This document shows positions 1 through 52,248 of a stretch of DNA of 52,248 bases, in pieces. Source of the DNA: Prolixibacteraceae bacterium (GTDB lineage: Bacteria > Bacteroidota > Bacteroidia > Bacteroidales > Prolixibacteraceae). The notes below the pieces were generated by a model. It saw only the letters and a list, made by a program, of their open reading frames with translations, was not told the DNA's origin and made no database searches. The stretch spans positions 1 to 52,248 of the forward strand of contig WTWZ01000019.1 of the NCBI GenBank assembly GCA_009773765.1. Direction: 5' to 3'. The number at the start of each line of letters is the position of its first letter. Within the stretch, counting starts at the first letter, position 1. Made by a program: the position numbers and the translations under genes.

Positions 1-45
1 ATACAGGGTTTATCGGTAAAAGAAATCAAAGAGATCGCAGAATAA
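1..45 (+). CDS. 3' end of an unidentified gene
   Basis: An open frame enters from the left edge and ends with LSVKEIKEIAE and a TAA stop. Only 14 residues are visible, so no family can be assigned. About 130 bp of AT-rich DNA separates it from the next gene. Confidence 0.35.
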   Translation: MQGLSVKEIKEIAE

Positions 46-174
46 AATCACGCACGGGCCTTCTCATATCTTTCAATTTCTTAAAAACCCTTAAACATCA
101 ATATCTGTAATTATTTTTCTTATAAATCGGCCTATTTTTGGTTAACAATTATTCAGAAAACAAAAACAGATTTT

Positions 175-2808
175 ATGCATCTAAGGGATTTTCATTTATT
201 TCCGTTTATAATATTCTTCCTGTTAGTTTCATTTCAATCACGGGCACAATTTGTTAGAGGCAAAATTATCAACGAAAAAAATGAGCCTGTCCCATTCGCA
301 ACTATTTTTGTATCAGAAACGAAGGAGGGGACTATTTCAAACGACCATGGCAATTATCTGATCCAATTAGCGAATGGCATTTATCATTTTACCATACGGT
401 CGTTGGGCTATCAACAGGTATTTAAGGAAATAAATGTAGATGCCGACAGTATAACCCTGGATATTAAACTTCGGCTTCAACCTTTCGAAATCAAGGAGGT
501 AAAAGTATTTCCCGGAAAGGAAGACCCGGCGTGGTTCATTATGCGAAAGGCCATAGCAAAAGCGCCTTTCTACCGAACCAAAATTAAACATTATGAAGCC
601 GACATGTACATCAAAAGTAATTTTGCATTTACCAGCATTCCAAAAGTTTATCAAAACAAAATTGAAGTTGAAGGAAGGAAACTAAAGGAATTAATCAAGG
701 AAAATGTTACTTATATTATTGAATCCCAAAACAAAATTATTTATACTTACCCCAACAAATACGAACAAAAGGTAATCAGCAAAAAAACATCGCTAACAGG
801 TTTTGATGAGCCACCCGTACTTGAATTTATGTCGGCCAGTTTTTACGATGAACGCCCAATCCGGGTTATTTCTCCGCTATCATCGCTCGCGTTTAAACAT
901 TACAGTTTCAGGTACGAAGGTTTTATTACAGTTGGAAATTACGACGTTTTCAAAATTAAAGTTACCCCCAACCGCAAAAGCGACGAGTTGGTTGATGGTT
1001 ATATTTATATTGCTGACAAACTTTGGTGCATCTACAACCTCGATTTCAAGGGACGTTTCGAGTTTTTTGATTACCGCATAAAACAGCAATTCGAAAATTT
1101 AGGCAACAACAACTGGTTGCCGGTTTCCAACCAAACCGACGTTAATTTATCGATGCTGGGGCTTAAAGGACAGTTTTATTATGGTGTTGCCTTAAAATAC
1201 AATGTTGTTGATGAAAATAATTTCGGTGAAATCCAATTCCGGGAAACTGAAAAACCTGCCACCGCCCAAACAAGGCAACCCGGGGAGAAAGAGAAAAAAC
1301 TGAGGACAGAAGCAGGGGCACTTTTGGCAAAAGAAGAACTTACCAACCGGGAAGTGGCCAAGGCATCAAAACTTAACCGCAAAATCCTTAAAGAACAATA
1401 CAAAGATACTTTATTAACCGATGTTTTTCGAACCAATTACAAAGTTGAAAAGCTAAAAGATACCCTGGCAAACGATTTTGCATTTTGGGATACCATCAGG
1501 GCAATTCCGCTAACCCAGGCCGAAATGCAAAGTTATGCAACAACCGACTCACTGATGCGCATGAAACAGGCCGAAACGGGTTCACTGAGCGAAGCAAAAC
1601 CTGCAAATGAAAAAACACTGGCTTCAAAAATACTTCTTGGCAACTGGGATTTAGCTAAAGATTCGGCTTTAAGACTTGGATACGATGGGCTGTTTTCATT
1701 TAAAAATTTTGATTTTAACGCTGTTGACGGCTACAAATACCGTCAGAAAATGGAGTTTGATTTCAGATTGGGCCCAGAAAAAAGAATCGAAATTACTCCC
1801 GAAATTGGTTATGCTTTCAACAGGAATACGATATTTGGATCGGTAAACAACACTTTCAGAAATATTTTTTGGAAAAACGGTAGCTTGAAATTTGGAATTG
1901 GAAAAGAAAGCCGCGACTTTAAAACCAGTCCTCCCGGGATTCAACCAATTTTAAATGCTGCAAGCACCTGGTTTTTTGCCGAAAACTATATGAAATTATA
2001 CGAAACAGCCTTTTTAAAACTTCAAGTATCGCACCGGTTCAAAGAAAAGTTCACATTGTTTACTTTGGCAGAATACAACGATTTCAGGCCGCTTGACAAC
2101 ATCGCTGTATATATTTTCTCTAAAGGGAACGAATTTTCATCCAACCTCCCGCAAGATTTTAATTTCGAAAGTCCGGAATTAGCAGCTCAAAAAAGTTTTA
2201 TGTACACCATTGGCGCCAACTGTTACAGGCGCCAGCGAAAACCCTGGTTGCAGGAATCGCCATTTATTTTTATAAAAGATTTTTACACTTTTAACCTTCA
2301 GTGGAAACAGGGTGTAAAAGATATTTTTTCGTCGGTTTCAGATTTCAGCCAGATTGATTTCAGTTATCATCAGCAGGCCAACATTTCACCCTCGGCAGGT
2401 ATTGACGTACGGGTAAATGCCGGCCATTTTTTTAGTACGGGCCAAATGCACTTCTCGCAGTTTCAACATTTCAGAACCAACGAAATACCGGTCCTGCTCA
2501 ACTTCTTTACTCATTCTTTTCAATTGTTAAGCGATTACGGGCCAGCCACCAACCAAAGCTATCTGAATATTTGGGCCGAATTGCGCACGGAGTATATTCT
2601 GCTGCGTTACCTGTCGCTAATCAATACCAAAACCTGGAGCGAAAGTTTGCATCTCAATTATATTACAACACCGGCGCTCAACAACTATTGGGAAGCCGGG
2701 TACAGTTTAAACAGTTTATTTTTTGTGGGCAACATTGGTGTATTTACCGGGTTTAAGGAGAGTAAATTTGAAAGTGCAATGTTCAAAATTACCATTTCAG
2801 GTTATTAA
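175..2808 (+). CDS. DUF5686 outer-membrane protein with N-terminal carboxypeptidase-regulatory-like domain
   Basis: The 877-residue product begins with a hydrophobic signal peptide (about residues 1-24, ending in SRAQF). A carboxypeptidase D regulatory-like beta-sandwich follows (about 27-95; GKIINEKNEPVPFATIFV, then a typical SLGYQ end). This arrangement is known from the Bacteroidota DUF5686 family, which is predicted to form an outer-membrane beta-barrel at its C-terminus. The C-terminal half has the alternating aromatic strands and terminal aromatic residue (SGY) expected for such a barrel. A charged region near residues 360-410 (KEKKLRTEAGALLAKEEL) probably links the domains. It appears monocistronic. 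The molecular function is unknown; a role in envelope biogenesis or transport is inference. Confidence 0.85.
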   Translation: MHLRDFHLFPFIIFFLLVSFQSRAQFVRGKIINEKNEPVPFATIFVSETKEGTISNDHGNYLIQLANGIYHFTIRSLGYQQVFKEINVDADSITLDIKLRLQPFEIKEVKVFPGKEDPAWFIMRKAIAKAPFYRTKIKHYEADMYIKSNFAFTSIPKVYQNKIEVEGRKLKELIKENVTYIIESQNKIIYTYPNKYEQKVISKKTSLTGFDEPPVLEFMSASFYDERPIRVISPLSSLAFKHYSFRYEGFITVGNYDVFKIKVTPNRKSDELVDGYIYIADKLWCIYNLDFKGRFEFFDYRIKQQFENLGNNNWLPVSNQTDVNLSMLGLKGQFYYGVALKYNVVDENNFGEIQFRETEKPATAQTRQPGEKEKKLRTEAGALLAKEELTNREVAKASKLNRKILKEQYKDTLLTDVFRTNYKVEKLKDTLANDFAFWDTIRAIPLTQAEMQSYATTDSLMRMKQAETGSLSEAKPANEKTLASKILLGNWDLAKDSALRLGYDGLFSFKNFDFNAVDGYKYRQKMEFDFRLGPEKRIEITPEIGYAFNRNTIFGSVNNTFRNIFWKNGSLKFGIGKESRDFKTSPPGIQPILNAASTWFFAENYMKLYETAFLKLQVSHRFKEKFTLFTLAEYNDFRPLDNIAVYIFSKGNEFSSNLPQDFNFESPELAAQKSFMYTIGANCYRRQRKPWLQESPFIFIKDFYTFNLQWKQGVKDIFSSVSDFSQIDFSYHQQANISPSAGIDVRVNAGHFFSTGQMHFSQFQHFRTNEIPVLLNFFTHSFQLLSDYGPATNQSYLNIWAELRTEYILLRYLSLINTKTWSESLHLNYITTPALNNYWEAGYSLNSLFFVGNIGVFTGFKESKFESAMFKITISGY

Positions 2809-2997
2809 ATCTGCAAAACAGCGATTCCAATCAGCAAAAACACCCTTTTATTCCGCTCCGCACCAGTTATAAAAATACATTTAATGCATTGCCCGGCGCT
2901 CAGAATTTTATCCAATTGTAATTTCTGGTTGTATCTTCGTTTTTTTGCAAAATTTTTATTTTTGTGCGATTATATAATCCGAAAAATCGATTTTAAA

Positions 2998-4149
2998 ATG
3001 AAACGTGGATTTCAAATTGTGATACTGCTGGCGACATTACTTGCCTTTTCAAGCTGCAAAAAGATAACGAATGATATTCTTTTCGACAGTAAATACAAAA
3101 AGGAAATTGCTGAAGTCAAAAAAGAGGCGTCGATGTACCTGATGATCAACAATATTCCGGGCGGCTCAATTGCTATTGCCAAAGAAGGAAAAATAATTTA
3201 TGCCGAGGCAATAGGACTTGCCTCAACGGACCTTGAAGTACCGGCCAACAGAAAAACTAAATTCAGGATTGGAGAGATTTCGGAACTGTTTACTTCATTA
3301 ATTTACCAGATAATGGTTGAAGATGGCACTTTGCACCCCGATTCCAGTGTGCAGCATTATTTACCTGATTATCCGGTGCCAGTTTTAATGAATACACAGC
3401 AAAAAATAACCATCAGCCAGTTGGTAAATCATTCATCGGGAATAAGGCAATCTACCGATGATGAACTGGATTGGGCCAAACTAAACACAACCATTCAAAC
3501 CGGGCTGGATTTGTTTAAAAATGACCCTCTGAACAGCATTCCCGGCTGGAATGAAAATTCCTCCGTATTTAATTACAATTTGCTGGGCGCCATTATGGAA
3601 AAAGCAACCGGAAAAATTTTTCCTGAACTGGTAAAGAACTACATAACCGACACGTTAAAATTAACCAACACGGTGGTTGACAATCCGTTTAGGACCATTA
3701 CAGGACGTACGGACTTTTATGATTACAACATGGTTTCGCAGGTTATGAATGCCACATTCAGGGATTTGCGCTTTCGTGCCCCGTCTGAAGGGCTGCTTTC
3801 AAATGCCGAAGACCTTGTAAAACTGGGAAATGCCTTGCTATATTCTGATGAAATCCCTGAACAAATAAAAAAGCGTTTATTTGAACCTGTCCAGTTAAAG
3901 GGAGATTTTCAGCCAACCATGGCCAACGGTTGGCTTTTTCTCAGAAATAAACGTGGAGAATTATCGTATGGCAGAGTTGGCGGGGTAACTGGCGGAGGGG
4001 CTGTTATACTTATCATCCCCGACAAAAAACTGGTTATTGCAGGAACGGTTAACTTAACCTCATCTGATGAAATTCCTGTATTTAAATTGATTGCACCTTT
4101 TCTGAGAGAATCAGAAAATTCGGTTGAGAAAAAGGAAACCCGGGAATAA
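2998..4149 (+). CDS. Serine-hydrolase (class C beta-lactamase) fold lipoprotein, probably a pseudoenzyme
   Basis: The start at 2998 is chosen because it gives a lipoprotein signal (MKRGFQIVILLATLLAFSSC, lipid on Cys20); an upstream in-frame start at 2884 only adds an implausible leader. The 383-residue protein follows the class C beta-lactamase/DD-peptidase fold: LVNHSSGI (143-150), LLGAIMEKATGK (195-206) and GGAVILIIPDKKLVIAG (333-349). The catalytic positions are not conserved. The SxxK equivalent reads GEISE (Glu93/Glu96), the YxN equivalent reads SSV (188-190), and the HxG equivalent begins with Arg326 (GRVGG). It is therefore probably a periplasmic or outer-membrane lipoprotein that binds rather than hydrolyses. 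The fold assignment is firm; the lack of activity is inferred. Confidence 0.8.
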   Translation: MKRGFQIVILLATLLAFSSCKKITNDILFDSKYKKEIAEVKKEASMYLMINNIPGGSIAIAKEGKIIYAEAIGLASTDLEVPANRKTKFRIGEISELFTSLIYQIMVEDGTLHPDSSVQHYLPDYPVPVLMNTQQKITISQLVNHSSGIRQSTDDELDWAKLNTTIQTGLDLFKNDPLNSIPGWNENSSVFNYNLLGAIMEKATGKIFPELVKNYITDTLKLTNTVVDNPFRTITGRTDFYDYNMVSQVMNATFRDLRFRAPSEGLLSNAEDLVKLGNALLYSDEIPEQIKKRLFEPVQLKGDFQPTMANGWLFLRNKRGELSYGRVGGVTGGGAVILIIPDKKLVIAGTVNLTSSDEIPVFKLIAPFLRESENSVEKKETRE

Positions 4150-4169
4150 ATTTATTTACGGTTGAATTA

Positions 4170-5120
4170 TCAGGAGAATAGCGATTCAACAAATTCGTGT
4201 TTTCTGAAAATCTGGAGATGTTCCATTTTTTCGCCAATTCCGATGTATTTAACCGGTATTTTAAACTGGTCTGAAATGCCAATCACTACCCCACCCTTTG
4301 CCGTCCCATCGAGTTTAGTGAGGGCCAGCGCGGTAACTTCGGTTGCCAATGTAAATTGTTTGGCCTGTTCAAATGCATTCTGTCCCGTTGAACCATCAAG
4401 GATCAGTAAAACCTCGTGTGGCGCTTCTGGAACAATTTTCTGCATCACTTTTTTTATTTTCGACAATTCGTTCATCAGGTTCACCTTATTGTGCAAACGG
4501 CCTGCGGTATCGATAATTACTACATCTGCGCCCGATGCCTTTGCTGAAGCGATGGTATCGTAAGTTACTGAAGCCGGGTCGGCGCCCATTTTTTGTTTCA
4601 CAATCGGAACATCGACACGTTTTGCCCAAATTTCAAGCTGTTCGATTGCTGCAGCCCTGAAAGTATCTGCCGCGCCAAGCACTACTTTTTTTCCGGCTTG
4701 TTTAAAATTATATGCCAGTTTACCAATAGTTGTTGTTTTTCCAACGCCATTTACCCCTACCACCATAATTACATATGGCCCATCGGTTTCAGGCAAATCG
4801 AAATCCGAAACATCGGCCGAATTATTTTCATCCAGAAGCGCAGTTATTTCCTCTTTCAGTATTTTATTTAACTCATCCACACCCAAATACTTATCGCGCG
4901 CAACACGTTCCTCGATTCTTTTGATAATTTTCAAGGTGGTGTCAACCCCCACATCCGATGAAATTAAAACCTCTTCCAGGTTGTCGAGCACTTCATCGTC
5001 AACCTTCGACTTACCGATAACTGCCCGGCCAAGTTTAACAAAAACGCTCTCTTTTGTTTTGGCTAGCCCTTCATCAAGATTTTGCTTTTTCTTTTTGTCA
5101 AAAAATCCAAATATTCCCAT
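4170..5120 (-). CDS. ftsY: Signal recognition particle receptor FtsY
   Basis: SRP-type GTPase that docks ribosome-nascent-chain/Ffh complexes at the inner membrane. An N-terminal helical N domain (about 20-100) is followed by the G domain with GVNGVGKTT (122-130), DTFRAAA (152-158), DTAGR (204-208) and TKLDGTAKGG (268-277). At 316 residues it is a short FtsY with almost no acidic A domain; a Lys-rich stretch follows the GIFGFF start. It is last in the order rpmB-rpmG-DUF4295-ftsY, a gene order common in Bacteroidota, after a gap of about 135 bp that contains a weak hairpin. Confidence 0.97.
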   Translation of the reverse strand: MGIFGFFDKKKKQNLDEGLAKTKESVFVKLGRAVIGKSKVDDEVLDNLEEVLISSDVGVDTTLKIIKRIEERVARDKYLGVDELNKILKEEITALLDENNSADVSDFDLPETDGPYVIMVVGVNGVGKTTTIGKLAYNFKQAGKKVVLGAADTFRAAAIEQLEIWAKRVDVPIVKQKMGADPASVTYDTIASAKASGADVVIIDTAGRLHNKVNLMNELSKIKKVMQKIVPEAPHEVLLILDGSTGQNAFEQAKQFTLATEVTALALTKLDGTAKGGVVIGISDQFKIPVKYIGIGEKMEHLQIFRKHEFVESLFS

Positions 5121-5191
5121 ACTTTACTGATTTTCAGCGACTAAAATAATAATATTTTGGTTTGTTCCCATCATTCAGAAATTAAAACAAA

Positions 5192-5220
5192 AAAAGCTCT
5201 CACCTATGATGAAAGCTTTT
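5192..5220 (-). terminator. Weak hairpin between DUF4295 gene and ftsY
   Basis: AAAAGCT (5192-5198) and AGCTTTT (5214-5220) can pair in the short gap. It may be a partial terminator or attenuator between the ribosomal-protein genes and ftsY. The stem is short and AT-rich. Confidence 0.3.
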
Positions 5221-5254
5221 CCTGTTTTATGGAATACGATTGTAAAATTCAGGA

Positions 5255-5407
5255 TTATTTTGAAAAATAACCTGTAACTTCCTCGTTTGGAACAACTTCT
5301 TCTTTAAAAATATAAGCTCCGGTTTTTGGCGATTTGCTCACTTTAATCACTTTTGCATACCCTTTACCTTCACCTTTTTGTAATGTTGCAACCGTTTTCT
5401 TTGCCAT
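5255..5407 (-). CDS. DUF4295 small basic protein
   Basis: A 50-residue reading frame beginning MAKKTVATLQKGEGKG and ending EEVTGYFSK. Small Lys-rich proteins of the DUF4295 family follow rpmG in most Bacteroidota, exactly as here. The start lies 8 bp beyond the rpmG stop, so the genes are surely cotranscribed. A ribosome-associated role is inferred from context only. Confidence 0.85.
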   Translation of the reverse strand: MAKKTVATLQKGEGKGYAKVIKVSKSPKTGAYIFKEEVVPNEEVTGYFSK

Positions 5408-5415
5408 GACTTAAA

Positions 5416-5604
5416 CTATTTAATTTCTTTATGTACTGTTACCTTTTTCAAAATCGGGTTGTACTTTCTTAATTCCAACCGTTCAGTTGTATTTTTCCTG
5501 TTTTTGGTGGTAATATACCTCGAGGTCCCGGCAATGCCACTTGTTTTATGCTCAGTGCATTCCATTATCACCTGAATTCTGTTGCCTTTACTTTTCTTAG
5601 CCAT
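5416..5604 (-). CDS. rpmG: 50S ribosomal protein L33
   Basis: The 62-residue product has the L33 pattern: [14 protein letters not shown], then [23 protein letters not shown] and the Lys-rich end [10 protein letters not shown]. The paired zinc cysteines of some L33 forms are absent (only one Cys), so it is a zinc-independent type. It starts 12 bp after rpmB. Confidence 0.97.
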
Positions 5605-5616
5605 TGTTGAAAGTCT

Positions 5617-5859
5617 TTAATTTTTTTCGACTAAACCTTTTTCGCGCGCGTTTTTCAAAGCTGCATTCAGGCCATTTTTATTAACGGTGCGGATACCTGC
5701 CGCTGAAATTGTTAAATATACCCAGCGATTTTCATCGGGTAAAAAAAACTTCTTTTTAAACAGGTTTACATCGAACTTTCTTTTCGTTCTCCTTTTCGAG
5801 TGCGAAACGTTGTTCCCACCCATCGCTCTTTTACCTGTTATCTGACAAACTCGTGACAT
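5617..5859 (-). CDS. rpmB: 50S ribosomal protein L28
   Basis: The 80-residue product begins [20 protein letters not shown], followed by [19 protein letters not shown] and the C-terminal [14 protein letters not shown] motif typical of L28. First gene of the rpmB-rpmG-DUF4295-ftsY operon; its promoter must lie in the AT-rich stretch after 5859. Confidence 0.97.
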
Positions 5860-6107
5860 ATATTATTTCTTAATGTTCAAAATAAACACTTTCTTTAAAC
5901 GGAGTGCAAAGAAAATACTTTTTTGCAAAATAATCAAACAGATGCACAAGTTTTTACATAAACAATTAACAATTTATTGTTGAGATGTTTTCAAAACCTT
6001 ATTGCCCTCAAAATAAACCGTTAAACAATATTATGGATAAAACAAAAGTATAATTTTATCGGAAATCCTGGCTAAGCCGTTAGGAAGTAAAATAAACCTG
6101 GCCGGGA
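5860..6107. other. AT-rich intergenic region upstream of rpmB
   Basis: No open frame or RNA is recognisable. It should contain the leftward promoter of the rpmB operon, but no clear -7/-33 pair was found. The left end of the insertion-sequence remnant follows. Confidence 0.4.
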
Positions 6108-6219
6108 TTAACCCAACTTGCGCAAGAATCAATTCCCTGAAAAAAACATCATTTTTTATAGTGCTGATTATTAATTACATACAAAATTTGGCTAAAATAT
6201 TTTCTTATAGCCTTATTTG

Positions 6220-6262
6220 CAAAGCACTGATAATCAATGATAGGAATTTCGAAAGTGCTTTG
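6220..6262. repeat. Inverted repeat in the leader of the transposase remnant
   Basis: CAAAGCACT (6220-6228) pairs with AGTGCTTTG (6254-6262), upstream of the transposase start. It may fold the leader and limit transposase expression, as seen for other insertion sequences; this role is inferred. Confidence 0.4.
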
Positions 6263-6301
6263 TAGTCCCCTAAAACGAGTTACATATAAAAAAATTACAT
6301 A

Positions 6302-7313
6302 TTGTATGTTTGTGGCATGTTTATAAAAGTCATACCTAAAATCGACCGCAACACTGGCAAGGCGTACAACTATTACCAGTTATGCGAAAGCTACCGCCTT
6401 GGCGGTAAAGTGCGGCACCGCAGCATCCTGTCGCTTGGCAACCTGATTGAACTATCAGACAATAAGGACTTTAAGCTACTTGCCGACCGTATTGAGCAAC
6501 TTGTTTGCGGCAACCTGCCACTGTACCCAACACCGCCTGTGGTGGAAGCCCTGGCGCACAGGTTCTATAACCAGATTATTGTGCTTATTTCAGCCGCGCG
6601 GTCCACCCGGCCTCGGAACATGCCACGGTTGACTGGCTGAACGATAACAGTGCACTGTGCGAACTGATGGGAATGGAAGCCCCGTTGGTAAACCGCCATC
6701 AGTTGTATGCCACCAGCCGTTTGCTCTATAACAACAAGGAAAAAAGGCAACAAGTATGGCATGGAAAAGGGCAGTTCCTGCTTCCCGGAAAGAAGAAGGG
6801 GTTTATTTCCTGAGAACCTCCGAAAAAGACATCAACGAAGTAACGTTCTGGAACATCTACAATACCATCCGCGAAATAGAGGCCTCGTTCCGCATCCTGA
6901 AAACCGACCTCGAAATACGCCTTGTTTTCCATAAAACCGACGAAAACACGATGGCACACCTGTTCCTTGCCGTACTGGCATACCAACTGGTAAGTACCAT
7001 CCGATACCGTTTAAAGGCAAAAGGGATACACTACGACTGGTCGCACATCGTCAGGATTATGAACACGCAGAAAGCTGCAACCGTTACCATGCAGGACAAA
7101 AACGACCGGAAAATATACATCCGTAAATGCAGTAAACCCGAAACCAAAGCAAGTGTTTATTTCAATAAAGAAGTAAGTGAAATTTACGATGCCCTGGGGT
7201 ATAAATACCAACCCTGGATACGAAAATCCCTGCCTGTTCGGCAGACAGGCGTGTTACCCGAAAAGCAATCCCGAAAAACGGTTGATACTGATTGTTTGGA
7301 AATTACAAGTTAG
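6302..7313 (+). pseudogene. IS1634-family transposase, internally deleted and frameshifted
   Basis: The N-terminal part (from 6302; FIKVIPKIDRNTGKAYNYY, SYRLGGKVRHRSILSLGNL) shifts frame near 6590-6600. It continues in another frame as TVDWLNDNSALCELMGMEAP through YATSRLLYNNKEK (to about 6745), then resumes in the third frame (6756-7313). That last part holds YFLRTSEKD, the YNTIREIEASFRILKTDL segment with the catalytic Glu/Lys region, and IVRIMNTQKAATVTMQ. The middle, which should carry the first two acidic catalytic residues, is largely missing. No active enzyme can be made. Confidence 0.85.
7231..7250. repeat. Short GC-rich palindromic repeat inside the transposase remnant
   Basis: TGCCTGTTCGGCAGACAGGC is an imperfect palindrome encoding PVRQTG in the remnant's frame. 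Repeats of this composition are scattered in Bacteroidota genomes; here it appears inserted in the C-terminal tail of the dead transposase. Confidence 0.45.
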
Positions 7314-7328
7314 ATATTGCAAGTTGGG

Positions 7329-7754
7329 TTAAGCAATGGATAATCTGTCCTGATTCCCCTTATTTGGAATAATTTGTATGTCGTCAGGCTTTTTCTCAAG
7401 CTGTGTTTTTGCTTTTTTATTCAACTGAGCAAATGCCTCAGCAAAAGAATTAAATTCCCTGTTGACTTTTAAAATTTTAATTTTTGGATTTGGCTTGTCC
7501 ACTAATTCAGCATAAACAGGTTTTTTAGTATCCTGATTACCAAATGCAATTAATTTATCCTCTTCGTAGTTGAACAAAAACTCCTGGTGCTCTGCCAAAA
7601 CAAATTCGAGGCCTGAACGCTGAAACTTAATTTCATAAAAGCGTGCATAAATAATATACACCTTACCATCGGGCAAGCCATAAAACTGAGCAGGAAAATT
7701 AGTAGGCAAATATGTTACAAACGATTTGTGGATTAGCTTTGCAAAGATTTCCAT
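7329..7754 (-). CDS. Unrecognised 141-residue protein
   Basis: The start at 7754 (MEIFAKLIHKSFVTYLP) is preferred; an upstream in-frame start at 7817 is possible. The product is soluble, with no signal peptide or membrane segment, a beta-rich N-terminal half (LPDGKVYIIYARFYEIKF) and a charged helical end (FAEAFAQLNKKAKTQLEKK). The stop codon is supplied by the TTAA at the tip of the adjacent IS remnant, so the original C-terminus may have been replaced when the element inserted. Function unknown. Confidence 0.6.
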   Translation of the reverse strand: MEIFAKLIHKSFVTYLPTNFPAQFYGLPDGKVYIIYARFYEIKFQRSGLEFVLAEHQEFLFNYEEDKLIAFGNQDTKKPVYAELVDKPNPKIKILKVNREFNSFAEAFAQLNKKAKTQLEKKPDDIQIIPNKGNQDRLSIA

Positions 7755-7941
7755 AATGGTTGGTCGTTTATAATTCAATAATGGTCGTAAATGTATAAAA
7801 AAAGTTATTAACTGCAAATCAATATTTGTAACTAATTAATTTTTAGTTTTTAAGAAATATGATTGTTGATAACTCGTAAAAGTATCCAGTATATTGATTC
7901 ATTTGAACAACAAGTTAGCTAATCATTTACTTATTCAGAAG

Positions 7942-10887
7942 TCAAGTAAAATCATGGGGATTTTTATATTTCAAACGGTTCATCCATTGTGTTTCGATGC
8001 TGTAAAAACCATATTCTTCAACCACTTTGCCCCGAATAAGGTAACAGCCAGGGCCGGAAAAGGGATTTTTATTATTTGAACCCATGAAGTGGACCGTATC
8101 AAGCCACTCCCCTTCCATATCAAGCCAGGTGCCAAAATACATGATTTTACCGCTGCTGGCCCGGGTTGGTTTGTGGTGAACAAGGTAACCGGCAATTTCA
8201 ATTGTCTTGCCAACCATTCCGGGCAATTGCGAGGCTTTTAAATGAACAGGCAAAGCAGATTCAAGCAATCCAAACGGCGAACGGATTGGAAATCCAAGTA
8301 ACTCAATCTCATCGAACGTATCTTCCAATTCATGTTTCCACAACTCAGGAAGATTAAATTCCCGTGTTTTTGTTTCGAAAAGAGTGGATTCGGGAGCCGT
8401 TTTTCCCGAATGTCCCAATAAATAATGGGCATCCCACAGCAACTCTTTTTTACTTTTACCGGCAAATCGAAAAGAGCCTGAGCGAATAAGAATAATGAGT
8501 TGTTCCAGAGATATTTGTACCCGATTTAAAAAATCATTCAAACTTCTGTATTTGCCATTTCGGCAACGTTCAACAAGAATATGCCCTGCAACGGCCTGAT
8601 CCAGTTCATGAATAATATAAAAACCAATATATATAGTTTCATTTTCAATTAAATTTTTCCACTGGCTTTTGTTAACACATGGCAATTCAATTTTTGCCCC
8701 ATGCATTTTTGCTTCATGAAAATAGAGTTCGGGAGAATAAAACCCGCCGCCATTATTTAACGTAGCAACCATGTATTCTATTGGATAATAGGCTTTTAAA
8801 TACAATGCCTGAAAACTTTCGACTGCATAACTTGCCGAGTGCCCTTTTGAAAAAGCATAGTTGGCAAAACTTTCAATCTGGGTCCAAATTTCTGAAATGG
8901 TATTTTCAGAATATCCTTTCAATTTACAATTATTGAAAAACTTTTCCCTGATAACCTGAAAATCATTTCTTTCCCTGAATTTCCACGACATACCGCGCCG
9001 CAAAATATCGGCTTCGCTCAAAGTAAGTCCGGCAAAATAATGCGCCACTTTTATTACGTCTTCCTGGTAAACCATCACTCCAAAAGTTTCCTCCAGAATT
9101 TCGTAAAGTTCAGGTAAATCTTTCCGGGCTTTTTCGCGTCTTTTTTCATCCTGAAACCTGAGTATGTATTCCCGCATCATTCCGCTTTTTGCCACACCAG
9201 GACGGATGATTGAACTGGCTGCCACGAGCCGTTTGTAATCTTCGGCCTTTAATTTGGTAAGCAACATTCGCATGGCTGGCGATTCAACATAAAAACAGGC
9301 AATTGCTTTACCTTTTTTTAACAGGTTTTTTACACGCGGGTCGTCTTTAAACAGGTTTATATTGTTGATGTCTATTTTTTTGTTTCTGTTTTTTTTGATG
9401 ATTTCAACCGCATCCTTAATTTTTCCCAATCCGCGCTGACTTAAAATATCGAATTTATATAATCCGATATCTTCAGCAACATGCATATCAAAATGGGTTG
9501 TTGGAAATCCTTTGGGCAAAATATGCGTTGCCGAATAATAATTGACTGGTTTTTCCGAAATCAGGATTCCGCTGGCATGGATACCTAGGTGGCTGGGCAT
9601 TCCATTCAGTAATTTACTGTATTGAACCACCCACTTTGCATACTCGTCGTTTTCCTGCGGAACCGGATTTTTTTGTAAACGGGTTATTTCATCGGCAGGC
9701 AAACCAAAAACCTTCCCAATTTCGCGCAACGCCGATTTGTGGTCGAAGGTAATGTACGATCCCAGTAAAGCAGTTTTGTCCCAGCCATATTTGCTGAAAA
9801 TGTAATTCGTTATGTCGTCGCGGTCGGTCCACGAAAAGTCGATGTCAAAATCAGGGGGGTTACTGCGGAACGGGTTGATGAAACGCTCGAAATAAAGGTC
9901 GAGTTCAATCGGATCTACATTGGTAATCCGCAACAAATAAGCAACCATGCTGTTTGCGCCACTTCCGCGGCCAACATACGGAAAATCACGGCTGCGCGCG
10001 TATTTTACAATATCGAGGTTGATTAAAAAATAGGAACTAAATCCCAATTCGTCAATCATTTTAAGCTCTTTTTCCATTCGGTCAATTACCTCTTTCGAAG
10101 GTTTTCCAAATCTGTATTTCAACCCCCTTTTACATTCATTGCGCAACAGTTTAATATCTTCTTCGTGCGATTGTGTGAAGCACTTTTTGTTTTTATTGGC
10201 GCCGTATTCAAATTCAACCGAACATTGGGCAAGAACCTGGTTTGTATTCCAGATGATTTCCGGATAATCTTTAAATGCACCTTTCAACTCCTGTTCAGAA
10301 ATAATAATTTCAAATGCCGATGTTTGCTCTGAAAATGGCAAACGGCTGAGTAAAACATTGTTTTCGATGGCCCGCAATAAACGATGGATATTGTAATCGC
10401 GTTTATTCCGGAATGTTGCTGGCTGAAGAATTACCAGTTTACCAATATGTGAACGCCATTCAGAAAATGGCAGTTTTATTAATTCTGAAGATTTTATCCC
10501 GATAAATTCGTTTTTGTTTAAATTTTTGAACTTTATGGTTTTAAAAGGGTAAATAAATATTGCACCCTGCATTTCAGGCGCTACTTCTTCAAATTGTTTT
10601 TTGTCAAACTGATATTTTGTAAGATGTTCATTTAATGCCCGAAAACCCTCAATATTTTTAGCCAGGCCAATGTATTTTTGCTGTATCCCGTTTCTGAAAT
10701 CGATGCCTAAAACCGGTTTAATATTGTATTGTGAAGCCAAACGTACAAAACCGATACTTGCTGAAGTGTTGTTGATGTCGGTTAATGCAACATTTGTAAA
10801 CCCCTTTGCCGACAGCTCTTCCAGTAATTTATCCGGAGGAATTGTACCGTATTTTAAACTAAACCAGGAGTGACAATTTATTAACAT
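7942..10887 (-). CDS. Error-prone DNA polymerase III alpha subunit (DnaE-type, short form)
   Basis: A 981-residue C-family polymerase, shorter than a replicative DnaE (about 1150-1200). It has an N-terminal PHP domain (1-80), the palm motif PPDFDIDFSW around residue 340, VGRGSGANSMVAYLLRI just upstream, finger motifs (VYQEDVIKVAHYFAGL, FSKGHSASYA) and a C-terminal OB fold (GKTIEIAGYLVHHKPTRA). The PHP metal site is degenerate: INCHS instead of LHxHS, and TDI instead of TDH. It lies 50 bp downstream of dinB on the same strand, beside a LexA-like regulator. This is a Bacteroidota form of the inducible mutagenesis cassette, acting in translesion synthesis after DNA damage. Confidence 0.9.
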   Translation of the reverse strand: MLINCHSWFSLKYGTIPPDKLLEELSAKGFTNVALTDINNTSASIGFVRLASQYNIKPVLGIDFRNGIQQKYIGLAKNIEGFRALNEHLTKYQFDKKQFEEVAPEMQGAIFIYPFKTIKFKNLNKNEFIGIKSSELIKLPFSEWRSHIGKLVILQPATFRNKRDYNIHRLLRAIENNVLLSRLPFSEQTSAFEIIISEQELKGAFKDYPEIIWNTNQVLAQCSVEFEYGANKNKKCFTQSHEEDIKLLRNECKRGLKYRFGKPSKEVIDRMEKELKMIDELGFSSYFLINLDIVKYARSRDFPYVGRGSGANSMVAYLLRITNVDPIELDLYFERFINPFRSNPPDFDIDFSWTDRDDITNYIFSKYGWDKTALLGSYITFDHKSALREIGKVFGLPADEITRLQKNPVPQENDEYAKWVVQYSKLLNGMPSHLGIHASGILISEKPVNYYSATHILPKGFPTTHFDMHVAEDIGLYKFDILSQRGLGKIKDAVEIIKKNRNKKIDINNINLFKDDPRVKNLLKKGKAIACFYVESPAMRMLLTKLKAEDYKRLVAASSIIRPGVAKSGMMREYILRFQDEKRREKARKDLPELYEILEETFGVMVYQEDVIKVAHYFAGLTLSEADILRRGMSWKFRERNDFQVIREKFFNNCKLKGYSENTISEIWTQIESFANYAFSKGHSASYAVESFQALYLKAYYPIEYMVATLNNGGGFYSPELYFHEAKMHGAKIELPCVNKSQWKNLIENETIYIGFYIIHELDQAVAGHILVERCRNGKYRSLNDFLNRVQISLEQLIILIRSGSFRFAGKSKKELLWDAHYLLGHSGKTAPESTLFETKTREFNLPELWKHELEDTFDEIELLGFPIRSPFGLLESALPVHLKASQLPGMVGKTIEIAGYLVHHKPTRASSGKIMYFGTWLDMEGEWLDTVHFMGSNNKNPFSGPGCYLIRGKVVEEYGFYSIETQWMNRLKYKNPHDFT

Positions 10888-10937
10888 GTTAAATTGTAAA
10901 TTGATTAATTGTAATATTATAAATTAAACTTTCAACT

Positions 10938-12152
10938 CTAAACTCTCCTGTGCGCAGGTATTTCCGTTGGCTGGCCATTAAACGGATCGTGGCCACCACC
11001 AATACTTTTTACACCAAGGGTAACTGCGCGTTTAACAGCCTGGCCGCCAAACCGTTTTCGTACGTAATCCATCGACTGGTAAAGCCGAATCAGTTTTTCA
11101 GAATCTTCAAACAGCCGCATTTGGTAAGTTCCACCAGTTAAATGGCTAAACCTGACTCCGATTAGCCTGATTAAAACCCGACGCTGGTAAAGCTGATCGA
11201 ATAAATCGATGGTGGTTTTTATTAAAGTTTGGTCGAGCGAAGTATATGGGATAATTCGTTGTTTGCTGTATGTTTGAAAATCGGAATACCTGATTTTTAT
11301 TGAAACACAGGCAGTTAATTTGTTTCCGCCACGCAATTGAAAAGACATGTTTTCAGCCATCGAAATCAAAATGCTTTTAATTTTGACAACATCGGTTGAA
11401 TCTTTTTCAAAAGTGCGTTCCATCGAAATTGATTTTCGTTCATTCCATGCTACAACAGGCGAATTATCGATCCCCTGTGCTTTTTTCCACAACGAAATAC
11501 CGTTTTTTCCCAATACGCTTTCCATCAGTTCAACCGGCATTTCCTGCACGGTTTTCACTTTTTCGATTCCCATGCTCCGCAATAACTGGTATGTTTGAGC
11601 GCCCACCATCGGAATTTTTTTTACCGAAAGCGGCGCCAAAAAACGTTTCTCTTCTCCATCGGGAATTTGAATGAAATTATTGGGTTTTGCCTCCGAAGTA
11701 CCTACTTTCGAAACCGTTTTATTAATTGAAAGCCCAAATGAAATGGGAAGCATAGTTTCCCTGATAATTTTTTCGCGTAATTCTTTGGCCCAATCGTAAC
11801 AACCATAAAACTGGTCCATTCCTGTAACATCGACATAAAATTCGTCGATTGACGATTTTTCAAAAAGTGGCGATTTTTCTTTGATGATATCGGTCACCAT
11901 ATCCGAAAATTTTGAATAAACACCACTGTTCCCGCGAATTACAACAGCCCCGGGACATAAAACCCGTGCCATTTTCATTGGCATTCCCGAGTGTACACCA
12001 AATTGCCGTGTCTCGTAACTGCACGAAGCTACCACTCCCCTGTCGCCTGTGCCGCCAATTAACACCGGTAATTGTTTCAACCTTCTGTCTAAAAGCCTTT
12101 CGCACGAAACAAAAAAAGTGTCTAAATCGAGATGTACAATATGTCTGTTCAT
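10938..12152 (-). CDS. dinB: Y-family DNA polymerase (DinB / Pol IV type)
   Basis: The 404-residue product shows the Y-family catalytic motifs: HLDLDTFFVSCE (about 6-17) and SSIDEFYVDVT (about 100-110). Helix-hairpin-helix and little-finger regions follow, and QMRLF near residue 350 fits the beta-clamp-binding pentapeptide. It would bypass DNA lesions, probably with the DnaE-type polymerase encoded 50 bp downstream. Its start codon lies only 4 bp from the first 17-bp palindromic operator, so repressor binding would cover its promoter or ribosome-binding region. Confidence 0.93.
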   Translation of the reverse strand: MNRHIVHLDLDTFFVSCERLLDRRLKQLPVLIGGTGDRGVVASCSYETRQFGVHSGMPMKMARVLCPGAVVIRGNSGVYSKFSDMVTDIIKEKSPLFEKSSIDEFYVDVTGMDQFYGCYDWAKELREKIIRETMLPISFGLSINKTVSKVGTSEAKPNNFIQIPDGEEKRFLAPLSVKKIPMVGAQTYQLLRSMGIEKVKTVQEMPVELMESVLGKNGISLWKKAQGIDNSPVVAWNERKSISMERTFEKDSTDVVKIKSILISMAENMSFQLRGGNKLTACVSIKIRYSDFQTYSKQRIIPYTSLDQTLIKTTIDLFDQLYQRRVLIRLIGVRFSHLTGGTYQMRLFEDSEKLIRLYQSMDYVRKRFGGQAVKRAVTLGVKSIGGGHDPFNGQPTEIPAHRRV

Positions 12153-12156
12153 AAAA

Positions 12157-12173
12157 TGACTATAATATCGTCA
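12157..12173. promoter_or_regulatory. Candidate LexA-like operator, site 1
   Basis: TGACTATAATATCGTCA is a 17-bp near-perfect palindrome (TGACnATAnTATnGTCA). It sits between divergent dinB and the LexA-like gene, directly against the dinB start. A second copy lies 23 bp away centre to centre. Confidence 0.7.
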
Positions 12174-12179
12174 ATAATT

Positions 12180-12196
12180 TGTCAATAATATAGTCA
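12180..12196. promoter_or_regulatory. Candidate LexA-like operator, site 2
   Basis: TGTCAATAATATAGTCA matches site 1 in the pattern TGnCnATAnTATnGTCA. It overlaps the TTTG at 12178-12181 that would serve as -33 box for the rightward promoter. A spacing of 23 bp between the two centres, about two helical turns, allows cooperative binding on one face. Confidence 0.7.
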
Positions 12197-12204
12197 AAAA
12201 GTTT

Positions 12205-12212
12205 TATATTTG
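12205..12212 (+). promoter_or_regulatory. -7 box of the LexA-like gene promoter
   Basis: TATATTTG fits the Bacteroidota TAnnTTTG -7 consensus and is 23 bp from the TTTG at 12178-12181. Operator site 2 lies between and over these elements, consistent with autoregulation. Confidence 0.55.
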
Positions 12213-12267
12213 CCCTGTTCGTTAAATAGATTTTGAGATTTGAGTATTGAGAAAATTAATTAGAATT

Positions 12268-12961
12268 ATGCACTTTGCTGAAAACCTGCGATTTTTAAGA
12301 TTAAGGCGGAATAAATCGCAAACCGATTTGGCTCCGTACTACACTTTCTGGTTACGAAAAAAATGTGCAACCGCCCTTTCGGATTTTGATTAAAATTTCG
12401 GAATATTTCAATGTTTCGCTCGATGCACTGATAAAATATAAACTCGATGTACTTTCTGAGTTTCAGCTTGCGCAAATTGAAAAGGGTTTTGATGTTGATG
12501 TTACCGGCAATAAACTGCGCCTGCTAACAATTACGGTTGACAGTAAGGGAAAGGAAAACATTGAAATGGTGCCACTAAAAGCGCAAGCCGGTTATACCAA
12601 CAGTTACGGCGATTTGGATTTTATTGCATCGCTCCCCAAATTTAAATTGCCTTTTTTGCCCGAAAATAAAACCTACCGCACTTTTCAGATTAAAGGTGAT
12701 TCTATGTTGCCTATTCCTGAAAATTCGTGGGTAACCTGTTCGTATGTCGAAAACTGGGAGCATATTAAAAATGGCAAAGCCTGTGTTGTTGTAACTAAAA
12801 GCGAAGGCCTTGTTTTTAAGCTGGTTTATCTTCGGGTTGATAGCGGTTTTTTTTTACTGGTTTCATCGAACAGGGATTATAATCCTTATGAAATACCGGT
12901 TTCGCAGGTTCTGGAAATCTGGCAGTTTGAAACCTGGAACAGTTTTGAGTTTAATGCATAA
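12268..12961 (+). pseudogene. LexA-like (XRE-S24) SOS repressor with frameshift in the HTH
   Basis: The start at 12268 gives MHFAENLRFLRLRRNKSQTDLA, the beginning of an XRE-type HTH. The frame then breaks at 12331-12341. It resumes one frame over at TTLSGYEKN, followed by ILIKISEYFNVSLDALI and an S24 peptidase domain. About six codons of HTH helix 3 seem missing (a 3n+2 deletion of roughly 17-20 bp). The S24 part is complete: cleavage site KAQAGY, catalytic Ser in GDSML, catalytic Lys in VFKLVYL. A GTG at 12365 could start a 198-residue protein, but without the DNA-reading helix. If the break is real, the mutagenesis genes next door may be derepressed. Confidence 0.8.
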
Positions 12962-12967
12962 AAAAAA

Positions 12968-13012
12968 CTTCGACTTCGCTCAGTCTGACTGTCACCCTGA
13001 GCGAAGTCGAGG
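12968..13012. terminator. Bidirectional terminator-like hairpin repeat
   Basis: CTTCGACTTCGCTCAG (12968-12983) pairs with CTGAGCGAAGTCGAGG (12997-13012) with one mismatch. It lies between the convergent LexA-like and DUF349 genes. This is the common Bacteroidota extragenic palindrome; here its position suits transcription termination from both sides. Confidence 0.65.
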
Positions 13013-13019
13013 GGTAATT

Positions 13020-15326
13020 TTAATCTTCCATTTCGTCGATAACCCTGATTTTTTCTTTTAACGTTTCAATAGTTTGGCGGGTGTCTTCAATTTTCTTTTT
13101 AACATCCTCAATCAACACTTCTGCATTTTTCGATTTAGCGAAAAATCCGATGTTGTTATCAAGTAAAACCAAATCATTTTCAAGTTGTTTTAACTTGCTC
13201 ATGTATTTTTCGCGTTCCATCCGCATTTTGCTTTGTCCGCGTGTTGATTCAGAGAATGTTGACATTTTGGTTTTGAATTTAAGCATGTTGCGCTTATCTT
13301 CATTGATGCTCAACTGGTCGAAAAGTTTACTAATCAGTTCCCTGAATTTATTCTGAACCAGGTCTTTCTTTTTAAAGGGAACATGCCCTATTTCTGTCCA
13401 GCGGCGTTGAGTATCTTTTAATAACCTCAGGTTTTCATTCACATCGTCGGCTGGTTTAAAATTCTCCAGCTCAGCAATGATGTCCTCTTTAAGTTTCAAA
13501 TTATCAACTTGTTCAGTATCAACATCCGAAAAATGTTCCGATTTTTTATCGAAAAAGAAATCGCAGGCAGCCCTGAAACGTTTCCAGGCCATATCGGAAT
13601 GTTTACGTGGTATTGGCCCTATTTCTTTCCATTTTTTCTGGATATTAATAAAATCCTGGGTTGCTTTTCTCCAGTCGGTATTATCCCTAAGCGCTTCAGC
13701 CTGAACGCACAAATCTATTTTTTGCTGAAGGTTATTTTGTTGGATTTCTTTGTTTTTTGAATAAAACTCCCGCTTTTTATTGAAGAAATTATCGCAGGCA
13801 GTTCTAAAACGATCGTAAATTTTATTGTTGTCCCTTTTGGGAGCAAAGCCGATTGTTCTCCAAACTTTCTGCAGTTCAACCAGTTCTTTCGATTTGGTAT
13901 CCCAGTCTCTGTAACTGTTTATTTCTGCATCACAAATTTCCTCAACTTTTTCGCAAAGGGCCATTTTAGCGTCATAATTTTTCCTCTGGTCACTCTTTTT
14001 TGATTCAAAGAAGTCCTGGTGCTTTTTATTGATGATAGAAGTTATGTGTTTGAACCTTTCCCAAACATCATCTTTATTATCACGTGGGACCGGCCCGATT
14101 TCGCGCCATTGTTCATGGTATTTCTGGAGAGTGTTGAATGCTTTTAAAATCGATGGTTCAGCCAGTAATTCTTCAGCGTTTTCGCAAAGTTTAATTTTAA
14201 GTTCGAGATTTTTCCTTAAATCGAGGTCGCGCAATTCGCGGTTAATTTTAATGTAGTCGTAAAAATTTTCGACATGAAAATGATAAGTATCCCACAGATT
14301 TTTCATTTTTGCCTGAGGTACCGGGCCAATTTCACGCCATTCGCGTTGCAAGTCACGAAATTCGTTAAAAGTTTTATTTATCGATTCTTCATTGTTAATC
14401 AGTCCTTTTATTTTCTCGATTATCTCTAATTTTCTTTTCAGGTTTTCTTCTTTTTCATAATCAAGTTGTTTGTTATGTTCCTTGCGCAACTGACCATACT
14501 TTTTGAGAAGATCCCGGATGTCGTTTTCGTAAGGATCATCTTCGGGCACAAATTCTTCTTCTAATCCACCGTCTTCGATAAAAGCAATTCGCGCCTCTTC
14601 TATAATCTCATTAAATTTTTTATAAAATACCGATTTAATTACTTCAACATCAGCTTTTATGTCGGCTTCTTCAGATTCTTCCAATAAATTTCGCAAAGCA
14701 TTTATCAACTCAACCTGAGAATATTTTGAATAATCTGTTCTTTCCTTTTTATGAGCCTGATGAAAATCTTCGGCCATTCGATCGTTTCCGGTAGCGCTGA
14801 TTTTATCGATTTCTTCCTGGGTAACTTTTTTAACTTTGGTTCTCGGGGTTACAGCAGGAATTGCTTCTTCAGCTTTTTCCGCTGCTTCAATTTCTTTTAC
14901 TTCGAGTATTACAGTTTTATCTTCTTTTACTTCAACTTCAACAGCTTTGTTTTCTGCCTTTCCCATCGTTTTTTCTTCAACTGTTTCAATCAATGGTTGT
15001 TCCGGTTCGGCGATTGTTTCAGGGATAGAATTATCAACAACGGGTTTTTCAGTTTCTTGCTCTGTAATTTCAGGGATAGAATCAACTGTTTTCGTTTTTT
15101 TTGGTTTTACCGAAGGTTTTTTAACTTTTTCATTAACTGGTTTTTTTGTTTCAGAAACTTCAGTAATCTCGTTTTCATTTATTGAAACTAATTGTTCTTC
15201 AGTAATTTCATTTGCCGGATCATCTGTATCCTGAGTAACGGATTCAATTGGTTGTCCCGATTTTACAAATTCAGTATTTTCAGCGTTTTTCAACTCCTCC
15301 GGGTAATTAAGGTCTTCAGATTTCAT
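13020..15326 (-). CDS. DUF349 repeat protein
   Basis: A 768-residue cytoplasmic protein. The first 180 residues are low-complexity, rich in Glu, Val, Lys and Thr (EKPVVDNSIPETIAEPEQP). Next come at least five DUF349 repeats with a W(R/K)EIGPVP core: REWREIGPVPQAKMKNLW, QWREIGPVPRDNKDDVW, VWRTIGFAPKRDNNKIY, KWKEIGPIPRKHSDMAW and RWTEIGHVPFKKKDLV. A long C-terminal coiled coil (about 690-768) ends the protein. DUF349 proteins are widespread in Bacteroidota; the repeats are helical and the function is not established. It appears monocistronic. Confidence 0.9.
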   Translation of the reverse strand: MKSEDLNYPEELKNAENTEFVKSGQPIESVTQDTDDPANEITEEQLVSINENEITEVSETKKPVNEKVKKPSVKPKKTKTVDSIPEITEQETEKPVVDNSIPETIAEPEQPLIETVEEKTMGKAENKAVEVEVKEDKTVILEVKEIEAAEKAEEAIPAVTPRTKVKKVTQEEIDKISATGNDRMAEDFHQAHKKERTDYSKYSQVELINALRNLLEESEEADIKADVEVIKSVFYKKFNEIIEEARIAFIEDGGLEEEFVPEDDPYENDIRDLLKKYGQLRKEHNKQLDYEKEENLKRKLEIIEKIKGLINNEESINKTFNEFRDLQREWREIGPVPQAKMKNLWDTYHFHVENFYDYIKINRELRDLDLRKNLELKIKLCENAEELLAEPSILKAFNTLQKYHEQWREIGPVPRDNKDDVWERFKHITSIINKKHQDFFESKKSDQRKNYDAKMALCEKVEEICDAEINSYRDWDTKSKELVELQKVWRTIGFAPKRDNNKIYDRFRTACDNFFNKKREFYSKNKEIQQNNLQQKIDLCVQAEALRDNTDWRKATQDFINIQKKWKEIGPIPRKHSDMAWKRFRAACDFFFDKKSEHFSDVDTEQVDNLKLKEDIIAELENFKPADDVNENLRLLKDTQRRWTEIGHVPFKKKDLVQNKFRELISKLFDQLSINEDKRNMLKFKTKMSTFSESTRGQSKMRMEREKYMSKLKQLENDLVLLDNNIGFFAKSKNAEVLIEDVKKKIEDTRQTIETLKEKIRVIDEMED

Positions 15327-15341
15327 TTTTAATTAATTTAT

Positions 15342-15356
15342 ACCATAACTTATGGT
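15342..15356. promoter_or_regulatory. Perfect 7+7 bp palindrome upstream of the DUF349 gene
   Basis: ACCATAA-C-TTATGGT lies 16 bp upstream of the DUF349 start codon. It could be a protein-binding site or a small 5'-leader hairpin near the ribosome-binding site. No regulator can be assigned. Confidence 0.4.
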
Positions 15357-15590
15357 GTGCGTAAACTTTGCCGCTACGAAAATATATATTACGCCCTAAT
15401 AGTCAAAGTTTTTCAATTAAAATAAACGGATATGTTTTGAAATCATGTTTAATAACATTTATAACTGTTTCATATACAGAATAAATAGTAGCATTTTTTA
15501 TGTTTATTCGATTTCAATTTGATTAATTTAACGGGCTGAAAAAAAACAAATTTTATCAATAAACCATTAAAACTGTTAAACAATGGGGTA

Positions 15591-16019
15591 AAGATTTTCT
15601 TTTTAAGTAACCAGAATTCGTGCAGGAGCCAGATGGCAGAGGCTATTTTAAGAAGTTTTGACAAGGAACTTGAAATTTATTCTGCCGGAATAGATCCGGT
15701 CGATCACGTAAGCCCGGTGGCCATTGAAGTTCTGAGCGGCATTGGGATAAAGCTGGAACCATCTGTGCCTCAGCACTATTCGGAATTCGAAAATATTGAA
15801 TTTGATTATTTGATAACAGTTGGCGATGGAACTATTGAAAACCTGAGGATTCCGGCTTCAATAAAATACAGACGAAAAATGCACCTTGGTTTCCAGAATC
15901 CTTACAAACATTTTAAAGACAGAAATGAGCTGAAATTAAAATGCGAAGAAATAAGGGACGAAATTTACACCGAACTTGAATATTTTTATCACCGGATTAT
16001 AAAAAGGAAAGAGGGGTAA
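15591..16019 (+). pseudogene. Degenerate low-molecular-weight phosphatase / arsenate-reductase-like protein
   Basis: In-frame sequence upstream of the first ATG (15633) clearly belongs to the family: KIFFLSNQNSCRSQMAEAIL matches the P-loop segment FLCTGNSCRSQMAEA. There is no ATG, GTG or TTG in this frame before the P-loop. An out-of-frame ATGGGG at 15583 suggests a G-run indel separated the start. The nucleophilic Cys is Ser (AGT, 15606-15608), Gly of CxGNS is Gln, and the general-acid DDP motif reads QNP. The intact homologue at 42657-43079 keeps all of these residues. It is either a decayed gene or a non-catalytic protein started from 15633. Family membership is confident; any function is not. 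Confidence 0.75.
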
Positions 16020-16038
16020 ATTTCCCTTACCTCCTCTC

Positions 16039-17427
16039 CTATCCATTTATAATTTCTTCTATTTCACCGGGGTTAACCGGAACCCTTTCGCCAATTATTT
16101 TACTGCCGGTGCCGGTAACCAAAATATCATCTTCAAGCCGTATTCCGCCAAAGTTGCGGTATTCATCAACTTTGCTGAAATTAATAAACTCTGCATTAAT
16201 CTTTTCAGTTTTCCATTTATCGATTAAGGCCGGAATAAAATAAATTCCCGGCTCATTGGTAATTACAAATCCGGGCTGAAGTTTTTTCCCCAGACGTAAA
16301 TAAGCAGTACCAAATTGATTTACAGGCTGGGTTTCATCGTCGTACCCAACATAAATTTGCCCCAAATCTTCCATATCGTGCACATCCAATCCCATCATGT
16401 GGCCCAGTCCGTGCGGGAAAAACATGGCATGTGCGCCATTTCTGACCGCTTCTTTTACATCGCCTTTCATCAGTCCAAGGCTTTTCAATCCAGAGGCTAT
16501 AACTTCGGCTACAGCCAAATGAACTGATAAATAGGTAATACCGGGCTTGATTAATGCCGTTGCGTGATTATTGGCTGCAAGCACTATCTCGTATATTTCA
16601 CGCTGTTTGGTGGTGAATTTTCCACCTACCGGCACAGTACGCGTAAAATCGGAGGCATAATGCAGCAACGACTCGGCGCCTGCATCGGTAAGCAACAGGT
16701 TGCCGGTTTTTAAAATTTTTGAATGATCATGGTTGTGCAAGGTTTCGCCATTTTGCGAAAGGATGATTGTAAACGATGGCATTCCGCCTCCGGCCAATGC
16801 AATTCCTTCGATGGTGCCGGCAATTTTTTGTTCCCATACTCCTGGTTGCGCCATTCTCATTGCAGTTACATGCATTTCATACCCCGTTGCACAAGCTTTT
16901 TCAATTTCAGCAATTTCTTCCTCAGCTTTAACCGAACGAATATCAATTACCGCTTTAATCAATAGCAACGAAGCATTTTCATGAACTTTATGTACTGAAA
17001 TACCCGTTAGTTTTTCGAGCAGAATTTGGTTTTCTCCACGGTAGGGTGGCAGAAAATGAACTTTTCGTTCCTTTTTTAAAGCATCAGTTACGAAATCGAA
17101 TAATTTTGCATAAGGGTAAGTGTACTCAACTCCAACTTTGGCACCATTTTCACTAATCGGAATTTGAGGCCCCATCCAAATGATATCTGAAATATCAACA
17201 TCGTTGCCAAATATAAAATCTTCGCCGGTCTCGAAATCAATTATGGCTGCCAGTCCCGGAAAATCGAGCCCAAAAAAATATAAAAACGAACTGTCCTGTC
17301 TGAAATGAAATGTATTATCACGGTAATTCATTGGCGAATCGACGTTACCCAAAAAGAGTCCAATTCCTTTAAGTCCCTTGTTTTTAATCTTTTTGCGCCG
17401 GTTGATATAAATGCTTTTTTCGAACAT
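16039..17427 (-). CDS. Xaa-Pro aminopeptidase (M24, aminopeptidase P type)
   Basis: A 462-residue protein with an aminopeptidase P N-terminal domain (about 1-160, including RDNTFHFRQDSSFLYFFGL) and a pita-bread M24 catalytic domain. The metal ligands are visible: Asp in LLTDAGAES, Asp in YASDFTRTVPV, His in FFPHGLGHMMGLDVHD, Glu in VITNEPGIYF and Glu in GIRLEDDILV. It removes N-terminal residues before proline and is probably cytoplasmic, since no signal peptide is seen. It is convergent with the degenerate phosphatase gene and appears monocistronic. Confidence 0.93.
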   Translation of the reverse strand: MFEKSIYINRRKKIKNKGLKGIGLFLGNVDSPMNYRDNTFHFRQDSSFLYFFGLDFPGLAAIIDFETGEDFIFGNDVDISDIIWMGPQIPISENGAKVGVEYTYPYAKLFDFVTDALKKERKVHFLPPYRGENQILLEKLTGISVHKVHENASLLLIKAVIDIRSVKAEEEIAEIEKACATGYEMHVTAMRMAQPGVWEQKIAGTIEGIALAGGGMPSFTIILSQNGETLHNHDHSKILKTGNLLLTDAGAESLLHYASDFTRTVPVGGKFTTKQREIYEIVLAANNHATALIKPGITYLSVHLAVAEVIASGLKSLGLMKGDVKEAVRNGAHAMFFPHGLGHMMGLDVHDMEDLGQIYVGYDDETQPVNQFGTAYLRLGKKLQPGFVITNEPGIYFIPALIDKWKTEKINAEFINFSKVDEYRNFGGIRLEDDILVTGTGSKIIGERVPVNPGEIEEIING

Positions 17428-17511
17428 ATTGAATGATTTTAATTATTAACAAATAAATTTTTGCTAATATATTATTAATCTCCTTTTGTTTTAATTGAAT
17501 ATGAATTAATG

Positions 17512-18480
17512 TTATTTTGAATAAACCATTTTCCGAATAAGAACAGTGTCATCCACTGTAATCCGCAAATGATATATCCCGGTTGATATCTGTTGATTTT
17601 CTGTATTTTTCCCATCCCACTTCAACAGGTGGACACCCCTTTTCAGAAGTTTCTACGTTTGCAGGAATTTCACCTGCTGCCCCAACTGGTTAAGCACTTC
17701 AACCTGAACTTCCGAATCTGTTTTCAGGTTGATTTCAATGTTTACTTCGTCGCTGAACGGATTTGGATAACAGTTGATTTCGGTCAAATTGAATTCTGAA
17801 ATTCCATCCAATCCGGTTGTGGCGTATTTTTCCAGGCTGGCATAAGTGGTTTAGTGTTTTGTAAACGAAGATGTACCTTTTACAATTTCAGGTTTTAAAA
17901 TGAATTCCCTGTTTTGTTTTGAATCCCAAAGTTTAAGCGTAATTAAGTTGCCTTCAGTGAATCCCGCCATTCCCTAGTTATCCTTTGCCGAGGCTGCAAT
18001 TGAAGCAGTTTGACTTTGCAAATGATGCGGCATTAAAGTTATTGCCCCGACACAGGTTTGTCCATCGAAAACCGCCAGTTCGTCGCCTGACTTTAAAATA
18101 TTTACCGGCAGACCAAAAAGGTTGATGTTCATGTGGTCAATACCGTTTCCAAAAAATCCGGTTTTGAAATGGGTTGTGGCAACCTGTTCCGGTAGAATTG
18201 ATGATGATTTAGGGCTTTTGCTTCTCCTAAACTCATGGGCGGCTGTTCTGTAAATGATTTCAGAATACCCGTTGAATATTAATCTAACCCGCTCTTGTTT
18301 ATACCATAATTGTATTGGCAAAAGGTACCAAAACCCCCTTGTTTATAAACCATTATCCGATAACCGACCGAATCCCGGTGTAACTCAACTATTTTGCCTG
18401 TCATTTCATTGCCAAATTAGGTATGCTTCTTTTTATTTTCAACAACATATCCCTGAATTGTTTCAGAAAAGGCTTGCGGA
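17512..18480 (-). pseudogene. Remnant of a T9SS-secreted protein (C-terminal sorting domain)
   Basis: From 18321 down to 17512 one frame can be followed through three in-frame stops: TAG just after ASAKDN (17974-17976), then TAA after SFTKH, then TAG after VKFLQT. The segment INLFGLPVNILKSGDELAVF with DGQTCVGAITL resembles domains seen in Bacteroidota surface proteins. The end, EINCYPNPFSDEVNIEI through ISTGIYHLRITVDDTVL to IRKMVYSK, is a canonical type A T9SS sorting signal. Farther upstream, to about 18480, fragments continue in another frame with more stops (GYRIMVYKQGGFGTF). It is clearly nonfunctional and the N-terminal part of the gene is gone. Confidence 0.8.
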
Positions 18481-18534
18481 TAATGTTGCTTGACCTTATT
18501 TACTGACAAAATTTTGCGGAAATTTATCCCGTTT

Positions 18535-19176
18535 TTAGTATAATATATCTTTACCAGCGTCAGCTATAACATGAAGAATCAGGCAGCATGATGTGGCCCC
18601 GGCATCCAAAACTCCGCGCGAACGCTCGCCCAACCGACTGGCACGGCCCAATTTGGCAACCATATCTTTGGTAGAATCACGACCTTTAGCCGCAGCAATT
18701 TTCATTGCCTCCAAGGCTTCGGATAACGTTTTTCCTTCAACCTGTGCTCTTTCGTAGGCTGCCTGGGCAGGAACCAAAGTGTCGATGAGGGTTTTATCGC
18801 CCACTTTTGCCGGCGAAATTGAAGCGATTGAATTAACAGCGGCTTTTAAGGCTTCGCCCATTTCGGTTATTCCGATTTCTTCTTTTCCTTCGAGCGCCGT
18901 TCCAATGGCTTTAAAGAACTTCCCATAAAGCGGCCCCATCGAACCTCCGATTTTCATTATCAGAATTTTAGCCAGTACTTTCAGGCTGTACGATAAATCT
19001 CCGGGGTTTTTGTCCAGCTCTTCGCGGCACATGGTAAAACCCTTGTTCATGTTAATGCCGTGGTCTCCGTCGCCAGTCAGGCCATCGATATCGCTTAAAT
19101 ATTGTTTGTTCTCCTGAATTACAAGAATCAGTTTATCGACGATTACCGAACCTGCTTTGTTTGTGAATGTTTGCAT
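18535..19176 (-). CDS. dhaL: Dihydroxyacetone kinase subunit L (ADP/ATP-binding)
   Basis: The start at 19176 (MQTFTNKAGSVIVDKL) is preferred because it follows the dhaK stop by 2 bp; a longer frame would run into dhaK. DhaL binds the nucleotide through Mg ions held by Asp residues, seen in GLTGDGDHGINMNKG. GGSMGPLYGKFF and LGRASRLGERSRGVLDAGA complete the family pattern. No PTS-type DhaM is encoded nearby, so ATP is the likely phosphate donor, or DhaM lies elsewhere. Confidence 0.92.
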   Translation of the reverse strand: MQTFTNKAGSVIVDKLILVIQENKQYLSDIDGLTGDGDHGINMNKGFTMCREELDKNPGDLSYSLKVLAKILIMKIGGSMGPLYGKFFKAIGTALEGKEEIGITEMGEALKAAVNSIASISPAKVGDKTLIDTLVPAQAAYERAQVEGKTLSEALEAMKIAAAKGRDSTKDMVAKLGRASRLGERSRGVLDAGATSCCLILHVIADAGKDILY

Positions 19177-19178
19177 AG

Positions 19179-20186
19179 TTATAATCGCTGAAACTGACGC
19201 ATACCCACTGAATCGCATTCAAAATCGATGCACTTTTTCAGTTCATCATCAAGTTTCATTAAAGTACAGGTAATTCCGGCCATTTCGAGCGAGGTAAAAT
19301 AGTTGCCCACATACGAATGGTAAATCTTAATCCCTTTTTCAGTGAGGATTTTTTCCACATCATTGTACACAATATACTGCTCCATCAACGGGGTTGAGCC
19401 CAGGCCAGAAATAAGCGCCACCACTTCATCGCCACTGTTAAAGGGCAGGTCGGGCAGAATAACATTGCAAATACGTTCGGCCACTTTTGCTGACGGCTCC
19501 AAATCCACCACTTCAATTCCGGGTTCACCGTGGTGCCCGATGCCTACTTCCATTTTACCATTTTCGATGGTAAAATTTGGGTGGCCAACCTCTGGAATAG
19601 TGCATGGCGACAGGCCAATTCCCATGCTGCGTGTGTTGTTGACGGCCTTTTGCGCAACCTCAATCACATTGTCCAACGAACCGCCCATGGCAGCTTTTGC
19701 CCCGCCGACTTTCCACATCAGTATTTCGCCTGCAACTCCACGGCGGCTGGCTTCTTCTCCTTTTGGCGCCGACGGAACATCGTCGTTGGCCACCACTTTT
19801 TTTACCTGAATTCCTTCTTCTTCAGCTTCTTCCATCGCCATGGCCACATTCATATTGTCGCCGGCATAGTTTCCATAGAGAATAGCCACACCTTTTCCGG
19901 CATCCGCTACCTTAATCGCATCGAGAAACATTTGCGCAGGAGGCGATGAGAAAATTTCACCGCAAGCCACCGCATCGACCATATTGCGGCCAACATAACC
20001 AATAAATGCCGGTTTGTGACCGGAACCTCCCCCGGTAACAATTCCTACTTTCCCCTCAACCGGGGCGTATTTGTATTTGATAACCCTTTCGTTTTCGGTA
20101 GGGCTGACTAAATCGGCGTGGACTTTTATGTATGCTTCCAGCATTTCGTCCACTACTTTTGACGGATCGTTTATAAATTTTTGCAT
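19179..20186 (-). CDS. dhaK: Dihydroxyacetone (or related ketose) kinase subunit K
   Basis: A 335-residue substrate-binding subunit. GIVTGGGSGHKPAFIGYVG is near residue 55. GIGHHGEPGIEV contains the His that forms a hemiaminal with the ketone substrate in this family. It lies between rpiB (gap 117 bp) and dhaL (gap 2 bp). DhaK homologues beside an RpiB-type isomerase are known from erythrulose/tetritol pathways as well as from dihydroxyacetone use, so the true substrate is open. Confidence 0.93.
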   Translation of the reverse strand: MQKFINDPSKVVDEMLEAYIKVHADLVSPTENERVIKYKYAPVEGKVGIVTGGGSGHKPAFIGYVGRNMVDAVACGEIFSSPPAQMFLDAIKVADAGKGVAILYGNYAGDNMNVAMAMEEAEEEGIQVKKVVANDDVPSAPKGEEASRRGVAGEILMWKVGGAKAAMGGSLDNVIEVAQKAVNNTRSMGIGLSPCTIPEVGHPNFTIENGKMEVGIGHHGEPGIEVVDLEPSAKVAERICNVILPDLPFNSGDEVVALISGLGSTPLMEQYIVYNDVEKILTEKGIKIYHSYVGNYFTSLEMAGITCTLMKLDDELKKCIDFECDSVGMRQFQRL

Positions 20187-20303
20187 GGTATTTAATTTTT
20201 ATCCATTAGTTATAATTGATTAACCTTTAGCCCTTTGCCATTGGCATCTCCCCCCTAAAAGGTGAGAAAGGCTCTGATTGATTTTTCAGTGAACATAACA
20301 TTT

Positions 20304-20765
20304 TTATTCATCCGGGTGGAAGGAGAGTTTTTCCAGTTCGCGCATTTGCTGTACTTTGGGAGTTGATCCACCGCCCTGAAATTCGGAAACCAGCCACGCG
20401 TCGATGATGGTTTTTGCCAATTCTGGGCCAATAACACGTTCGCCCATGGTAATTACCTGTGCATCGTTACTTTTGCAGAGGCGCTCGGCAGAGAAAACAT
20501 CGTGGCAAACACCGGCATAAACACCTTCCACCTTGTTGGCAATCATGGCCATTCCCAAACCTGTCCCACAAATGCTGATTCCGCGGTCGTATTTTCCATT
20601 CTGAATTTGTTTGGCCAGGTTGTAGCCAATTTCAGGATACATGGCCCCTTCTTTTGAAGCGCTGTAATCCAAATCGGTAATATCGGTTCCTTTATTTTTC
20701 AAATGATTGAAAAGCACCTTTTTCAGGTTTACTGCTGCGTCATCGCAATCGATACATATTTTCAT
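20304..20765 (-). CDS. rpiB: RpiB/LacAB-family sugar-phosphate isomerase
   Basis: The 153-residue protein has the family's catalytic Cys66 in SICGTGLGMAMIANKV. Several positions differ from classical ribose-5-phosphate isomerase B: N-terminal IDCDDAAV instead of SDHAG, SNDAQ instead of HNDAN, and FQGGGSTPKV instead of the Arg-containing FEGGRHxRR. Together with downstream dhaK-dhaL this suggests a substrate other than ribose 5-phosphate, for example a tetrulose phosphate. The family is certain; the substrate is inferred. Confidence 0.88.
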   Translation of the reverse strand: MKICIDCDDAAVNLKKVLFNHLKNKGTDITDLDYSASKEGAMYPEIGYNLAKQIQNGKYDRGISICGTGLGMAMIANKVEGVYAGVCHDVFSAERLCKSNDAQVITMGERVIGPELAKTIIDAWLVSEFQGGGSTPKVQQMRELEKLSFHPDE

Positions 20766-20832
20766 CTCATTATAATTGTTAATTTTTAAAGGTATTCGAT
20801 GTAACTCGCTTTATAATGTTCCATCTGTGTGG

Positions 20833-20871
20833 CAAAATTTTGTCATGTCGTTTCATTTCTGCAAAATTTTG
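20833..20871. repeat. Two CAAAATTTTG palindromes 29 bp apart
   Basis: The 10-bp palindrome CAAAATTTTG occurs at 20833-20842 and 20862-20871, upstream of rpiB and downstream of lolA. They could be paired operator sites for the rpiB-dhaKL operon. The rest of the gap 20766-20963 shows no gene. Confidence 0.35.
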
Positions 20872-20963
20872 ACTTGTGAATTATTTTGTAATTTCATGCG
20901 GTATTCGGCAATCCGGGCCACTTCAGTCATTGTCAGCAGGTTTCCATTGCAGATACTTAATCC

Positions 20964-21614
20964 TTATCTCAAATCAATTATTTCAACATCAGGAAATTTA
21001 CTGGGGTCGAATGTAAATTCACCGTCAGGAAAATCTTTGTCAGTTTCCATTTTTTTAACGACAATTCCGTAAATATTCCCATCAGTTCCAAACAATTGGG
21101 CCGACTGGATCATCATTGTGGTTTTATTTATTTCGATTGAAATTTTTGAAACATCGTACTCTTTGTTGTCAGGAAACAAATCGATTTGATAAACAGGTTT
21201 TCCACCCACATTTTTCTCAGCGATAAATTTTGAAGTAAACCCCTTTTCATATATACTGAAAAGCGAAGAAGGATCCATCAGTTCGCTTCCGGCGTCTTCA
21301 ATGGTCGAAATGGTTACCTGGTTGCCCTTTTTCATGTAATTCCAGATGGTTTTTCCGTTGGAATATACCTTTACGCCGGCACCCGGAAGATCAACGAAAT
21401 ATTTCTGGCCTTTCAGTTTAATTGCACCATCATTTTTTTCGTTAATCGACATTACTTTATTTTCCATCGAAAAAACAAAATCGGCTGAAATGGTTTTAAA
21501 TGTGCGGGATTTAGCGCTTACTTCATCTAAAATATTTTTTGCTTTTGGGTCTTGCTGTGCCGTCAAAAGCAGGGATAAAAATAAAACTGTGGTAATTAAG
21601 AATATGCTTTTCAT
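20964..21614 (-). CDS. lolA: LolA-like outer-membrane lipoprotein carrier
   Basis: A 216-residue periplasmic protein with a signal peptide (MKSIFLITTVLFLSLLLTAQ). The unclosed beta-barrel pattern of LolA follows: VSAKSRTFKTISADFVFSM, GAIKLKGQKYFVDLPG, VYSNGKTIWNYMKKGNQVTI. It ferries lipoproteins from the inner to the outer membrane. It follows ftsK by 9 bp, so the two are cotranscribed, an arrangement common in Bacteroidota. Confidence 0.9.
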   Translation of the reverse strand: MKSIFLITTVLFLSLLLTAQQDPKAKNILDEVSAKSRTFKTISADFVFSMENKVMSINEKNDGAIKLKGQKYFVDLPGAGVKVYSNGKTIWNYMKKGNQVTISTIEDAGSELMDPSSLFSIYEKGFTSKFIAEKNVGGKPVYQIDLFPDNKEYDVSKISIEINKTTMMIQSAQLFGTDGNIYGIVVKKMETDKDFPDGEFTFDPSKFPDVEIIDLR

Positions 21615-21623
21615 GTCTGATTT

Positions 21624-24050
21624 TTAATTTAATGAATTCAATAACTGTTCCAAAGTATATTCATCCTGAATCAGAACCTGTCGTGCCTTGCTTCCTTCGC
21701 TGGGGCCAACAATTCCTGCAGCTTCCAATTGGTCCATAATTCTCCCGGCCCGGTTATAGCCTATCGAAAATTTGCGCTGAATCATTGACGTGGAACCAAT
21801 CTGGCTCATAACAACTACGCGCGCGCAATCTTCAAACATTTCATCTTTGTTATTTAAATCCACTTCACCAGGGCCAGCCTCTTCCTCGCCAACATATTCA
21901 GGCAGCAAAAAGGCAGTTGGGTAACCTCTTTGTCCTGCTATGAAAGCACAAATTCTCTCAACTTCAGGCGTATCTACAAAAGCACATTGAACACGGGTAA
22001 TATCGCTGTTGGCCGAAATCAGCATATCTCCCTTGCCAATCAACTGGTTTGCACCCGGCTGGTCGAGAATAGTCCTCGAGTCAATCATCGACGCCACTTT
22101 AAAGGCAATTCGCGCGGGGAAATTGGCTTTGATAACACCAGTAATAATGGTAACCGACGGGCGTTGTGTGGCAATTATCATGTGTATTCCAACAGCGCGC
22201 GCCAATTGTGCAATGCGTGCAATCGGAAGTTCAATTTCCTTGCCGGCTGTCATAATTAAATCGGCAAATTCATCGATAATTACTACAATGTAAGGCATAT
22301 ATTTATGCCCTTTCATCGGGTTTAGCCGGCGACTTGTAAATTTTTTATTGTACTCTTTCACATTACGCGCATGTGCCCTTTTCAGCAAATCGTAACGGCT
22401 GTCCATTTCAATATTGATTGAGGTAAGCGTGTATTTTACCTTTTGAATGTTAGTGATTACCGGTTCTGCCTCGTTTGGCAATTTTGCGAGATAATGTTTT
22501 TCTATTATCGAATAGAGGTTTAACTCTACTTTTTTCGGGTCGATAAATACAAACTTGAGTTCGGCGGGGTGCTTTTTATAAATCAGAGAAGTAATAATTA
22601 CATTCACACCTACCGACTTACCCTGACCGGTTGCACCGGCTACCAAAATGTGCGGCATTTTTGCCAAATCGAACATATAAGTTTCGTTCGAAATTGTTTT
22701 CCCAAGCGCAATTGGCAGTTCGGCTGTCGATTCCTGAAATTTTTTTGAACTGATAATCGAACGCATTGAAACCACTTCGGGATTTTGATTTGGAACCTCA
22801 ATACCGATGGTCCCCCTTCCGGGAATTGGCGCGATAATACGGATGCCAAGCGCCGAAAGGCTTAAAGCAATGTCGTCTTCAAGGTTTTTTATTTTTGCAA
22901 TTCTGATTCCGGGAGCAGGGACAATTTCATATAAAGTAATCGTTGGCCCGATTGTCGCCCTGATTTTGGTGATTTCGATTTTATAATGCCGCAGTGTTTC
23001 AACAATTTTATTTTTGTTGGAAATCAATTCTTCGTTGGTCACCTCGGCATTCCCAGATTTGTGATCCTCAAGCAAATCGAGGGTTGGAAATTTAAAACCT
23101 GACAAATCAAGTGTCGGATCATAATCTTCCATTCCTTCGCCCCAGGGTTCATCGGCATCTTCATCGCTGATTTTCTGTTTCACGGCCAAATCCAAATCTT
23201 CATCTACTGCATCCCGCTGTTTAACGTTTACTGTTTTCTTATCCTGATCTTCGCGTTCAATTTCCATGTCCATTTCATCAGAATCTTCATCAGCATCGGG
23301 TTCAAAAATGGCTTTAACCACATCTCCTTCCTCAATTACTTTCGAAATGGATTTGTCATGAAGCACAATTTCCTTTCCTTTTTCCAGCGCTTCACCCTTG
23401 TTTTGTTCCTCAATGTTATATTTCGCCTTTGGTTTCCGGGCAAATAACTTTTTAATTGAGGCAAAAGAATTTTCGAACCTGATAAACACCAGTGAAACAC
23501 CCGTAACCAGCAACACTAAAATCATACCTGTAAACCCGATTAAAGCGCTCATCCAGGTAGTTAAAACATATCCATAATACCCTCCCCAATATATAAATGA
23601 GCCATCTTCAGACTTTGAAAAGATTAAACCCAAAGCAAGCGAGAACCAAACCAGGGTTAGTAAACTATAAATGATATTTCTCCTCCACCGGATGATATTT
23701 CGGCTGATAACTCGCAAACCAGTAACGGCAAGCATATAAACAACCAGCAACGATGCAATGCCAAAGCCTTTATTGATAATCATTTCGGCCAAAAATGCAC
23801 CGGTTTTTCCGGCTTTGTTTTCAACCTTGATTTCGCGGTTAAAAACCAATTCTTTCCAGCTAAGGTCGAGTTTACTCTGGTCGGCCGCCCCATAAAATAA
23901 AAACGATATAAAAGCAATTAACATGTAAACAGCAACTATGCAAATTACTGAGCCTAAAATAAATCTCAGTTTTTCATTTTTCCGAAAAGAAATAGTGTCC
24001 CCCTTTTTTTTCTGAGTCGATTCTGTCGGCTTTTTGATTTTTGTTGCCAT
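21624..24050 (-). CDS. ftsK: DNA translocase FtsK/SpoIIIE
   Basis: An 808-residue protein with four N-terminal membrane segments (about 30-190) and an acidic linker (about 240-320). The motor follows: alpha/beta domains, Walker A GATGQGKSVGVN and Walker B VVIIDEFADL. The C-terminal winged-helix gamma domain (SMIQRKFSIGYNRAGRIMDQ) would read KOPS-like sequences. It clears chromosomal DNA from the division septum and activates XerCD. First gene of an operon with lolA. Confidence 0.97.
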   Translation of the reverse strand: MATKIKKPTESTQKKKGDTISFRKNEKLRFILGSVICIVAVYMLIAFISFLFYGAADQSKLDLSWKELVFNREIKVENKAGKTGAFLAEMIINKGFGIASLLVVYMLAVTGLRVISRNIIRWRRNIIYSLLTLVWFSLALGLIFSKSEDGSFIYWGGYYGYVLTTWMSALIGFTGMILVLLVTGVSLVFIRFENSFASIKKLFARKPKAKYNIEEQNKGEALEKGKEIVLHDKSISKVIEEGDVVKAIFEPDADEDSDEMDMEIEREDQDKKTVNVKQRDAVDEDLDLAVKQKISDEDADEPWGEGMEDYDPTLDLSGFKFPTLDLLEDHKSGNAEVTNEELISNKNKIVETLRHYKIEITKIRATIGPTITLYEIVPAPGIRIAKIKNLEDDIALSLSALGIRIIAPIPGRGTIGIEVPNQNPEVVSMRSIISSKKFQESTAELPIALGKTISNETYMFDLAKMPHILVAGATGQGKSVGVNVIITSLIYKKHPAELKFVFIDPKKVELNLYSIIEKHYLAKLPNEAEPVITNIQKVKYTLTSINIEMDSRYDLLKRAHARNVKEYNKKFTSRRLNPMKGHKYMPYIVVIIDEFADLIMTAGKEIELPIARIAQLARAVGIHMIIATQRPSVTIITGVIKANFPARIAFKVASMIDSRTILDQPGANQLIGKGDMLISANSDITRVQCAFVDTPEVERICAFIAGQRGYPTAFLLPEYVGEEEAGPGEVDLNNKDEMFEDCARVVVMSQIGSTSMIQRKFSIGYNRAGRIMDQLEAAGIVGPSEGSKARQVLIQDEYTLEQLLNSLN

Positions 24051-24403
24051 TTAATTTAATATTTTTTGAAATCGAGCAGCAAATTTAAATAAAAAAACCG
24101 TGGTTTTTATTTCGATTATTTTCGTATCAGATAAAGCTTTAAATAAAAATCTGTTAATAAACCCCTTCTGCCAGATTACAAACCATCAGTTTTTAAATGA
24201 AATCAGGTTCAATTAGCAAATAGTAGTATAACTTACTGTTCTGTAATAGAATAAGCTTAATAAAAACTGATAAAAACACAGCTCTTATATGATTTCAATT
24301 AACTATGTTTGTTTTCAATCAATGGTTGCAAATAAGCATTAACGGATTGGTTCAGTTAATCTGTATAAATACATCAGGACCAAAAACTTTTATTGAAAGA
24401 GAA
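24051..24403. promoter_or_regulatory. Divergent promoter region ftsK / arcC
   Basis: A leftward TAAATTTG (complement of 24080-24087) lies 30 bp before ftsK. A rightward TATGTTTG (24304-24311) lies 93 bp before the arcC start. Both fit the TAnnTTTG -7 consensus, but no convincing -33 boxes were found. The ATG at 24305 lies inside the rightward -7 box, which argues against it as a start codon. No other gene is visible in the gap. Confidence 0.45.
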
Positions 24404-25363
24404 ATGAAAAAACTTGCAGTTGTGGCTTTGGGCGGGAATGCCCTGCTGAGAGAAAACGAAATTGGGACAATTGAACAGCAGGAACAAAATGCAACTGATA
24501 CCCTTGAAAATCTGGTTTGGATGCTGAAAGAAGGTTATGAACTTGTAATTACCCACGGTAATGGCCCGCAGGTGGGAAATATTCTGATGCGCAACGATGC
24601 CGGTGAACAACTGTATGGAATAGCCCCAATGCCGCTCGATATTTGTGTTGCCGACTCACAAGGTGGGATTGGCTATATGATTGAGAGGATGTTTCGCAAC
24701 GTTCTCCGGAAGCACGGCATTCGCAAAAATATTATAACCATGGTAACGCTTATACAGGTTGACCAAAACGACCCCGCATTTCAAAACCCATCTAAAAGAA
24801 TTGGGAAAATGTACAGCGAGGAAGAAGCCCAAAAACTCGGAAAGGAAAAAGGCTGGATTTTCAAACCTTCGGCAAAAGCCGAAGGTGGTTATCGAAGAGT
24901 TGTACCATCGCCGGTTCCCCTCGAAATTATTAACAAGGAAACGATTGAATTTCTTGTAAATAATGGCAACATAGTTATTGCAGCCGGTGGTGGTGGAATT
25001 CCGGTTTACTATGATGAGCAGGGAAATGTAAGGACATTAGATGCAGTAATTGACAAAGATATGGCTTCAAGCTTGTTGGCAGCCAACATTAATGCCGGCG
25101 AGCTTTACATCCTAACCGATGTTTCTTTCATTTACAAAGATTTTGGAAATCATAAACAGGAAAAACTGGAATTTCTGAATTATGACGACACTGTGAAATA
25201 TCTCGAAGCCGGCACTTTCGCCGAAGGAACAATGGAACCTAAAATAAGGGCATGCCTTAATTTTATTAAAAGCGGGGGTAAAAAAAGTGTAATTACTGAG
25301 GCTAAAAAACTGGAAGACAAATCATACGGTTCGAAGATTACGATGGAATATGACAATGCGTGA
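24404..25363 (+). CDS. arcC: Carbamate kinase
   Basis: The start at 24404 (MKKLAVVALGGNALLRENE, preceded by GAAAGAG) is chosen over 24305, since the family begins directly with the KxxVALGGNA motif. The 319-residue product has THGNGPQVGN and the C-terminal AGTFAEGTMEPKI segment. It forms ATP from carbamoyl phosphate, or the reverse. With the downstream carbamoyltransferase it would generate ATP from citrulline. No arginine deiminase gene is in the window. Confidence 0.95.
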   Translation: MKKLAVVALGGNALLRENEIGTIEQQEQNATDTLENLVWMLKEGYELVITHGNGPQVGNILMRNDAGEQLYGIAPMPLDICVADSQGGIGYMIERMFRNVLRKHGIRKNIITMVTLIQVDQNDPAFQNPSKRIGKMYSEEEAQKLGKEKGWIFKPSAKAEGGYRRVVPSPVPLEIINKETIEFLVNNGNIVIAAGGGGIPVYYDEQGNVRTLDAVIDKDMASSLLAANINAGELYILTDVSFIYKDFGNHKQEKLEFLNYDDTVKYLEAGTFAEGTMEPKIRACLNFIKSGGKKSVITEAKKLEDKSYGSKITMEYDNA

Positions 25364-25370
25364 ATGCCTG

Positions 25371-25384
25371 CCGGATGAATCCGG
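25371..25384. repeat. Small GC-rich hairpin after arcC
   Basis: CCGGA-TGAA-TCCGG lies within a longer GCCTGCC...GGTCGGGC repeat immediately after the arcC stop. It may stabilise or partly terminate the arcC transcript. Confidence 0.4.
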
Positions 25385-25432
25385 TCGGTCGGGCGTGAAT
25401 GGAAGAATAAGACAATAAGGAACAACAATTGA

Positions 25433-25472
25433 AACCTTAAAACTTTGAACCCGGAACCTTAAAACTTTGAAC
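25433..25472. repeat. Two 18-bp direct repeats upstream of argF
   Basis: AACCTTAAAACTTTGAAC occurs at 25433-25450 and 25455-25472, a period of 22 bp. Degenerate copies (ACTTTGAATCAGAAACTTT) follow. Such repeats are common between Bacteroidota genes; no function is evident. Confidence 0.6.
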
Positions 25473-25504
25473 TTTGAATCAGAAACTTTAAACAAAAAAA
25501 TAAC

Positions 25505-26503
25505 ATGAATACAAATTTGAAAAACCGACACTTTTTAAAACTTCTCGATTTTACACCGGCAGAAATTACCTATTTGCTCGACCTTTCGATTGAATTAAAA
25601 AAAGCAAAAAAAGCGGGCACGGAACAACAAAAACTGCAGGGCAAAAACATTGCCCTGATTTTTGAAAAAGCTTCTACCCGAACGCGCTGCGCTTTTGAAG
25701 TAGCTGCTTTCGACCAGGGGGCAAACGTAACTTATCTTGGCCCAACAGGTTCGCAAATAGGGCAAAAAGAATCGATGAAAGATACTGCCCGGGTTTTGGG
25801 CCGGATGTACGATGGAATTGAGTACCGTGGTTTTGGGCAAAATATTGTTGAAGAACTGGCCAAATATGCAGGTGTTCCGGTATGGAACGGTTTAACCGAC
25901 GAGTTTCACCCCACACAAATCCTGGCCGACTTTTTAACGATGAAAGAGCACAGTGACAAACCGCTTCCGCAAATCAAATTCTGCTATTTGGGTGATGCGA
26001 AAAATAACATGGGCAACTCGCTGATGGTAGGCGCTGCCAAGCTGGGAATGGATTTCAGGGCTGCAGCGCCAAAACAGTGCCAGCCTGCCATTGAACTGCA
26101 AAACCAGTGCAGGGAAATTGCCCGCGGAACCGGCGCCAAAATCACCATTACTGATAATGTGGAAGACGCCGTAAAAAGTTGTGATTTTCTTTATACGGAT
26201 GTTTGGGTTTCGATGGGCGAACCTGCTGAAGTTTGGGCTGAACGCATAAAACTCCTCCTACCATTCCAAATTAACAAAAAAACAATGGAACTCACCGGAA
26301 ATCCTGAGGTAAAATTCCTGCATTGCCTGCCTGCATTCCATAACCGCGACACAAAAACCGGCGAAGAAATCTTTCAAAAATTTGGAATTGAGGCCATGGA
26401 AGTTACCGATGAAGTATTCGAAAGCAGCGCTTCGGTAGTTTTCGATCAGGCTGAAAACCGGCTGCATACAATTAAAGCAGTTATGGTTTCAACCCTGGTG
26501 TAA
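25505..26503 (+). CDS. argF: Ornithine carbamoyltransferase
   Basis: A 332-residue transcarbamylase with the carbamoyl-phosphate loop [12 protein letters not shown] (about 58-69), the HPTQ motif in [12 protein letters not shown], the ornithine SMG loop in DVWVSMGE, and FLHCLPAFH. The SMG loop argues against putrescine or succinylornithine enzymes. The arcC neighbour suggests a catabolic role (citrulline to ornithine plus carbamoyl phosphate), but an anabolic role in arginine synthesis cannot be excluded. Confidence 0.93.
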
Positions 26504-26615
26504 TTTGGTTCACCTTCTGATTTCAGGTTTATCAGGTGAATATTAATTTTCGGGTATAAATTTAAGATTTTATTGAGCAGGTGAATTAAAGTCACCATCT
26601 CAACCAAATAAAACA

Positions 26616-26645
26616 AAAAAGCAGTTCATGTTTGAACTGCTTTTT
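26616..26645 (-). terminator. Rho-independent terminator of tRNA-Asp
   Basis: AAAAAGCAGTTCA (26616-26628) pairs perfectly with TGAACTGCTTTTT (26633-26645) around a 4-nt loop, directly against the 3' end of the tRNA. The A/T flanks make it usable in both directions, also for argF. Confidence 0.8.
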
Positions 26646-26646
26646 G

Positions 26647-26721
26647 CGGTGCGGACGGGACTCGAACCCGCGACCCTCGGCGTGACAGGCCGATATTCTA
26701 ACCAAACTGAACTACCGCACC
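26647..26721 (-). tRNA. tRNA-Asp (GTC)
   Basis: On the minus strand a 75-nt cloverleaf begins GGTGCGGTAGTTCAG and ends with GGTTCGAACCC, CCGCACC and discriminator G. The acceptor stem GGTGCGG/CCGCACC is perfect. The anticodon loop CCTGTCACG gives GTC, and the G73 discriminator suits Asp. CCA is not encoded. Confidence 0.97.
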
Positions 26722-26754
26722 ATTTTTTTTGAACTTCTTTTTTTAAAAGTGATG

Positions 26755-26784
26755 CAAATATATACTTTCTTTTTTTCCCTGCAA
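26755..26784 (-). promoter_or_regulatory. Promoter of tRNA-Asp
   Basis: On the minus strand TTG (26782-26784) and TATATTTG (26755-26762) are separated by 19 bp, matching the Bacteroidota -33/-7 arrangement. The -7 box lies 33 bp before the tRNA 5' end. Confidence 0.6.
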
Positions 26785-26847
26785 TACAAAAATTATTATT
26801 TTTTATAAATTTCACAATCCTCTAAACCACAAATAATTACACCCAGG

Positions 26848-27768
26848 TTATTTTTGAATTTGCACTAAATTATTGAGGTTTAGTGTTTTTTCCCCATTCC
26901 AGCGGTAAGCTGTTAAAATTCTTGTTCCGGCAACACACGAATCAACGCAACAAAGGTTTGGCTTAATTATAAATGGCCCTGCTTGACGGCAATAATGTCC
27001 AAAAAACACTATCGGGGCATTTTCAGGATAAGGGGTATTTTGTGGTCCAATTTGTTTTGGTATTTCATATTGGGGCAATGCAAACTTACTGTCGAACGAC
27101 ATTTCCTCAAATGTCTTTCCATCTGGGTCTTCCCACCAGCGCATCCTGAACGATTGCGGCGAAACTCCTTTATTGTTGATAATTTTTAAATCGCCGGGCA
27201 TTTTATAATCAATTCCCTTTGTTAATTTCAACACGCTTTTGCTTACCGGCGATTTGGGTTTTTTGTACATCTTTCTGAAAATACTATTCCTCGATTTACC
27301 TTCCGATTCGGCGATTTTTATTAATTCAATTGCAGATTCTGACCAACAGGCATGAACAATCCGAATTTCACCCATATCCAGATAAAGGGGCAATTCGCTC
27401 ATCCATTTCCGGTGGCTTTTCCATTCTTCCGCAAATTCCGAAAACTGATTAATGGTTTTAAACAACGCTAAAAAATTCTTGCCGGGCGATTTAATCAACG
27501 GTAACCCATCTTTATCTTTAAGATAATATGTAATGGCATTTATCTCGTGATTGCCAATAATTGCCAGTGCATTACCGTTTTCCACCATTTTACGAATAAT
27601 GCGGACTGTTTTTCTTATTTCGGGCCCGCGGTTGACAAAATCCCCAATAAAAACAGCTTTTCTTGAAGGATTCAGGTAGCCGCTTTCAGTTTTACTGTAG
27701 CCCATATGCAGTAAAAGCTTTTTAAGCAGCTCGGCATAACCGTGAACATCGCCAATAATATCGTACAT
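26848..27768 (-). CDS. PPP-type metallophosphoesterase
   Basis: A 306-residue cytoplasmic protein with the metal-binding motifs of the calcineurin/PPP superfamily: DIIGDVHGY (2-10), FIGDFVNRGP (about 41-50), IIGNHE (about 74-79) and a later FFGHYC. It resembles diadenosine tetraphosphatase/PrpE-like or serine/threonine phosphatases. The insert between the third and fourth motifs is longer than in ApaH. The substrate cannot be decided from sequence. Confidence 0.85.
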   Translation of the reverse strand: MYDIIGDVHGYAELLKKLLLHMGYSKTESGYLNPSRKAVFIGDFVNRGPEIRKTVRIIRKMVENGNALAIIGNHEINAITYYLKDKDGLPLIKSPGKNFLALFKTINQFSEFAEEWKSHRKWMSELPLYLDMGEIRIVHACWSESAIELIKIAESEGKSRNSIFRKMYKKPKSPVSKSVLKLTKGIDYKMPGDLKIINNKGVSPQSFRMRWWEDPDGKTFEEMSFDSKFALPQYEIPKQIGPQNTPYPENAPIVFFGHYCRQAGPFIIKPNLCCVDSCVAGTRILTAYRWNGEKTLNLNNLVQIQK

Positions 27769-27797
27769 ACTTTACATTTTATGCACCACAATATAAA

Positions 27798-27829
27798 AAA
27801 AATAGCTGTCAGTTATGACAGCTATTTTT
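27798..27829 (-). terminator. Terminator of the sodium/sugar symporter gene
   Basis: AAAAATAGCTGTCA (27798-27811) pairs perfectly with TGACAGCTATTTTT (27816-27829) around GTTA, 22 bp after the symporter stop. It is the strongest hairpin in this part of the window. Confidence 0.85.
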
Positions 27830-27851
27830 CATTTTTTATGGATAAAATTCT

Positions 27852-29537
27852 CTACCAGAAATAAGCATAGAAAGCAATAATTATTACAATCACAATACCT
27901 GAATTGATTAAATCCCAGTTGTTGTATGAATCCCGCACCTCTGCACGTTGTTCGGCAGTAGCCGATCCCAATGTGAGACCTACTATTGTGGCCGGATCTT
28001 TCCTTTTAGTAAAATAACTAATAATAATCATTGAAACAATTACTATCACAAAAAGATAGATTTCGTAATGCAACCAGTTGTGAGATAAAATTACCGGATG
28101 TAATATGGAATCTGCAGGAATACTATCTTTAAAAATACTCAATCCCAGACGAAGCATACCAAGTGTAAATCCAATTACCAATCCCCAGATTCCTGCTGCC
28201 GGAGTTGTTCGTTTCGATAAAATTCCCAGAAGAAAAACTGCTGCTATACCAGGTGCGAGCAACGACTGCACATCCTGCAGGTATTCGTATAGTACTTTTC
28301 CTAATCCCTTCATTACCGGAATCCATAGAATACCAAGAATTACAACTGCAATTGTGGCCATTCGACCAACAAATACATAATGCTTTTCTGAAAGGCCAGG
28401 TTTGTATTTTTGATAAAAGTCGATTGTAAAAAGCATAGCCGATGAATTAAACAACGATGCCAGCGAACTCATCAAGGCAGCAAGAATTCCACCTACAACA
28501 ATGCCTGTAAAACCAATAGGCAGCAATTCTTTAACAAGAGTAGAAAAAGCTGCATCATTATTGGCTAAAATAAGCATTGGCTGACCAGTGGAAGGGTCAA
28601 TTTTCTGAGTAAGCGCGTAAGCAATCATCCCAGGAATGAGAAAAATAAATACAGGTGTAAGTTTAAGATAAGCTCCAAAAATAGTTCCCCTGCGGGCTTG
28701 CTTCATATTTTTACCTGAAAGTACGCGCTGAACAATGTACTGATCGGTACACCAATACCAAAAACCAATAATCGCTGAACCAAGAATAACTCCCGTCCAT
28801 GGGAAATCAGGGTCTTTTGGCGAACGCATCAAGTTCGTCATATTATCTCCAAATTCATTTACTGGCTGCGCCCTTACAATTTCCATCATTTCACCCCATC
28901 CCCCAATTTTAACCAGCCCAATTATAAGGATAGCAATGGATCCTATTAATAAAATGGGAGTCTGCAATACTGAAGTATAAAGCACAGCTTTCATCCCACC
29001 AAACGTGGTGTAAATTCCGGTAAGTACAACTAAACCAATAGCGCTGATCCAAAAGAAATCGATACTCCAGCCAAAAATAGTGATATACTCAATATTAAAT
29101 ACATCTTTAAAAACAACACCACCAGCATAAACAGTAACTGCCACTTTTGTTAATATGTAACTAACAAGTGAAATTATTGACAGAAATGAGCGGGCTTGCG
29201 AGTTGTATCTTCTTTCCAAAAATTCGGGCATTGTAAAAACATTGCTTCGCGCATAAAACGGCACGAACAACCACCCTAACATCAATATCATCCAGCCATG
29301 CATTTCCCAGTGGGCCATTGCCATTCCGCTTTCGGCACCTGCACCTGCGAGACCCACCAGATGTTCAGAACCAATATTTGATGCAAAAATTGAAGCTCCA
29401 ATAGCAATCCATGTAGCATCACGACCTGCAAGAAAATAGTCAGTAGTGTTTTTGTCTTTTTTCAGAATTACCCAAATTACAATCCCTGCAAGGGCTACCC
29501 CAAAAGCACCCAGAAAAATCCAGTCTAATAAGCTCAT
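27852..29537 (-). CDS. Sodium/solute symporter (SSS family, SGLT-like)
   Basis: A 561-residue inner-membrane protein with about 14 hydrophobic segments. Family features include DYFLAGRDATWIAIGASIFA (about 33-52), GLAGAGAESGMA, RRYNSQARSF, GGMKAVLYTS, and FWYWCTDQYIVQRVLS as in sugar-transporting vSGLT relatives. Its neighbours (galactokinase, mutarotase, MFS sugar transporter) suggest galactose or glucose uptake driven by sodium. It is separated from the MFS gene by a terminator, so it has its own promoter in the AT-rich stretch 29538-29700. Confidence 0.9.
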   Translation of the reverse strand: MSLLDWIFLGAFGVALAGIVIWVILKKDKNTTDYFLAGRDATWIAIGASIFASNIGSEHLVGLAGAGAESGMAMAHWEMHGWMILMLGWLFVPFYARSNVFTMPEFLERRYNSQARSFLSIISLVSYILTKVAVTVYAGGVVFKDVFNIEYITIFGWSIDFFWISAIGLVVLTGIYTTFGGMKAVLYTSVLQTPILLIGSIAILIIGLVKIGGWGEMMEIVRAQPVNEFGDNMTNLMRSPKDPDFPWTGVILGSAIIGFWYWCTDQYIVQRVLSGKNMKQARRGTIFGAYLKLTPVFIFLIPGMIAYALTQKIDPSTGQPMLILANNDAAFSTLVKELLPIGFTGIVVGGILAALMSSLASLFNSSAMLFTIDFYQKYKPGLSEKHYVFVGRMATIAVVILGILWIPVMKGLGKVLYEYLQDVQSLLAPGIAAVFLLGILSKRTTPAAGIWGLVIGFTLGMLRLGLSIFKDSIPADSILHPVILSHNWLHYEIYLFVIVIVSMIIISYFTKRKDPATIVGLTLGSATAEQRAEVRDSYNNWDLINSGIVIVIIIAFYAYFW

Positions 29538-29701
29538 AGTTTTATTTTTTTTGGTTTAAATCAAGTTTAATTTCAAGTGTCGAAAATACATTTTAATTTT
29601 AAAATCGAAAACATATTTAACCAAACTAATCGAATTTGTTATTCATTTTACAAATTTTCTTTTAGTTAATATTGTAATTGAAAATAAGTGATTGAAAAAT
29701 T

Positions 29702-29731
29702 AAAGCCACCCGCTGCTAAACGAGTGGCTTT
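29702..29731 (-). terminator. Terminator after the MFS sugar transporter gene
   Basis: AAAGCCACCCG (29702-29712) pairs with CGAGTGGCTTT (29721-29731) with one G-T pair; T-rich flanks follow. It lies 54 bp beyond the MFS stop, between the two transporter genes. Confidence 0.75.
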
Positions 29732-29785
29732 TAACAATACCGAATTGATTTATATAAACATCTGTAAAACAGATACAAATATGAA

Positions 29786-31078
29786 TTATATTTTTAGCTT
29801 ATCATCAGCACGTTTGTTTACTTTACTACCAATTAAAGCGAAGAATAACAAGTATGCCAAACCTCCAAACATTACCCAATAACTTGGGATAAAACCGGCA
29901 ACGTCGGCAATCCAGTTTTGAAGTAAAGGCAATAGACCCCCCCCGCAAACCATTACCATAAAAATACCTGAAGCAGCAGCCAGATACTTGCCTAATCCTT
30001 CAACAGCCAGGTTGAAAATACCACCCCACATAATTGAAGTACACAAACCAACTAACACCAAAAACATAGCGTTAATTGGCACTTCCGTCAAACCAAATGA
30101 AAGCATTCCTGTAGCAGTTCTTTGCATTACAGGTATTTCGACCAATGTTGAGGTTGGGAAAAATATTGCAGCAAGAACCAGTACCATTCCAACAAATGAG
30201 GCTACCGATAACATTGCCTTACTTGAAACTTTACCTCCAATTGAAGCCCCAATTAACCTGCCCGCCAACATAAGCAACCAGTATGTGCCGGCAACAAATC
30301 CGGCAACAGTAGGGCCAATTTCAGGAACGTCAGAAAGCCAGAATATCATAGTTCCGGGAATCCCAACTTCAACACCTACATAAACAAAAATACCAACTGC
30401 ACCTAAAATAAAATGACGGAATTTCATTGCCCCTGACATTAAATCTTTTAAAGGTTCTTTAGCATATTCAATACTAGGCTCAGGAATTTTAACCCCAAGC
30501 AGAACAAAGAAAACAAGTGCAAAGATCCCCATTGCAATATACATTACCGGAAATATATCGGTAATTTGTGCTTTGGCTGCTTCTCCAATTAAAATACCGA
30601 CAAATGCAGGGGTAATAGTTGCCATAACAGAGTTGAAAGAACCTCCAACCTGAATTAACTGGTTACCTTTGTTCCCACCACCGCCTAAGGTATTAAGCAT
30701 TGGATTTACAACTGTATTTAACAATGTCATTGAAAAACCTGCTACAAATGCTCCTAAAAGATAAACTGCAAATGCACTTTCCTGACTAACATGACCTGAA
30801 AGAAACTGAATTCCAACACCAATAAATCCAATTGCAATTGCAATTAGTGCGGTCTTTTTATATCCAATTCTTTGTAGAAGAAGACCTCCGGGAATCCCCA
30901 TAACTGCGTATGCAATAAAGTTTGCAGCGTTACCTAACATCCCCAGGAAGTTACTAGCCCCAAACTGAGATTTTAACACAACACCCATTGGTGCAGCAAG
31001 ATTGGTAACAAATGCGATCATACCAAAAAGTAAGATCATCATAATAATTGGCACTACATAACTCTTGTTTTTGTTCAT
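29786..31078 (-). CDS. FucP-type MFS sugar transporter
   Basis: A 430-residue permease with 12 predicted membrane segments. AAPMGVVLKSQFGAS near the start, GIPGGLLLQRIGYKKTALIA at about 60-80 and NQLIQVGGSFNSVMATITPA resemble the fucose/glucose/galactose proton symporters (FucP/GluP). It is downstream of galK with a 137-bp gap and is probably part of the galactose operon. A single half-operator ACTGGT at 31163-31168 is the only regulatory hint in that gap. Confidence 0.9.
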   Translation of the reverse strand: MNKNKSYVVPIIMMILLFGMIAFVTNLAAPMGVVLKSQFGASNFLGMLGNAANFIAYAVMGIPGGLLLQRIGYKKTALIAIAIGFIGVGIQFLSGHVSQESAFAVYLLGAFVAGFSMTLLNTVVNPMLNTLGGGGNKGNQLIQVGGSFNSVMATITPAFVGILIGEAAKAQITDIFPVMYIAMGIFALVFFVLLGVKIPEPSIEYAKEPLKDLMSGAMKFRHFILGAVGIFVYVGVEVGIPGTMIFWLSDVPEIGPTVAGFVAGTYWLLMLAGRLIGASIGGKVSSKAMLSVASFVGMVLVLAAIFFPTSTLVEIPVMQRTATGMLSFGLTEVPINAMFLVLVGLCTSIMWGGIFNLAVEGLGKYLAAASGIFMVMVCGGGLLPLLQNWIADVAGFIPSYWVMFGGLAYLLFFALIGSKVNKRADDKLKI

Positions 31079-31215
31079 GATAAATAATTTTAGATTGATT
31101 AATTACTTTTTTTTATTTTAATTATTGATATTCAACTTATGAACACTCCAGAATGTTTTGCTACTGGTAAAAGTATAAAATTATTAATTTCTTCGAACTT
31201 TAAGTCAGTAACTTT

Positions 31216-32505
31216 TCAAAGATATAATTTTATCGCTCCTTTGGCCCTGATGAATAATTTATGGCAAGTTCCGCTTCCATAGACATGTTCAAGCGTTTTT
31301 ACGTATTCTTCCAGTTTATCTTGAGGGACAAAAGCCTGGATTGTGCCCCCAAAACCACCCCCGTGAACGCGCCATGCCCCTGAACTTTTCAACACCATTT
31401 CACTAAGCGCAAGTGCCAGCGAAACAACCTGTTCGTCTTTATGGACAACATCAAAAATATTCTGGTTGTACATGTAAGAACTGTAACCGGATTCTACAAC
31501 CATTTTAAGGAAAGCTTGAAAATCGTTTCTTTCCAATGCAGCAACCTGCTCCACCACACGTTGGTTATCGCCCTGGAAATGATATGCGCGAAGAATAGCC
31601 CTGTCGCCGGTTTTGGAGCGGATGGCAGGTATGTTTTCAACGATTTGCTGCAAAGTAACTTCTCTTAAAACTTTTGCTCCCAACACTGCTGCAACCGATT
31701 TCATTTCAGTTGGCAACGATGCATATTCGGCCTGTGAAGCAGCATCATCATGCCCGCCGCCAACGTCGGTAATTACAAGTGCAAATCCTGTGGAAACAAA
31801 GTCGAAATCAACTTCTTTAACGATTGGATTTGCCGGATCTTTAAAATCGATGGTAATTAAACCGCCCACCGAGCACGCTGTTTGATCCATCAGGCCACAT
31901 GGTTTTCCGAAATAGTTGTTTTCGCTCCATTGTCCAATAATTGCATTTTCAACCGCACTCATTTTACCCTCATTGAAAAGTACATTAAAAATCTCACCAA
32001 TCAATACTTCAAACGAAGCTGAAGAACTTAAGCCCGAACCTTTTGGAACGCGACCGTCGATGCACGCGTTGAATCCTCCAACGTTGTATCCGTTTGCTTT
32101 CATTTTGGCGGCGATACCTTTTACCAATGAAGTTGAAGTATAAAACTCTTCTTCCTTTGGTTTGAAATCGGTAAGTTCAACCTGAAATTCGGGATAACCG
32201 GCTGATTTAATCCGAATTATATTTGTACCGTTTTTGGCAACTGCTGCAATATTATCGAGGTTAACTGCCCCTGCCAGAACCCTGCCATAATTATGATCGG
32301 TATGATTACCGCCAATTTCGGTACGGCCGGGAGAACTGAATAATTGAACATCGTCTGTACCATAAGCTTCCTTAAAGCCGCTCATCAGGTTTGCATACCT
32401 TACCGACTGCTGCCTTAGTATTACTTCATCCGTTCCATATAATTCACGAAATAATGGATTGTTACCATTGTTTATCTTCTCTGTCAAACTACTTATTTTT
32501 GTCAT
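31216..32505 (-). CDS. galK: Galactokinase
   Basis: GHMP kinase of 429 residues. The galactokinase signature GRTEIGGNHTDHNYGRVLA (about 60-78) is followed by the ATP loop VPKGSGLSSSASFEV (about 153-167) and the C-terminal HGGGFGGTIQAFVP. It phosphorylates galactose at C1, the first step of the Leloir pathway. The other Leloir genes galT and galE are not in the window. An operator shared with galM lies 82-102 bp upstream. Confidence 0.96.
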   Translation of the reverse strand: MTKISSLTEKINNGNNPLFRELYGTDEVILRQQSVRYANLMSGFKEAYGTDDVQLFSSPGRTEIGGNHTDHNYGRVLAGAVNLDNIAAVAKNGTNIIRIKSAGYPEFQVELTDFKPKEEEFYTSTSLVKGIAAKMKANGYNVGGFNACIDGRVPKGSGLSSSASFEVLIGEIFNVLFNEGKMSAVENAIIGQWSENNYFGKPCGLMDQTACSVGGLITIDFKDPANPIVKEVDFDFVSTGFALVITDVGGGHDDAASQAEYASLPTEMKSVAAVLGAKVLREVTLQQIVENIPAIRSKTGDRAILRAYHFQGDNQRVVEQVAALERNDFQAFLKMVVESGYSSYMYNQNIFDVVHKDEQVVSLALALSEMVLKSSGAWRVHGGGFGGTIQAFVPQDKLEEYVKTLEHVYGSGTCHKLFIRAKGAIKLYL

Positions 32506-32586
32506 ATTTTCCTTATGTTTTAACTGTTAATGATTTAAATCAATATGCAAAGTTTATTCGTTGAAATTTAAATTTACCAGGCCCAT

Positions 32587-32607
32587 TGCAAACTGGTAGG
32601 TACTGGT
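32587..32607. promoter_or_regulatory. Candidate gal operator upstream of galK
   Basis: A 21-bp site beginning TGCAAACTGGT and ending GGTACTGGT recurs in inverted orientation at 33742-33762 upstream of galM, with one mismatch. It contains two ACTGGT half-sites as a direct repeat. On the minus strand it lies just downstream of a TATATTTG -7 box (complement of 32613-32620), a position suited to repression. Confidence 0.7.
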
Positions 32608-32675
32608 GGGAACAAATATATATTTTAAATAGTCTGTTAAATATGGAAAAAAGATGTTAAAAAACACTTTTATAC

Positions 32676-33680
32676 TCAAAGGCTGTTACGTACTATCAAC
32701 TTCGACGGGTTTCTAACCTGTCCTGTTTTTTTATTTAAAACCATATCGGCCAATGTTTTGCCCATCTCAATAAAGTCAGTAGAAATGGTTGTTATACCTC
32801 CTGCAACTACTTCCTTTAACATTGTATCGTTAAAAGAAACCAAACCAAATTTTTTTCCAAGTTTATAATTGTAATTTTTTGCAATTTTTACCATTTCAAC
32901 CAAATCGCGGTCGGAAGTAACAAAATAGGCTTCATACAATTCAGGCCTTATCCCATCAAGTGATTTTACAACCTGAAAATTACAACCATTTTCCACACAA
33001 AACCTTTCAAAACCTTTTGTCCGTTCAACCGGTTCCTTTCCTCCCGAATTCACAAATATCAGTTTTTGGTATTTCTTTAATAACTCTATTCCTTGATTTA
33101 ATGCATCACAAAAGTCTTTTTCAAAATCCTGATAAATAACCGGATACATTTTTAAATCAGGTTTAAAACGATCTAAAATAAATACCTTTTCTTTTGGGTA
33201 TTTAGTAAGTAAATGGCTGGTAATGTCGAATGTTGCAGGCATTATTACATACGAGGTATAATTTCCAATACTTTCGGCAATCAAATTCTTAAACAATTTG
33301 TAATTAAAATGATGAAAATAAATATCCACTATCGCTTTACCTTTTAAGCTGGCAATCAATGAATTGTACAAATCTTCCTTAAAGGCATTTAATTCATCGA
33401 AAAGCACAAATATATTTTCTTCAGGCTGTATTTCAGTGGTTACAATATAATATCCTTTCCCAGGCTGACTATGAAGTATTCCCCTGGATTTCAATTCATT
33501 AAAAGCGAACATAACTGTGTCCCTGCTCAAATTAAAATCGGTGCAAATTTGATTTATCGAAGGAATTTTGTCGCCCTTTTTAAGTAATTTTTTTTCGATT
33601 GCCTGTTGAACAGAACTGATAATCTGCCTGTATTTTGGCAATGCAGATTTCGGATCGATTTTAACAATGCTTTTTGTCAT
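32676..33680 (-). CDS. GntR-type transcriptional regulator with LacI-like sensor domain
   Basis: The 334-residue product starts with a GntR winged helix (about 10-80: LPKYRQIISSVQQAI, GDKIPSINQICTDFNLSRDT, LKSRGILHSQPGKGYYI). A periplasmic-binding-protein-like effector domain follows (about 85-330; IFVLFDELNAFKEDLYNSL, KYPKEKVFILDRFKP, FGLVSFNDTMLKEVVAGGI). The architecture resembles AraR. It lies between galK and galM, whose promoters share one operator, so it is the probable galactose-responsive regulator. This assignment is inferred from position. Confidence 0.88.
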   Translation of the reverse strand: MTKSIVKIDPKSALPKYRQIISSVQQAIEKKLLKKGDKIPSINQICTDFNLSRDTVMFAFNELKSRGILHSQPGKGYYIVTTEIQPEENIFVLFDELNAFKEDLYNSLIASLKGKAIVDIYFHHFNYKLFKNLIAESIGNYTSYVIMPATFDITSHLLTKYPKEKVFILDRFKPDLKMYPVIYQDFEKDFCDALNQGIELLKKYQKLIFVNSGGKEPVERTKGFERFCVENGCNFQVVKSLDGIRPELYEAYFVTSDRDLVEMVKIAKNYNYKLGKKFGLVSFNDTMLKEVVAGGITTISTDFIEMGKTLADMVLNKKTGQVRNPSKLIVRNSL

Positions 33681-33741
33681 TGGGTTTAGTTTTTGTAAAA
33701 ATAGTAAGATAACCGAAATTTAAATCATGTTATATAACACT

Positions 33742-33762
33742 ACCAGTACCAACCAGTTTGCA
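33742..33762. promoter_or_regulatory. Candidate gal operator upstream of galM
   Basis: The complement of the galK-side operator: ACCAGTACC, one variable position, then ACCAGTTTGCA. It sits 54 bp before the galM start. The embedded TTTG (33757-33760), followed by CAACTTTG (33774-33781), may be the -33/-7 pair, so binding would block the promoter. Confidence 0.7.
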
Positions 33763-33815
33763 CCCACTTTTTTTGCAACTTTGAACTTCCACTAAAAATT
33801 AGTAAAAATATTCCT

Positions 33816-34862
33816 ATGAAATTAGAAACATCTCCTTTCGGAAAATTGCACGATGGTAGCGATGTTACCCTTTTCACAATCACAAATCAGAATAACCTGA
33901 CAGTGAAAATTATCAATTACGGCGCTATTATAACCAGTATTGAAATGCCTGATAAAAACGGCAGCGCTGACAATATTGTTTGTGGTTTCGAAAACCTGGG
34001 AACCTATCTCAGTGATGCGTATTTAGCGAGTTACCCTTATTTTGGGGCAATAATCGGAAGATTTGGAAACCGGATTGCCAGGGGCCATCTCGAAATTGAA
34101 GGAAAAACTTACCAAATGGCAATCAACAACGGCCCCAACCATTTACACGGGGGTAAAACAGGATTCGACCGCCGGCTTTTCGAAGCAGAAACTTTTCAGG
34201 ACGAAAACCTGGCAGGTGTAAAACTTACCTATTTAAGTCCCGACATGGAAGAAAATTATCCCGGAAGTTTAGAAGTAACCTGCATTTATTCCCTAAATAA
34301 CCTGAATGAGCTTGGCATTGAATATTTTGCTGAAACCGACAAAACAACTGTAGTAAATCTGACTAACCACACTTATTTCAATTTAACAGGCGGAAAAGAA
34401 AACATTTTAAACCACGAACTGGAATTAACAGCCACCAAAATGACCGAAATGGTTGAACAGATTCCTACCGGAAAAATTATACCTGTTGCAGGAACACCTT
34501 TCGATTTAACAACTGCGAAAAAATTAAACCACCGCTTTTCAGAAACCCCGATGGGCTATGATGACAATTTTGTGTTGGATAATGAAACAGGCGAACTAAA
34601 ATTTACCGGATCCCTCAAAGAATTTTCAACCGGACGAAAAGTTGAAATATTAACCACCCAGCCCGGAATACAGGTTTATACAGGTTATTGGAATCCGGAA
34701 TTAGTGATTAACGGAAAGAGAAAATTTGGCCGCTTTTCGGGAGTTGCGCTCGAAACTCAACATTATCCTGACTCTGTTAACCAACCCGTATTTCCAACAA
34801 CTATTTTACGGCCCGGTGAAAAATACAACGAAAAAACAGTTTACAGATTTGTAACCGAATAA
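33816..34862 (+). CDS. galM: Aldose 1-epimerase (galactose mutarotase)
   Basis: A 348-residue beta-sandwich enzyme interconverting alpha and beta anomers of galactose or glucose. The substrate motifs are present: GRFGNRIARG (about 70-79), NNGPNHLHGG (about 100-109), LTNHTYFNL with the catalytic His (about 184-192), YDDNFVLD, and GVALETQHYPDSVN with the catalytic Glu (about 308-321). No signal peptide is seen, so it is cytoplasmic. It is divergent from the regulator gene. Confidence 0.95.
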   Translation: MKLETSPFGKLHDGSDVTLFTITNQNNLTVKIINYGAIITSIEMPDKNGSADNIVCGFENLGTYLSDAYLASYPYFGAIIGRFGNRIARGHLEIEGKTYQMAINNGPNHLHGGKTGFDRRLFEAETFQDENLAGVKLTYLSPDMEENYPGSLEVTCIYSLNNLNELGIEYFAETDKTTVVNLTNHTYFNLTGGKENILNHELELTATKMTEMVEQIPTGKIIPVAGTPFDLTTAKKLNHRFSETPMGYDDNFVLDNETGELKFTGSLKEFSTGRKVEILTTQPGIQVYTGYWNPELVINGKRKFGRFSGVALETQHYPDSVNQPVFPTTILRPGEKYNEKTVYRFVTE

Positions 34863-34864
34863 CG

Positions 34865-34887
34865 AAAAGCCCGAGTTACGGGCTTTT
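34865..34887 (+). terminator. Terminator of galM
   Basis: AAAAGCCCG-AGTTA-CGGGCTTTT, followed by more T, immediately after the galM stop. Perfect 9-bp stem. Confidence 0.85.
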
Positions 34888-34976
34888 TAATTGCTTGAAA
34901 CCCCATAAAATTTCTGGACTAAATTTTATACATTTGGAATTAATAATCTTATTAAATCAATTTAAATCAATACAAA

Positions 34977-36881
34977 ATGAATTCAATAATCGAACTTTTC
35001 GAAACTGCAGTTCAAAAATACCCCGAAAACGTTTATTTATGGGAGAAAAAGGGCGGAAAGTACGAAGGTACAACGTACAGCGAAACCCGTCGGCAGGTAT
35101 TAAACCTGGCCGCCGGACTGGTTGGCCTCGGTTTTAAAAAGGGCGACAGGGCAGCTTTGGTTGCCGATGGCAGAAACGACTGGATTATCAGTGAACTTGG
35201 AATGTTGTACGCAGGTGGAGCAAACGTTCCGCTCTCCATCAGGCTCGAAACCAACGAATTGGCTTTCAGGTTAAAACACAGTGGCTCAAAAATCATTTTC
35301 GTTTCGAAATTACACGCTCAAAAAATCGAAGAAATAAGAGGAGAACTTCCACATCTTGAAAAGGTAGTATTCATCGATGGAAAAGAAAATCCGGGTAAAA
35401 ACGATATCATTTACAGGGATTTGATGAGCCGTGGGTTAAAACTGAGGGAAACAAACCCGGAAGGTTACGATGCAATCTGGAAAAATATTCAGCCAGGCGA
35501 CCTGGCAAACATTTCATATACTTCGGGTACAACAGCCGATCCAAAAGGAATTATGCTTTCGCACCTGAACTATGCTGCAAATGTAGTACAATCGAATGGG
35601 CTCCTTGAACTTCAAACTTACTGGAAAACCCTGGCTATTCTGCCCTGGGACCACGCTTTTGCCCACACCACCTGTTTATATGTTTTCATGTACAAAGGCG
35701 CAAGTATTGCCTCTGTTGAAATAGGCAACTCTCCTCTGGAAACGCTCAAAAATATCCCGAAAAATATAAAAGAGATCAAACCACACATAATGATGAGTGT
35801 TCCGGCTTATTCAAAAACCTTCAGGAAAAATATTGAGGCCGGAATCCGTGCAAAAGGGGAAACACTTTATAAAGTTTTTCAGTTTGCCCTGAAAGTTGCC
35901 TATAAATACAATGGTGACGGAACCAGCAAAGGGAAAGGGTTCAGCATATTTCTGAAACCATTGCTGGCCCTTTTTAATGCCGTTTTGTTCAAAAAAATAC
36001 AGGAAGGTTTTGGAGGAAACCTGTTATTTTTTATTGGTGGTGGCGCCATTCTTGATACCGAAATGCAGCAGTTTTTTTACGCCATTGGATTGCCCATTTG
36101 CCAGGGTTACGGCCTAACTGAGGCATCGCCGGTTATTTCATCAAATGTGCCGGATTGCGTTAAATTTGGTTCTTCAGGGAAACCCGTAAAAAACATGGAA
36201 CTAAAAATAGTTGATGATGACGGTAATACTTTGCCCCAGGGGGAAAAAGGAGAAATATGTATTTATGGTGATAATGTAATGCTTGGCTATTGGAATAATC
36301 CGACAGCAACGGCTGAGACCCTTAAAAACGGCTGGCTTCATACCGGCGATATGGGTTATGTTGACGGGGACGGGTTTTTATATGTACTTGGCAGATTTAA
36401 AAGCCTTTTAATTGGAAACGACGGCGAGAAATACAGTCCTGAAGGCATAGAAGATGCAATCTTAATCCATTCGCCGCATATTCAGCAGGTGATGCTTTAC
36501 AATAATCAAAATCCCTATACAGTGGGAATGATAGTTCCGGATATGGAAGCCATCAACCGTGAATTAAAAAACCGCGGCATTGAAAAGGGGACTGAAGAAG
36601 GGAACAAGGAAGCGCTTAAAATAATTCAAAACGATATCAATCAATTTAAAAAAGGCGGAAAATATGAAGGTTTGTTTCCTGAACGCTGGTTACCTGCATC
36701 AGTTGCTGTGCTTCCTGAAACTTTCAATGCCGAAAATAAAATGTTAAACGCTTTGCTAAAGATGGTCCGGGGAAAAATTACAGAATATTACAGCGCTGAA
36801 TTGGAATTTCTTTACACGCCACAGGCAAAAACCATCGAAAATGACATGAATATTCAGGCCATAAAAAAATGGGATGCCTAA
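34977..36881 (+). CDS. Long-chain acyl-CoA synthetase (AMP-binding)
   Basis: A 634-residue adenylate-forming enzyme. The P-loop is ISYTSGTTADPKGIMLSHL (about 178-196), followed by GYGLTEASPVISS (about 378-390), LHTGDMGYVDGDGFLYVLGR (about 461-480) and the C-terminal KYSPEGIEDAI. It activates fatty acids to acyl-CoA; chain length is unknown. No cotranscribed partner is seen; the tmRNA gene follows. Confidence 0.9.
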   Translation: MNSIIELFETAVQKYPENVYLWEKKGGKYEGTTYSETRRQVLNLAAGLVGLGFKKGDRAALVADGRNDWIISELGMLYAGGANVPLSIRLETNELAFRLKHSGSKIIFVSKLHAQKIEEIRGELPHLEKVVFIDGKENPGKNDIIYRDLMSRGLKLRETNPEGYDAIWKNIQPGDLANISYTSGTTADPKGIMLSHLNYAANVVQSNGLLELQTYWKTLAILPWDHAFAHTTCLYVFMYKGASIASVEIGNSPLETLKNIPKNIKEIKPHIMMSVPAYSKTFRKNIEAGIRAKGETLYKVFQFALKVAYKYNGDGTSKGKGFSIFLKPLLALFNAVLFKKIQEGFGGNLLFFIGGGAILDTEMQQFFYAIGLPICQGYGLTEASPVISSNVPDCVKFGSSGKPVKNMELKIVDDDGNTLPQGEKGEICIYGDNVMLGYWNNPTATAETLKNGWLHTGDMGYVDGDGFLYVLGRFKSLLIGNDGEKYSPEGIEDAILIHSPHIQQVMLYNNQNPYTVGMIVPDMEAINRELKNRGIEKGTEEGNKEALKIIQNDINQFKKGGKYEGLFPERWLPASVAVLPETFNAENKMLNALLKMVRGKITEYYSAELEFLYTPQAKTIENDMNIQAIKKWDA

Positions 36882-36928
36882 AAAACTACATTTCTGCGAA
36901 TGTTATCGTTTTAAACTTTTGATTTTAG

Positions 36929-36936
36929 TACTTTTG
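36929..36936 (+). promoter_or_regulatory. -7 box of the tmRNA promoter
   Basis: TACTTTTG fits TAnnTTTG and is 14 bp before the mature tmRNA 5' end. No clear -33 was identified. Confidence 0.5.
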
Positions 36937-36949
36937 CAAAGTTTTTACC

Positions 36950-37342
36950 GGGGCTGATTGGTTTTGACAGCGGGTAGAAGAGGCAGGTAAGCATGCAGGG
37001 TTTTGGTTGTTGACCTTAAAAAATAATAATCAAAATATAATTGGCGAAAATAATTACGCTCTTGCTGCGTAACCGAATCAAGTAAGTTACCTTTATTCCG
37101 AAACAAGGTTTTGGAACGAGACATCGCCCGGATGCTAATGCTTTGAAGCGGTCCGATCAGGCGGTGCAAGAAAATCGAAGCTAGTTTTAGCGAGGCTCTG
37201 GCGCTTTTACAAAAATAAAAGAGATAAGGTAAACATTGGTGGCCCTGATCCGGTGTTTATTCGAAAAACAAGTCTGGGGATAAGCATGTAGAAAGCTTGT
37301 GGCTTCCTCGTTTGGACGCGGGTTCGAATCCCGCCAGCTCCA
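36950..37342 (+). ncRNA. ssrA: tmRNA (ssrA) with tag GENNYALAA
   Basis: The 5' end GGGGCTGATTGGTTTTGACA and the 3' end GGTTCGAATCCCGCCAGCTCC form the tRNA-like half: acceptor GGGGCTG/CAGCTCC and T-loop TTCGAAT. The tag reading frame is at 37043-37072, GGC GAA AAT AAT TAC GCT CTT GCT GCG TAA. It rescues stalled ribosomes with SmpB. CCA is not encoded. The boundary is set by the acceptor pairing and is accurate to a few bases. Confidence 0.96.
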
Positions 37343-37408
37343 CAAACAATTATTACAACTAATTGAAAACGAATACTTTAACGTTGTTCGTTTTTCTTCA
37401 ATTGTGAT

Positions 37409-37606
37409 GTTACCATAACTTGAAGTAACTGCCGGGGCCACACTCAGGAAAAGACAGGCAAACACGGTTTCAGCTACAAAATATCTGGTTATATTGTAAT
37501 TAGTTAAATAACGTTCGCCCCAGCCATTGGAACCCAAGCCCCATTCAGGCATTACAAATTCGGCAACACCGCCTTTTACAATTGAAAACAAAACTCCACC
37601 AATCAA
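37409..37606 (-). pseudogene. Fragment of an aquaporin Z gene
   Basis: About 66 codons read LIGGVLFSIVKGG, then MPEWGLGSNGWGERYLTNYN, then YFVAETVFACLFLSV. This matches the central region of AqpZ-type channels (loop C ASNGYGE followed by a membrane helix). Both NPA motifs and the rest of the gene are absent. The frame is open into the tmRNA gene only by chance; that part (WSWRDSNPRP) is antisense tmRNA, not protein. The fragment lies 67 bp after the tmRNA 3' end. Confidence 0.6.
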
Positions 37607-37643
37607 AATTTAATTTTCAAAAATTATGCTGAAAATGAATGTA

Positions 37644-38768
37644 TTACAAAACTTTCTGATATATTCGATATCGCTTGTAAACCTTGCCTCCCATTTTTTC
37701 CATTTCGGCCCTTACTTTCAGGTTAGTTTCGAGTTCGAGGTGTGAATCGATTATTGTTTTTCCAGCCCTTTTTGCCGATTCAATCAATTTTATCCCCATC
37801 ATAACATCCAGCCCACGCCCCTGATATTCAGGAGCAATTCCCCCTAATAAAAGATTAAGCTGCTTACTTTTTCGTCCGGCTGTTAATATTGGAATAAACC
37901 CCAGGGGCAGTAAATAACCTTTTGATTTTTGAATACCTTCGCTGATGTGAGACATCGCAATCAGAAATGCTGCTACTTCATCATTTTCATTAAGCACGAG
38001 TTTAATGAACCGGGGATTTATCAAATACAAATACCGGTTGGCAAAATCTTTCATTTCCTTTAATGTAAACGGAACAAATCCATAAATTCCTGAAAATGTA
38101 AGATTTACCAAAGCCAATACCTTGTAAATATAAGGCCTTATCTGTCTGCGGTTTGTAAACTCCTTCAAGTATAATTTATTTTCCCTGGTGGTAAATCGTT
38201 TAAAAATACTTTTATAAAATTCGGGTAATTCATCGGGTATAGGAATTTGGTAAACCACCAGATCCACCTCCTTTGAAAAGCCCATTTCTTCTGCAAATTT
38301 ATTCATATAGGCATAATTGCAGTTTGATGCTATCACAATTGGTTCATTGTACCCTTCAATAAGCCAACCCTGCGGATCTTTATCAGAAAACCCCAAAGGC
38401 CCCACAATTCTGCCAATGCCGTATTTTCCGGCCCATATAGCAACTGCATCAACAAGTGCATTAAAAACAACCTGATCTTCGTATGTCTCCAGATAACAAA
38501 AGCGGACATCGTTAACTTCATGGGCTTCATTGTACTGGCGGCTAATAATTCCCATTATCCTTCCTACCGTTCCGCCATCTTTTTCAGCAATATAAAGAAC
38601 TGTGGTGCAATGTTCGAATGCCCTGTTTTTTTTCGGGTTGAAATAAGTCCACTCATCCATATAAATCGGGGGAACCCAGTTGGTATGTTTTCGATGAATT
38701 TTAGCAGGAAGATGAATAAATTCACGCAGCATTTTTCTTGTTGTAACTTCCTTAATTTTGATTGTCAT
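37644..38768 (-). CDS. GNAT-like acyltransferase protein of unknown substrate
   Basis: A 374-residue soluble protein. The segment VLYIAEKDGGTVGRIMGIIS (about 57-76) and a second region LLLGGIAPEYQGRGLDVMMG (about 306-325) resemble acetyl-CoA-binding motifs of the GNAT fold, with QGRG as the pyrophosphate loop. Such about 370-residue proteins are common in Bacteroidota and Chloroflexi and remain uncharacterised. It appears to be a single-gene unit. Confidence 0.7.
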   Translation of the reverse strand: MTIKIKEVTTRKMLREFIHLPAKIHRKHTNWVPPIYMDEWTYFNPKKNRAFEHCTTVLYIAEKDGGTVGRIMGIISRQYNEAHEVNDVRFCYLETYEDQVVFNALVDAVAIWAGKYGIGRIVGPLGFSDKDPQGWLIEGYNEPIVIASNCNYAYMNKFAEEMGFSKEVDLVVYQIPIPDELPEFYKSIFKRFTTRENKLYLKEFTNRRQIRPYIYKVLALVNLTFSGIYGFVPFTLKEMKDFANRYLYLINPRFIKLVLNENDEVAAFLIAMSHISEGIQKSKGYLLPLGFIPILTAGRKSKQLNLLLGGIAPEYQGRGLDVMMGIKLIESAKRAGKTIIDSHLELETNLKVRAEMEKMGGKVYKRYRIYQKVL

Positions 38769-39005
38769 AATAATATAATCCAGGTTTTTACCGTAAACAG
38801 TTTTTTTTATTCATTTTCAGTGCATTCTGATTATTTTATATTAAAGGAAATTGATTGTATGATAGAAACAAACAACCAGAATTTCAAACAGTCCATTATG
38901 TCAGGTTTTTTTTTATTCAAACATTAAAATTTGTTAAAAGCGAAAGTAATAACTTTACCGGCTAAATAAAAAATAACACCCTGATAGATATGAAAAATTG
39001 ACCTG

Positions 39006-39710
39006 TTATTTTACCATCTCAAAAAAATACGGGGGCGCTTCTGTCTCAAATGTTATAATTTTATGTGTAAACGGATGTATAATTTTTAAAGATTTTGAAT
39101 GAAGGGCCAGCCTTTGAACTCCTTTTTCGGGGATACCGTAAATTTTGTCACCCGCTAGCGGATGCCCTTTTTCAGCAAAATGAACACGGATTTGATTTTT
39201 AGTTCCGGTAAATAAATCAATTTCCAGAAGGCTGAATTTTAAATTTTCTTTTAAAACTTTGTAACCTGTTTTTGAAAACTTCCCTTTTTCGGGGTTATTT
39301 ACCGAATACATTCTGTTTGCGCTGTTTTCCACCAAATACGATTCAATAATTCCTTCTTTTACTGGTAAATGCCCATGAACAACAGCAATATATTTTTTTG
39401 TGAACTCTTTCCAATTATCCTGAAGGAAGCGTTTAACCGGTTCAGTTTTCGCAAAAACCAAAACCCCCGAAGTATCGCGATCTAAACGGTGTACAATAAA
39501 AACCCGGTTCTTTGACCGTGAATTGCCCTTTCGGACATAATCGGTTAAACGGGAATAGGCCGTATTATGTTTTTCCCTGTGGGTACCCATGGTGAGCAAC
39601 CCGTGAAATTTATTTATGACAATAATATCGTGATCTTCATACAAAACAGTAAGCCCGTTGGGTTGATGTTTTCCAGTGGGTGGTTTAAACTGGTTGACGT
39701 TTCCCTTCAT
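39006..39710 (-). CDS. RluA-family 23S/tRNA pseudouridine synthase
   Basis: The 234-residue protein contains the catalytic motif VHRLDRDTSGVLVFAK (catalytic Asp in RLDRDTSG), preceded by LYEDHDIIVINKFHGLLTMG. RVHFAEKGHPLAGDKIYG closes the domain. No S4 RNA-binding domain precedes it. Which RNA uridine it modifies cannot be told. Confidence 0.93.
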   Translation of the reverse strand: MKGNVNQFKPPTGKHQPNGLTVLYEDHDIIVINKFHGLLTMGTHREKHNTAYSRLTDYVRKGNSRSKNRVFIVHRLDRDTSGVLVFAKTEPVKRFLQDNWKEFTKKYIAVVHGHLPVKEGIIESYLVENSANRMYSVNNPEKGKFSKTGYKVLKENLKFSLLEIDLFTGTKNQIRVHFAEKGHPLAGDKIYGIPEKGVQRLALHSKSLKIIHPFTHKIITFETEAPPYFFEMVK

Positions 39711-39771
39711 TTATAAAACTGTTAAACCAAATAAACCTTCATATTGCAATGGTTTTTCCTTCGAATTGATC

Positions 39772-40170
39772 TCAGTTATTGCTTTTTTGCACCACATTTC
39801 CTTTAATCATTAAAACCACATCCGAATTTTTGGCATTCGAACTTACTGTAACCGACTTGCTAAAAGCCCCGATACTTGCCGTGTTATAAACTACTTTAAT
39901 TGAACCACCTGCTCCTGGATGAAGGGGTTCGCGGGTCCAACTGGGCACAGTGCAACCACACGAAGAGCGGACGTTGTTTAAAATCAGGGGTGTTTTACCT
40001 TCATTGGTAAAGTTAAACTCAAAAGATCCATCGCTGCCCTGTTCAATTGTTCCGTAATCGTGTACGGTTTTTTCGAATTTAATAACGAGTGTTGTGTCCT
40101 GGCTTTGTGCTTTGCAATTTGCAGCTACTGCTATTAACAGGACGATTGAAATAAGAAATGTTTTCATCAT
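39772..40170 (-). CDS. DUF1573 secreted protein
   Basis: The start at 40170 (MMKTFLISIVLLIAVAANC, a signal peptide) is preferred over 40215. The mature part is one Ig-like DUF1573 domain: FEKTVHDYGTIEQGSDGSFE, NNVRSSCGCTVPSW, GGSIKVVYNTASIGAFSKS. DUF1573 domains are abundant in Bacteroidota and lie in the periplasm or on the surface; function unknown. Confidence 0.85.
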   Translation of the reverse strand: MMKTFLISIVLLIAVAANCKAQSQDTTLVIKFEKTVHDYGTIEQGSDGSFEFNFTNEGKTPLILNNVRSSCGCTVPSWTREPLHPGAGGSIKVVYNTASIGAFSKSVTVSSNAKNSDVVLMIKGNVVQKSNN

Positions 40171-40288
40171 CTTCAGTTTTAAATTTATATTTCTGGTTAA
40201 CTTATTTGATTTCAAACTATTTGCAAATGTAATCTCATTTTTTTCAATTGTTTGCGGTTAAACCAATATTTTTATTTCAACTCTTAGG

Positions 40289-41320
40289 TTAATACTTCCA
40301 TCGTTTTGCCAAGGCCACCAGCGACAGCATAACCGGTACTTCAACCAAAACTCCGACAACCGTAACCAAAGCTGCCGGCGATTGAAGTCCAAACAAGGCA
40401 ATTGCCACTGCTACAGCAAGTTCGAAAAAGTTACTGGCGCCAATCATCGCGGCTGGCGAACAAATAGTGTAGGGAAGTTTTAATTTCCTACCACCAATCC
40501 AGGTAATAAAAAATATAAAATAGGTTTGAATGACCAGAGGAATTGCTATCAATAAAATAATCAGCGGGTTTTGGGTAATATTTGTTCCCTGGAAAGCAAA
40601 AAGCAGAATCAGTGTAACCAGAAGTGCAAAAATGGAAACAGGTTTAAATTTTGGAAGGAAACTGTTTTTAAACCACTCCTCCCCTCTTTTCCCAACCAGA
40701 ATTTTATGGGTGAAATAACCGGCAGCAAGCGGTACAACTACAAAAATAACTACGCTCGCTACCAATGTATTGTATGGAATTTCAATGTTTGTTATTCCGA
40801 GCAATAAACCTACGATGGGGACAAAGGCAACCAAAATTATCAGGTCGTTAACCGAAACCTGTACCAGTGTATAGTTGGGGTCGCCATCGGTGAGGTAACT
40901 CCACACAAAAACCATAGCAGTGCAGGGCGCAGCGCCGAGTAAAATAGCGCCTGCAATGTATTCTCCGGCCAAATCGGGAGAAATAAATGCGGAATAAATT
41001 TTCGAAAAGAAAATCCAGGCAAAAAACGCCATAGTGAACGGTTTTATCAACCAGTTAACCACCACAGTGAGTATTAAACCTTTCGGTCGTTTTCGCACCT
41101 CTTTCAGTCTCGAAAAATCAATCTGAAGCATCATTGGGTAAATCATCAGCCACACCAGAATGGCCACCGGAATGTTCACCCTGTATATTTCAAGGTCGCT
41201 AACCAACCGGATTTTATCGCCTGCAATATGGCCAATTGCAATGCCTGCTGCAATACAAAGCGCCACCCAAAGTGTTAGGTATTTTTCAAAAAATCCGATC
41301 TGTTTTTTTTGTTTATTCAT
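40289..41320 (-). CDS. acr3: Arsenite efflux permease Acr3
   Basis: A 343-residue member of the BART superfamily with about 10 membrane segments. The conserved Cys133 lies in [20 protein letters not shown], and [18 protein letters not shown] and [17 protein letters not shown] are also typical of Acr3. It exports arsenite produced by ArsC. It is the last gene of arsR/arsC-hgcA-hgcB-acr3; its start codon is 1 bp beyond the hgcB stop, so translation is probably coupled. Confidence 0.95.
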
Positions 41321-41321
41321 A

Positions 41322-41621
41322 TCAGCAACAATTAGTTTCGTTTTTTTTAGTTCCGGGGCAGTTGCACGAAGGCACTGAATTAGTCAGGATTCCGTTTAAA
41401 ATTCCGGCAGCGCAGCCAACACCCGATTTTACGGTGATAGCTCCAAACTGGCAATTCAATGCACAGGCGCCACATTCCATGCAGTCATCAATATCAACTA
41501 TTTGTGCTTTTCTGTTTTTCATTTCAAAAACTGCATGTGGGCATACCATGGTGCATAATCCGCATCCGGTACACAAACCGCTGTCAAGTTCAAGGGTGAC
41601 AGTATTTTTCAGGTATTGCAT
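41322..41621 (-). CDS. hgcB: HgcB, 2[4Fe-4S] ferredoxin of mercury methylation
   Basis: The start at 41621 ([13 protein letters not shown]) follows the hgcA stop by 5 bp; a longer frame to 41702 overlaps hgcA and is rejected. The 99-residue protein has two CxxCxxCxxxC clusters: Cys17/20/23/27 and Cys47/50/53/57, the latter as the family-specific [11 protein letters not shown]. It also has an extra Cys70 (GVGCAAG) and the terminal vicinal pair Cys98-Cys99 (NETNCC stop). The lone Cys and C-terminal CC distinguish HgcB from ordinary ferredoxins; they are thought to bind Hg(II). HgcB re-reduces the corrinoid of HgcA. Confidence 0.95.
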
Positions 41622-41626
41622 GGTTT

Positions 41627-42655
41627 TCACATCCTTAATTTTGAAATGATGAATAGTATCAAACCAACAGCAACAAAGAAAATCTGAAATGGTATCACCC
41701 ATATCATTTCCTTTTTTACCCCTGAAAGCGACGTATAGGTTGAAGATCCTGTAAAATTCAAAGTTACAAACGAAGCCACACTCAGGCTGATTAATACCAT
41801 CGCAATTCTTTCAGCCAAATTGACTTCAAAAAACATATTTATAAATCCGATAACTACCAAACCCCAAAACGCACCTTTCAACGAAAAGGCCCTGAAAGGA
41901 ATTACCGGCAACAACAATGGGGCAATCACTATTCCAGCCAGATATGCACCAAGCACATTGATTAGCGGAAATGAACAGGTTTCAATCATTTTTTGAAACA
42001 GAAACCCGGAATTGTCGATGCCTGAAACTACAAACAGGATAAAAAGTGCAAGCAGTAATTTAAATTTACCATACATGAAATCGACAGGAATGAGTTTTGC
42101 ACGTTCATATATGGGAAAAGTAATTTTTCGCATTTCGGGTGTTGCTTTGTAACCTGCATTTACAAACTTCCTGATATCCCTGGCTTGAACCGGGCCGAAA
42201 ATCACCCTGAATCCGGTCTGTTCTTTTACTTTGTGTGCTGCTACTCCAACAGCTCCCAACTGGGGAACGATAATTCTCCGATGCTGTACAATGTTTTCGA
42301 GCGCGTTTTTTTTAATGCTCTTCACAAGATTGTCCGTTCCAAAAGTTCCTTTTCCCGCTGCACACCAAACATTTACGCCCTTCGTATCGATAACAAGAAC
42401 CCAGGCATTTATCGACTCCAAATTTTTACGCAGGGTATCGAATGACAATTTGTAATTTGCCGTAACTAACACATCAGACTCACAACGGGGCTCCCCAACT
42501 TTGTACAAACCCGGTACAACTGTGTAATGATTACGGCCAATTCCCCAACGTACCTTAATTGCACCCAGGTAATCAGAAAAATTTAACTGTGTCGAAACCA
42601 CAGGAATATCATATACAACAGGTCTTAGCGAGCCAATATCAACTGAGAAAGCCAT
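41627..42655 (-). CDS. hgcA: HgcA, corrinoid-dependent mercury methyltransferase
   Basis: A 342-residue protein. The cytoplasmic corrinoid domain (about 1-190) carries the diagnostic cap-helix motif NVWCAAGKGTFGT at 95-107, whose Cys98 is the lower-axial ligand to cobalt in HgcA. VPGLYKVGEP and VLVTANYKLSFD precede it as in known HgcA. The C-terminal domain has five membrane helices (about 197-213, 230-253, 260-276, 283-303, 317-338) and the conserved FTGSSTYTSLSGVKKE. It transfers a methyl group from methylcorrinoid to Hg(II), giving methylmercury. It starts 1 bp after the arsC stop and is followed by hgcB after 5 bp. Both family-defining features are intact. Activity is inferred, not shown. 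Confidence 0.96.
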   Translation of the reverse strand: MAFSVDIGSLRPVVYDIPVVSTQLNFSDYLGAIKVRWGIGRNHYTVVPGLYKVGEPRCESDVLVTANYKLSFDTLRKNLESINAWVLVIDTKGVNVWCAAGKGTFGTDNLVKSIKKNALENIVQHRRIIVPQLGAVGVAAHKVKEQTGFRVIFGPVQARDIRKFVNAGYKATPEMRKITFPIYERAKLIPVDFMYGKFKLLLALFILFVVSGIDNSGFLFQKMIETCSFPLINVLGAYLAGIVIAPLLLPVIPFRAFSLKGAFWGLVVIGFINMFFEVNLAERIAMVLISLSVASFVTLNFTGSSTYTSLSGVKKEMIWVIPFQIFFVAVGLILFIISKLRM

Positions 42656-42656
42656 T

Positions 42657-43079
42657 TTATTCCTTTAGTTCTGATAAATAAAATTTCCAAAAACCTTCTT
42701 TTATCTCCTCTCTTACACGATAATATTCACTTTCAATAAATTCAGGAGTTCCAACTGCATGAGATGGATCGTCAAAACCAATATGTAACCTGTGTTCCAC
42801 TTTCCCTAAGAAAGCCGGGCAATTTTCGTTGGCGCCGCCGCAAACAGTTATCACATAATCCCACTCATCTCCGAGATATTTATCCACTTGATCAGAAGTA
42901 TGGTGACTGATGTCGATACCTGCTTCTTTCATTACTTCCACCGCTTTGTGGTTGAGTTTTCCCGATGCTTCGGTTCCGGCTGAACAAACCGTGAGTTTTG
43001 GGCCGAACGACTGTAAAAAACCATGTGCCATTTGGCTGCGGCAACTATTTCCTGTACAAAGAATTAATACTTTCATCAT
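42657..43079 (-). CDS. arsC: Thioredoxin-coupled arsenate reductase (LMW-PTP type)
   Basis: The 140-residue protein keeps the complete catalytic set: P-loop CTGNSCRS with Cys8 and Arg14, second Cys13, redox Cys80 and Cys87 (VCGGANENC), and general acid in GFDDP. This matches the pI258-type ArsC family that reduces arsenate to arsenite. It is followed directly by hgcA (1-bp gap). It is a useful intact comparison for the degenerate homologue at 15591-16019. Confidence 0.94.
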   Translation of the reverse strand: MMKVLILCTGNSCRSQMAHGFLQSFGPKLTVCSAGTEASGKLNHKAVEVMKEAGIDISHHTSDQVDKYLGDEWDYVITVCGGANENCPAFLGKVEHRLHIGFDDPSHAVGTPEFIESEYYRVREEIKEGFWKFYLSELKE

Positions 43080-43248
43080 ATAAACTGTTAAATTGACAAA
43101 CCTGTTAAATTGCTGAATATTATTTCATTTCAAATAAGGTTAATAAGGTAATGTATCTCATTATAAATCAGTGCTACTAAGGTTGGAAAACGGGAATTAA
43201 TGTTTTTTTCTAAAAGCCATTTTCTTTGTATTTTATTTATTAATTCAT

Positions 43249-43288
43249 GCATTGTTGCATTCCCGCATTCATGCATTCTCGCATTATT
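43249..43288. repeat. Five-unit 8-bp tandem repeat GCATTnnn
   Basis: GCATT begins at 43249, 43257, 43265, 43273 and 43281, an exact 8-bp period with variable last three bases. The last unit overlaps the arsR stop codon (43284-43286). It lies in the gap between arsR and arsC. It may be a slippage-prone tract; no function is known. Confidence 0.65.
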
Positions 43289-43622
43289 CCCCGCATCCAT
43301 AACCATCCCCCGGCTGTATTTCTTCCATAAAATGGCAAAGCAACTCCTTCATCTCCCTTATTCTTACCGGATCAAGACAGTATTTTGTTTTCACTCCTTC
43401 AATATGGCCTTGTATCAATCCGGCATTTTTAAGTTCTTTTAAATGCTGGTTTACTGTTGTTCGTCCCAATGGTAATTCATCGGAAATATCGCCGGTTATG
43501 CAATTCCTGGTCTGACTTAAAAATTGTAAAATCTGAAGACGCGCCGGATGTCCAAGGGTTTTAAACAGTTCCGCCTTATCGGCAAGTCCTTTGTCGAAGA
43601 GTTCTGTTTTTGATTGTACCAT
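43284..43622 (-). CDS. arsR: ArsR-family metalloregulator
   Basis: A 112-residue winged-helix repressor: LFKTLGHPARLQILQFLSQ (about 19-37), ELPLGRTTVNQHLKELKNAG (recognition helix, 49-68) and GLIQGHIEGVKTKYCL (wing). The usual ELCVC metal motif is replaced by NCITGDIS (Cys41); other Cys are at 82, 96 and 110 (GYGCGE end). These could form a different As(III) or Hg(II) thiolate site. It precedes arsC-hgcA-hgcB-acr3 with a 204-bp gap that lacks a clear promoter or terminator, so one transcript is likely. Confidence 0.93.
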   Translation of the reverse strand: MVQSKTELFDKGLADKAELFKTLGHPARLQILQFLSQTRNCITGDISDELPLGRTTVNQHLKELKNAGLIQGHIEGVKTKYCLDPVRIREMKELLCHFMEEIQPGDGYGCGE

Positions 43623-43639
43623 ATCGTTTTTATTTGACG

Positions 43640-43677
43640 CAAATATACGTTATATATTAATTCGACGTATAAATACG
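43640..43677 (-). promoter_or_regulatory. arsR promoter with candidate ArsR operator
   Basis: On the minus strand TATATTTG (complement of 43640-43647) is a -7 box 18 bp before the arsR start. Upstream, CGTATTTATACG (complement of 43666-43677) is a palindrome with 5-bp arms at the -33 position, and CGTAT recurs beside the -7 box. An ArsR dimer bound here would block RNA polymerase. Confidence 0.55.
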
Positions 43678-43826
43678 ACATGATATTTATATAAAATTTC
43701 ATTTATTTTGAATATTATTAATTCATATAAAAAGTGGAATCTAAAAAACGTAGCATTCTGAAAGCTATTTCCTTAAAAAATTGTGTTTTGCCCAAAAACC
43801 TTTAGTTTTAGTAAAAATTTAAATTG

Positions 43827-44777
43827 ATGCTAAAAATTGCTTTGGTTGTATCCATGCTCTTTCAACTTGGGGCAGCGGTGTTCGCGATAACATTAATCCG
43901 CAGGACCCGGTATAACATTTCATGGGTATTAATTTCGGCCGGACTGGTACTTATGGCCATCCGCCGGTTATTCGATTTTTCAACGCTTTTCTGGGAATCC
44001 AATTTGTTTCAGAGAGAAGAAATTAATGCCTGGATTGGTGTATTAATTTCTGTTTTTATATTCGCCGGGGTAATATTTATCAGGAAAATATTCAACCTTC
44101 AGGATCAGGTGGAAAAGCTCCGGCAGGAAAGTGAGCAAAATGTACTTTCTGCAATCATCAACACCGAAGAAATTGAAAGACAAGCATTTGCACGAGAACT
44201 TCATGATGGGCTCGGGCCTGTTTTATCGTCAATTAAAATGATACTGAGTGCCATTAACACCGAAACCTTAACCCCTTTTAACCGCGAGATTATCAAAAAG
44301 GCATTTAACGCATCCAACAACTCGGTGACAGCTTTAAAAGAAATTGCCAACAATTTAAGCCCTCATCTTTTAAAAAATTATGGCCTCGAAAAAGCAATTG
44401 AAACGCTTGCCCGGCAGTTATTTTCGCCAACGGGCATTAAATTCGTGTTAAATTTGAATTTCGATGAAAATCGACTTTCAAAAGAGATGGAAATCAGTTG
44501 TTACCGGATTGTTTCTGAGTTGATAAACAACAGCATCAAACATGCAAATCCTTCGGTAGTCAATCTCGAAATAAATGAAACTGACCGGTTTCTGACCATT
44601 AAATACAATGATAATGGCTGCGGGTTTGATAATTTCCAAATTGATAAAAACAGTAAAATCCCGGGAATGGGATTTAGTAACATTATTTCACGGACCAAAT
44701 CGCTGAATGGGATGTACTACATTCAAACCTCGCCAGGCAATGGTTTTTCCGTTGAATTTTATTTTCCTCTAAAATGA
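43827..44777 (+). CDS. Sensor histidine kinase (HisKA_3 type)
   Basis: The start at 43827 (ATG) is used. The 316-residue protein has three N-terminal membrane segments (about 1-25, 33-48, 68-88), a short coiled coil, the HisKA_3 dimerisation motif EEIERQAFARELHDGLGPVL with phospho-acceptor His126, and a HATPase domain (ELINNSIKHANP, YNDNGCGFDNF, GMGFSNIISR). There is almost no extracytoplasmic loop, so it may sense a membrane or intracellular signal. Its stop overlaps the response-regulator start (ATGA). Its target may be the porin and ABC genes downstream; this is inferred. Confidence 0.92.
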   Translation: MLKIALVVSMLFQLGAAVFAITLIRRTRYNISWVLISAGLVLMAIRRLFDFSTLFWESNLFQREEINAWIGVLISVFIFAGVIFIRKIFNLQDQVEKLRQESEQNVLSAIINTEEIERQAFARELHDGLGPVLSSIKMILSAINTETLTPFNREIIKKAFNASNNSVTALKEIANNLSPHLLKNYGLEKAIETLARQLFSPTGIKFVLNLNFDENRLSKEMEISCYRIVSELINNSIKHANPSVVNLEINETDRFLTIKYNDNGCGFDNFQIDKNSKIPGMGFSNIISRTKSLNGMYYIQTSPGNGFSVEFYFPLK

Positions 44778-45415
44778 AAAAAATTTCCGTTTATCTGGTT
44801 GATGATCACTCGCTTTTCAGGGAAGGCTTAAAAATGTTGCTTTCAAACCTCGATTATATTGACAAGATTTATGAAGCCGAAAATGGCCGGCAATTTATCG
44901 ATGGGCTTCGAAAAAATTATGTCGATATTGCACTGATTGATATTGAAATGCCTTTAATGAACGGTATTCAGGCAGCGCAACAAGCTAAGATTATTGTACC
45001 GGGAATAAAACTTATTGCATTATCACTTTATTCAGATGAAAACTATTATCTAAGTATGATTGAAGCAGGGGCCTGTGGTTTTCTGCTTAAAAACTCCAAT
45101 TTTCATGAGGTTGAAAAAGCCATTAAGGATGTGTACGAGGATAAAAGTTACATTTCAATTGAGATTTTAAACAACATTTTAAAACACCCGCAAAAACCCG
45201 TATCCAACAGCAATATTGAGGAACTTACTGAACGCGAAATAGAAATACTTTTGCTGATTTGCAAGGGATTAACAAATAATGAAATAGCCGATCGGTTAAT
45301 TTTAAGCAAACGTACCGTTGATAAACACCGTGAAAACCTGCTTCTGAAAACACAGTCGAAAAACACCGCCAACCTTGTGGTTTACGCCATAAAAAGTGGC
45401 TATTTACAGATTTAA
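44774..45415 (+). CDS. NarL-family response regulator
   Basis: The 213-residue protein has a receiver domain (acidic pocket VDDHS at 9-13, phospho-acceptor Asp56 in ALIDIEMP, Lys106 in FLLKNS) and a C-terminal LuxR-type HTH (LTEREIEILLLICKGLTNNE, then KRTVDKHRENLL). It overlaps the kinase gene by 4 bp. It lies upstream of the porin-pst genes on the same strand after a gap of 123 bp. Confidence 0.94.
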   Translation: MKKISVYLVDDHSLFREGLKMLLSNLDYIDKIYEAENGRQFIDGLRKNYVDIALIDIEMPLMNGIQAAQQAKIIVPGIKLIALSLYSDENYYLSMIEAGACGFLLKNSNFHEVEKAIKDVYEDKSYISIEILNNILKHPQKPVSNSNIEELTEREIEILLLICKGLTNNEIADRLILSKRTVDKHRENLLLKTQSKNTANLVVYAIKSGYLQI

Positions 45416-45538
45416 TCAGATTAAATTTATGCCCACTAAGTATAAAGACGTACAATCAAGCTACGCTTTTATACTGTTTTCAATGTGCCTTGTTAAAGAT
45501 ATTTTTGCCCAGTAATTTTTTAACAGGATAGGATTTTT

Positions 45539-46861
45539 ATGTCAGGAAAAAACATCTTTAAAAAGCAAAACAACGTATTTGCCCTTATTTCAAAAGTGGC
45601 TTTTTTATTTGTTCTGTTTCAAACAGTATTCGCCACAAATATAAAAGCGCAGTTTAAAATCGATGCCGAGCTCCGCAACCGTTCCGAATTTCGCGATGGT
45701 TATGCCAAACTTTCTTCCCGGGGATCAACACCTGCATTTTTGGTTACCCAGCGTACCAGGGTAGTTTTCAGCTACGAATCAGAAGATTTAAAAATCAAAT
45801 TTACCCCGCAGGATGTTCGCATTTGGGGCGACGACAGCAAAATTACCCTTGCCGGTAGCAACGGTAACAATGCATCTATAGATCTTTTCGAAGGATTTGC
45901 AGACTTTAAAATCGGTAAAAATAGCTGGCTTGCAGTTGGAAGGCAGCAATTGGTTTACGACAATCAAAGTATTTTATCGAATGCAAACTGGAACCAAAAT
46001 GGTATAAGTTCAGATGCAGTATTACTGAAACTTAAACTGAGCGGATGGAATATACATATTGCCGGATCGTGGAATACCGCGCAGCAGGCTGCAACCGACA
46101 ACTTCTACCCAACCGACAGGTATAAAAGCATAAATTTTTTGTGGATCAACCGGCAATTCAACGGCCATTTTAAACTGTCGTTTATTCATGTAGCAGCCGG
46201 CCGAACCCAAACCGACACAACCAATAACATCAATTTCAGGCAAACTACCGGTATTTATACAACCTACAAAAACGGTAACTTTTCGTTTTGGGGAGATGCC
46301 TATTATCAGTTCGGGAAAAGCCAGACAGGCAAAAAAGCAAGCGCCATGCTTTTGGATGTTGAAGCAGGGTACAAATTAAAAAGTTTTACCCCGGGAATTG
46401 GGTTCAGCTATATTTCAGGCAACAGTAAAACTGGCAACAGTATGACAACAGATCATTTATATGAACCTATTTACCGTTCAAGGCATGCTTTTAATGGTTT
46501 TATCGATTATTATACTAATTACTCAAAACAAACTGCAAATGGTGGATTAGCCGATTTTTATGGTTTCCTTGATTTCGTCCCATCCAAAACAGTAAGCATT
46601 CGGAATAAACTTCACTTCTTTCAACTGGCAGAAACAAATCCCGGCACGCCAACCAATAAAAACCTTGGAGTTGAAAATGATTTGGTAGTCAAATTCAAAT
46701 TTTCAGAATGGGGACAACTTGAAGGCGGATATTTGTTTTATGTGCCAACATCAACCTTAAAAACAATTCAAAATGTACCTAACGGAAAATTCTCACAATT
46801 TGTATATTTGCAACTTACAATTGCCCCTATACTCTTTAAAAACGAACTAAAGAAAATGTAA
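45539..46861 (+). CDS. Outer-membrane porin of the alginate-export type
   Basis: A 440-residue protein with an N-terminal signal peptide (cleavage after NIKAQ, about residue 38) and a beta-barrel rich in alternating aromatic strands. FKIDAELRNRSEFRDGY, VTQRTRVVFSYESEDLKIKF, and WLAVGRQQLVYDNQSIL with GISSDAVLL are typical of the alginate_exp family in Bacteroidota. It precedes the ABC importer genes by 18 bp and is probably the outer-membrane channel for the same solute. An anion such as phosphate is likely but not proven. Confidence 0.8.
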   Translation: MSGKNIFKKQNNVFALISKVAFLFVLFQTVFATNIKAQFKIDAELRNRSEFRDGYAKLSSRGSTPAFLVTQRTRVVFSYESEDLKIKFTPQDVRIWGDDSKITLAGSNGNNASIDLFEGFADFKIGKNSWLAVGRQQLVYDNQSILSNANWNQNGISSDAVLLKLKLSGWNIHIAGSWNTAQQAATDNFYPTDRYKSINFLWINRQFNGHFKLSFIHVAAGRTQTDTTNNINFRQTTGIYTTYKNGNFSFWGDAYYQFGKSQTGKKASAMLLDVEAGYKLKSFTPGIGFSYISGNSKTGNSMTTDHLYEPIYRSRHAFNGFIDYYTNYSKQTANGGLADFYGFLDFVPSKTVSIRNKLHFFQLAETNPGTPTNKNLGVENDLVVKFKFSEWGQLEGGYLFYVPTSTLKTIQNVPNGKFSQFVYLQLTIAPILFKNELKKM

Positions 46862-46879
46862 TTATTCAATTTTATAAAT

Positions 46880-47818
46880 ATGAAAACAAAAAGTCTTTTA
46901 TTTATTCTGGCTTTGGCCATCATTTTTTCAGCTTGTTCTTCACGAAAGAAAAAAGAGCAAACTATAAGCCTTTCCGGGGCTTTTGCGCTTTATCCAATGG
47001 TTATTAAATGGAGCGATGAATACAAAAAAGAACACCCTGATGTCCGGTTTAATATTTCTGCCGGAGGAGCCGGAAAAGGTGTTGCCGATGCACTTTCGGG
47101 CACCATTGATTTAGGCATGTTATCGCGCCAGATTGAACAACAGGAAATCGACAACGGGATTTGGTGGGTATCGGTTACAAAAGATGCGGTAATCCCCACC
47201 ATCAATTCAGGCAATCCGCTTTTTGAAACTTTAAAAAAACGAGGGCTTACACGTGATGAGTTCAGGAAGATATTTATTACGGGAGAAATAACAAACTGGA
47301 ATCAGTTACCGGGTGTGGGAACAGACCAGGTTATCAATGTTTTTACCCGTTCTGACGCCTGCGGCGCTGCAGCAACCTGGGCTGAATACCTCGGGGGTAA
47401 ACAGGAAGATTTGTTAGGTACTGGTGTTTTTGGCGATCCCGGACTGGCTGATGCGGTCGTAAAAGATATAAATGGAGTGGGTTATAACAATACCATTTAT
47501 TTATATGATAATGAAACCGGCAACAAAAACAAGGGAATTGAAGCAATTCCCATCGATATAAATGAAAATGGGGTTGTTGATGCAGAAGAAGCAAACTATG
47601 ATAAACTCGGCCAGATTCTGGATGCTATTGCTGCCGGAAAATTCCCGTCGCCACCTGCACGCGATCTGTATTTGGTATCGAAAGGCAAACCGCAAAAACA
47701 GGCCACCCTTGATTTTTTGAAATGGGTAATTACCAAAGGACAGGCTTTTGTGCAGGAAGCCGGTTATGTGCCGCTAAATATTTCTACCCTTGACGAACAG
47801 CTATCTAAACTTAATTAG
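46880..47818 (+). CDS. PstS-like substrate-binding lipoprotein
   Basis: A 312-residue lipoprotein (MKTKSLLFILALAIIFSAC, lipid at Cys19). The type II binding-protein fold is shown by SGAFALYPMVIKWSDEYKK, SAGGAGKGVADALSGTIDLG and VINVFTRSDACGAAATWAEY. The phosphate contacts of classical PstS are altered: the R..SGT loop reads RSDACGAA, and ATF reads ALY. An EF-hand-like loop DINENGVVDAEE (226-237) is present. From memory, this binding-protein subgroup commonly carries it. Ligand could be phosphate or another oxyanion. Confidence 0.85.
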   Translation: MKTKSLLFILALAIIFSACSSRKKKEQTISLSGAFALYPMVIKWSDEYKKEHPDVRFNISAGGAGKGVADALSGTIDLGMLSRQIEQQEIDNGIWWVSVTKDAVIPTINSGNPLFETLKKRGLTRDEFRKIFITGEITNWNQLPGVGTDQVINVFTRSDACGAAATWAEYLGGKQEDLLGTGVFGDPGLADAVVKDINGVGYNNTIYLYDNETGNKNKGIEAIPIDINENGVVDAEEANYDKLGQILDAIAAGKFPSPPARDLYLVSKGKPQKQATLDFLKWVITKGQAFVQEAGYVPLNISTLDEQLSKLN

Positions 47819-47846
47819 TCCTGATCAATCTTAAATTGAACAGAAA

Positions 47847-48731
47847 ATGGACAGAAAAAGAAGATTGATCGACACGGTAGTAGGTATCTGGATGCGGGGA
47901 GGATTGTATTTATTGCTGTCCATACCTATACTAATTGCTGTTGGAATCTACTGGAAAGCAGCTCCCTTGCTTGAAAGCCATTCGCTGAAAGATCTGCTTT
48001 TTTCTGGTAAATGGTTTCCGATGAGAGGTGAATTTGGTTTTTTGCCTTTTATTTACAGTTCGGCTTATGTCACTATTTTATCCTTCCTGTTCTCAGGGCC
48101 GCTATGTTTATTTGCAGCAATTTACCTTACACAGTTTGGGAAAAGGGGTTTGCTGAATATTATGCTTCCCGTGATTGATATTCTTGCCGGGATACCATCG
48201 GTGGTTTATGGCGTTTGGGGCATACTGGTAATTGTTCCGGCGGTCTCAGGTTTGGCTGGCTTTTTTGGAACAACTAGTTCGGGATACAGCCTTTTGGCCG
48301 GAAGTATTGTGCTTGCAGTAATGTGTATCCCTTATATTCTGAACATGCTTATTGAAGTTTTCAACACCATTCCGGTTGGGATGAAAGAAGCCTCGCTTTC
48401 GCTGGGGGCCACACATTGGGAAATGGTAAAACACGTAATTATTAAAAGGGGGTTTCCGGGAATTATTTCGGCATTCGGGCTGGGAATTGCCAAAGCTTTT
48501 GGAGAAACCATTGCAGTTTTAATGGTGGTTGGCAATACACTCGAAATTTCGCTTTCGCCCTTTAAACCGGGCTATCCGCTGCCTTCATTAATTGCCAATA
48601 ATTATGGCGAAATGATGTCGATCCCCGATTATGACTCGGCATTAATGTTCTCCGCATTATTGCTGTTTGTTATAATTCTGGTGATTAACCTGTTTTTCAG
48701 GTATTTTATTCATAAAGCTGAAAAATCATGA
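47847..48731 (+). CDS. pstC: PstC-like ABC permease
   Basis: A 294-residue inner-membrane permease with six segments: an N-terminal helix (about 17-34), then the PstC domain with SAYVTILSFLFSGPLCLFAA and the EAA-like coupling loop GMKEASLSLGATHWEMVKHV. GIAKAFGETIAVLMVVGN is characteristic of PstC. Its stop overlaps the pstA start (ATGA). Confidence 0.92.
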   Translation: MDRKRRLIDTVVGIWMRGGLYLLLSIPILIAVGIYWKAAPLLESHSLKDLLFSGKWFPMRGEFGFLPFIYSSAYVTILSFLFSGPLCLFAAIYLTQFGKRGLLNIMLPVIDILAGIPSVVYGVWGILVIVPAVSGLAGFFGTTSSGYSLLAGSIVLAVMCIPYILNMLIEVFNTIPVGMKEASLSLGATHWEMVKHVIIKRGFPGIISAFGLGIAKAFGETIAVLMVVGNTLEISLSPFKPGYPLPSLIANNYGEMMSIPDYDSALMFSALLLFVIILVINLFFRYFIHKAEKS

Positions 48732-49582
48732 GAAAAATTAAAATTATTGAAGAGTGGATTATTAAGGGGATTTCCTTTCTGGCAGCATATTCTGTTATTT
48801 TCATTTTATTGTATTTACTGTTTGTTATATTTAAAAATGGGATTGGGGCTTTATCTTGGGAAACCGTTTTTAGTATGCCCAAAGGAGGATATTATTTTGG
48901 TGGTGAAGGCGGAATATTAAATGCAATTGTTGGCTCCCTGTATCTTTCAGTTGGGGCAACCTTGCTGGCAATTATAGTTGGGCTTCCTGCTGCATTATTT
49001 ATCAATGTTCAGCTCATCAGGCTAAAACGCACGCAGCATTTAATTCGTTACCTGCTCGATGCACTTTGGGGGATACCGTCGATAGTTTACGGCGCCTTTG
49101 GATTTGCTGTGATGCTGTTTTTCGGACTAAACGCCTCGCTTTTGGCCGGTATTATCACAGTTGCACTGCTTATCACTCCAATTTTGGTCCGTGCTTTTGA
49201 TGAGATTCTTAAAACCATTCCTGTTGAATTGCAGGAAGCTTCTTTCTCTCTGGGTTCAACCCGCTCTGAAACGGCGATGAGGGTCTTATTTAAACAAGGA
49301 TTTGCCGGGTTTATTACAGCTTTGCTTCTAGCTTTCGGCAGGGGAATTGGCGATGCGGCTTCGGTACTTTTCACTGCTGGTTATACCGACAATATTCCTG
49401 TAACCTTGGACGAACCGGTGGCAACATTACCGTTGGCTATTTTCTTCCAGCTCAGTTCACCAATCGAAGAAGTGAGGCAACGCGCCTATGCAGCGGCTGT
49501 TGTGCTTACCATCTTTATTTTAATAATCAGCGTATCGGCACGACTGCTTTCAAAAAGATATTCAAAAAATATTATCAAATGA
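48728..49582 (+). CDS. pstA: PstA-like ABC permease
   Basis: A 284-residue permease with six membrane segments. The coupling loop is PVELQEASFSLGSTRSETAM, followed by LLLAFGRGIGDAASVLFTAG, as in PstA. The first helix covers about 13-35. It overlaps both pstC and the ATPase gene by 4 bp, implying coupled translation of all three. Confidence 0.92.
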   Translation: MRKIKIIEEWIIKGISFLAAYSVIFILLYLLFVIFKNGIGALSWETVFSMPKGGYYFGGEGGILNAIVGSLYLSVGATLLAIIVGLPAALFINVQLIRLKRTQHLIRYLLDALWGIPSIVYGAFGFAVMLFFGLNASLLAGIITVALLITPILVRAFDEILKTIPVELQEASFSLGSTRSETAMRVLFKQGFAGFITALLLAFGRGIGDAASVLFTAGYTDNIPVTLDEPVATLPLAIFFQLSSPIEEVRQRAYAAAVVLTIFILIISVSARLLSKRYSKNIIK

Positions 49583-50407
49583 ACGAATTGGCATTTACAA
49601 ATCAACCTTTCAATACAACAAAAGAAGATACCTTAGTAACAAATAAACAGATGGAAAACAAAGCGGTTGAAAAACCAATCATCAAAATAAGAGGATTGAA
49701 TGTAAAAACCAAAGAAGGAGAAATTCTCAAAAATATCAATCTCGACATTCCAAAAAATAAAATTATTGTGTTGCTTGGGCCATCAGGTTGTGGAAAAACC
49801 ACTTTGCTGAAAAGTCTCAACCGGTTAACCGATTTACATAAAGAGCTGAAAGTAAGTGGCGAAGTATTTATTGATGGAGTTGATATTTTAAAAGCCAGCC
49901 AGGAATTGCCAGTAATGCGGCAAAAAATGGGATTATTTTCCGCTACCGATGTCAATATATAAAAATGTTGCATACGGATTAAAACTGAAGGGGATACGCA
50001 GCAAAAAACTGATATCGCACAGTGTTGAGGCCAACCTGAAACGTGTTGGCTTATGGGAAGAAGTAAAAGACCGGCTGAAAAGCCCTGCAACCAGCTTGTC
50101 GATTGGACAGCAGCAGCGTTTGTGCCTGGCGCGCGGACTGGCTGTTAAGCCTACCATTATCCTGGCCGATGAACCTACATCGGCATTGGATCCAATTTCA
50201 ACCAAAATCATCGAGAACCTTTTTAAAGAACTAAAACAACATTACACTATAATTCTTGTAACCCATGTACTGCGGCAGGCTATGCGATTAGCTGACCACA
50301 TTGTGTTTATGTATTACGGTGAAATTATAGAGCAGGGACACCCAAGCGTCATTTTAACAAATCCGGAAACCGAAATTCTGAAAAAGTACCTTGTGGAAGG
50401 AAATTAA
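49579..50407 (+). pseudogene. pstB: PstB-like ABC ATPase, frameshifted at the Q-loop
   Basis: The first frame (49579-49962) has Walker A LLGPSGCGKTTLLKSLNRL and runs to MRQKMGLFS. It then reads out of frame to a stop. The second frame (from 49949) starts at LPMSIYKNVAYG and holds the signature LSIGQQQRLCLARG (LSIGQ instead of LSGGQ), Walker B IILADEPTSALDP and the H-loop VTHVLRQAM. Canonical PstB has VFQxPxP between the two halves. Here about five codons (3n+2 nt, about 14) including the Q-loop Gln are missing at 49935-49950. The importer would lack its ATPase unless this is an assembly error. Confidence 0.85.
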
Positions 50408-50467
50408 GGATTAACGATTGAAGATTAACGCTTAACGATTTCGGGGAGGATGATATCCGGTTAAATT

Positions 50468-50521
50468 AAACAGGCATCATTCAACGCTTCTGTATTTATG
50501 TTTTTTAATCCCTGCCTGTTT
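50468..50521 (+). terminator. Possible terminator of the pst operon
   Basis: AAACAGGCA (50468-50476) can pair with TGCCTGTTT (50513-50521), followed by more T. The loop is long (36 nt). It is the only structure with a T-run in the gap 50408-50633, which otherwise has short GATTAACG repeats near 50410-50440. Confidence 0.4.
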
Positions 50522-50633
50522 TTTTCAGTAATAATATTGCAAATGGTTGAACTACTTGTGCTGATGACACTTTTAAATCAAATGATTTTTACATTTGTGC
50601 CCAGTTTCCGTTTTAAAACTTAATAACCGTGAT

Positions 50634-51434
50634 ATGTCTGTTGAGAAAGGTATATTTCAACGTACCGAATTGTTGTTTGGACAAGAAAAAATGAACCTGC
50701 TTGCTGAAAAGAAAGTTATCATTTTCGGCATTGGCGGTGTTGGGAGCTGGTGTGCCGAAAGCCTTGTGAGAACAGGATTGAAGCGTCTGACTATAGTTGA
50801 TTCCGACAGGGTTTGTATTACAAACATCAACAGGCAATTACATGCCACAACACAAACCGTTGGCCAGGTAAAAACCGAAGCGCTTAAAAAACGTCTGCTC
50901 GAAATCAATCCTTCAGCCGAAATCAATGCAATTCAGAAAATCTACAACCAGCGCAACCACGACTTTTTCCTACTTGAACAGTACGATTATATTATCGATG
51001 CCATCGACAGCATTGGAAGTAAAGTGCATCTGATAAGAATGGCCACCCTCACAAACGCGGAATTTTTTTCTTCGATGGGGGCGTCACTGAAACTCGACCC
51101 AACAAAAATCAGTGTTGCCGAATTCTGGAAAGTAAAAGGCTGTCCGCTGGCTGCCCGAATTCGCAAAGTGATTAAAAAAGGTGAATTGCCGGCGAAAAAG
51201 TTTATGTGTGTGTACAGCGAGGAATTACTTGAAAACAAGGGCGCAGGTGCATCGTGCGGAACAGAACAATGTTTGTGCCCTAAAAACATCAATGCTGAAG
51301 GTGATCCCGAACTTGCAGACCACGAATGGTGCAGCCAGAAAGCGGTTATTAACGGAACTGTTGCACATATTACCGCAATTTACGGTTTTACACTTGCCGG
51401 ATTGGTTGTTCAGGATATTTATAACAAAGAATGA
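50634..51434 (+). CDS. tcdA: tRNA threonylcarbamoyladenosine dehydratase
   Basis: The start at 50634 (MSVEKGIFQRTELLFG) is preferred; the frame is open to 50595. The 266-residue E1-like protein has GIGGVGSWCAESLVRTG (about 33-49), IVDSDRVCITNINRQLH (about 57-73) and IDAIDSIGSKV. SMGASLKLDPTKI and the Cys-rich GAGASCGTEQCLCP follow. TcdA (CsdL) cyclises t6A37 in tRNA using ATP. Convergent with mtaB. Confidence 0.9.
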   Translation: MSVEKGIFQRTELLFGQEKMNLLAEKKVIIFGIGGVGSWCAESLVRTGLKRLTIVDSDRVCITNINRQLHATTQTVGQVKTEALKKRLLEINPSAEINAIQKIYNQRNHDFFLLEQYDYIIDAIDSIGSKVHLIRMATLTNAEFFSSMGASLKLDPTKISVAEFWKVKGCPLAARIRKVIKKGELPAKKFMCVYSEELLENKGAGASCGTEQCLCPKNINAEGDPELADHEWCSQKAVINGTVAHITAIYGFTLAGLVVQDIYNKE

Positions 51435-51473
51435 TCTGATTTTCGTAAACATTTCACTTTAAAGTTGGAAATT

Positions 51474-51531
51474 AACCACATAGGCACATAGGGCACATAG
51501 TATCTTATGTGTTCTATGTGCCTATGTGGTT
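51474..51531. terminator. Bidirectional hairpin between tcdA and mtaB
   Basis: AACCACATAGGCACATAG (51474-51491) pairs perfectly with CTATGTGCCTATGTGGTT (51514-51531); an inner CACATA/TATGTG extends the stem. CACATAG is also repeated in tandem. It is a typical Bacteroidota intergenic palindrome, here separating convergent genes. Confidence 0.75.
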
Positions 51532-51548
51532 CTCAAAAGACTATACTT

Positions 51549-52248
51549 TTACAGCCCGTATTCCGCCGGAATAAATTTACTCCCGTCAATCAGAGGCAGC
51601 ATCATTTCAATAAAATCACTTTCATTATCCGGAATGCTGTTTAAATCGTCGCGAAGTATCGGAAGGTAACTGATTTCCATTTCAGAAAGCCGCATATTAC
51701 CCGAATGCAGCGCCTCTTCAATAATATCGATGGCAGCCAGAGCGCCGTTTCTGGCATTGGCTACGTACGAATCGCCTTTAATAAGTTCTTTTGATAACCG
51801 TATTACATTAACCGGCGACAGAATTAATGCCTGCGGATCGGTGTAAATATCCGACGAAACCAGCAGTTGCTGCAACACATCGCGATGCAGTTTTCCGGCT
51901 TTTAAAGCTTCGTTCATCAGGCGGGCATCGTATTCCAACTGTTCCATGTATGCTGTGGGAGCCATTCCTGATAATAATTTGATATTTTGAACAGATTCGT
52001 TGCTCCACAAATCACAACATGCCGAAGCGATATTTCCAATCGGGCTGAAGTGGGCACAGGCTGCGGTTTTCCCTTCCATCGAAATCGGGATTCCGGTAAT
52101 GGCTTTCAGGAACGGTCCTTCATATCCGCAATCCTTGTCCGGTCCTACAGCTCCCTGTTCCATAGCAACAACAGAGCGAACCACCGAAATTACCCGAACC
52201 AACGCAGCAAAGACCTTCGGGATATATTTTTTCTCTGCCAGAACCATG
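51549..52248 (-). CDS. mtaB: Methanol:corrinoid methyltransferase MtaB, C-terminal part
   Basis: The gene runs off the right edge, so its start is not visible and the Met at 52247 is internal. The 232 visible residues match the end of MtaB: GPDKDCGYEGPFLKAITGIP, SMEGKTAACAHFSPIGNIA, CCDLWSNESVQN, LEYDARLMNEA, and the end SKFIPAEYGL. The Cys in KDCGYE (residue 40 of the visible part) corresponds to a zinc ligand in archaeal MtaB. It moves the methyl group of methanol to the corrinoid of MtaC. MtaC and MtaA would be expected beyond the window. Confidence 0.9.
   Translation of the reverse strand, partial: MVLAEKKYIPKVFAALVRVISVVRSVVAMEQGAVGPDKDCGYEGPFLKAITGIPISMEGKTAACAHFSPIGNIASACCDLWSNESVQNIKLLSGMAPTAYMEQLEYDARLMNEALKAGKLHRDVLQQLLVSSDIYTDPQALILSPVNVIRLSKELIKGDSYVANARNGALAAIDIIEEALHSGNMRLSEMEISYLPILRDDLNSIPDNESDFIEMMLPLIDGSKFIPAEYGL

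Follow-up and report, generated by a model that had tools for sequence, protein, structure and literature searches.

The window analysed here, a whole contig of 52,248 bases from a genome of 4.27 Mb in 118 contigs, carries five minus-strand genes that, in the reading we favour, probably form an arsenite-inducible resistance operon that took up the mercury-methylation genes hgcAB between arsC and acr3 and would co-express mercury methylation. This reading is supported by the protein family scores, the recurrence of the arrangement among HgcA loci, an operator core that plain ars operons of congeners also have and the conserved cysteines of ArsR. It also draws on the host's only ACR3 lying in this operon, on the place of hgcAB being kept across acr3 subfamilies, on a MetH-sized PF00809 frame in a genome with no other PF03599 protein and no MerA over cut-off, and on the precedent of Pseudodesulfovibrio mercurii ND132 as told in the available text of PMC10349881. 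The operon bears on what HgcAB is for and on what triggers methylmercury formation, and it makes two ideas directly testable, namely that Bacteroidota form methylmercury in response to arsenic and that HgcAB acts on arsenic. On this view methylmercury formation may be turned on by arsenic, and such a link has been described before in related bacteria.

Gene content and layout

The gene order arsR, arsC, hgcA, hgcB, acr3, which a first-pass annotation of the sequence had proposed, was confirmed among the open reading frames of the window at 40289-43622, with all five genes where it had put them. Gene identities were assigned with NCBIfam models and their curated cut-offs. The genes and the elements upstream of them are the following.

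40289..41320, minus strand: acr3, arsenite efflux permease (TIGR00832, 394 bits, cut-off 282.8)
41322..41621, minus strand: hgcB, mercury methylation ferredoxin (NF040864, 115.7 bits, cut-off 99)
41627..42655, minus strand: hgcA, mercury methylation corrinoid protein (NF040863, 417.4 bits, cut-off 275; Cys98)
42657..43079, minus strand: arsC, thioredoxin-type arsenate reductase (best models TIGR02691 and PRK13530)
43080..43283, minus strand: 204-bp spacer between arsR and arsC, containing GAATGC repeats
43284..43622, minus strand: arsR, ArsR/SmtB metalloregulator (NF033788, 60.5 bits, cut-off 55)
43635..43650, minus strand: core of a putative operator for ArsR, ACGTATATTTGCGTC(A), which overlaps the putative -7 box TATATTTG, from sequence only
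43666..43677, minus strand: second palindrome CGTATTTATACG, about 15 bp farther upstream of the operator core

ArsC stays below the NCBIfam cut-off (TIGR02691, 126.4 against 174.3 bits); arsenate reductase models are still its best match, and its cysteines 8, 80 and 87 fit the thioredoxin-type arsenate reductase motif. HgcA carries the motif NVWC98AAGK, whose cysteine, present in 85 of 85 aligned HgcA rows, is that of the HgcA cap helix. Five hydrophobic segments between residues 200 and 338 bear out the five C-terminal membrane helices attributed to the protein. HgcB, whose start was set at an ATG within a longer open reading frame, has two CX2CX2CX3C motifs, its gene adjoins hgcA, and the terminal Cys-Cys that had been described is indeed in the sequence. 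With genes for an ArsR, an arsenate reductase and an arsenite permease following one another on the same strand, the predicted gene set is a compact ars operon with hgcAB inside, and the gene order agrees with the earlier view that hgcAB sits between arsenate reduction (arsC) and arsenite export (acr3).

Reading the junctions also gave the gaps of 1 bp (arsC-hgcA), 5 bp (hgcA-hgcB) and 1 bp (hgcB-acr3) on which the first-pass annotation had based its view of one coupled transcript. We likewise infer a single transcript. On the other hand, the 204 bp between arsR and arsC went unmentioned there, and this gap may hold a separate promoter, which argues against a single transcript. A scan for promoters and terminators yielded about as many matches in these sequences as in shuffled sequence.

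The arsR promoter and the proposed control

The box TATATTTG within ACGTATATTTGCGTC presumably represents a Bacteroidota -7 element, on which the putative operator would lie. The palindrome at the arsR promoter of the window is common to the plain ars operons of congeners, and palindromes resembling CGTATTTATACG are present in their plain ars promoters as well. The core motif, which was defined after the sequences had been seen, precedes 17 of the 35 hgc-linked arsR genes (that of the window included) and 16 of the 24 plain ones, 23-36 bp before the start codon. Its density reaches 3995 per Mb upstream of arsR versus 19 per Mb across the loci as a whole, 18 of its 51 occurrences falling outside the counted arsR-upstream stretches, and the window contains one mismatch-free occurrence. 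The other 18 hgc-linked arsR genes are without the motif as written, some of them with variants, which counts against an As(III)-controlled operon. As for the regulator itself, Cys41, Cys82 and Cys110 are present in all 24 plain ArsR rows and in 34, 33 and 29, respectively, of the 35 hgc-linked rows.

We propose that ArsR represses the operon from the palindromes over the -7 region and that As(III), presumably bound by Cys41, Cys82 and Cys110, would release it. ArsC would then reduce arsenate and ACR3 export arsenite, while HgcA and HgcB, made together with the ars proteins, would methylate Hg(II). In these families, methylcorrinoid HgcA donates the methyl group and HgcB re-reduces the corrinoid. 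The cell would probably gain a way of answering thiol-seeking metals and metalloids together. The earlier suggestion that As(III) or Hg(II) acts through ArsR has thus to be divided. Control by As(III) is plausible because this is a compact ars operon whose arsR promoter palindrome is common to the plain operons of congeners, and ND132 provides a precedent; nothing in this analysis supports the Hg(II) part.

Neighbourhoods and histories of the genes

The loci compared were the best 80 of 474 HgcA relatives, a choice leaning to close relatives, plus five others including the window, that is 85 loci without the duplicates L003, L134, L137, L138 and L139 and the fragment L140. A neighbour was counted when arsC ended at most 200 bp upstream of hgcA, when acr3 started at most 1300 bp downstream or when arsR lay within 1600 bp, some loci being shortened by contig ends. 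The adjacency of arsC and hgcA, which the first-pass annotation had proposed looking for in other genomes, occurs in 25 of the 85 loci, and the arsC stop overlaps or almost touches the hgcA start in several of them. An acr3 gene follows in 27 of 85, and arsR, arsC and acr3 are all beside hgcA in 16 of 85. By their record titles, 15 of these 16 belong to Bacteroidota or to the host family, the last one (L048) being from Ignavibacteriae. Since the arrangement recurs among the 85 loci, it is not a matter of chance. Against an As(III)-controlled operon, 45 of the 85 loci have none of arsR, arsC and acr3 near hgcA, and some hgcA-positive Bacteroidota, Marinilabilia (L038 and L045) for example, carry hgcAB with none of the three in the stretch examined.

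The gene hgcA itself is rare among relatives of the host. It was found in 1 of 37 genomes of the genus, this one being the host, in 9 of 140 genomes of the family (host included; eight over cut-off and one a fragment under it) and, in a sample of the phylum, in 2 of 395 genomes (host included). Within the host genome, the HgcA and ACR3 of the window are the sole PF03599 protein and the sole ACR3 match. Neither ArsM nor MerA was found over cut-off in this genome, the best MerA match giving 215.7 bits for a cut-off of 454.45. Two PF00809 proteins are encoded there, one of them in a 1245-aa frame that matches MetH in size and could be named so on this ground.

The histories of the individual genes were followed in trees. 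HgcA of the window falls in a clade of 17 rows (SH-aLRT 100) made of Prolixibacteraceae, other Bacteroidota and L006, a locus with the record title Peptostreptococcaceae. Its ArsC groups with those of three plain ars operons of congeners (support 99/97), the nearest being 89% identical, in a careful tree that leaves out the long-branch rows L009, L074, L048, L041 and L036. Its ACR3 is nearest to a plain ACR3 of a congener (85% identical) and lies in a different deep subfamily from the ACR3s that, in L133, L004 and L136, neighbour HgcAs belonging to the same clade as that of the window. Judged by these relatives, arsC and acr3 of the window are genus stock, and closely related hgcAB pairs have ACR3s from two deep subfamilies as neighbours. 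A single clade for the ACR3s of the window, L007 and L008 is rejected (p-AU 9.6e-6), and grouping those of L007 and L008 together is marginal (p 0.0499). For ArsC, a single clade of the window, L007 and L008 is not rejected (p 0.30), and one of all hgc-linked ArsCs is rejected only marginally (p 0.040). The marginal and negative results among these count against our reading. From the split between ACR3 subfamilies and the rejected clade, it would follow that hgcAB joined acr3 genes of different descent more than once, at the same place of the operon. Either a move of hgcAB or an exchange of acr3 may lie behind this. That this place is kept despite the differing descent of acr3 points to selection for the association.

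How the arrangement arose in the host was looked for in the flanks. A block of kinase, regulator, porin and PstS genes (L124, L125) and an rluA-GNAT pair (L173, L174, L175) are each conserved in congeners, and they were never side by side in the congener stretches examined. A search of congeners with the kinase of the right flank and the GNAT-like protein of the left flank found no simple empty site. The flanks are compatible both with hgcAB entering a resident operon and with the operon moving as a unit, and either may have happened. The GC content of the operon (0.38-0.42) is not distinct from that of its flanks (0.34-0.43), giving no sign of foreign composition.

Rival readings and published precedents

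Two rival explanations of the locus can be dealt with on the data given above. It is extremely improbable that an assembly or binning error created it. The genome does come as 118 contigs, and hgcA is absent from the congeners, but genus-conserved blocks lie on both flanks, arsC and acr3 are of the genus stock, and the same gene order recurs in independent records; we rejected this explanation on the flanking blocks and the neighbour genes. We consider it very improbable, too, that HgcA is in truth a non-methylating paralogue, CFeSP-like or otherwise. The protein does match PF03599 (CdhD), a domain of the CFeSP family, but it stays far under the cut-offs of the CFeSP and HgcAB-fusion models (82.2 against 306 for CFeSP gamma) and far over that of the HgcA equivalog, and this candidate was rejected on these scores; Cys98, the membrane domain and the adjoining hgcB also speak against it. 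A more serious possibility, although we think a minority one, is that hgcAB is a passenger of ars operons, these being common sites of insertion or means of transfer, and is read from the ars promoter because of its position alone, with no physiological tie to arsenic. The ArsC and ACR3 of the genus stock in a genus where no congener has hgcA would fit with this, as would 21 of the 48 hgcA-positive Bacteroidota genomes examined, which have neither arsC nor acr3 beside hgcA. Against this reading, the same place is kept, with near-overlapping junctions, beside acr3 genes of differing descent.

One would also wonder whether HgcAB stands in for ArsM, as a corrinoid-dependent methyltransferase acting on As(III)-thiolates or on soft metal(loid)s generally. 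If true, this would answer what HgcAB is for; we nevertheless hold it to be unlikely. Similarly doubtful is the broader proposal that HgcAB of Bacteroidota is an enzyme of the arsenic system, in the arsM slot and under an ArsR-type operator, with methylmercury as a by-product. An argument for it is the comparison with the ordinary arsR-arsC-(arsM)-acr3 operons of congeners, which share the gene order, the promoter palindrome and the ArsR cysteines of the window and differ from it in having either no gene or arsM at the position of hgcAB. Among 31 ACR3 loci of such operons (L142-L172), one (L167) lacks an arsC within reach. Of the remaining 30, 20 have -4 to 212 bp between arsC and acr3, and the other 10 have arsM there; NCBIfam checks were made on four of these 10, and the positions of ArsM (over cut-off) and ACR3 agree for all 10. 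Going by these predicted genes, hgcAB in the window occupies the place held by arsM in the ars operons of its relatives. Within the family, 1 of 9 hgcA-positive genomes encodes an ArsM over cut-off, versus 77 of 131 hgcA-negative ones (Fisher p 0.011), but p is 0.058 when the contrast is stratified by genus. ArsM is present in 7 of 48 hgcA-positive genomes, nearly all Bacteroidota, and it is as rare with hgcAB away from arsC and acr3 (4 of 21) as with hgcAB beside either (3 of 27); the scarcity of arsM therefore follows the presence of hgcAB and not its position. An anaerobic lifestyle could explain this scarcity. Moreover, one genome (G456, locus L004) carries both hgcA and ArsM, ArsM genes are also near hgcA in L034, L070 and L141, and HgcA shows no notable residue shift in the clade of the window, only two columns (positions 153 and 227) standing out under the rule applied. 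Arsenic methylation under anoxia has been proposed, in the available text of PMC11653729, to be a warfare strategy owing to its toxic product.

The co-location of hgcAB with arsenic genes is already published, including for Prolixibacteraceae, and the feature described here is of a known kind. In the text available of McDaniel et al. 2020 (PMC7438021), hgcAB is flanked by acr3, arsC and arsR in diverse putative methylators, with ArsR-like genes and arsM nearby, and an arsenic-mercury link is proposed; the gene families and their proximity are those of the window. As far as the text of PMC10504345 (2023) was available, it reports hgcAB co-located with arsenic cycling genes in Prolixibacteraceae, the same family and co-location as here, and hgcA in 7 of 134 database genomes of the family, compared with our 9 of 140, one of which is the sub-cut-off fragment. 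The literature covered, in its running text, contains no statement that hgcAB lies in the arsM slot or shares an ars operator, which is weak evidence of newness. The present analysis adds the comparison with the arsM slot, the operator shared with plain ars operons and the gene-by-gene histories, all beyond the available text of PMC7438021, as well as the rarity of hgcA in the genus. With this added anatomy, a functional link between hgcAB and arsenic appears more likely than from co-location alone. The closest experimental parallel is ND132, in which control of hgcAB by an ArsR-like regulator (Gionfriddo et al. 2023, as told in the available parts of PMC12953829 and PMC10349881) and the arsenic response of hgcAB are confirmed according to PMC10349881, in line with the control proposed here; unlike in ND132, hgcAB in the window lies between arsC and acr3.

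A permease near hgcA

Of the 85 HgcA loci compared (the best 80 of 474 HgcA relatives and five others, the window included), 17 have by phmmer a CcdA/ArsG-like permease, roughly 233 aa long, close to hgcA and often directly ahead of it; in part of these loci a short Cys-rich protein lies alongside. The two copies that we checked against named families both gave weak matches. The permease, which the ars-hgc operon of the window lacks, may be an unrecognised partner of hgcAB.

Features in the compared loci
L003:730-1443, L004:5216-5917, L036:5275-5976, L061:5273-5968 and others: CcdA/ArsG-like permease near hgcA (phmmer)
L004:3561-4872: three tandem ArsC-like genes upstream of hgcA

The genome of L004 also carries a second locus, arsM-acr3, elsewhere. 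As for L006, a record titled Peptostreptococcaceae, its HgcA, ArsC and ACR3 are very close to those of L005, a Bacteroidales record; the L006 contig is probably mislabelled or a contaminant.

Surroundings of the operon in the window

A block of genes runs divergently from the ars-hgc operon.

43824-49582: genes for a histidine kinase, a response regulator, an alginate-export-type porin and PstS, along with two more Pst-like permease genes

From the kinase to PstS/PstC, this block is kept in two compared genomes (G012 and G026) without the adjoining ars genes of the window's operon. Arsenate can also enter cells through phosphate import.

The arsR-arsC gap of the window contains tandem-like GAATGC repeats (43257-43286), in a number exceeding that found in shuffled sequence. 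Elsewhere in the window, two ORFs at 6302-7313 seem, from their translation, to resemble transposase pieces.
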